Part shown: one piece after another, positions 1-26,841 of the stretch
How positions within the stretch are numbered: the first letter of the stretch is position 1
Layout: each line of letters starts with the position of its first letter
IMG/VR virus record: IMGVR_UViG_3300032562_000153
Coordinates: 1-26,841 of that record
Length of the DNA: 26,841 nucleotides
Reading direction: 5' to 3' (one strand)
DNA from: a virus
The notes under the pieces: model-generated
The model's input: only the letters and a program-made list of their open reading frames with translations
The model's database searches: none
Told to the model about the DNA's origin: nothing
Made by a program: the position numbers and the translations under genes

Positions 1-830
1 TTAAGGCTAGTACCACCTTGTGGACCTGCTATAGAAGCAAATTTGGCACGTGCTTGACCTATTGACATCATAGTTAGAGCATAGGCATAGTCTTGGATCC
101 ATGGGAATGTCATAGGATCATTTAATAACATAATATCCGGTTTATAGTTTTCAACCCACAGCAATACACTTTCAAATTGGAAACTATCAGAATTATTGCC
201 TGTATCACCAGCATAACCAAATGGCATTTTACGAACAATAGTTAGTTTCTTAGTAACCTTGTTCCATGTAAAGTTCATGTAACCACCAAACATAGTCATA
301 GCTAGCTTTTGATAGTCAACAAACAGTTCGTAGTTTGTTAAACCGCCAACACGACCAGCAACTAACATATAAGTGTTTAGATAACCAGAGCTGAATGGCT
401 CAAATTGACTAGCTGTTGTACCAGATACCGATCCAATACCACGACGGAAGATCTGTCTAACGTTCATAATATAGTTAGGTAGGATATATTCTTGTGTTTC
501 TGGTTGTAGATCTAAGAAAGCGTAACTTTCTTCTGTTGCGTTTGAACTGCGCTGACGATAACGGATAAGAGCTTGTTTAATACCCATGTCAAAGTGTTCT
601 TTGTCGGCTTCAACATCAATCATACCATAACCTAAACGTAGACGTATATAATCAATAATATCGTTTTGTAGATTTGATACGGTAGTTAACTGTGCTTGTA
701 GGTTAGCATCAAACGCAATATGCCCTGCGCCTGTGCCCGTAGACGGATTATAAAGACTGTCTGTTATAACACTAAGATTAGGTGTTAAGGTATCTGTAGT
801 TGACGAAACATTTGCTGGTATTAAAGACAT
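1..830 (-). CDS. Neck protein, gp13-like (3' end outside window)
   Basis: The first 276 codons are visible and the frame is still open at the window edge. The segment around residues 55-75 (DYIRLRLGYGMIDVEAD) followed by a helix with ALIRYRQR, then FLDLQPETQEYILP and VRQIFRRGIG, has the layout of T4 gp13-type neck proteins (T4 gp13 is 309 residues). The last visible residues are AGPQGGTSL. In T4 this protein helps seal the filled head and joins the tail. The start is set by AGGA eight bases before ATG. A late promoter lies 22 bases upstream, inside a perfect hairpin that would mask this ribosome-binding site in longer transcripts. Unusually, it lies on the opposite strand to the gp14 and gp15-like genes. 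Family assignment is from remembered motif pattern, not a search. Confidence 0.62.
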   Translation of the reverse strand, partial: MSLIPANVSSTTDTLTPNLSVITDSLYNPSTGTGAGHIAFDANLQAQLTTVSNLQNDIIDYIRLRLGYGMIDVEADKEHFDMGIKQALIRYRQRSSNATEESYAFLDLQPETQEYILPNYIMNVRQIFRRGIGSVSGTTASQFEPFSSGYLNTYMLVAGRVGGLTNYELFVDYQKLAMTMFGGYMNFTWNKVTKKLTIVRKMPFGYAGDTGNNSDSFQFESVLLWVENYKPDIMLLNDPMTFPWIQDYAYALTMMSIGQARAKFASIAGPQGGTSL

Positions 831-833
831 TTA

Positions 834-877
834 AATTATCCTGTTGTCAAGTATTTATCGTCAACAACAGGATAATT
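834..877 (-). promoter_or_regulatory. Perfect 14-bp hairpin masking the gp13 ribosome-binding site
   Basis: The arms at 834-847 and 864-877 are perfect reverse complements (AATTATCCTGTTGT / ACAACAGGATAATT) around a 16-base loop. Read on the minus strand, the downstream arm contains the AGGA of the gp13-like gene. RNA reading through from the upstream unknown gene would fold this arm away; RNA started in the loop would lack the first arm. There is no U-run after the stem, so it does not look like an intrinsic terminator. Confidence 0.82.
852..859 (-). promoter_or_regulatory. T4-type late promoter for the gp13-like gene
   Basis: The minus strand reads GATAAATA, one base from the T4 late consensus TATAAATA. 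Applying T4 spacing, the start site falls near 846, giving a leader of about 16 bases with AGGA. The motif lies in the loop of the 834-877 hairpin. Confidence 0.7.
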
Positions 878-881
878 TTGT

Positions 882-2090
882 TTATGCTACTTTCAGTAAG
901 ATCGTATCTTCGTTGATACGTCCGTTAAGTTTAACTTCTGTAGTTTTGATATTTTCTAAAAACTTGCGCAATTCAACTTTACTAGCTGACATAAACTCTT
1001 TAAGTTGTACTTCAGGTTTACGAATAGTCTTTTGTGTGCTTTTGATATCATTGTATCCTGTAATAGTAGTGCCTTTAACATTTAACGCACCTCCCATTTC
1101 TTCAGCAACATAACGACCAAGTTTACGTGTTTTAACATTGTAAACCCACAATACCTGTGCGCCAATAATGTCTACAGGGCTAACACTCACTAATTTAAGT
1201 GTAGTATCATTCTTTAGATATTTAAGTTTGGCAACAAGTTTTTCTTTTTGCGGAGGTTTACGTACACTTGCTTTCTTAGTTGCTCGTTTAACCTGTCCAT
1301 ATTGAGCGAAACCATCAAACAATGCTGTATAGAAAGCTTCTAAACGTTTGTAGTCAGCTGTTTTAAGGTGTGCGTAAGCATCAACTGTGTCTTCATCCTT
1401 GCTAGTTTTTGCCGCAAGGAACTCTGCGCGGCTACGTTCAAACGGTGCTAGTATTCTAGCTAGTGTTGCCGGTGCTACACTTTTAGCTAACAAATATTCA
1501 TATGCTTTTGGATCTACAGTTTTACCTTTAAACAAATCATCTTCTAATTCTAAGAAATGTAGTTGGTGCTTGTCTGCTATAGCATTCATACGATCTTGTA
1601 TTGTAGGTACCTTTACGTCAATCTTAGGTGCCTTTACATCAGCTTTCACTGGCTCTTCATCTTCTGCCAATTCTTCTTGTAGCCGGATAACTTTCTTTAC
1701 AGTAGCTAACAAGTATTCTACATGACGATCACGTAAGGGCATACCTTGTGTATGTGCTTTAATAATAGCGCAGGCAGTAAATGGCGTTAGGCCATCTTTG
1801 GTTTTGGCATAGTAGTCAATGGTTTCTTTGTCTAATTGATGGTACACACTGTCTTTACCTTGATGTTTACGCAACCATTCTACAAAATATTTTTTTAGAT
1901 CTTTTACACTGTAATAATAATTGTAGTAACGCATGGCTTTACGGAAGGTATGATCAAATTCTTCTTCAGTAAATAGCAAAGCACGTTCTGTATCCCACAC
2001 TGGCTCTGTGCCTGTGTACTTTTCATCTAAGAAAATAGGATCTTTAGTTACTTTAGCTTTCTTCTTTGCGCCATCAATCTTAATTGCCAT
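882..2090 (-). CDS. Hypothetical protein, 402 aa, end of putative early cassette
   Basis: I do not recognise a function. The protein is lysine-rich with a basic N-terminus (KIDGAKKKAKVTKD). An aromatic helical stretch with YYNYYYSVKDLKKYF lies near residues 54-68, and a charged Lys/Pro linker (KADVKAPKIDVKVP, about 149-162) is followed by further predicted helices and a more beta-like C-terminal third. Proteins of this general look occur in marine T4-like genomes, but I cannot name a role. AGGA about nine bases before ATG supports the start, and its first codons overlap the stop of the 54-residue gene upstream. It is probably transcribed from the sigma-70 promoter at 2705-2733. Its stop codon lies five bases before the gp13 hairpin. 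Confidence 0.85.
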   Translation of the reverse strand: MAIKIDGAKKKAKVTKDPIFLDEKYTGTEPVWDTERALLFTEEEFDHTFRKAMRYYNYYYSVKDLKKYFVEWLRKHQGKDSVYHQLDKETIDYYAKTKDGLTPFTACAIIKAHTQGMPLRDRHVEYLLATVKKVIRLQEELAEDEEPVKADVKAPKIDVKVPTIQDRMNAIADKHQLHFLELEDDLFKGKTVDPKAYEYLLAKSVAPATLARILAPFERSRAEFLAAKTSKDEDTVDAYAHLKTADYKRLEAFYTALFDGFAQYGQVKRATKKASVRKPPQKEKLVAKLKYLKNDTTLKLVSVSPVDIIGAQVLWVYNVKTRKLGRYVAEEMGGALNVKGTTITGYNDIKSTQKTIRKPEVQLKEFMSASKVELRKFLENIKTTEVKLNGRINEDTILLKVA

Positions 2091-2244
2091 TTGTCATTTC
2101 CTTTTCTAACTCACGTTTAACCATTTTGTATGCTGTCTTATCGTATATATCCATGTCATCCCATTCACTGTTAATTTGCGCTAGGGCTTTCCAAAGATCA
2201 CGATTGTAAAATTGTACTGCTGAGTACGCTTCTTCTATAGTCAT
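2080..2244 (-). CDS. Small hypothetical protein, 54 aa
   Basis: The reading frame runs from ATG at 2244 to TAA at 2080-2082 and overlaps the start of the 402-residue gene by 11 bases, a typical coupling arrangement in phage operons. The product begins MTIEEAYSAVQFYNRDLWKA and is acidic then basic, with a likely helical C-terminus (MVKRELEKEM). The Shine-Dalgarno sequence is weak. I recognise no family. It is supported by its tight packing between two co-directional genes with no other coding solution for this stretch. Confidence 0.6.
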   Translation of the reverse strand: MTIEEAYSAVQFYNRDLWKALAQINSEWDDMDIYDKTAYKMVKRELEKEMTNGN

Positions 2245-2252
2245 AATTAACA

Positions 2253-2426
2253 TTATTTTTGTAGTGTGTATTTAATTAAAATATTTTTTGCTTCTGTAAC
2301 ATCAGTAATAGGTTCTAACTTATCTAATGTAATTAGTTCATTATGTAGATTAATAGTGCGTTGTGCTTGATATAATCTATTATATTTCCCATCCGGATAA
2401 GATGGCTGTGTCCAAGAGTGTTTCAT
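2253..2426 (-). CDS. Small hypothetical protein, 57 aa
   Basis: The frame runs from ATG at 2426 to TAA at 2253-2255. The product begins MKHSWTQPSYPDGKYNRLYQ and ends in a Lys-containing helix-like tail. The start lies two bases after the stop of the 89-residue gene, with GGGG upstream. The next gene starts eight bases further on. I recognise no family. Its position in an unbroken chain of four co-directional genes is the main evidence that it is real. Confidence 0.6.
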   Translation of the reverse strand: MKHSWTQPSYPDGKYNRLYQAQRTINLHNELITLDKLEPITDVTEAKNILIKYTLQK

Positions 2427-2428
2427 TT

Positions 2429-2698
2429 TTACCCCGCAAGTAGAACAGCAAATGTCATCATACGTTCATAGTTTGCTATCTCTTCGTTGACTTTGTCAAC
2501 CAGTTCTTTATGTAATCTGGTTTGCTTACCCAATCTGCGGCAGTTAATTTCTTCTTTACTTACATCTTGTACCATTAATCCAATATTATGACTGATGTTC
2601 CACATTTCGTGACTATATCGTTTCATAGTACGTATAGGTGCTTCTATACGTTGCTGTACTGTAGACCAATCCATACTTGTTTGTATCTTATTTTCCAT
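2429..2698 (-). CDS. Hypothetical protein, 89 aa, first gene of putative early cassette
   Basis: I recognise no family. The protein is small, probably mostly helical and mildly basic, with two cysteine-free halves around an NCRRLGKQTRLHKEL segment and a hydrophobic end (FAVLLAG). Its ATG is exactly where transcription would begin from the consensus sigma-70 promoter at 2705-2733, so it may be translated from a leaderless mRNA. The alternative is an internal start at Met9 (2674), but no clear Shine-Dalgarno sequence precedes either. It heads the chain 2429-2698, 2253-2426, 2080-2244, 882-2090. Confidence 0.75.
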   Translation of the reverse strand: MENKIQTSMDWSTVQQRIEAPIRTMKRYSHEMWNISHNIGLMVQDVSKEEINCRRLGKQTRLHKELVDKVNEEIANYERMMTFAVLLAG

Positions 2699-2704
2699 TT
2701 TTGT

Positions 2705-2733
2705 ATTATACTATCTATTTGGCTAGTTGTCAA
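2705..2733 (-). promoter_or_regulatory. Consensus sigma-70 promoter, putative early
   Basis: The minus strand has TTGACA (2728-2733), a 17-base spacer and TATAAT (2705-2710), a perfect match to the bacterial housekeeping consensus in both boxes and spacing. The predicted start site is 2698, the A of the downstream ATG. The -35 box is four bases from a divergent late promoter. Confidence 0.85.
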
Positions 2734-2737
2734 TCAC

Positions 2738-2745
2738 GATAAATA
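2738..2745 (+). promoter_or_regulatory. T4-type late promoter for gp14
   Basis: GATAAATA on the plus strand. By T4 spacing, transcription would start near 2751, giving a leader of about 16 bases that contains AGGA seven bases before the gp14 ATG. No hairpin masks the site, which fits the lack of any upstream co-directional gene. Confidence 0.7.
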
Positions 2746-2766
2746 TACAAACAGTAGGAATTTTTA

Positions 2767-4194
2767 ATGCCACGTTTAAGTTTATACAAACCCGAAAAGG
2801 GCAGAGACGACAATTATATTAGTAAGATTATGCACGAGATGTTTACCGTTGGTGGCGTTGATGTGTATACTCACAAATATCTAGGTCCTCTTGCTCAGCC
2901 CAATGTTAGTGCCACTGAGCCTGGTAATACTAGTCCACTAAGCACAGGCATTACGGGTATTCAAGATTTACTATTCTTAGAAAACCGTGATCGCAAGTAT
3001 GATACATCAGTGTATACTATGCGTTGTGTTTATCGTGTAAATGATAATGATTTTGATCTTACACAGTTTGGACTATTTCTAACTGGCGATACTATGTTTG
3101 CCACGTTCCACTACCAAGACATGGTAGAAATTTTAGGTCGCAAACTTATGGTAGGTGATGTATTAGAATTGCCTAATTTAATTGATTACTATCCTTTAGA
3201 TGAAGGTATTTCTGCTGCGCTCAAACGTTTTTATGTTGTACAAGATGCTAGTCGTAGTTCAGAAGGTTTTGCCGCAACTTGGTGGCCTCATCTATGGCGT
3301 GTTAAACTACAACCACTAGTAGACAGTCAAGAATACAAAGATATTCTTAATAACTTACCTGCTACCGACAGTGGCGATAATAATAATACATTAGGTCAAG
3401 TTTTGAGTACATATAACAAATATATTGCGATTAATGATGCTGTTGTTAGTCGTGCCGAGCAAGATGTACCTGAAAGCGGATATGATACCTCAGCTATATA
3501 CACTGAAGCTGTTGATGCCAACGGCAACCCAATTGACCCCGGTGCGTTAGATGCTAGCAATGTATTAGATGATGCCAGTGATGTTAAGAATGATGCCAGC
3601 GCACAAACTTTAACATCAGCACAGAAAGTAGAAGGATACTTAACCGGAGATGGTTTGCCACCTAATGGGGCTACTGTTGCGGCTGGTATTAGTTTCCCTG
3701 TAGTGCCTAAATTAGGTCAGTACTATCTACGTTTAGATTTTACACCTAATAGACTATTCCGTTATGATGGCACTCGTTGGGTCAAAGTAGAGGACGCTGT
3801 GAGAACTAATTTAACACCAGGATCAACTAACACCACACAATTAAGTGGATTTATTAATGATACTAATAAATTCATGAGCAATAGTATTGCTTGGGACGCT
3901 ATACGTATCAGTAGCAACTATACTCCGGGAGCTAACTCCTTTACAAGTTCGTTTAATATTACATCAGGTGTTATTATTACTAACGTATTGTATTCGAGTA
4001 CTTATGGAGTACAAACTTCATTAAATGAAATACCAATCACTAATACACTAGCAAATGCTAGCGGTAATTTGAGTATCACTGTTGCTAATACCTACAATGT
4101 AGGTGACCTATTACAATATAATGTGTATACTCATGTGATTAACGAAAGACAAGGTCTAAGCAAGGCTCTAAGACCATCAGCGGATAACTTATAA
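2767..4194 (+). CDS. 14: Neck protein gp14-like
   Basis: The N-terminal part matches what I remember of marine T4-like gp14: MPRLSLYKPEKG at the start, MHEMFTVGGVDVYTHKYLGP (about 22-41), IQDLLFLENRDRKYD, FDLTQFGLFL, GRKLMVGDVLELPNL and TWWPHLWRVKLQPLVDSQEY (near 180). T4 gp14 sits in the neck and, with gp13, attaches tails to filled heads. At 475 residues this protein is much longer than T4 gp14 (256). The extra C-terminal half contains a short module ending FRYDGTRWVKVED, of the kind found in phage fibre and neck decorations, then a beta-rich end. Its stop overlaps the start of the next gene as TAATG, so the two are coupled. Confidence 0.75.
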   Translation: MPRLSLYKPEKGRDDNYISKIMHEMFTVGGVDVYTHKYLGPLAQPNVSATEPGNTSPLSTGITGIQDLLFLENRDRKYDTSVYTMRCVYRVNDNDFDLTQFGLFLTGDTMFATFHYQDMVEILGRKLMVGDVLELPNLIDYYPLDEGISAALKRFYVVQDASRSSEGFAATWWPHLWRVKLQPLVDSQEYKDILNNLPATDSGDNNNTLGQVLSTYNKYIAINDAVVSRAEQDVPESGYDTSAIYTEAVDANGNPIDPGALDASNVLDDASDVKNDASAQTLTSAQKVEGYLTGDGLPPNGATVAAGISFPVVPKLGQYYLRLDFTPNRLFRYDGTRWVKVEDAVRTNLTPGSTNTTQLSGFINDTNKFMSNSIAWDAIRISSNYTPGANSFTSSFNITSGVIITNVLYSSTYGVQTSLNEIPITNTLANASGNLSITVANTYNVGDLLQYNVYTHVINERQGLSKALRPSADNL

Positions 4195-5615
4195 TGGTAG
4201 CAAGTCAACAATTTTTTTATGATGGGCAAATTGAACGCTTTTTAGCACAATTTATTCGTATGGTCAGTGGCTTCCAAGTTGAGTTTGGTGCTGATCGAGA
4301 TGGTAATCAAACCCTACAGCGTGTACCAGTATACTATGGTGATGGTAGTAGACAAGTTGCTACTATTATTACGCAAAACTCAGCACCTAATACCTTACCA
4401 GTGGTTCCTGCTATGACTGTGTATATTTCTGCAGTTACCTACGATAAAGAACGTATTCAAGATCCTACATTTGTTGGCACAATGAATATTCGTGAACGCT
4501 ACTACAACGAACAAACACAAGAATACGAAAATCGTCAAGGCAATGCTTTTACTATCGAACGCTTGATGCCTGTTCCTTATACCTTAGAACTTAAGTTAGA
4601 TATATGGACTAGCAACACTAAACAAAAATTACAATTAATAGAACAGTTACAAGTATTGTTTAATCCAGCAATGGAAATTCAATCAACAGATAATTATATT
4701 GATTGGACTAGCCTTAGTTACGTTTTACTTGATAGTATTAACTGGAGTAGTCGTACTGTTCCAATCGGCACAGACAATCCAATTGATGTTGCTACTATGT
4801 CATTTAAATTACCTGTTTGGATAAGCCCACCTGCCAAAGTTAAAAAACTTGGAGTTATACAAAAGATCATTGCTAATATACATAACAGCGACGGCGACTT
4901 AAGTGATGCTATATTAAATGACGATAACCTATTAGGAGCTAGACAGTATTTTACTCCAATGATGTATGGAGTACTATTAATAGGTAATACATTAACCTTG
5001 TTAAAATCTAGCGAAGTAGAAAACCCACGAGATATCAACGGAGAGAGTATAGCACAAACTCCAGTCAAAGTAGGTACACAAGACATTTGGCGCAAATTAA
5101 TCAATGTCTACGGTGAATTAAATAATGGAGTTAGTCAGGTCAGACTACTACAAGAAGATGGTATTACCGAAGTCATTGGTACTGTGACCTACCATCCAAC
5201 AGACGATACTCTATTGATTTTTAATGTAGACGTCGATACTACTCCTACCAATTCCTTACAACCAATTAATGCTATCATTGACCCTACTAAGTCAAGTATC
5301 ACTACAGCAATTACTCAACCTAGTAGTGGAACACGCTACTTAATATTAAATCCAATTGGTAGTTTTAATAATCCACCAGGAACAGGTCCTGCGCTATGGC
5401 GAGGCACAGATGGAGTTGATATTGTAGCCAATGCCAATGACATTATACAATACACAGGCAGTCATTGGGTAGTTTCATTTGACAGTCAGGCCAATGATAC
5501 GCTACAATATGTAAGTAATCTAACCACAGGCACTCAATATAAATGGTTTCAACAACAATGGGCGAAAAGTTGGGAAGGCGAGTACAAAGAAGGTCTATGG
5601 ACCTTGGTCATATAG
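4194..5615 (+). CDS. Tail completion / sheath stabiliser protein, gp15-like
   Basis: The N-terminal 230 residues have the pattern I associate with the marine T4-like protein following gp14: FFYDGQIERFLAQFIRMVSG, a strand-turn VPVYYGD, ERIQDPTFVG, ERLMPVPYTLELKLDIWTSN and FKLPVWISPPAKVKKLG. In T4, gp15 caps the tail tube and sheath and binds the neck; a gp15-like role fits the gene order. From about residue 240 the chain becomes a separate beta-rich region, with a C-terminal module containing LWRGTDG, YTGSHWVVSF and QYKWFQQQW. The start overlaps the gp14 stop by one base. The last 19 bases overlap the Nudix gene. The exact T4 equivalent is less sure than for gp14. Confidence 0.6.
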   Translation: MVASQQFFYDGQIERFLAQFIRMVSGFQVEFGADRDGNQTLQRVPVYYGDGSRQVATIITQNSAPNTLPVVPAMTVYISAVTYDKERIQDPTFVGTMNIRERYYNEQTQEYENRQGNAFTIERLMPVPYTLELKLDIWTSNTKQKLQLIEQLQVLFNPAMEIQSTDNYIDWTSLSYVLLDSINWSSRTVPIGTDNPIDVATMSFKLPVWISPPAKVKKLGVIQKIIANIHNSDGDLSDAILNDDNLLGARQYFTPMMYGVLLIGNTLTLLKSSEVENPRDINGESIAQTPVKVGTQDIWRKLINVYGELNNGVSQVRLLQEDGITEVIGTVTYHPTDDTLLIFNVDVDTTPTNSLQPINAIIDPTKSSITTAITQPSSGTRYLILNPIGSFNNPPGTGPALWRGTDGVDIVANANDIIQYTGSHWVVSFDSQANDTLQYVSNLTTGTQYKWFQQQWAKSWEGEYKEGLWTLVI

Positions 5616-6025
5616 AAGGTGTAGGCGCTTTTATATACTGTACTTCAACTAAACGTTATCTTTTTCTATTACGCAATGGCGACAAATATGATGGTACTTG
5701 GGGTCTGGCGGGTGGTAAGATCGATCCAGGCGAGCATTTATTATCTAGTTTGAGTCGAGAATTAACTGAAGAACTAGGTTACAATTTCCGCAGTATTAAA
5801 GTCATTCCTTTAGAAAAATTTACCAGCGACAACGGCAAATTTATATATAATACTTTTTTAATTCCATTAGATGGCGAATTTATTCCGTTATTAAATGAAG
5901 AACATCGCGGGTATTGCTGGGTAGCCTTGGAAGATCATCCAAAACCCCTACATCCAGGAGTTTGGCGCACAATCAATTTTGATGTTATTATAGAAAAGAT
6001 TAAGACACTACAAGAAGTATTATAG
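5597..6025 (+). CDS. Nudix hydrolase
   Basis: A complete Nudix box is visible: GX5EX7REUXEEXGU is met by G40, E46, R54-E55-L56, E58-E59 and G61-Y62. These glutamates bind the metal that activates water to split a nucleoside diphosphate linked to another group. The 142-residue length is normal for a single-domain member. Flanking strands EGVGAFIYC and TWGLAGGK fit the fold. A longer frame to 5543 exists, but the ATG at 5597 is preceded by AAGG and gives a standard N-terminus; it overlaps the previous gene by 19 bases. T4 has its own Nudix enzyme (NudE), but substrate cannot be read here. NDP-sugar use would fit the neighbouring transferase-like gene, as a guess. Confidence 0.85.
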   Translation: MDLGHIEGVGAFIYCTSTKRYLFLLRNGDKYDGTWGLAGGKIDPGEHLLSSLSRELTEELGYNFRSIKVIPLEKFTSDNGKFIYNTFLIPLDGEFIPLLNEEHRGYCWVALEDHPKPLHPGVWRTINFDVIIEKIKTLQEVL

Positions 6026-6754
6026 ATCGCACTCTAATACAAAATCTCTAAAATTAATTTGTCTAAGATTCGAACAATATTTTAAAGTTTCTGGGAGTAG
6101 ATTTCTACCGTGTGGTGTAACCCAGACCCAATCAACATCATCATAGGCATCAAATAATGCTTTGCGATTGTCAATCCATTTAGTATCGTCAATATCGAGT
6201 TCACTAGGATCATATCCTTGCGTACCAGCATAGACATTCCAATTAGTAGTTTCAGTACTGTGGCCATCAAATCCTAATAGATAGATTTTTTTATGTTCAT
6301 CAAATGCGGCCAGATATGCCGCTGTTGTGCCAGCATCTACATAAGGATCATACGGTATTAGATAGAACTTATTTGGATATTCTAATAGATGTAGATTATT
6401 AGTATAGACAATATTATTTTGTATATAACTTGAACTGGCTATTTCAGTAACTATGCCACTACCTCTGGCTATTAAGAAATCAGGAGTAAAATCTCTATAT
6501 AGGGCATTACAGCCATAAGTTTGTACAGTATCTCTGCCCAACAAGCCGCTAGATTTTTTAAGATTGTTAAGGTCAAATCCTAATCTATTAGGGCCATTGC
6601 CAATGACTACAGCTCTATTAGATATTTGATTATTAGTTACAGCACTAGGTACTGTCTCAACTGTGTTTATCCAGCGTTGAAATTCATACTTACGTTCTGT
6701 AATAATTTCTTCGCCGGCATAGTATTGACGGTATTTTTTCTGTATGTTTGCCAT
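6020..6754 (-). CDS. DUF115 / GT42-like putative glycosyltransferase
   Basis: The core looks like a Rossmann-type sugar-nucleotide enzyme: AVVIGNGPN (about 48-56), YGCNALYRDF (80-89), DAGTTAAYLAA (140-150) and KIYLLGFDG (156-164). This spacing resembles the MptE-like DUF115 family and the family-42 sialyltransferases, which share a GNGPS loop, a CN-Y segment, a TSG-A helix and an IYLxGID strand. The C-terminal VWVTPHGRN may carry a functional histidine. No membrane segment or signal peptide is visible. It overlaps the Nudix gene end to end by six bases and lies 10 bases downstream of the giant fibre gene, with AGGT before its ATG. It might glycosylate virion fibres or host glycans; the reaction is inference. 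Confidence 0.55.
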   Translation of the reverse strand: MANIQKKYRQYYAGEEIITERKYEFQRWINTVETVPSAVTNNQISNRAVVIGNGPNRLGFDLNNLKKSSGLLGRDTVQTYGCNALYRDFTPDFLIARGSGIVTEIASSSYIQNNIVYTNNLHLLEYPNKFYLIPYDPYVDAGTTAAYLAAFDEHKKIYLLGFDGHSTETTNWNVYAGTQGYDPSELDIDDTKWIDNRKALFDAYDDVDWVWVTPHGRNLLPETLKYCSNLRQINFRDFVLECDL

Positions 6755-6764
6755 TGGTTACCTA

Positions 6765-9700
6765 TTAAACAATAAATGTACCCATCGCTTTAACGTTGGC
6801 CTGTGCTATTGTCGATGTATAATAAATGTTTACATTGCCACTAATTACATTAGCACTAATAGTACCTACACTAGTTCCATTATTTACTATTCCGTAAACA
6901 CTAACAAAAGCATTACCGTTACCGTCTGTTAACACGTGTGCTTCATATGTTTCAAAGTTGGTTGTGCCAACTTTGGATGTAATCAAATACTTAGCAGTAG
7001 TATAAGCAGTTTGACTCCATGTATCAACTTGCACTGGCGTATTTGCTAATGGAATATTAACAGGTGTTTGATTGTAGGTAACTTTGTTTCCTGTTAAGAA
7101 GTTCATGTTACCCACTGGGTCAACTAATACACGCTCAGTTGTACCCGATGTTCCTGTCCATATACTTGATCCTGTATTATCAGCAATAAATTGATTTAAA
7201 CCATTACCGCTAGCAAGTGTTGAAACTACAGTAGTAGTTGCTAATACACGAACGTCAATGACATCACCAGGTGCCGGAGGTTCTGTAAATGTTAAAGTTG
7301 CACCGCTTACACTATAAGCAAGTGTTGGGAACTGCATCACACCGTTAATGCTTACAATAGTGCTTGACGTTGTTGAGTTTGCTTGGATTGTATAGGTCGT
7401 GTTTGTGCCGTCAACGTTTCCGTATCCAGTGTTGCCACTAAATTGTCTATCACTAATTACAGTAAATGATGATCCTGTTGCTTGCCAAGCACTGCCATCA
7501 AAGAATTCTACGTTATTAACAGTGCTGTTAAAACGCATCATACCTTGTACATCAACGTTACCACTATTACTTGGTCGTTGTGCTGTTGTACCTACTGGTA
7601 ATAACATCGAATCATGTGAGTCAACTTTAAATGTAGCACCAGGTTGTATTGTAGTATTACCGCCACTTGCTCCGGGTCCACTACCACCAACTACTACAGC
7701 ACCGAGGTTACTGTTAGCATAAATTAATGCTGTGCTTGTAGCACCTTTAACAGTAAAATTGTCACTTGTTTGGCTGTTATTAATTACAGCACCATTAGCT
7801 ATCCATAAGTTGCTGTTAATACCTACACCGCCGTTAACTGTTAGTGCGCCAGTTGTTGGACTTGTGGCAACTGTACTATATTGTATACCAACGTTTGTGT
7901 TATTAGCACTTACTCTGATACCCACAGTTGTAAATGAATTAGCAGAAATTACTACATCTTTAGTTGCTGCTAATATCAGATTGCCACCTATACCGAGACT
8001 ATAACTATCTATAGGTTTAATGATAGGAACATTTGAATTATTAAGATAATTAGAACCTGTTATACCTACTAAATGTAGATTATTGCTGTCTGACCCGGTA
8101 TCTGCCATGGCAGCAAATTCAGAAGTTGCTAAATTACCGTTACTGATATTTTGTATTGATATTCTTTGTGAAGAGTTAGAAACCGCAGTAATTTGTACAA
8201 CATCTTCTAAATATAAATTATTATTTAGATCTAGTCCAAGAGCAATTCTGGTATTGCTCTTAATAACTAAATTCCCAGCTATGCCAACGCCACCATTAAC
8301 TACCAAAGCACCAGAAGAGTAACTATTCGAAGTAGTAGCTGTATTAACTGTTATTCCAGAATCAGTAATATTAGCACGAATATTTGTGTTTAAATATCCG
8401 CCAGTAAAGAATGAAATTGTTTTTCCTACAGTATCTGTACCAATTACTAAGTTAGCAATATTAGAATACATATAGCCGTCACCTGGACTTGCTACAGTAA
8501 ATCCTTGACCATTTACGTCATACCCGCTTCCTAGAATACCAATATCAAGGTAGTTATTTGTGTCAGTTCCGATATTATTATACAGAGCAAAATCTGTACT
8601 TGCTATGTTTCCTTGACCAAAATTCTGTACAGCAACCTGTACACTATTATTTGTATTACCAGCAAAATATCCTAATACACTAGTATGTATACTTGTGAAT
8701 GCATTTACTCCATTTTGTACAACACCTAATATACCAGCAGTAGTAATATTACCAGCGGCACCAATAGCACCCGCTGTAACAATAGAGCCACTAGTTGATG
8801 TATTACTTGATGTTGTGGCATTGGCATAGAAACTAGCACTTGCTGATAAGGTTGTAAAGGCACCTGTACTTGCTGTCGCATTGCCTACCGGAGTAGCATT
8901 GATAGCCGCAAATTCAGCTAACCCGCCAATGATATTTCCGCTAGTACTTAATGTAGCAGCAACAATACCAACTGCTAATAAATTGCCTGTAGTATTAATT
9001 TGTCCAGCATTTAATTGTGGAGTCAAAATATTACCAGCAGCATTGATATATCCGCTGATTGTTTCATTTCCGTTAACAACTAAGGTATTAAATGTAGCTG
9101 TTTGTCCAAGTACGTTGCCTTGTACATTTAAGTAACCACTGTTAATTGTTTGGTTGCCATTAACTGTTACGCTGTTAAATATAGCACCTGTTGCTAATAC
9201 ATTACCGGTTGTATTAATCTGTCCAGCATTTAATTGTGCTGTTAAAACATTGCCTGTTACATCTAAATAACCAGTTACAATTTCGTTACCATTGACTGTT
9301 AAAGATTGGAATGTACCCGATGTTCCTAGTACGTTACCAGCACTGTTTATTTGTCCTGCTACCAAGGTACCTTGAATACCTGCTCCACCAGCTACTTGTA
9401 GTGCTCCGGTTGTAGTTGATGTTGATGCTACTGGGTTAGTTAATACTAAGTTACCAGCTTTAACTCCATCATAGATAGCGTTAGTAAAGTCAACTTGGCC
9501 ACCAGCTGGCTCTGGAACATTACTGAATATTTTCCAATAGCCGTCTGCGTTATCACGAATCATACCAGTGTGTTGATATGTGTTACCAGAGCCACCAATA
9601 AAGTGACTGTAGAAGCCTAGATCATAATTGTATGGATATACCACATTACCTTGTAGATATAATAGTGGATCTTGTACAGCTAGGTATTGATATCCTGTAC

Positions 9701-11735
9701 CAATAATATTAGCTGCGTAAATATTACCTTGAACAAATACGTCTTGGCCGAAACTAGCACCACCTGTTACTTGTAGAGCACCAGTACCAGTCGATTGTGT
9801 TGAGTTTGTCGAGCTATTAAGAATTAATGTGCTTAGTGTACCAGTTTGTCCTAGGATATTACCTTGAACGTTTAAGTAACCACTGTTAATTGTTTGATTA
9901 CCATTAACAGTTACACTATTAAATGTACCAGCGGTAGCTAAGATGTTGCCAGTGGTATTGATCTGTCCTGCGTTTATTAGAGCAGTTGATATATTACCTG
10001 TTACGTTCAAACTAGCACCAGTAAATGCTGTGCCTGTGTTACCAATAAATCCAGATTCAATATTGCCAGCAATCGCATACGTAAATACCGCAGTGCTCGG
10101 AGTTACATTACCAATTGCTGTATTTTGTATGCCTTGTCCTACATACAATCTACCACCTATACCAGCGCCACCTATTACTTGTAATGCGCCACTGGTTGTG
10201 TTTGTGCTTGCTGTTGCTGATTTAATTAATAACGCATTTTGCGCATAATTAAAACGAGCAATTTCGTTAGATGCTCCTTGTCCGTTTAGGGAGAATACTA
10301 TATCATTGGCTAACGATGTTGATAGTAATAAGTTACCACTTCCTGTTACAGCATTACCAAATACATACAAGTAACCATCACCTGGATAATTTAATTCGCT
10401 ACCAGCGCCGCCGGTAAAGCCGGAACTGTTGATACCCATGTCGATGTAACCTTGGGTAGTATTACCTGTATCCATTGTAGCGACAAAGTCTGAGGATGCG
10501 TTTGATCCAGCATTGAGGTTTTGATTGTTAATTTGGATGAAGTTGTTAGCATTACCAGTTGATTGAATAGTCGTGTATGGTTGTGGAGTATATCCTATTA
10601 CACCAGCATATAGGGCACCAGCACCTACAGCATTACCATAGAATACACCAATGTTACCACTAATAGTAAAGCTATTACCGATGACATTTAGATTGCCGCC
10701 TACCCATAAATTTCCACCAATGCTTGCTCCGCCGGTTACCTGAAATGCGCCAGTGCCAAATGCTGTTGCTTGTGTAGCGTTTGTAACTGTGGTTATTCCA
10801 CTAGATGTTAGCGTTGTAAACGCACCTGTGCTAGTTGTAATATTACCTATCGGAGTCGCGTTGATAGCTGCAGCCTGAGTTAATCCTAAGAGGACATTAC
10901 CGCTGGCATTTATTGTTGTTGTTATTAAACTAGCTGATAAGATATTTCCAGATACATTTAGATATCCAGTAAATGTGCCGTTACCGTTAACTAGTGCTGA
11001 ATTAAATGTAGCACTTTGTCCTAAAATATTACCTTGAACATTTAAATAACCACTATTGATACTTTGGTTACCATTGACTGTTAGACTATTATGAACAGCA
11101 CCAGCTGATAATATGTTGCCAGATATATTAATTGCAGCACCATTAAATTGTGTGCCTACATTACCCACTGTAACTGCGGCTACGTTGCCGAATGTTGCTG
11201 TGGAACCTGTATGTAATTGTGCGATACTTGTACTTGATAAGATATTACCAGTAACATTTAAGTTAGCACCTGTAATAGCGCCTGTGATATTAATACCACC
11301 TACGTTGGCAAACCCACCAACGTTTAAACTACCGATACTTAATGGTGCTAATCCTGTAGCATTAACGTTACCATATGTTGTGCCTGTTTCTGCGGTAGCA
11401 ATTAAACGGAATTCTTTGTAGGTTTCGCTCCATATAAATGCTTGGTTAGTTGATGTACCGCGATTAAATACAAAACCTTCATCGTATGTATTTGTACCGC
11501 TAAAACCATTGTTTAAAACAATTAATGGGTCATTAACATAGGTGTTAGTTGATGCCACTGTAGTCACCGCACTACTACCTAATACACTTAAGTTACCTGA
11601 AATTAACAAGTCACCTGGTATAGTAACGTTACTAGCAAATAAGGAACCTACGATAGATCCTGGCTGAATCTTTTGGCTAGCTACAATAGTAGCATTGTAG
11701 ATTTGATTATTTAATATTCTGGTTAAGGCCGACAT
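6765..11735 (-). CDS. Giant repetitive tail fibre protein, 1656 aa
   Basis: This is a long, low-complexity, Gly/Asn/Thr/Ser-rich protein made of short beta repeats such as SGYLNVQGNILG and INTTGNILA, typical of trimeric fibre shafts. Three 71-bp copies encode TVNGNQ-INSGYLNVQGN. At least three larger modules with a (D/E)(F/L)A--D-G core and a PGDGYLY-like turn interrupt the shaft (around residues 390-470, 1010-1090 and 1150-1240). The C-terminal part has a RFNSTVNNVEFFDG strip and a GTNTTYTI-VSINGVMQ-DVIDVRVL module also found in the 18222-21269 and 24258-24680 products. No S74 or other self-cleaving end is visible. The ATG at 11735 has GGAG five bases upstream; an in-frame GTG at 11741 would overlap that GGAG and is rejected. 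Likely host-binding. Confidence 0.85.
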   Translation of the reverse strand: MSALTRILNNQIYNATIVASQKIQPGSIVGSLFASNVTIPGDLLISGNLSVLGSSAVTTVASTNTYVNDPLIVLNNGFSGTNTYDEGFVFNRGTSTNQAFIWSETYKEFRLIATAETGTTYGNVNATGLAPLSIGSLNVGGFANVGGINITGAITGANLNVTGNILSSTSIAQLHTGSTATFGNVAAVTVGNVGTQFNGAAINISGNILSAGAVHNSLTVNGNQSINSGYLNVQGNILGQSATFNSALVNGNGTFTGYLNVSGNILSASLITTTINASGNVLLGLTQAAAINATPIGNITTSTGAFTTLTSSGITTVTNATQATAFGTGAFQVTGGASIGGNLWVGGNLNVIGNSFTISGNIGVFYGNAVGAGALYAGVIGYTPQPYTTIQSTGNANNFIQINNQNLNAGSNASSDFVATMDTGNTTQGYIDMGINSSGFTGGAGSELNYPGDGYLYVFGNAVTGSGNLLLSTSLANDIVFSLNGQGASNEIARFNYAQNALLIKSATASTNTTSGALQVIGGAGIGGRLYVGQGIQNTAIGNVTPSTAVFTYAIAGNIESGFIGNTGTAFTGASLNVTGNISTALINAGQINTTGNILATAGTFNSVTVNGNQTINSGYLNVQGNILGQTGTLSTLILNSSTNSTQSTGTGALQVTGGASFGQDVFVQGNIYAANIIGTGYQYLAVQDPLLYLQGNVVYPYNYDLGFYSHFIGGSGNTYQHTGMIRDNADGYWKIFSNVPEPAGGQVDFTNAIYDGVKAGNLVLTNPVASTSTTTGALQVAGGAGIQGTLVAGQINSAGNVLGTSGTFQSLTVNGNEIVTGYLDVTGNVLTAQLNAGQINTTGNVLATGAIFNSVTVNGNQTINSGYLNVQGNVLGQTATFNTLVVNGNETISGYINAAGNILTPQLNAGQINTTGNLLAVGIVAATLSTSGNIIGGLAEFAAINATPVGNATASTGAFTTLSASASFYANATTSSNTSTSGSIVTAGAIGAAGNITTAGILGVVQNGVNAFTSIHTSVLGYFAGNTNNSVQVAVQNFGQGNIASTDFALYNNIGTDTNNYLDIGILGSGYDVNGQGFTVASPGDGYMYSNIANLVIGTDTVGKTISFFTGGYLNTNIRANITDSGITVNTATTSNSYSSGALVVNGGVGIAGNLVIKSNTRIALGLDLNNNLYLEDVVQITAVSNSSQRISIQNISNGNLATSEFAAMADTGSDSNNLHLVGITGSNYLNNSNVPIIKPIDSYSLGIGGNLILAATKDVVISANSFTTVGIRVSANNTNVGIQYSTVATSPTTGALTVNGGVGINSNLWIANGAVINNSQTSDNFTVKGATSTALIYANSNLGAVVVGGSGPGASGGNTTIQPGATFKVDSHDSMLLPVGTTAQRPSNSGNVDVQGMMRFNSTVNNVEFFDGSAWQATGSSFTVISDRQFSGNTGYGNVDGTNTTYTIQANSTTSSTIVSINGVMQFPTLAYSVSGATLTFTEPPAPGDVIDVRVLATTTVVSTLASGNGLNQFIADNTGSSIWTGTSGTTERVLVDPVGNMNFLTGNKVTYNQTPVNIPLANTPVQVDTWSQTAYTTAKYLITSKVGTTNFETYEAHVLTDGNGNAFVSVYGIVNNGTSVGTISANVISGNVNIYYTSTIAQANVKAMGTFIV
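9106..11090 (-). repeat. Three 71-bp coding repeats inside the giant fibre
   Basis: Near-identical 71-bp units lie at 9106-9176, 9850-9920 and 11020-11090. They encode the TVNGNQ(S/T)INSGYLNVQGN(I/V)LGQ block and differ mostly at third codon positions. Weaker copies lie between them. They look like fibre-shaft units that expand or shrink by recombination. Confidence 0.75.
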
Positions 11736-11824
11736 GGACACTCCGCAATTTATTGTTATAACACGCTAACAGCCTGCGGTTCCATATCCCCTTAGCTTGA
11801 TCTGTGTTGTTTAGTATATTTATG
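11736..11824 (-). promoter_or_regulatory. Late promoter and 76-base leader of the giant fibre gene
   Basis: CATAAATA on the minus strand (11817-11824) resembles the late promoter motif and lies just after the stop of the radical SAM gene. T4 spacing puts the start near 11811, giving a leader of about 76 bases, much longer than the 16-base leaders of other late genes here. The leader contains AAGGGG followed by a nine-codon frame starting ATGGAACCGC and ending in TAA. A weak CCGCA/TGCGG pairing touches the fibre ribosome-binding site. Confidence 0.5.
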
Positions 11825-11836
11825 CGAGTTTAGAAA

Positions 11837-13207
11837 TTATATTGCTGGTACTATTGGGATTATCTTCTTAGCTGTTTGCTCGGGGCGGCCATTAACCCAC
11901 CAGAATATATCTCGTCTATCTGCCCGTTGCGGACCATCGATGTAAATGGGAACATAGCCTGTGATTAGTTCAAATATGTTGGCAAAGATAGCAACGTTAT
12001 CGCTATAAGCATTATCACAAGTAGCTTCCCATAAGTCGCCTGTTAAAAACATACAAGCACCTTGACATAGGTGTATCATAGGGCAGTTAGGACATTCTGC
12101 TCTATCGCTCCAATGTGTAGCTGTGTCAACTCTAACTTTGGATAAGTCACTAACATGCCCAATGTGATGTGGTATACCAGCTGGGTTTCTAGCCACTGCG
12201 CTGACGTTTTGGCAAGTAAGTACATTACCATGTAGGTCCACAGCAATGTTATTAGCCTTATCCATACCGCACTTTTGTGGCACAGTTTCTAGCCGACGCT
12301 GTGACTCAACTGATGTTAGAAACTTTCTAACCTTTTGACTTATGCCCAAGAAACGTTTTGCTTTTAAGTCACGTATTTCGTTGTAAGTTTTGTGCCTATA
12401 CTTGATTTGGTCATCAGCATCTAACAAGGAATTTTGTAGGCCGCCTACATCATAAGCATCAACAAACATGCCTTCACCTATTACTAGGTATTGTAGGTAG
12501 TCTTCACCAAGGTTAGTTCGAATAAACTCTTCAAAGTAATCAGTAATAGCTTCACGGCTAGTGTTCTTGCTGTTCATCATAACGTTGAAGCTTACTTTGT
12601 GCTTAGGTGCTAGTATTTTGTACAGGGCTATTACTGCCATTCTACTACCGTCATCAGCTAAAGGATCAGGGCCGCGAACATGTTGCCCGGGACCATCATG
12701 ACTTATACCTACGCCAAAGCTATGACGATCCAACCACATGATCTTTTCTAAGTCCAGCAAGCTACCATTGGTAATTACACTGTGTTCTGCCTTGGGATAT
12801 TGTTTGATAATTGCTTCTGCTAAAGGCTTAAATGTTTTCCAATAGACAAATGGCTCACCGCCCCAATACTCAAATTTAACACCCTCGCCGGTTCCGGGCA
12901 ACCAGTTAGGCATATTAGCCACAAAGGCCGCTACATCATCTGGTGTAGTTTCATCTGAATGTGGCACAAAGCGTTGGTTACAATAATCGCACTCAAAGTT
13001 ACAGCTAAGACCCATTTGAATTTTAACTGTGCTAAGATTGCTTTTACCTTGCTCTATTACAGATTGTACGAGATTGGCGTCAACGTTATTAGGTGCTACA
13101 ATAACATCGCCATCTTTCCAACGAAAAGAATTATTTGATGTATCATAGACGACATCTTTATATTCTTGTGTTGCTGATTTATAGCCTGTAATTTCAAATA
13201 ATGCCAC
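11837..13207 (-). CDS. Radical SAM / SPASM maturase (anSME-like)
   Basis: Residues C69, C73 and C76 form the CX3CX2C motif for the radical SAM [4Fe-4S] cluster. WGGEP (115-119), TNGSL (146-150) and a SHDGP segment (169-173) follow in the usual barrel order. The C-terminus fits the SPASM rule CX9-15GX4C...CX2CX5CX3C...C exactly: C313, G327, C332, C372, C375, C381, C385, C397. Such proteins, including anaerobic sulfatase-maturating enzymes and RiPP maturases, use two extra Fe-S clusters to modify peptides or proteins. The start is GTG with AGGA seven bases upstream, two bases after the preceding stop. It is the last gene of the oxygenase/NCNCNC block. The substrate is unknown; a nearby virion protein is a reasonable guess. 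Confidence 0.88.
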   Translation of the reverse strand: MALFEITGYKSATQEYKDVVYDTSNNSFRWKDGDVIVAPNNVDANLVQSVIEQGKSNLSTVKIQMGLSCNFECDYCNQRFVPHSDETTPDDVAAFVANMPNWLPGTGEGVKFEYWGGEPFVYWKTFKPLAEAIIKQYPKAEHSVITNGSLLDLEKIMWLDRHSFGVGISHDGPGQHVRGPDPLADDGSRMAVIALYKILAPKHKVSFNVMMNSKNTSREAITDYFEEFIRTNLGEDYLQYLVIGEGMFVDAYDVGGLQNSLLDADDQIKYRHKTYNEIRDLKAKRFLGISQKVRKFLTSVESQRRLETVPQKCGMDKANNIAVDLHGNVLTCQNVSAVARNPAGIPHHIGHVSDLSKVRVDTATHWSDRAECPNCPMIHLCQGACMFLTGDLWEATCDNAYSDNVAIFANIFELITGYVPIYIDGPQRADRRDIFWWVNGRPEQTAKKIIPIVPAI

Positions 13208-13209
13208 TG

Positions 13210-13779
13210 TTATGTCCTAGGTATGTAACGATAATTCCAACTGTCACTGGGTGTTAGATGTAGACCAACACTAAGTCTTAAATTATTCTTAGCACGAATA
13301 TTAGGTGTCACTGGCATGTGTGCTAAGTGACTTGGAAATAATACTGCTCTATTAGGTATATATTCTATTTCAGTTAGGCCGAGACTAGTATCTGGTTTCT
13401 TAGTAGTGTCAGAAGTTTGCCAGCATGATTCATCGTTGAATATTTGTAGTTGCCCTGCCCAGGATTTATCCCATGACTCTGAAGCAAACCATATAAGTGA
13501 ATAGTTACCCGGTGGCCCGTCGACGTGACAGTGTGATTCGTTAGATGTAGTAGCACCATTAATACCAACTCGTTGTACAGCAAATGGTCTTATGTCTAAC
13601 TGGGCTAGCTGACCGTATAAGATGCCGCCAACTGTAGATTCTACTGTAGGATCAAATATGCGCCACACACAGGTTTTATTTGTAGCACCGCTTAAAGGTG
13701 GAAACGTCCAATAGCTACCCTTAAAGTATTCAAGACACAGATTCCATTCTTTGTCACTTAAGAAGTTGTCTATGATCAT
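13210..13779 (-). CDS. 2-oxoglutarate/Fe(II) oxygenase, prolyl-hydroxylase-like
   Basis: The 189-residue protein has the iron triad of the double-stranded beta-helix oxygenases: H85-V-D87 within SHCHVDGPP, distal H154 in FPSHLAHMPVTP, and R168 in a LRLSVG strand, suited to bind 2-oxoglutarate. The strands YSLIWFAS and WAGQLQIF between them fit the fold. The closest general type is the prolyl 4-hydroxylase-like group, which hydroxylates a protein or peptide side chain using oxygen and 2-oxoglutarate. The N-terminal MIIDNFLSDKEW is also typical. Its ATG overlaps the stop of the upstream oxygenase as ATGA, implying coupled translation. The real target is not visible in the sequence. Confidence 0.78.
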   Translation of the reverse strand: MIIDNFLSDKEWNLCLEYFKGSYWTFPPLSGATNKTCVWRIFDPTVESTVGGILYGQLAQLDIRPFAVQRVGINGATTSNESHCHVDGPPGNYSLIWFASESWDKSWAGQLQIFNDESCWQTSDTTKKPDTSLGLTEIEYIPNRAVLFPSHLAHMPVTPNIRAKNNLRLSVGLHLTPSDSWNYRYIPRT

Positions 13780-14399
13780 AACTTAATAAAGCTATTGGCC
13801 TGTTGACGGTCTTTAATTCTGGCATTCATTACTACTAGAATACGATCCTTGGTGCCCTTGTACATCTCAGACTCGTGGAACATATAAGCAGGATGAATGA
13901 TAAACAGATTAGGCACTGGTTTTAATTGAAATAACATATTATGATTAAGTCCACGTGAACGCTGTGCTATAGGATCAATTAGTAGCAGTCTACCATCGTC
14001 ACGGTCACATGTGTCCTCATTGCTGTCAACTACATCTAGGTCTACGTAGAATACACCTACATAGTCTATGCCGCGATGTGTGTGCGGGCGTGCCCTATCT
14101 CCGTAGACAAAGCGTCTGGGAAATACATTAATTTCAATCTCAAGTTCTTCTGGGTCAATAAAACCTTCAACTCGTAGAAAGTAATACATTCTTTCTTTAA
14201 CAAGTTGTCTGAAGTATTGTATGCTGTCATCGGGGTCTAGAAACAGGTTAGGGATAGTTATTTCCTGATTGAATATTTCTGGCACACCATTATACTTGTC
14301 GATGTGCGGAAGTATTGCCTGATGAAACTGCTTAAGTATGTCATCAGTTAGGAAATTATGCTCCGTCCAGATATTAGTTGGCCATAATTGATGTAACAT
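13776..14399 (-). CDS. 2-oxoglutarate/Fe(II) oxygenase-like protein, paralogue 1
   Basis: The 207-residue product has H106-T-H108 in a RPHTHRGIDYVGVFYVDLD stretch, distal H175 in HPAYMFHESE and R186 in KDRILVV. This is the pattern of phage oxygenases of the 2OG-FeII_Oxy_5 kind, though the second ligand is His rather than the usual Asp. It is clearly paralogous to the next gene upstream: GRLLL-DPI-QRSR-LNH and HPAY---H-SE are shared. A longer frame reaches 14453, but the ATG at 14399 is two bases from the previous stop and gives MLHQLWPTNIW, which aligns with the paralogue. Its stop overlaps the downstream oxygenase start. Confidence 0.7.
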   Translation of the reverse strand: MLHQLWPTNIWTEHNFLTDDILKQFHQAILPHIDKYNGVPEIFNQEITIPNLFLDPDDSIQYFRQLVKERMYYFLRVEGFIDPEELEIEINVFPRRFVYGDRARPHTHRGIDYVGVFYVDLDVVDSNEDTCDRDDGRLLLIDPIAQRSRGLNHNMLFQLKPVPNLFIIHPAYMFHESEMYKGTKDRILVVMNARIKDRQQANSFIKL

Positions 14400-14400
14400 G

Positions 14401-15048
14401 TTAGATCTTTTTGTAGAATGGATGCTGTATAGGCTCAGCAATTCTAATAACAAAAGTAAAGAAGTAACGAGTTCTTTCGCCTAGATAGGGTTCACTTTGG
14501 TGATACAAGTATGCCGGGTGCATGATAAAGAACTTAGGATAAGGAATAACATCTATATTCTGCGTATGATTTAATGCTCGTGAACGTTGTGAAATAGGAT
14601 CAGTTAGCAATAAACGACCTTTAGGTGTTTTAAAATTATCAGTGCCATCATTTACTACATCTAAATCAGCATAGTAAACTGCTACATAATCACAGCCACG
14701 ATGGTTGTGTGTTTTAGAACGTTCGCCCGGTTGATGACTGCGTGCCGCACTTACTACTTCGATGTCGTACTTTTCTGGATTGATAAAACCTTCTGCTTCC
14801 ATCATCATTAAGGTACGTGATTTGATAAATGCCTTCATCTTGTCGATAACAGGATGGTCAACATCTAATAAGTTATAGCCTTTGCGATTAGGATCTAGGA
14901 TATCAGGAACATGTTTAAATTCCTTAGAATGCTCTTCACCAATTCTAATTAGTTCTTGATTTTCTTCATCACTGATATCGACCTTTTCCATTAGGATATT
15001 TACTGGCCAATGTCTTTGAATTGTTATTTGTTGATTATCTACGTTCAT
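14401..15048 (-). CDS. 2-oxoglutarate/Fe(II) oxygenase-like protein, paralogue 2
   Basis: At 215 residues this is the sister of the 13776-14399 product, with H114-N-H116 in KTHNHRGCDYVAVYYADLD, distal H183 in HPAYLYHQSE and R194. The N-terminal RHWPVNILMEKVDI matches the WPTNIWTEHNFL start of its sister. The two genes are adjacent, so a tandem duplication followed by divergence is likely. The ATG overlaps the stop of the upstream Ig-domain gene as ATGA. Enzyme class rests on these motifs; the HxH first pair is a departure from HxD and leaves some doubt about chemistry. Confidence 0.7.
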   Translation of the reverse strand: MNVDNQQITIQRHWPVNILMEKVDISDEENQELIRIGEEHSKEFKHVPDILDPNRKGYNLLDVDHPVIDKMKAFIKSRTLMMMEAEGFINPEKYDIEVVSAARSHQPGERSKTHNHRGCDYVAVYYADLDVVNDGTDNFKTPKGRLLLTDPISQRSRALNHTQNIDVIPYPKFFIMHPAYLYHQSEPYLGERTRYFFTFVIRIAEPIQHPFYKKI

Positions 15049-15803
15049 ACTTGGATCTCCGCCTTACCTGTGTAAAACTTAAAGCCTGCTTTGACTTTGC
15101 CCTTACCTTTGAACATGAGAGTAGTCTGCGCTTGCCCTTGCTCATCTGTTATAAGTCTTGTTTCTTGTAATAGACCTGTTGTGGTTTCTAGGTATATTTC
15201 GATGCCAGGATTATGAGCAAGTGTGCCGTCGGCATTTACTAATTGAGTGTATACTATGTCATCTTTAAAGTCAAGTGCGATGCTGGGCAACATTGGAATA
15301 ATGTCATCTAGACCGTTGCCATTAATAGTTTCGATAAAATTATCGCCTTGTTCAACCCCATTAATTACTATAGTTTTTGCTGGCAGGAATACAATCCAAT
15401 CTTCAAAAGGGCTATCCGGCCATGGACGAGCAAAGCAAAATCCCTGCTGTATGCCCAGCATTGATGCTACTACATGCCCTGTGGTTGATTTAGAGTCTAC
15501 TGTGTGTCTAAAGAAATCATATACACGAACTTTTTCGTGTAGTCTAAACCCTATACCTATAATAGCATGTGGCTGATTAATCTGTTCGTTTGAGCTGGTA
15601 TCTCTATTAAGATCAGCCGGTGATAAAAATCCACTATAGTGATCAAGTTGATTCATATTCATTTCGCGGCGATGCGAAACAACACAATCTTTACTACCTA
15701 TTAAGGTCAGATCGTATTTTATTCCGTCCATACTGTGTTCTATAATTAGCGTGTTGGGGCTTTGATCTTGCCCTACGTGAGGGCATTTTTTGAATCCTAT
15801 CAT
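15045..15803 (-). CDS. Ig-like-domain virion protein, paralogue A
   Basis: The last 75 residues look like a bacterial Ig-like (Big_1/invasin-type) fold: VYTQLVNADGTLAHNPGIEI, YLETTTGLLQETRLITDEQG, then a KVKAGFKFYTGKAEIQV end. The first 175 residues share a second domain with the neighbouring paralogue, seen in FF/FV-strands around residue 90 and PDSPFEDWIVFLPA with TIVINGVEQG. Ig-like domains decorate many phage capsids, tails and fibres, where they may bind surface sugars weakly. It lies 19 bases after the other paralogue and overlaps the oxygenase gene downstream. It could be a virion decoration or a substrate of the enzymes; the sequence does not decide. Confidence 0.6.
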   Translation of the reverse strand: MIGFKKCPHVGQDQSPNTLIIEHSMDGIKYDLTLIGSKDCVVSHRREMNMNQLDHYSGFLSPADLNRDTSSNEQINQPHAIIGIGFRLHEKVRVYDFFRHTVDSKSTTGHVVASMLGIQQGFCFARPWPDSPFEDWIVFLPAKTIVINGVEQGDNFIETINGNGLDDIIPMLPSIALDFKDDIVYTQLVNADGTLAHNPGIEIYLETTTGLLQETRLITDEQGQAQTTLMFKGKGKVKAGFKFYTGKAEIQV

Positions 15804-15822
15804 AATATTATCCAGTGTAATA

Positions 15823-16584
15823 TTATATAGTTATCTGAGTTTTCCCACTGAAGTATTTAAATCCGGCTTTGACTTTACCTTCTTCTGCGCCAATGACCTG
15901 TGTAGTAGCAAGACCTGTGCTGTCTGTTGTACCTCTAGCTTTGGTTAAATAACCTGCAGTTGTTTCAAAGTAAATATCAACACCAGCTTTTGCTATAGGA
16001 TTACTGCTAGCATCTACCAGTTGTGCCGATACGGTAGTATCTGTTTTGGTTAAAGTGATCCCTGGAAGATTTTCATTACATACATCTGCTATGGTTTTAT
16101 CGATGTCGATATCAAATGTTGTAGTAATGGCCGTTCCATTAACTGTTAAATTATTTGCCACAACAACAAAAGTCCAATCATCAACCGGACTATCCGCAAA
16201 TGGTACTAGAACATACATGATAGGACGAATCTGTGTAGCGTTATTAAAAAACCCAGTTGATCCTTTGATTTGATAGGTGTATTTTAGTACGTCGACAAAA
16301 TAAAATCTATTAGTTTCTTCAGACAGTCCGCAGGCAATAAATTGATGCGGGTTATTTAATGACAGTCCTGTTTTCTTTTCTGTTAAAATGTTAACTGGCG
16401 TAATTGTATCAGTGACATCCGGAGATTCTGGATAGTTATATGTTGTTACTAATCGGCCGTCCACCATAGTATTTGATGGAACTCCTTTAAACCAATTTAA
16501 TTGAAAAGACCCATCTGAGTTTGTAGTTATTGAGATGTTGCAATTAACAAAGTCATTTTTAAATGGTCTAATATAAAACTTCAT
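15823..16584 (-). CDS. Ig-like-domain virion protein, paralogue B
   Basis: The 253-residue product is similar in length and plan to the 15045-15803 protein. Shared landmarks are ADSPVDDWTFVVVA with LTVNGTAI, and a C-terminal Ig-like unit with VSAQLVDASSNPIAKAGVDI, YFETTAGYLTKARG and KVKAGFKYFSGKTQITI. The N-terminal 80 residues differ more, including IRPFKNDFVNCNIS. The start has AAGGA seven bases before ATG. A perfect late-promoter octamer lies 60 bases upstream inside the preceding gene and might drive it. The likely role is a virion surface or baseplate accessory protein; no enzyme motif is visible. Confidence 0.6.
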   Translation of the reverse strand: MKFYIRPFKNDFVNCNISITTNSDGSFQLNWFKGVPSNTMVDGRLVTTYNYPESPDVTDTITPVNILTEKKTGLSLNNPHQFIACGLSEETNRFYFVDVLKYTYQIKGSTGFFNNATQIRPIMYVLVPFADSPVDDWTFVVVANNLTVNGTAITTTFDIDIDKTIADVCNENLPGITLTKTDTTVSAQLVDASSNPIAKAGVDIYFETTAGYLTKARGTTDSTGLATTQVIGAEEGKVKAGFKYFSGKTQITI

Positions 16585-16599
16585 ATCTATTTCCTTGAA

Positions 16600-16863
16600 T
16601 TAACAATTACAATTACAGTTACCAACCATGGTGCCTATTAGGTTATTATTTATATCGTAGTAGTATAACGTCAATGCCATACCACTGCCACCCCAGGTAA
16701 AATGATTACCTGTTTCACCTACTTTTGAATAAGTCGGTAATTGGGCTGTTAATGTTGTGTACCCGCTGTCGTTAGTAAAGGCACTGATATTAGCTGGTGT
16801 TTTTGTAGTTTGTACTGTGCCATCACCAAATGTAACTATTCCATTTCCTAATATTACGCTCAT
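16600..16863 (-). CDS. Small fibre-like protein with NCNCNC tail, copy 1
   Basis: This 87-residue protein starts MSVILGNGIVTFGDGTVQTT, the kind of N-terminus seen in phage fibre proteins. A variable middle follows, then LYYYDINNN and the end GNCNCNC (C83, C85, C87). It has no other cysteine. The first 98 bases are identical to copy 3, after which the two diverge abruptly. Tail codons differ from those of the other copies, so the tail is kept at protein level. It could be a substrate for the downstream oxygenases and maturase, or a small trimeric fibre whose inward cysteines bind metal. No clear Shine-Dalgarno sequence precedes it, so coupling to copy 2 (7 bases away) is likely. Confidence 0.75.
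   Translation of the reverse strand: MSVILGNGIVTFGDGTVQTTKTPANISAFTNDSGYTTLTAQLPTYSKVGETGNHFTWGGSGMALTLYYYDINNNLIGTMVGNCNCNC
16647..16654 (-). promoter_or_regulatory. Possible internal late promoter
   Basis: The minus strand reads TATAAATA, the exact T4 late consensus, inside the codons for Asp-Ile-Asn-Asn of NCNCNC copy 1. It is placed about 60 bases before the Ig-domain gene that starts at 16584. It may be chance in an AT-rich coding stretch. Confidence 0.3.
16766..16863 (-). repeat. 98-bp exact direct repeat, unit 1
   Basis: Identical base for base to 17312-17409. Both cover the ATG and first 32 codons of an NCNCNC gene. Identity stops sharply at both ends of the shared segment. Confidence 0.95.
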
Positions 16864-16870
16864 AGTTTAA

Positions 16871-17131
16871 TTAGCAGTTGCAGTTACAATTCGCTGCGCC
16901 GCCCCAAATAGTATTATTATTAATATCAGACAAATATAGTGTAAGACTATATCCCCAAGATCCTGTAAAACTGCCTACTGACTGTGCTTTTGTTGCGTAA
17001 GTTGCTGCTACATTACTTGGCGTTAGATATCCGTTATCGTTAGCAAAGGCACTGACATTGGCTGGGGTCGCTGTGGTTTGTACAGTACCATCCCCAAATG
17101 TCATTATTCCATTTCCTAATATTGCGCTCAT
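16871..17131 (-). CDS. Small fibre-like protein with NCNCNC tail, copy 2
   Basis: The 86-residue product is the most diverged of the three in its N-terminal part (MSAILGNGIMTFGDGTVQTT) but keeps the plan: NDNGYLTP after the fibre-like start, a variable middle, LTLYLSDINNN, and NCNCNC at the end (C82, C84, C86). It has no other cysteine. Its tail is coded TGT-AAC-TGC-AAC-TGC, unlike copy 1 (TGT-AAT-TGT-AAT-TGT). It shares YLSDINNN with copy 1 rather than copy 3, so the halves have different histories. Only a weak AGAG precedes the ATG. Confidence 0.75.
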   Translation of the reverse strand: MSAILGNGIMTFGDGTVQTTATPANVSAFANDNGYLTPSNVAATYATKAQSVGSFTGSWGYSLTLYLSDINNNTIWGGAANCNCNC

Positions 17132-17145
17132 TTTTAATATTCTCT

Positions 17146-17409
17146 TTAGCAGTTACAATTACAATTCCACGGTCCAGCAGTACCTAATTGAGTTCCAGTT
17201 ACGCTATAGTAATATAATACCCCATTACGACTTGCTGTACCAGTTACTGAATGTATAGCATTAGGTATTGTTGCCCATGTTGATGCGGCTGTTGATGATG
17301 TTAAATATGAACTGTCGTTAGTAAAGGCACTGATATTAGCTGGTGTTTTTGTAGTTTGTACTGTGCCATCACCAAATGTAACTATTCCATTTCCTAATAT
17401 TACGCTCAT
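17146..17409 (-). CDS. Small fibre-like protein with NCNCNC tail, copy 3
   Basis: This 87-residue protein has the same first 32 codons as copy 1, a different middle (SYLTSSTAASTWATIPNAIH), then GVLYYYSVTG and the end PWNCNCNC (C83, C85, C87). It has no other cysteine. AGGA lies seven bases before ATG, and the upstream S74 fibre gene stops one base away, so it is probably made on the same transcript. The pattern of fixed start, changing middle and fixed cysteine tail recalls both modular fibre tips and precursor peptides with a constant recognition part. Function is unproven. Confidence 0.75.
   Translation of the reverse strand: MSVILGNGIVTFGDGTVQTTKTPANISAFTNDSSYLTSSTAASTWATIPNAIHSVTGTASRNGVLYYYSVTGTQLGTAGPWNCNCNC
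17312..17409 (-). repeat. 98-bp exact direct repeat, unit 2
   Basis: The second unit of the exact repeat described at 16766-16863. The intervening copy 2 gene is clearly diverged over the same region, so exchange between copies 1 and 3 or insertion of copy 2 are both possible. Confidence 0.95.
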
Positions 17410-17410
17410 T

Positions 17411-18220
17411 CTAGTTTCCTAGTCGACGTTTAAGTTCATTGACTTCTTGACGTAGTTCTTTAATGGCTTCAATTAGTAGCGGAGCAAAACGTTCATATTG
17501 AACAGTTAAATATTCATCGCTGATCGGTGCTGTTTTAACAATTTCAGGTAATACTGCCTGTGTGGCCTGCGCACTTACACCAACTTCACGCTGACGTGTG
17601 TAGCCTAATCCTTGTGCCAGATCATTTGCTTCGTAGTAGAATCCAGTTAGTTGGTCTACTTTATCTAGAGCATTTTCAATTACACCTAGTTTAGTTTTTA
17701 ATCGTTCATCTGAATAGTAACTCGTAATAGCATTAGTCGCACGTATTTCACCTACGTTACCAAATGTTCCAGTACCTACTCCCAATGACGTTAGTTGAGT
17801 ATATGCTGCTGTTATATTACCTGTTGTTATATTACCTGTTGTTATATTACCTAATGTGGTGATATACGGTTGACTTGCTGTTTGTAATGTACCAGTTAAA
17901 TATGCTCCGTTGACATATCCAGCAGCGGTTAGGTTGCCCGAAAGAGTAACTGATGAAGTACTAATAGTACCTTGAATAGTTCCGTATATAGCACCAGCAA
18001 CATATAAGTTGCCGCCGATACCCATACCGCCACCGACAATCATTGCGCCCGAAGTAGATGAAACAGAATTTGTATTTGCTGTAATTGTTAAACTACTTGC
18101 TGTTAAATTAGCACCTGTTGTGCTAGCACGTAGCCAAGCCGTTTTTGTGCTATTGTAAACATAAGTAATTCCGTTTACTAGTGCTTGTTGTCCGTTTGAT
18201 GGGCTTGAAGGAAATGCCAT
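17411..18220 (-). CDS. Tail fibre with S74 self-cleaving chaperone domain
   Basis: Residues 1-165 are fibre-like: MAFPSSPSNGQQALVNGITY, then GGGMGIGGNLYVAGAI and short TTGNI repeats. From S170 the protein matches the peptidase S74 intramolecular chaperone: SDERLKTKLG with S170 and K175 as the catalytic pair, EVGVSAQ, YLTVQYERFAPLLIEAIKEL and a C-terminal coiled coil. In this family the chaperone helps the fibre trimerise and then cuts itself off just before the serine; here that would release about 100 residues. GGAAG precedes the ATG. It ends one base before the first NCNCNC gene. Short tandem 15-base repeats at about 17808-17850 encode the TTGNI units. Confidence 0.88.
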   Translation of the reverse strand: MAFPSSPSNGQQALVNGITYVYNSTKTAWLRASTTGANLTASSLTITANTNSVSSTSGAMIVGGGMGIGGNLYVAGAIYGTIQGTISTSSVTLSGNLTAAGYVNGAYLTGTLQTASQPYITTLGNITTGNITTGNITAAYTQLTSLGVGTGTFGNVGEIRATNAITSYYSDERLKTKLGVIENALDKVDQLTGFYYEANDLAQGLGYTRQREVGVSAQATQAVLPEIVKTAPISDEYLTVQYERFAPLLIEAIKELRQEVNELKRRLGN

Positions 18221-18221
18221 A

Positions 18222-21200
18222 TTAATTTCTTCCTACTACAACTTCTATAGTTGCGATTGTATCATCATTAATTGTTTCTAGACTCTTACCAATTACGCAA
18301 CCAGGGCGCCATTTTGTTTGGTCTAATCGTTGTGCTATACCTGGAGTGTTGCTAGTTACCACCAACTCGCCTTTATTAATAGGACCTTGGACTTGACAAG
18401 GCACACGTCCTTGAAGTGCTACCGGCAAACCATCTATACCTGTATTCATAGTATAAGCAGGATTAACTGATATAACACCAGCTACAGCCGAATCATGGTC
18501 TGTTGTGCTTATTGTAATTTCTTGATTACCACCAAATACCACCACAGTGCCCGGAATATAGGAATTATCAGCTACATATAATTCGGCTAAGTCAGCGTAT
18601 ACTGCCGTAGATGCTACCGAAAATACTGTTTGGAATGGAACTGATGCAGTGCCTATATTACCCCAACCACCACCGGCACCATTAACAATAGCAGTCGCAA
18701 CATTAGATTGATTTACTGTTAACGCTTGTCCAACTGCCAGTGAAGTCCCGACACTAGCATTACTAGATACTGAAATACTCACCCCTGTTATAATTGCCAC
18801 ATTAGTGTTTAACGGAGCAGAAGTTATATCAACCCAAACATGATTAGTACCATCATACTCAAATTGGAATAAGATATCTGTACTAGTATCATACCACTGG
18901 TCACCAACTGTTGGGTTTGTTGGTGCTGTGCTTGATGTGGTTTGTCTAACACCCCCGGCATTGATGTTTCCTGCGGTAATATTTCCTGTTACATTTAAAT
19001 TACCCAATGTACCAATAGTAGTAATATTTGGTTGATTTGCTGTTTGTATTGTACCAGTTAATGTTGCTCCGGTATTTCCGATAGTTGGACTGTACACTGC
19101 TCCAAGTGAAGCATATCCAGTTGAAGCAAGATTACCTGTTACTTTAAATGTTTTAGTGGCATTGTTAAATCGTCCGATTTCATTGCCAGTATCGCCGCCA
19201 CCGACTGAAAATATAATATCAGCATTAGAATTGTACGTGCTTAATACTAAGTTACCGCTACTTACTCCGGCATTTCCTAAGACATACAAATAACCGTCAT
19301 TAAACCCAGTAAGTCCATATCCCGCTTGATTATATGTACTCGAATTAATACCCATGTCAATGAAACCAACAAGGGCATTACCATTATCAGCGGTAGCTAC
19401 TATATCTGTACTTGCAATATTGCCTGAATTAATATTTTGTATATTAAGTTGACTGTAGCCATTATAATTAGCCGACAATTGTAATATAGTTTGCGGCTCA
19501 AACACATACCCTGTACCAATACCTGCGTATAGTGCCCCAAAACCATTAACGTTACCAAAGAATTGGCCACTATTACCAGTAATATTAATTTGATTTATAT
19601 TACCAATAAAGTTAATACTACCCGATACATTTAAATTGCCATTTACACTAGTATTTCCGCCATTACCAAATGAAGTTAGTCCGGCTAACGTAGTAATATT
19701 TGGTTGACTTGCTGTTTGTAATGTACCAGTTAACAATGCCCCACTATTACCAATTGTTGTAGCATTTACTGTTCCTGCTAGTATTGTAGACGTTGTAATT
19801 ATTGAATTTACAGTAATATTACCAGCTGATATGTTGCCTGTGACTATTTCACTTTGATTTATAATCTCAGTGTTAACCGAAGTAGTTGTACCTAGTACAG
19901 TTAAATTACCTGTAACAACAATATTACCACCAACTGCTAGATTACCCTGTACTGTAGTAGTTGGACCTACTAAAGTATTAGCTGTACTCACTCCATTGGC
20001 TGATAGTGTTTGTGTTACTCCGTTTGAAGTAAACACAAAGGCATTATTAGTTACACCAATGGTACTACCGCCCAAATCAATAGTACTAGCTGAGAAATAT
20101 CCTGTACGCCAACGTAATGTTGGACTACCTAAATCATATGCGACATTTGATGTAGGCAAAACATTACCAGTAATATTAACATTAGCAGTGTCAAGTAATA
20201 CTTCTGTTGTGCCATTAATTAACTCATAGCTCGATACTGTGGCACCATTGAAGTTAAGATGACGAACTTCGATAACGTCTGTAGTCAAAGGTATTTCGCT
20301 AAATTGAATTTCGTTATTAGAAACAATGTTATAAGCAGTAAATGGTTGTTGTAGCGTACCGTTAATGCTAACCATAACACCAGTAGTGGTTGAATTTGAA
20401 CTCAATGTATAAACATTACTTGTACCGTCTGGATTGATGATATCCGATGAAATTGTTGCTTGCCCCGGAGTTATCCAGGTATTACCATTCCATGTTTCGA
20501 GTTGACTGTTGTCTGTGTTAAATCTAGTAAAACCTATTAACGCATTACTTGGGCGAGTCGAAATATTCCCTGACGGGATGCCCAATGCTAAATTTCCTGT
20601 TATCTGAACTGTGCCTGTGCCCGTTGGGCTCAAATAAACATTACCGTTAGCAAATGATGTGCTAATAGTTGTGTTGCTAAAAGTAATATTGCCTATGCTA
20701 ACAGCCGCAGGTAACCCAAATGTTCCTGAATACACAGCACCACTGATATACACACTATTACCAGTGAAGCTAATAGGGCTACCGCCACTATATGGTGTGT
20801 TATTACCGTTGAATTGTAAAATTCCTGACTGATAATCAAAAAACCACTCATCATTGTTACCAGAACCTGTGGCAAATATCTGTGTGCCTTTTGAAGCCAC
20901 ATTGGCTGCATTACCACTAGGTGCTATCCATGCTTTGATTTGATAGGTAGGACCAAACTCAGGCGGAATCCAGAATGTCTGTCCTGTTTCCCACGTTAAT
21001 GTAGGTGTTGTAATTCCACTGTCATTGGTACACTGTATTGGAAAGCTAGAAGTAAAGACCGTGACCACGCTGGTATTACTGCTAGGAATAATACTAGGAA
21101 TCTGCCCAGACTGCTGCATAATTTTATCAGCACGTATTTGTAAGGGACTTGGAAACGGCTCTTGGGTCGCATCAACGTTGCCTGATATATCAGTCTTAGC

Positions 21201-21269
21201 CGCGCCAAAGCCTATCTTTTTCCAAAGGTAGTCTACTTTCTGCGAATCAGGTACTTGTGATATTGACAT
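18222..21269 (-). CDS. Large tail fibre / baseplate protein, 1015 aa
   Basis: The N-terminus SQKVDYLWKKIGFGAAKTD is of a type I recall from marine T4-like structural proteins and may attach it to the tail. The body holds a VYTLSSNST-MVSINGTLQ-DVIEVRHL module (about 285-350), a AYDLGSPTLRWRTGYFS strip, shaft repeats, and a large module (IASTDIVA, FIDMGINSSTY, DGYLYVLGN; about 600-720) also present in the giant fibre. The last 120 residues, from YADLAELYVADNSYIPGTVV through QGRVPCQVQG to IEVVVGRN, form a compact end domain found in marine phage fibres, possibly self-processing. It starts one base after the stop of the 982-residue gene and is followed one base later by the S74 fibre. Confidence 0.8.
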   Translation of the reverse strand: MSISQVPDSQKVDYLWKKIGFGAAKTDISGNVDATQEPFPSPLQIRADKIMQQSGQIPSIIPSSNTSVVTVFTSSFPIQCTNDSGITTPTLTWETGQTFWIPPEFGPTYQIKAWIAPSGNAANVASKGTQIFATGSGNNDEWFFDYQSGILQFNGNNTPYSGGSPISFTGNSVYISGAVYSGTFGLPAAVSIGNITFSNTTISTSFANGNVYLSPTGTGTVQITGNLALGIPSGNISTRPSNALIGFTRFNTDNSQLETWNGNTWITPGQATISSDIINPDGTSNVYTLSSNSTTTGVMVSINGTLQQPFTAYNIVSNNEIQFSEIPLTTDVIEVRHLNFNGATVSSYELINGTTEVLLDTANVNITGNVLPTSNVAYDLGSPTLRWRTGYFSASTIDLGGSTIGVTNNAFVFTSNGVTQTLSANGVSTANTLVGPTTTVQGNLAVGGNIVVTGNLTVLGTTTSVNTEIINQSEIVTGNISAGNITVNSIITTSTILAGTVNATTIGNSGALLTGTLQTASQPNITTLAGLTSFGNGGNTSVNGNLNVSGSINFIGNINQINITGNSGQFFGNVNGFGALYAGIGTGYVFEPQTILQLSANYNGYSQLNIQNINSGNIASTDIVATADNGNALVGFIDMGINSSTYNQAGYGLTGFNDGYLYVLGNAGVSSGNLVLSTYNSNADIIFSVGGGDTGNEIGRFNNATKTFKVTGNLASTGYASLGAVYSPTIGNTGATLTGTIQTANQPNITTIGTLGNLNVTGNITAGNINAGGVRQTTSSTAPTNPTVGDQWYDTSTDILFQFEYDGTNHVWVDITSAPLNTNVAIITGVSISVSSNASVGTSLAVGQALTVNQSNVATAIVNGAGGGWGNIGTASVPFQTVFSVASTAVYADLAELYVADNSYIPGTVVVFGGNQEITISTTDHDSAVAGVISVNPAYTMNTGIDGLPVALQGRVPCQVQGPINKGELVVTSNTPGIAQRLDQTKWRPGCVIGKSLETINDDTIATIEVVVGRN

Positions 21270-21270
21270 C

Positions 21271-24219
21271 TTATGCTAATCCTAAAGTAGTCACTGTTTG
21301 ACCACTTGCTAACGCTATTCTTATTAAGGCCACATTATTTGTTGCTGTTGTTAAACTTACATTACCAAATGTAATTGTATAGTTTCCGTTTAGTGCTACG
21401 TTGGCCGCTATCAGTGTGCCTGATCCACAACCATTTGATCCATTACCACCACTACCTGTGTTTGCTCCGGGACGTCCACTACCACCATAGTTAACAGTGG
21501 CATCTAACCAACCATTTAGACTACTAGTTTGATCTATATATGTTCCGGGTGCCGCTACCCAAACTCCAGCAACACCCGCTGGTGCTACTATATTTAAGTT
21601 AAATCCACTTATACCACTACGTTGATAGCCCATGGTAAAGTATTGATTATTAGCACCGTCACCACTACGATTAGGTCCTGGCGGTAAGTAGCCTGTGCTG
21701 TAATTGTTAGCTGAGAATTTTAATACGCCAATTCTTATGGTTGCTTCTCGTGTGCCTGCTACTCCGGGATCAGCAGCTTCTGTGTAGACATTAGGTGTGG
21801 TCATGAAGTTAGTAGAACTTACATAGCTTGGTGTATTGGTTGTTGCTGCCAAGAAGTAGGTGCTACGCACTCCTGGGTTAGTATTACCTGATGTATTTGC
21901 TGATATAGCAATTTCACTAATCCCCGTTTGCGCCGCAGTATGAACTTGTATGTTAGCATTGGCGCCAATGTTATATAGATTCACTGATTGTCCGTTACAG
22001 TTAGTGGCATATATCAAAAGATTAGCCACACTGCGCACAGAGCTTGATGTAATTGATACTGTTAAGTTGGCCACTGTGTAAGGTGAATATGCTCCGCTGT
22101 TAGCGTATGGTATGTTACTACCGTTGACTAGAGCATTAGCTGGATTGCTTAAGGTAGCATAGGTCCAGTTTGAGTTAGCTATGACCAAACTACCTGTACC
22201 TTCTTGGTTTTGTCCAGATAGCATCTGTAGCGGATTTGTAATATTAGTATAGGCCTGACCTATCCAATTTGGTCCAATTGTAACACCAGATACTGTTAGC
22301 GTTGGGCTACCAGAATTAAAATATGGTATACCTGAAATATATCTATAAGTTCCAGGTGTAGCTATAGAAATATTACCCCAAGTGACTGTAGGAGTGGTAA
22401 TAATATTATCAACTACAAAATCCACAGCTGATGTTGATCCAGTAATTGAATGAGTTATCCTAAATCTGTTTGCTCCTACATTCAATACACTGCCAGAGGA
22501 TGTGACATTAGCTTCAAACCCATAACTGTATCCTGGATAGTATATTGAGCTAGCAAAGGTAGTGGCTGCGCCTGATTGGTTGAATAGGTTGTAATCACTA
22601 AGAGTGGTAATCCAAAGGTTTCCAGTTAATCCTGTTGTCTGTGGAGTTGCTAAGTTTACATTACCAGCATAGACATTGTTGATTAGCGCACTTAATATAC
22701 CAGCATTACCATTATAGGTTAATGTGTTAGTGACTGTGCCGGCATTGGCATTGATAACACCCTGATTATATGTAGCACGGTTTACAGCTGCTCCAGCTGT
22801 CAAAGTTGTACCACCTGTATTGTCTGTGGCATTGACTGCTAGATATGGAGTTGCACCAACACTAGTACCATAGCTTAATGAACGTGTACTTACACCATAT
22901 GGCTGTGGCGGTACGTTGGCATAGACTTTTAATGCCTGTGTTGTATATAACGGAATAATACTTGGGTTAGCAATGTTGTCTGTTAACAATGCCAAGTTTA
23001 CTGTGTCTGTGCCGGTACCGCTGTTACCATTATAGGTATATGATAAGTTTCCGCCCAACACCCCGCCAGCATTAGAGTTGCTAGCTACGTTTGAATAATT
23101 GCCATCACCCCATAGCACTGACCATGTAACTGTTGACGTATTAGTATTTGTTGTGGTATTTTGTAAGTAAACAGCATTACCTTGGATAACATATAAATTA
23201 TTACCACTAAGAACAGTACCACCAGTATTAGTTCTATATAGGTTAAAACTCATTACCGGGTTAGGACCATAAATCTGTATGTATCCCGGAATACTTAATG
23301 TAGCAGTGTTACTAGGTCCTGCGCCATTTGTGTTAGTCGCGGTAACTGTAACTGTAAATGGTGTACCAGCATTAGTATTGTATTGATGTGTAGCAGTTGT
23401 TGAGCTAGTAGTTGTATTACCTGTACCATCACCCCAATTGATCACATATTGGTTAACATTGCCTTGCGGTACCATTGTCAGTAACACATCTTGGCCTTGA
23501 CCGCCTGCTGTTACGTTTGCTGAGAAACTAACACTACGAACAAAGGTATTAGTAAATAAGTTTTCTGCTACTGAGTTTAAAATATCAATAGCATCTGTTA
23601 CATAGGTTCCTGTAGTAAATCCCAAATAGGCAGCGTTAGCTTGTAGATTACCGCTATTAACAGTCGGAGTTCCTAGAGAAATTACATTACCAACTACTTC
23701 TGTACCTAGAGCATTATCAACATAGGCTTTGGTTGCAGCATCTGATCCTACAATGGGATTGGCAACATTTATGATTCTATTATTACCGGCGTTTAAATTA
23801 CCAGTAATAAACAAGTTTCCAATATTAACGTTTGCTACAGTTAAGTTACCGCTGATTGTTAGATTCTGTAGTATACCAACATTAGTGATGTTTGGTTGAT
23901 TGGCTGTTATTAAGGTGCCAGCAAGAGAATTTGCGTATACTGTATTCCATTGATTGGTTATATTGCCTAAACTGTATACAGCATTGCCTGTGGTAATTAA
24001 ATGGCCTGATTCAATTAAAATATTGCCATTTACGACTAAACTTTGACCAAAATTGGTAGGATTTGCTTCATTTATCCCCACCGTAAAGCCAGCGAAGTCC
24101 ATGTACAGTAAAGTTGCGCCGAGTGGACCACTATTAGTGGTGCTGACAAACGAAAGGTCTGTGCCTTGTCTGTCTAATGCTGATATTAACGCATACCCGG
24201 GGATTCGACTGATTGCCAT
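21271..24219 (-). CDS. Large structural protein with PKD-like domains, 982 aa
   Basis: The N-terminus MAISRIPGYALISALDRQGT resembles a marine T4-like tail protein start. Fibre repeats follow to about residue 150, then AATKAYVDNAL (about 160), a small helix common in phage fibres. Two PKD-like Ig units are marked by INWGDGTGN (about 270) and VLWGDGNYS (about 367). A long beta-rich region leads to a C-terminal glycine-rich part with GSGRPGANTGSGGNGSNGC. PKD domains often mediate surface or glycan contact. GGAAG lies before ATG. A late promoter sits within a hairpin just upstream whose outer stem pairs with the start codon. Confidence 0.78.
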   Translation of the reverse strand: MAISRIPGYALISALDRQGTDLSFVSTTNSGPLGATLLYMDFAGFTVGINEANPTNFGQSLVVNGNILIESGHLITTGNAVYSLGNITNQWNTVYANSLAGTLITANQPNITNVGILQNLTISGNLTVANVNIGNLFITGNLNAGNNRIINVANPIVGSDAATKAYVDNALGTEVVGNVISLGTPTVNSGNLQANAAYLGFTTGTYVTDAIDILNSVAENLFTNTFVRSVSFSANVTAGGQGQDVLLTMVPQGNVNQYVINWGDGTGNTTTSSTTATHQYNTNAGTPFTVTVTATNTNGAGPSNTATLSIPGYIQIYGPNPVMSFNLYRTNTGGTVLSGNNLYVIQGNAVYLQNTTTNTNTSTVTWSVLWGDGNYSNVASNSNAGGVLGGNLSYTYNGNSGTGTDTVNLALLTDNIANPSIIPLYTTQALKVYANVPPQPYGVSTRSLSYGTSVGATPYLAVNATDNTGGTTLTAGAAVNRATYNQGVINANAGTVTNTLTYNGNAGILSALINNVYAGNVNLATPQTTGLTGNLWITTLSDYNLFNQSGAATTFASSIYYPGYSYGFEANVTSSGSVLNVGANRFRITHSITGSTSAVDFVVDNIITTPTVTWGNISIATPGTYRYISGIPYFNSGSPTLTVSGVTIGPNWIGQAYTNITNPLQMLSGQNQEGTGSLVIANSNWTYATLSNPANALVNGSNIPYANSGAYSPYTVANLTVSITSSSVRSVANLLIYATNCNGQSVNLYNIGANANIQVHTAAQTGISEIAISANTSGNTNPGVRSTYFLAATTNTPSYVSSTNFMTTPNVYTEAADPGVAGTREATIRIGVLKFSANNYSTGYLPPGPNRSGDGANNQYFTMGYQRSGISGFNLNIVAPAGVAGVWVAAPGTYIDQTSSLNGWLDATVNYGGSGRPGANTGSGGNGSNGCGSGTLIAANVALNGNYTITFGNVSLTTATNNVALIRIALASGQTVTTLGLA

Positions 24220-24266
24220 CTATTTCTTCCAACCTTTCTACTATTTATCAGAAAAAGTTAGATGGC
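24215..24266 (-). promoter_or_regulatory. Late promoter inside a start-codon-masking hairpin
   Basis: GATAAATA (24242-24249, minus) is the late motif; T4 spacing gives a start near 24236 and a 16-17-base leader. In longer RNA, an inner stem (ACTTTTTCT with AGAAAGGT, one bulge) has the motif in its loop. An outer exact 8-bp stem (24259-24266 with 24215-24222) pairs over the ATG. The outer upstream arm lies at the end of the preceding gene's coding sequence, including its stop. Confidence 0.62.
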
Positions 24267-24680
24267 TGCTGTACTTGAAAAATTATGTAATAAAAGAATG
24301 TTATTGGTGCCAGTTGCTGGCGCCGCTGTAAATGTAACTGTAGTAGTGCCGTTAAATGTGTATGCTACACCTGGATTTTGATATACTTGACCAACAAATA
24401 CTAGAACGTTTGCTTCACTGCCTGAGCTATATGATTTACTCATAGTAAACTGAGTAGCTACAGTGTTCCCACTGAAGCTATCTTTAATAATATTAACTGT
24501 ACCTTCATGCGCTGTTGCAGCCCAAGAACTACCGTTATAGTATTCAAATCTATTAGTAAATGTATTCCAGCGAGTTTGACCTACTACTGCTGAGTCTGGA
24601 GCAATGCTATTAGTACCAAGCGGCAAAGCAAAGGCATGACTAGCTGTTTTAGGACCTGCGTTTTTAATCATGCGTCCCAT
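24258..24680 (-). CDS. Small virion structural protein, 140 aa
   Basis: The protein starts MGRMIKNAGPK and continues with PLGTNSIAPDSAVVGQTRWN and FEYYNGSSWAATA, a pattern I recall from marine T4-like structural proteins of this size. The second half is a GNTVATQFTMSKS-VLVFVGQVYQNPGVAYTF-TVTFTAAPA module, the same type found within the two giant fibres. AGGA lies nine bases before ATG. The upstream gene ends three bases away. Its last codons form one arm of the hairpin controlling the next gene. Confidence 0.75.
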   Translation of the reverse strand: MGRMIKNAGPKTASHAFALPLGTNSIAPDSAVVGQTRWNTFTNRFEYYNGSSWAATAHEGTVNIIKDSFSGNTVATQFTMSKSYSSGSEANVLVFVGQVYQNPGVAYTFNGTTTVTFTAAPATGTNNILLLHNFSSTAAI

Positions 24681-24683
24681 TTA

Positions 24684-25010
24684 TTATATTCCTAAGTAAC
24701 TTACTACAGCTGAACACACACTTGGTTGACTGCTTAAACTAACATTAGCTCGAATCATGTCACCGGGAGCTAATGATATTTTTTCCCAGTCTGCTACGTA
24801 GGTATCGTTTGATGCTAACTGTATATTGCTATAAATTTGATTTGCGATGGTTACCGGTAATCCTACGTTAGCTGATGGCACTAAGTAAACATTAAAGTTT
24901 ACCGCAGCATTGTATGTATTACAAAAATACATAGTGCTTACTACGCTGTTGCCTGAACTAACATAAATGTTACTAGCAGTTGTGGTTAAAAGATTGGTTG
25001 TGATAGCCAT
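24684..25010 (-). CDS. Small virion structural protein, 108 aa
   Basis: A compact beta-rich product starting MAITTNLLTTTASNIYVSSG, then STMYFCNTYNAAVNFNVYLV, NDTYVADWEKISLAPGDMIRA and VVSYLGI. Proteins with this TMYFCN and EK-L-GD layout occur beside fibre genes in marine T4-like phages; I know no proven role. It could be a fibre connector or decoration protein. AGGA lies seven bases before ATG and the preceding gene stops nine bases upstream. Confidence 0.72.
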   Translation of the reverse strand: MAITTNLLTTTASNIYVSSGNSVVSTMYFCNTYNAAVNFNVYLVPSANVGLPVTIANQIYSNIQLASNDTYVADWEKISLAPGDMIRANVSLSSQPSVCSAVVSYLGI

Positions 25011-25019
25011 TGCTTATTC

Positions 25020-25631
25020 CTAAAATAATAACGAGAAGCCTAATGCTCTTGTTTTTGTAACTAATTCTTGATTTGTAGCTAAACTATTTACAACATATAA
25101 ACCTGCTGTGCCGCCACCTGGTGTGCTGGCATATAATACTGTTGCGTTAGTTACTGCCCCTGGCAGTGTGCTTACATTGTTAAACTGTACGTTTGCGCTG
25201 AAAATACTGTTAGTGTTAGCGTAAAAAGTATACCCGTTGGTATTTAAATTTCCGCCTAACACAGGTGCTTTATCATCAAATACTGTTGTCGATCCACTGC
25301 TTGATGTAGTTATTGTGCTATACTGCGATCCATCACCTGGACTACCTGCTGTTACACCACTAATTTGCCATTGGCTTGTTGTTTCATTCCAACGTAGTGA
25401 AACATTACCGCCTGCGGCTGTACCACGATCAATAAGAACACCCGACGTTGTGCCAATAATGCTTACACCGTTACCTGTTTCACCTGCGTTTAGAGTGATG
25501 AAATTATCAGTAATAGATGTAACATTAGAGTTAACCTGTGCGCTATTACCTAGCACAGTTAAGTTGCCAGTGATAGTAACCTGTGGGCCGTTTAAGGTAT
25601 ATGAGCTATTAAAATTCTTAACTAAAGCCAT
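25020..25631 (-). CDS. Tail fibre-like protein, 203 aa
   Basis: The start MALVKNFNSSYTLNGPQVTI leads to TGNLTVLGNSAQV, a fibre repeat also present at the start of the giant fibre (SGNLSVLGSSAVTT). ITDNFITLNAGETG, a VLIDRGTA-VSLRWNETTSQW segment and a VLGGNLNTNGYTF unit follow. This is the usual order at the N-terminus of marine phage fibres, here as a short separate protein, so it may be an adaptor or a proximal fibre piece. It has its own late promoter and follows an intrinsic terminator, so it begins a new transcription unit that runs on through the fibre genes. Confidence 0.75.
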   Translation of the reverse strand: MALVKNFNSSYTLNGPQVTITGNLTVLGNSAQVNSNVTSITDNFITLNAGETGNGVSIIGTTSGVLIDRGTAAGGNVSLRWNETTSQWQISGVTAGSPGDGSQYSTITTSSSGSTTVFDDKAPVLGGNLNTNGYTFYANTNSIFSANVQFNNVSTLPGAVTNATVLYASTPGGGTAGLYVVNSLATNQELVTKTRALGFSLLF

Positions 25632-25652
25632 TTAAATTTTTCCAGTTTCTAT

Positions 25653-25660
25653 TATTTATC
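25653..25660 (-). promoter_or_regulatory. T4-type late promoter for the fibre operon
   Basis: GATAAATA on the minus strand. T4 spacing predicts a start near 25647 and a leader of about 16 bases with GGA before the ATG at 25631. No strong hairpin masks this start, which fits the terminator just upstream. Confidence 0.7.
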
Positions 25661-25682
25661 TGTTTTATTAACTACTAGAGAC

Positions 25683-25712
25683 AAAAAAATAGCACCCGTA
25701 GGTGCTATTTTT
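25683..25712 (-). terminator. Rho-independent terminator, possibly bidirectional
   Basis: A 12-bp perfect stem (AAAAATAGCACC / GGTGCTATTTTT) with loop CGTA lies 13 bases after the stop of the 25725-26432 gene. On the minus strand it is followed by a T-run; the plus strand also ends in a T-run. Confidence 0.9.
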
Positions 25713-25724
25713 AATTTACTACTA

Positions 25725-26432
25725 TTAGATATGATCTAATGTTACAGTTGCGTTTGCAGCTGGGCTTGTTGATGTTCCTACATTAAGTGTAGCAGCACCC
25801 AAAGTCCAAGCAACTTTTACGTTAGCTGCATATTGTGTACCTGTTACAGGAACTAAAGTCACTGTGCGATCAAACAATTTTCTAACCCAGTATGTACCAC
25901 CTGCTGAATCAAATGCCGCGATGTTCATTTTGCCATCAGTTGTGGTAGATATTAAAGCTGAGTTAGCAAAAGCCGCTAATGAACAAACACTTGTACCTTG
26001 TGATGTTTGAACTAGATAACGATGTCCACTTTTTTGTCTTAGTATATCACCTAATTGTGTTGTTGTGCTACCGTTACCTGCTATGTTAGCATAACATTTA
26101 ATTGATGGGTTTACTTCACTTTTTAGTGTAACTGTACCAAACGCTGGACTAGTATTTGGTCCACCGAATGTTACTGTTGCTGTGCCTGCATAGCCGCTAC
26201 CAGCATTAGTAATTGTTACACCTGTGATCACTTGAGCAGCATTAGCACTGATAATTGCTGTACCAGTTGCTTGTGTACCGCTAGCTTCAGTTGGTGCCGA
26301 GAATACTACTGTTACGTTAGCAGCATAGTAGCCTGAACCACCTGCTGTCATTGCTACTGAAGCAAGGTTAGCACCTGCGTCATCACCGGCATTGTACTTA
26401 CCGATATATTTTGGTTTAATTGGTCTTCCCAT
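25725..26432 (-). CDS. Virion structural protein, 235 aa
   Basis: The start MGRPIKPKYIGKYNAGDDAG resembles marine T4-like structural proteins and echoes the MGRMIKNAG start of the 24258-24680 product. Two repeats follow: GGSGYYAANVTVVFSAPTEA with ATGTAIISANA, and AGSGYAGTATVTFGGP, a short beta unit frequent in phage fibres and decoration proteins. The last 120 residues (RQKSGHRYLVQTSQG, MNIAAFDSAGGTYWVRKLFD) form a separate beta domain. AGGAG lies eight bases before ATG. It has its own late promoter, an unusually GC-rich leader and its own terminator, so it is transcribed alone, which would suit a protein needed in large amounts. Confidence 0.75.
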   Translation of the reverse strand: MGRPIKPKYIGKYNAGDDAGANLASVAMTAGGSGYYAANVTVVFSAPTEASGTQATGTAIISANAAQVITGVTITNAGSGYAGTATVTFGGPNTSPAFGTVTLKSEVNPSIKCYANIAGNGSTTTQLGDILRQKSGHRYLVQTSQGTSVCSLAAFANSALISTTTDGKMNIAAFDSAGGTYWVRKLFDRTVTLVPVTGTQYAANVKVAWTLGAATLNVGTSTSPAANATVTLDHI

Positions 26433-26509
26433 TTGGTTTTCTCCTTAAAATGGTTGGCGTTCTAGGCCTACGCGGTGGGTGCCGCATAAACTCCCCTCAC
26501 GGAGCGAAC
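26433..26509 (-). promoter_or_regulatory. Structured GC-rich mRNA leader
   Basis: The predicted 77-base leader is far richer in G and C than its surroundings. Visible pairings are CTCC/GGAG, GCGG/CCGC around CACCCA, and GTTC at the 5' end with GAAC, which would close a branched fold. The AGGAG ribosome-binding site lies outside the fold. Likely roles are mRNA stability or a 5' protective structure. Confidence 0.5.
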
Positions 26510-26514
26510 ACATA

Positions 26515-26522
26515 TATTTATC
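26515..26522 (-). promoter_or_regulatory. T4-type late promoter for the 25725-26432 gene
   Basis: GATAAATA on the minus strand, predicting a start near 26509. It lies five bases from the -35 box of a divergent sigma-70 promoter, the same layout as at 2705-2745. Confidence 0.7.
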
Positions 26523-26527
26523 GTAAC

Positions 26528-26556
26528 TTGACTTTTTAACAGTTAGATAGTATAAT
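26528..26556 (+). promoter_or_regulatory. Sigma-70 promoter, putative early
   Basis: TTGACT (26528-26533), a 17-base spacer and TATAAT (26551-26556) on the plus strand. The predicted start is near 26563, followed by a 22-base leader with AAGGAG. The bases TAGATAG directly before TATAAT are shared with the promoter at 2705-2733. Confidence 0.82.
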
Positions 26557-26584
26557 TACGGTTCATTTGTATAAGGAGTTTATT

Positions 26585-26841
26585 ATGACTTGGTATACTG
26601 CAAAATATAAAAAAAGTAAGCCTACGTTCAGAGGTGGTGCTACTAACTATAACAGTGTTAACGCTACTAAGAAATATGTAGAATACTTTTTAGATATACA
26701 AGAAATGAATGCGCTACTTTTAACTACTAGAAGTTTTGATGTTAAGATGGATTTACTTTATTGTTTAGATAAGGCAGAAAGCAAAAAACAGTGGCACTTT
26801 AGACATCCTAACTTTGATAGAAATGATGCTAATAAGATTTT
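26585..26841 (+). CDS. Hypothetical protein, putative early (3' end outside window)
   Basis: The first 85 codons are visible, starting MTWYTAKYKKSKPTFRGGAT. The product is small-residue poor, Lys/Asn/Tyr-rich and probably helical around YVEYFLDIQEMNALLL, with a KKQWHFRHPNFDRNDAN segment near the window edge. I recognise no family. The start is firm: AAGGAG lies seven bases before ATG and a near-consensus sigma-70 promoter precedes it. The promoter type suggests expression by unmodified host polymerase soon after infection. Confidence 0.75.
   Translation, partial: MTWYTAKYKKSKPTFRGGATNYNSVNATKKYVEYFLDIQEMNALLLTTRSFDVKMDLLYCLDKAESKKQWHFRHPNFDRNDANKI

Follow-up and report, generated by a model that had tools for sequence, protein, structure and literature searches.

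Organization of the gene module

The window, that is, the whole stretch of 26,841 nucleotides of viral DNA analyzed here, carries nine ORFs on its minus strand between positions 17409 and 11837, all in one direction (Table 1). Along the reading order, the intergenic gaps are 14, 7, 15, 19, -4, -53, -4 and 2 nt, and the -53 nt gap becomes 1 nt if the second 2OG-Fe(II) oxygenase-like (2OG) gene starts at ATG 14399 instead of TTG 14453, a start that was judged with the help of the relative in locus L137. A tail-fibre gene with a Peptidase_S74 domain lies directly upstream of the module, with a 1-nt gap to the mini-fibre 1 gene, and its product may be the fibre body, with the mini-fibres as its companions. 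The nine co-directional genes, the three small NCNCNC proteins and the single radical SAM/SPASM gene are present as the initial annotation had described them. Its remaining gene classes stood in part: two of the 2OG proteins exceed the PF13759 cut-off, the third is a weak match, and both Ig-like proteins fall below the Big_1 cut-off (26.3 and 13.6 bits; cut-off 34.9). The PHROG 274 label "DNA endonuclease V" on 2OG genes was taken as a misannotation.

Table 1. Features of the module and of the adjoining tail-fibre gene
Feature	Positions	Strand	Basis
Tail-fibre protein, C-terminal Peptidase_S74 chaperone domain	17411..18220	-	PF13884 40.6 bits; PHROG tail-fibre families
Mini-fibre 1, 87 aa, C-terminus WNCNCNC, candidate substrate	17146..17409	-	NC-tailed relatives in L051-L056
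Mini-fibre 2, 86 aa, C-terminus ANCNCNC, candidate substrate	16871..17131	-	ORF and sequence
Mini-fibre 3, 87 aa, C-terminus GNCNCNC, candidate substrate	16600..16863	-	ORF and sequence
Ig-like partner protein A, 253 aa, C-terminal part invasin/Big_1-like, N-terminal part variable	15823..16584	-	Weak Big_1
Ig-like partner protein B, 252 aa, paralogue of A	15045..15803	-	28% identity to A in alignment
2OG-Fe(II) oxygenase-like, 215 aa, accessory	14401..15048	-	PF13759 32.8 bits (cut-off 27)
2OG-Fe(II) oxygenase-like, 207 aa from likely ATG (ORF list: 14453)	13776..14399	-	PF13759 30.0 bits (cut-off 27)
2OG-Fe(II) oxygenase-like, 189 aa, accessory, weaker match	13210..13779	-	PF13640 20.7 bits, below cut-off 27
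Radical SAM/SPASM maturase, 456 aa, PHROG 1802 family	11837..13207	-	PF04055, TIGR04085, PHROG 1802

The radical SAM/SPASM enzyme

Seven cysteines in the arrangement CX9-15GX4C-gap-CX2CX5CX3C-gap-C make up the SPASM motif. The window enzyme belongs to the radical SAM and SPASM families by its scores with PF04055 (32.1 bits; cut-off 29.5) and TIGR04085 (28.9 bits; cut-off 27), and it matched PHROG 1802 with 224 bits. Its CX3CX2C motif (C69, C73 and C76) is kept in all 133 distinct relatives, and the SPASM cysteines C313, C332, C372, C375, C381, C385 and C397 are each present in at least 130 of them. These ten conserved cysteines all lie within cluster motifs, and an eighth auxiliary cysteine is absent at the 30% level in the 133 sequences. 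Because only seven auxiliary cysteines are conserved, the auxiliary cluster Aux I seems to miss its fourth ligand and, judged from the sequences, appears to have an open site, as in the thioether-forming CteB.

CteB was the best structural match (Z 23.6) of the enzyme model (pLDDT 85.8), and no RiPP-maturase equivalog scored above its curated NCBIfam cut-off, the best being DynA with 59.7 bits against 450 (among the best 25 of 42 families, the other 17 being lower). The likeness to ranthipeptide maturases (CteB/SCIFF, PapB and NxxcB) comprises the fold, the suggested open Aux I site and the candidate acceptors, since Asn and Asp accept radical SAM thioethers in NxxcA and freyrasin according to the available text of PMC8326336. 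In CteB, a substrate Cys binds the open Aux I site; this Cys belongs to the leader and not to the cross-link, which counts against a thioether reading here (available sections of PMC6231123). The window enzyme differs from these maturases in that it gave no RRE profile match, that its candidate substrate is not a small released peptide, and that it scored 51.3 bits with PapB against a cut-off of 340. As the structural alignment with CteB begins at residue 1, the enzyme may have a reduced RRE-like part; no leader peptide was seen on the candidate substrates.

Anaerobic sulfatase maturases (anSMEs) are defined by an Asp after an Aux I Cys, which is the catalytic base, together with eight auxiliary cysteines, and their substrate motif is CxPxR. 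Chemistry of this formylglycine type would oxidize Cys to an aldehyde and create a reactive adhesive tip. anSMEs are among the closest relatives of the window enzyme (58.8 bits; structure Z 20.7), with a similar domain layout and 19% identity over 319 aligned residues, and the related gene of Achromobacter phage JWF is annotated as an anSME. However, the anSME Asp aligns with Gln333 here, and none of the 133 relatives has Asp at this position (Q in 124, H in 6, and N, P and R in one each). In addition, the family has one auxiliary cysteine fewer and no extra conserved Cys, whereas the auxiliary clusters of anSMEs are fully ligated (PMC6231123, available sections), and we regard formylglycine-type oxidation as extremely improbable.

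The same cysteine inventory bears on epimerization of alternate residues, by which a PoyD-like enzyme would turn the NC run into a D/L beta-helix tip. The strict alternation of Asn and Cys fits the 1,3 pattern of PoyD, but known epimerases need an extra catalytic Cys, and proteusin epimerases have the radical SAM cluster only (both from the available text of PMC8326336). Since all ten conserved cysteines of the present family fit cluster motifs, with no extra catalytic Cys among them, epimerization is very unlikely.

Anatomy of the NC tails

The Asn (AAT/AAC) and Cys (TGT/TGC) codons of NCNCNC vary synonymously among the three paralogues and the L051 relatives, and the protein sequence is constant. 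Over 605 positions in (xC)n runs, x was Asn in 468, Ala in 58 and Asp in 31. The run is exactly C-terminal in 98 of the 135 NC proteins, where a leader is not evident, and it is carried by long fibre-like proteins as well as by small ones. Single-linkage clustering of the protein bodies gave six clusters, one of which contained 113 of the 135; this supports neither independent nor many separate origins, and fibre repeats that chain together are perhaps behind the large cluster. A tblastn search of the phage collection with one mini-fibre returned nothing at E 1.

The tails are not chance repeats. Under a single rule (NC tail, ORF of at least 60 aa), two were found in 943 kb of control loci, both of which look like genuine NC proteins, and two in 1260 kb of the opposite strand of radical SAM loci, whereas 64 of 73 enzyme lineages have a same-strand (xC)n run upstream of the enzyme. 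Similarly, of 109 NCNCNC-TAA matches, 21 did not lie in frame or fell within ORFs shorter than 60 aa, and none of these 21 had a same-strand enzyme in the locus.

Genetic coupling of enzyme and tail

NC tails occur together with the SPASM enzyme far more often than chance would give, and this genetic coupling extends over different fibre proteins, distant phages and prophage-like loci. Among the matches listed, fibres that share one N-terminal motif were followed by the enzyme in five of six cases when they had a Cys tail, the sixth reaching the contig end, and in none of 86 when they had no such tail (Fisher P 1e-7, with phage relatedness ignored and 25 incomplete ORFs set aside). In addition, the enzyme was found downstream of 46 of 56 distinct fibre-like NCNCNC ORFs (42 on the same strand in the locus and 4 more in the whole record), and the other 10 were all cut by contig ends; the distance from the NCNCNC stop to the enzyme start ranged from -133 to 3674 nt, with a median of 928. 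"Fibre-like" here excludes families of about 202 and about 184 aa (together with L100, a further protein of 184 aa), an exclusion made after their lack of the enzyme had been noticed, and the count becomes 46 of 63 if they are retained.

Searches from the enzyme side gave a consistent result. All 42 viral loci that were fetched by the enzyme and had at least 2.5 kb available upstream contained a CxC-ended ORF within 5 kb. The 64 of 73 lineages mentioned above come from a total of 92, of which 19 with less than 4.5 kb upstream were set aside (an NC run is present in 12 of the 19); they show the arrangement expected of a RiPP system, a tailed ORF beside a maturase, and the ORF would then be the precursor. 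Among the nine misses, the tail rule proved too strict for three: L013 and L016 end in NCRNCNC, and the run of L304 lies 18 aa before the end. Two others are L356, with Cys-rich tails of another kind, and L289, with a fibre-like frame that lacks an NC run. No NC run was found near the enzyme in L323, L339, L348 and L353, which counts against the tail as substrate; the upstream genes of L353 start like what we take, by eye, to be flgK and flgL.

The module is carried by cultured phages, namely JWF and 2-1 of Achromobacter, and by isolates that include strains of Limnohabitans, Polynucleobacter and Rhodobacteraceae. Loci with both enzyme and run include prophage-like regions of Limnohabitans, Burkholderiaceae, Rhodobacteraceae and others (Alpha- and Betaproteobacteria). 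When the phage collection was searched with the enzyme, 32 records matched, of which three covered at least 80% of the enzyme, all from Achromobacter.

The association of SPASM genes with NCNCNC proteins that the initial annotation had proposed to look for is thus borne out by the three comparisons above (5/6 against 0/86 among the matches listed, 46/56 and 64/73). Tails without the enzyme, which it had named as evidence to the contrary, occur only in the families of about 184 and 202 aa, which were not recognized as fibres: seven distinct NCNCNC-ended ORFs in records of at most 90 kb lacked the enzyme, and the motif alone therefore does not require it. On account of the genetic coupling, the NC tail is the best candidate substrate, and it is probably the part on which the enzyme acts. 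Its modification before virion assembly, which the initial annotation had proposed, is putative.

As far as we know, phage receptor-binding tips are regarded as built from ordinary amino acids, with bound metal as the only addition, and we know of no modifying enzyme for the tip of the T4 long tail fibre. One alternative is a metal-binding tip, in which alternating Cys would face the trimer axis and hold a metal or an iron-sulfur cluster, and the radical SAM enzyme would assist in loading or protecting this site or would alter just a few residues, with a metal site and no cross-link as the end state. The seven enzyme-free ORFs indicate that the motif can serve alone, and some NC fibres have a His-rich stretch right before the tail, e.g. 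NHHFDPHHHHNNCTNCNCNC. In T4, gp37 holds seven irons via HxH motifs near the tip (PMC11705849, as far as available). However, though His-rich stretches looked frequent by eye, HxH occurs within the 30 residues before the run in only 7 of the 135 NC proteins, and a metal tip leaves unexplained why an enzyme resembling SPASM peptide maturases accompanies fibre-like NC tails whenever the DNA suffices. We consider this alternative unlikely.

Ig-like partner and oxygenases

The initial annotation had listed the oxygenases as part of the set. We rejected them as a core component, because a 2OG gene is present in 45 of 97 radical SAM lineages and the Ig-like family in 84 of 97; the oxygenases are optional accessories, and the Ig-like protein is the constant partner. 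The model of Ig-like protein A (mean pLDDT 72) is confident in its C-terminal part and poor in its N-terminal part, and a Foldseek search with it returned phage Chi neck and intimin domains at low TM-scores.

The frequency of the Ig-like protein raises the question of whether it, or the fibre body, is the substrate, with the NC tail as a docking tag that recruits the enzyme. Among 25 aligned Ig-like proteins, however, only M1, G211 and K239 are invariant. Moreover, no Ig-like gene was detected in six loci (L060, L061, L304, L307, L309 and L341), all of which keep the NC run and the enzyme, which makes the tail the better substrate candidate and the docking-tag alternative distinctly unlikely.

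A putative fibre-tip maturation system

From the anatomy of the sequences, their genetic coupling, the cysteine conservation and the predicted fold, all observed or computed, we propose that the module probably serves phage fibre-tip maturation, in which the enzyme would radically modify the NC tip of a receptor-binding fibre, perhaps through Asn/Asp-Cys thioethers. The substrate of the enzyme would be the (Asn-Cys)n tail at the C terminus of the fibre or mini-fibres, modified in the host cytoplasm by means of a radical derived from SAM and of an auxiliary iron-sulfur cluster, whose open site could bind the thiolate of the substrate. As the most likely product we expect one or more thioether cross-links from Cys to neighbouring Asn/Asp, a chemistry that we put forward tentatively; adjacent Cys-Asn spacing corresponds to no thioether ring size known to us, which counts against it. 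The tip of a trimeric fibre may in this way become covalently locked. The Ig-like partner, which probably binds this tip or presents it, would be a chaperone or an adhesin; in some lineages, further changes may come from 2OG oxygenases or, in rare cases, from a flavin halogenase-like protein. The trimer, the tip position, the Ig-like role and any effect on adsorption are what we infer from this arrangement.

The closest parallels differ in several respects. QhpD/QhpC resembles the window in that a SPASM-type radical SAM enzyme lies beside its substrate and introduces three Cys-Asp/Glu thioethers into a functional subunit, with a second tailoring enzyme (PMC7876137, in its available part). QhpC differs in being non-viral and having an N-terminal 28-residue leader, whereas the candidate site here is a C-terminal fibre repeat with no evident leader, and the QhpD profile TIGR03906 matched the window enzyme weakly (43.7 bits, far under the cut-off of 453). 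Similarly, T4 has a distal receptor-binding fibre with a dedicated helper, gp38 being required for the folding of gp37 (PMC6957217, available text), and differs in its tip chemistry, which is His-bound iron (PMC11705849, as above).

We found no description of a radical SAM-modified phage fibre tip or of an NCNCNC system in open-access papers, in agreement with the earlier remark that no phage system with this gene set had been described. The available part of PMC10783043 mentions a radical SAM gene together with QueC, and the term "radical SAM" is absent from the available text of the JWF isolation paper and of a paper on the JWF relative Lumi. The occurrence of the enzyme beside fibres ending in Asn-Cys repeats in many sources suggests a putative chemical remodelling of the host-contacting tip. 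If true, some phages chemically build the ends of their adhesins, with consequences for host recognition and virion stability, and recombinant fibres might be inactive without the enzyme. Chemists working on radical SAM enzymes would gain a large natural set of pairs of enzyme and C-terminal tag. It would also be of practical use to direct a modifying enzyme to an unrelated protein by means of a short C-terminal tag. As a broader and more speculative possibility, many tailed phages may use RiPP-like virion chemistry, in which a modular (Asn/Asp-Cys)n tag, placed at the C terminus of various fibres or exposed there by Hint self-cleavage if internal, is converted by a dedicated radical SAM enzyme into a cross-linked and possibly metal-binding receptor-contact tip, perhaps a metallophore mimic at an outer-membrane receptor.

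Internal NC runs

Ten NC runs lie more than 12 aa from the C terminus, and eight of them precede a Hint-type FPA(A/G)T sequence; the internal runs of L304 and L156 are followed by no such sequence. In most cases, therefore, a Hint domain would be expected to cleave itself and expose the run at the C terminus, cleavage being suggested by sequence solely for the Hint-type proteins. Pfam Hint profiles scored above the cut-off in two of seven proteins tested and below it in the other five. In the fibres of Achromobacter phages JWF and 2-1, PF05203 gave 47.5 and 46.6 bits (cut-off 32.1), covering only the first 37-40 of 228 profile positions, and the match begins at residues 308 and 306, respectively, the final Cys of each run.

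Organization of the module

The window record, a viral fragment of 26,841 bases, carries tailed-phage genes; by PHROGs, their products include tail sheath, head-tail adaptor and tail-fibre proteins. Within it, the nine co-directional genes recognised in the initial annotation are indeed arranged in tandem on the minus strand, right behind an S74-chaperone fibre. All three mini-fibres have in common an N-terminal motif, in which 29 to 34 of 36 residues are identical, and the final six residues NCNCNC, with divergent middle parts between; the codons of these tails vary synonymously. The last gene of the module encodes a radical SAM protein with the full seven-Cys SPASM motif (the enzyme). This gene order, including three mini-fibres, two Ig-like genes and three 2-oxoglutarate/Fe(II) oxygenase-like (2OG) genes, is repeated in locus L137, whose enzyme is 59% identical to that of the window.

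Features of the window and of fetched loci (L numbers) with their positions
Locus	Position (strand)	Feature	Match
Window	11837-13207 (-)	Enzyme, 456 aa	
Window	16600-16863 (-)	Mini-fibre	
Window	16871-17131 (-)	Mini-fibre	
Window	17146-17409 (-)	Mini-fibre	
Window	25725-26432	Gene	PHROG 460, head-closure-like, weak
Window	26430-26506 (-)	freshwater-2 RNA motif	Rfam RF02980, 54.9 bits (cut-off 49.9)
L013	9647-10621	DctP-like TRAP-transporter solute-binding gene, about 315 aa	PF03480, 140 bits
L022	10697-11734	Recurring protein, about 340 aa	Asn_synthase (Pfam), sub-threshold
L131	9022-9876	Flavin-dependent halogenase-like protein	Trp_halogenase PF04820, 27.4 bits
L135	8486-9697	Flavin-dependent halogenase-like protein	Trp_halogenase PF04820, 101.5 bits

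Coupling of the tail and the enzyme

Fifty enzyme relatives were taken from viral contigs by a selection blind to tails. At least 2.5 kb of upstream sequence was present in 42 of the 50, and in all 42 a CxC-ended ORF was found no more than 5 kb before the enzyme, mostly at 0.8-3.3 kb and with a length of about 280-440 aa. A reverse scan of viral contigs for NCNCNC-TAA returned 109 matches in 106 loci; 88 of the matches terminate an ORF of at least 60 aa, and of the 63 distinct ORFs, 56 were classed as fibre-like by our exclusion rule. In this test for co-occurrence of a SPASM enzyme with NCNCNC proteins, a check suggested in the initial annotation, the enzyme was found downstream of 46 of these 56 (42 within the locus and four only in the whole record). 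Behind the ten others there are no more than 1,420 bases of sequence, and their whole records gave no enzyme match; two of these loci belong to longer records, which end at the same point. Among the 21 out-of-frame or short matches, none was accompanied by the enzyme.

The NCNCNC motif may also have another use, because enzyme-less proteins of about 184-202 aa carry it, in records as long as 90 kb. These proteins, not recognised as fibres, comprise those of about 202 aa (L074, L096, L111, L124, L136 and L157), those of about 184 aa (L071, L106, L117 and L153) and a further one in L100, and none of their records contains a match to the enzyme family.

A third scan searched viral contigs for the fibre N-terminal motif KGSPLTNxEVD, blind to the tail. 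Among the matches listed, the enzyme accompanies five of the six complete ORFs ending in CxC, the sixth having 151 bases downstream, vs none of the 86 complete ORFs without such an end, 34 of which have at least 2.5 kb of downstream DNA; Fisher values for such contrasts overstate independence, because the phages are related. The strength of the coupling is twofold: the enzyme accompanies the tail rather than the N-terminal part of the fibre, and distant bacterial loci largely obey the same rule. Among the same matches listed, three of the 86 (L181, L220 and L235) end in CNCNK without an enzyme, only L220 having more than 200 bases downstream; by eye, their C-terminal ends resemble those of S74 fibres.

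Bacterial and pooled lineages

Scanning the enzyme alignment against bacterial and archaeal genomes yielded 97 relatives, of which 80 were kept, with carriers in Limnohabitans, Polynucleobacter, Burkholderiaceae, Rhodobacteraceae, Magnetospirillum and others. Counting any upstream length, an NC run, mostly repeated Asn-Cys, lies upstream in 47 of 60 genome lineages, and a prophage-like nature is backed by tail-protein matches at the three loci checked (L298, L309 and L335). Viral, Achromobacter and genome loci were then pooled into 132 loci, or 92 lineages at 90% identity, 73 of them with at least 4.5 kb upstream. By our rule, 64 of these 73 carry an NC run, which is C-terminal in 56 and precedes Hint-type sequence in eight. 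The nine exceptions consist of three with NC runs that the rule missed, one with other Cys-rich tails, one with a fibre-like frame lacking an NC run, and four lineages in which no NC run was found.

In Parasutterella muris (L356), a distant enzyme (253 bits) stands behind three small proteins and an Ig-like protein; the small proteins have Cys-rich tails of other kinds, e.g. GHCSHCTYCAYCTHCS, and the locus is an outlying version of the module. Two further enzyme relatives (L353 and L323, about 450 bits) have no NC tail that we found nearby. The ORFs upstream in L353 begin, by eye, like flgK and flgL, and may point to a non-phage use.

Internal runs and the Hint domain

Achromobacter phages JWF and 2-1, of which JWF is reported to be temperate (PMC3899368), have fibres with the sequence ...NCNCDCNC(NC)SCFPAGT..., and the Pfam Hint domain (PF05203) starts exactly at the last Cys of the run (47.5 and 46.6 bits, cut-off 32.1). 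Like sequence stands behind the run at one locus of Burkholderia paludis and at five Rhodospirillaceae, Rhodospirillales and Magnetospirillum loci; the five of these six that were run against the Hint profile score below threshold. Since Hint domains cut at their own first Cys, the NC run is predicted to become the C terminus, and such cleavage would fit a requirement that the NC end be exposed. In L156, a 263-aa ORF stops 4.2 kb before the enzyme with its NC run 166 aa from the C terminus, and the sequence after this run, unlike that after the other internal runs, is not Hint-like.

Accompanying genes

Partners were counted in 97 enzyme lineages with at least 4 kb upstream and in 113 control loci. 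Ig-like proteins occurred in 84 vs 0, 2OG genes in 45 vs 3 and DctP-like proteins in 20 vs 0, contrasts that are somewhat flattered by the small average size of the control loci (943 kb over 113). The 45 lineages with 2OG genes have one (25), two (11) or three (9). The DctP-like gene, in L013 and in those 20 lineages, is situated near the fibre/enzyme module; beside such genes, the L022 ORF and similar ones encode a protein starting M-L-Y-Y-N-T/H. The halogenase-like genes of L135 and L131 sit behind the enzyme and an Ig-like gene, and an extra tailoring step is possible.

Candidate chemistry

The whole case is built from sequences, the order of the genes and a single predicted fold; no description of such a system was found in the open-access papers searched, and one may exist elsewhere. 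Ten Cys, three of radical SAM and seven of SPASM, are each kept in at least 130 of 133 distinct enzyme sequences, among which no eighth auxiliary Cys reaches 30%. Judged by this count, auxiliary cluster I (Aux I) would have three ligands. CteB has an open Aux I site, which a Cys from the substrate's leader fills, and anSME, SuiB and PqqE are fully ligated (PMC6231123). CteB is also the structure nearest to the AlphaFold model of the enzyme (pLDDT 85.8; Z 23.6, rmsd 4.4, 360 aligned), with ChlB, anSME and TigE next, 2 to 5 Z units lower. Before the run Cys, Asn is the commonest residue (468/605) and Asp the third commonest (31/605). Both are described as thioether acceptors, Cys23-Asn20 in NxxcA and six Cys-Asp in freyrasin (PMC8326336), and QhpD shows that such enzymes are able to modify a protein subunit (PMC7876137). 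Owing to the Aux I Cys count, the CteB-like fold, the Asn/Asp acceptors and the QhpD precedent, thioether formation is the leading chemistry for the enzyme, which we put forward tentatively, at somewhat less than even chances.

A putative RNA element

Searching the literature for the freshwater-2 motif by name returned nothing. Its match in the window is directly upstream of the head-closure-like gene, overlapping the gene start by 3 nt, and is possibly a cis-regulatory RNA before phage structural genes.

Follow-up and report, generated by a model that had tools for sequence, protein, structure and literature searches.

Three paralogues share an alternating cysteine tail

Why should a phage end three consecutive fibre-like proteins with the same alternating run of asparagine and cysteine? 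The window that raises this question, i.e. the whole stretch of 26,841 nucleotides analysed here, is a virus fragment from IMG/VR. Its genes for a tail sheath, a sheath-stabiliser-like protein and S74-type fibres point to a contractile-tailed, T4-like phage. The genes described below between 11837 and 18220 lie on its minus strand. Directly downstream of a tail fibre gene with a Peptidase_S74 intramolecular chaperone (17411..18220), ORF translation and comparison with relatives define three short putative fibre-tip paralogues of 87 (17146..17409), 86 (16871..17131) and 87 residues (16600..16863), each with a C-terminal NCNCNC.

The first-pass annotation of this locus held that cysteine is confined to the NCNCNC end of all three proteins, and translation confirms this for the window trio. 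As a rule for the wider family it had to be rejected, with just 39 of 137 tailed proteins free of earlier cysteines. The same annotation stated that the tail codons differ among the copies, as indeed they do (AACTGTAATTGTAATTGT, AATTGTAACTGCAACTGC, AATTGTAATTGTAACTGC), and the peptide rather than the DNA is thus what is kept. This reading is strengthened by a near relative (L117) that carries the same trio, each member ending NCNCNC in still other codons, and by 137 distinct tails in which both synonyms are freely used for each residue (AAC 278, AAT 185; TGC 362, TGT 244). Together these data support selection of the NCNCNC tail at the peptide level, at the C-terminus of phage fibre-like proteins, a position that probably corresponds to the fibre tip. 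A monomer fold of the short protein has a mean pLDDT of 51, dropping under 50 over the final four residues, and is uninformative on cysteine orientation. A tblastn search of cultured phages with the short tailed protein gave no match.

The tail recurs in many phages

Other phage fibres ending in (NC)n, which the first-pass annotation proposed to look for, proved to be recurrent. An IMG/VR scan with the back-translated tail plus a stop codon returned at least 119 stretches. Translation of each listed stretch separated genuine tailed proteins of 80-1082 residues from chance frames of 7-30 residues, and the chance frames of the NCNCNC DNA pattern served as an internal control. A scan with a TGA-terminated pattern gave mostly chance ORFs, but several real tailed proteins with a radical SAM gene were among them. 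Most of the genuine carriers among the matches listed resemble fibre proteins. They include short LGNGIVTFGDGT proteins, which frequently form tandem trios like that of the window, and TLRSTKGSPLTN fibres of 360-440 residues, alongside proteins with collagen and CBM5/12 repeats and NC-rich proteins of 125-173 residues.

Across the 137 distinct tails the run extends from three to ten Xaa-Cys pairs. The residue preceding cysteine is N in 463 pairs, A in 61, D in 41 and V in 11, with others making up the rest, and N occupies the first and the second such position in 123 of 137 tails each. Cysteine is therefore the constant element of the tail and asparagine its preferred neighbour. Our reading of the carriers as many unrelated scaffolds was weakened by a similarity analysis: because 124 of the 137 tailed-protein bodies fall into one similarity component, the scaffolds are not all independent.

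Several features of individual carriers deserve mention. Tandem trios of short tailed paralogues, found in the window (16600-17409) and at L027, L044, L051, L067, L093, L099, L100 and L103, can be sorted by their different tails (NCNCNCACNC, NCNCNCNC, NCNCACNC) into several groups and might form a heterotrimeric tip. Fibres such as L010, L023, L083 and L115 carry a His-rich stretch (HHFDPHHHHNNCTNCNCNC) just before the tail, possibly a metal site beside a modified tail. Finally, two further families end in NCNCNC, one of 202 residues beginning MANTKQY (L019, L049, L068, L084, L102) and one of 184 residues beginning MALEVALSSDC (L016, L063). No radical SAM protein of the window family was found in the tested contigs L019, L016 and L063, the last having only a weak, distant PF04055 match, and the motif in these two families reflects either independent use or coincidence.

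A radical SAM gene accompanies the tail

The radical SAM domain PF04055 is encoded by 46 of the 50 contigs whose tailed ORF is genuine and by 2 of 25 chance-match contigs, among the matches listed (Fisher p 4e-13); L063 is counted among the 46 though its match is weak and distant. Two of the four negative contigs (L039 and L117) are cut near the tail gene, and the others are L016 and L019, members of the MALEVALSSDC and MANTKQY families respectively. A phmmer search with the window protein placed the radical SAM proteins that adjoin tail genes in one family, which includes the window ORF at 11837-13207. At nearly all loci the two genes share a strand and the radical SAM gene follows the tailed one at a distance of 9 bp to about 4 kb; at L088, L101 and their copies the called ORFs of the two proteins overlap.

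For the converse test, an alignment of the radical SAM family (A2) was scanned against IMG/VR, giving at least 586 relatives, and against one genome per bacterial species, giving 94. Loci preceded by 4 kb or more of sequence were scored for a protein with a tail of three or more Xaa-Cys pairs, upstream and on the same strand. An Xaa-Cys-tailed protein lies upstream in 61 of 61 such viral loci among the matches listed, representing 39 radical SAM clusters at 80% identity; 59 follow the preset rule, while the proteins at L213 and L216 end NCRNCNC. The controls for these loci gave 0 of 49 for the mirror-image downstream region and 4 of 61 for the opposite strand upstream (among the matches listed). 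In bacterial genomes the tail is found upstream in 47 of 61 radical SAM loci, against 1 of 57 downstream, and among proteins scoring at least 480 bits the rule finds it in 32 of 34; in one of the two exceptions, L302, an acidic stretch comes after NCNCDC. About 14 bacterial relatives, mostly distant ones, lack a tail under this rule.

A third comparison held the fibre N-domain TLRSTKGSPLTN constant and considered complete genes with an informative neighbourhood. Tail and radical SAM gene occur together in 20 cases and neither in 19; one fibre has a doubtful tail (NCNCTK) without the enzyme gene, and six have the enzyme gene without a tail. All six have a separate Xaa-Cys-repeat protein beside the radical SAM gene, so that counting either a tail or a repeat gene leaves 26 cases with both elements, 19 with neither, one with the doubtful tail only and none with the enzyme only (p 5e-12). 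The tail, wherever it is placed, tracks the radical SAM gene. Homologues without a tail, which the first-pass annotation had named as evidence against a role for it, do occur, yet they also lack the radical SAM gene, and this supports a function of the tail.

The tail is thus conserved, widespread and near-obligately linked to a radical SAM gene; the finding is real and larger than first noted. We found no description of this linkage in the open-licence papers searched.

Some loci depart from the simple pattern. The contigs of L012 (IMGVR_UViG_3300046804_006776) and L044 (IMGVR_UViG_3300032561_000012) each hold eight separate radical SAM matches, several in tandem, which suggests larger clusters of such genes in some phages. 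At L173, two Xaa-Cys-tailed genes and a second radical SAM fragment flank the radical SAM gene of one phage locus. A distant relative in Parasutterella muris (L351) lies downstream of proteins whose cysteines repeat in other patterns (CSHCTYCAYCTHC, NCTTVNCTTVNC); this may be a related system in which the cysteines are spaced differently. Campylobacter phage CP220 has two radical SAM genes near baseplate genes (L430, record positions 12969-17450), an arrangement seen in Campylobacter phages. We considered its radical SAM protein as part of the same system and rejected it; it belongs to a different family, with no alternating-cysteine tail within 5 kb.

Neighbouring genes

Between the trio and the radical SAM gene, the window encodes two paralogous Big_1/Ig-like proteins identified by domain search, of 253 (15823..16584) and 252 residues (15045..15803), and three accessory 2OG-Fe(II) oxygenase-like proteins. 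Two of the latter (14401..15048 and 13776..14453) match PF13759 above cut-off and phrog_81; the third (13210..13779) matches PF13640 below cut-off (E 8e-4). A repetitive, fibre-like ORF of 1658 residues (6765-11741) lies directly downstream of the radical SAM gene. A Big_1-like protein is present in 116 of the 163 radical SAM loci examined and is the third conserved gene beside the tail gene and the enzyme. An AF2 model of the 253-residue partner (pLDDT 93) matches PDB entries partially, as Ig-like folds, and its BFVD matches are unnamed phage proteins. The same model speaks against a trans-acting RRE (leader-recognition domain) in this protein, the C-terminal part being Ig-like and a winged helix absent. 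The 2OG-Fe(II) oxygenases occur in 70 of the 163 loci, with a second oxygenase group in 24, and are common in phage tail regions generally; we infer only that they could hydroxylate tail Asn or Asp.

The enzyme is of the radical SAM/SPASM type

The proposed tail maturase (11837..13207) is a protein of 456 residues that scores 32.1 bits against PF04055 (cut-off 29.5) and 28.9 bits against the SPASM model TIGR04085 (cut-off 27). Its CxxxCxxC motif is CNFECDYC at residues 69-76, with cysteines invariant in 21 relatives. The SPASM pattern CX9-15GX4C - CX2CX5CX3C - C is present as C313-X13-G327-X4-C332, then C372, C375, C381 and C385, then C397, and all seven of these cysteines are invariant in the family alignment. 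The protein is a member of phrog_1802 (E 1e-65). No specific maturase family in NCBIfam reaches its cut-off; the top-scoring ones, DynA, anSME and PapB, fall far short of theirs. The second of these, anSME (TIGR03942), gives 58.8 bits against a cut-off of 349.45, and the curated ranthipeptide and sactipeptide families (PapB, SCIFF, CcpM and others) give at most 51 bits against cut-offs of 340-600. Its PDB relatives are 8vpo, 5wgg (which we take to be CteB) and anSMEcpe. The nearest families are peptide and protein maturases, and the window enzyme is probably of the radical SAM/SPASM protein or peptide maturation type, outside every maturase family tested. About 55 residues precede the radical SAM core, a short region in which no RRE appears among Pfam or NCBIfam hits.

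The auxiliary clusters offer a further clue to the chemistry. We assume that their ligands can be assigned by reference to anSME. A HMMER alignment with anSMEcpe retains the first AuxI cysteine of CGMNGTC, and the second, six residues on, is without a counterpart in the family. One auxiliary cluster should therefore have three cysteine ligands, and by this alignment AuxI of the window family is not fully ligated by cysteine as it is in anSME. An open auxiliary cluster has been described in the thioether-forming CteB and SkfB, and a fully ligated one in anSME, SuiB and PqqE (PMC8326336). By this analogy, a three-cysteine cluster would favour thioether chemistry without proving it; the invariant D316 or another residue could close the cluster.

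A proposed route of tail maturation

We propose that the NCNCNC peptides are substrate tails of a phage-encoded radical SAM/SPASM enzyme, which, encoded downstream on the same strand, would act on the C-terminal Xaa-Cys run of the tail-fibre tip protein. In the most likely step, cysteine sulfurs would be joined to carbons of neighbouring Asn, Ala or Asp, giving thioethers of the sactionine or ranthipeptide kind. The product would be a rigid, redox-stable and protease-resistant end cap or receptor-contacting tip, which the Big_1/Ig-like partner would probably position or cap. Cys-to-Asn thioethers have precedents in NxxcB, which joins a cysteine sulfur to an upstream Asn (PMC13361665), and at Asn16 of ruminococcin C1 (PMC12395415).

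In some phages a Hint domain follows the tail and, by cleaving itself off, would leave the tail as a free C-terminal end. This is the arrangement in the Achromobacter phages JWF and 2-1, where a Hint domain beginning FPAGTMVLMADG adjoins the tail, which reads NCNCDCNCNCSC or NCNCDCNCSC. In JWF gp028, PF05203 (Hom_end_hint) follows the tail directly (E 3e-12), and phage 2-1 and several alphaproteobacterial loci have the same or a Hint-like arrangement by sequence. Self-cleavage here would again leave the tail at the C-terminus, where it already stands in the window, whose tails end at the stop codon with no Hint domain after them.

Judged on these lines of sequence evidence, maturation of the C-terminal Xaa-Cys tail of a fibre tip by the radical SAM/SPASM enzyme, most likely by thioether formation, is the probable explanation of the locus. 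We consider it likely that the tail is the enzyme's substrate; formation of thioethers is moderately likely, and the proposed role at the fibre tip is plausible. The more specific form of the proposal, a RiPP-like virion maturation in which the enzyme installs several thioether or other cysteine-derived cross-links in an (Asn-Cys)n fibre-tip C-terminus, sometimes after Hint self-cleavage, we rate as an even chance. Several findings weigh against maturation: the MANTKQY and MALEVALSSDC families are tailed without a nearby radical SAM gene, some bacterial relatives of the enzyme lack a tail gene, and an RRE is not evident in the short N-terminus of the enzyme. As X varies (N, A, D, V), the reaction is unlikely to be Asn-specific at every pair. 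The linkage shows a functional link rather than the identity of the substrate, and the enzyme might instead target a different fibre residue or the Big-like partner.

Among the alternatives, the one that survives best, though unlikely, is that the enzyme modifies the tail by another reaction, giving a reactive or otherwise unusual tip: conversion of cysteine to formylglycine as in anSME, epimerisation or methylation. It draws on anSME being the second-best NCBIfam match, a top PDB relative and the GenBank label of JWF gp030, and on cysteine being far more constant than X, such that the chemistry may lie on cysteine alone. Phage 2-1 gp029, whose record cites the JWF protein, is labelled a radical SAM domain-containing protein, as is phrog_1802. 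Set against this reading are the anSME-family score, the missing cluster ligand and the absence of the CxPxR sulfatase motif from the tail.

It is less probable still that the tail is a covalent cross-link or anchor, made by disulfides between chains or by a bond to the Big-like protein, with the enzyme acting elsewhere in the tip operon. The frequency of the Big_1-like partner would suit such an anchor, and the three tandem tailed paralogues of many loci could build a heterotrimer; disulfides, however, are unstable in the cytoplasm, where tails are assembled, and JWF-type phages keep both enzyme and tail with a partner only marginally like the Big family. Slightly behind this stands the rather improbable arrangement put forward in the first-pass annotation by analogy with the HxH iron sites of the T4 long tail fibre tip. 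Here the cysteines would point into the interior of a fibre trimer and hold a metal or an Fe-S centre, the enzyme being unrelated or of redox help only. A CxCxC spacing would fit a metal site or a beta strand, the monomer model predicts with low confidence that the final strand ahead of the tail is beta, and several relatives carry the His-rich stretches (HHFDPHHHHNNCTNCNCNC) just before the tail. Such a site explains less than enzymatic maturation: it leaves a near-perfect linkage to a radical SAM gene of peptide-maturase type unaccounted for, and tails of up to ten pairs exceed the needs of one threefold metal site. The linked gene at 11837-13207, which the first-pass annotation did not notice, points instead to enzymatic maturation of the cysteines, in place of or before simple metal binding. 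That the tail is a functionless low-complexity or microsatellite artefact of AAYTGY repeats has a negligible chance of being right. The repeat unit is indeed a hexamer, and most ORFs from the TGA-terminated scan were chance ones, but the mixed codon choice, the strict placement at a stop codon or before a Hint domain and the strong linkage to the radical SAM gene refute it.

If enzymatic maturation of the tail is correct, phages would have a new means of building or protecting receptor-binding tips, namely radical enzyme chemistry carried out on an adhesin of the virion. It would also give a function to the phrog_1802 family of phage radical SAM proteins, which now has none, and account for radical SAM genes that are generally classed as auxiliary metabolic genes. 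The putative substrate tail is both short and portable; tail and enzyme genes are carried by the cultured phages JWF and 2-1 and by bacterial isolates of Limnohabitans, Polynucleobacter and Magnetospirillum, making tail modification directly testable by mass spectrometry.

Comparison with known systems

The tip of the T4 long tail fibre protein gp37 has HxH iron sites, in which residues of the metal-ligand type alternate, and the NCNCNC tail resembles it in having such residues alternate at a fibre tip. It differs in using cysteine rather than histidine, in its position at the extreme C-terminus and in its dedicated radical SAM gene, and gp37 is not a homologue by any search done here. The phrog_1802 entry, a radical SAM domain-containing protein, includes the window enzyme and gives no function, substrate or tail. 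Hint or intein-type autoprocessing is represented by PF05203 after the tail in JWF gp028, with similar arrangements in 2-1 and alphaproteobacterial loci, and is absent from the window.

The anSME enzymes are alike in being radical SAM/SPASM proteins that modify Cys or Ser of a whole protein; the phage family stands apart in its score (58.8 bits against 349), the absence of one AuxI cysteine ligand and the lack of a sulfatase motif. The ranthipeptide and sactipeptide maturases (CteB, PapB, SkfB, NxxcB) share with it the radical SAM core, the SPASM-type auxiliary-cluster domain, a repeated-cysteine substrate in the same neighbourhood and an auxiliary cluster with three predicted cysteine ligands. 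In contrast to these systems, the phage enzyme has no evident RRE and scores well below all curated NCBIfam cut-offs, and its putative substrate, the C-terminal end of a fibre protein in the virion, lacks the organisation of a small leader-core peptide. A cysteine-rich precursor lies beside the radical SAM gene in 61 of 61 viral loci among the matches listed, and in the phages this precursor is the fibre protein itself.
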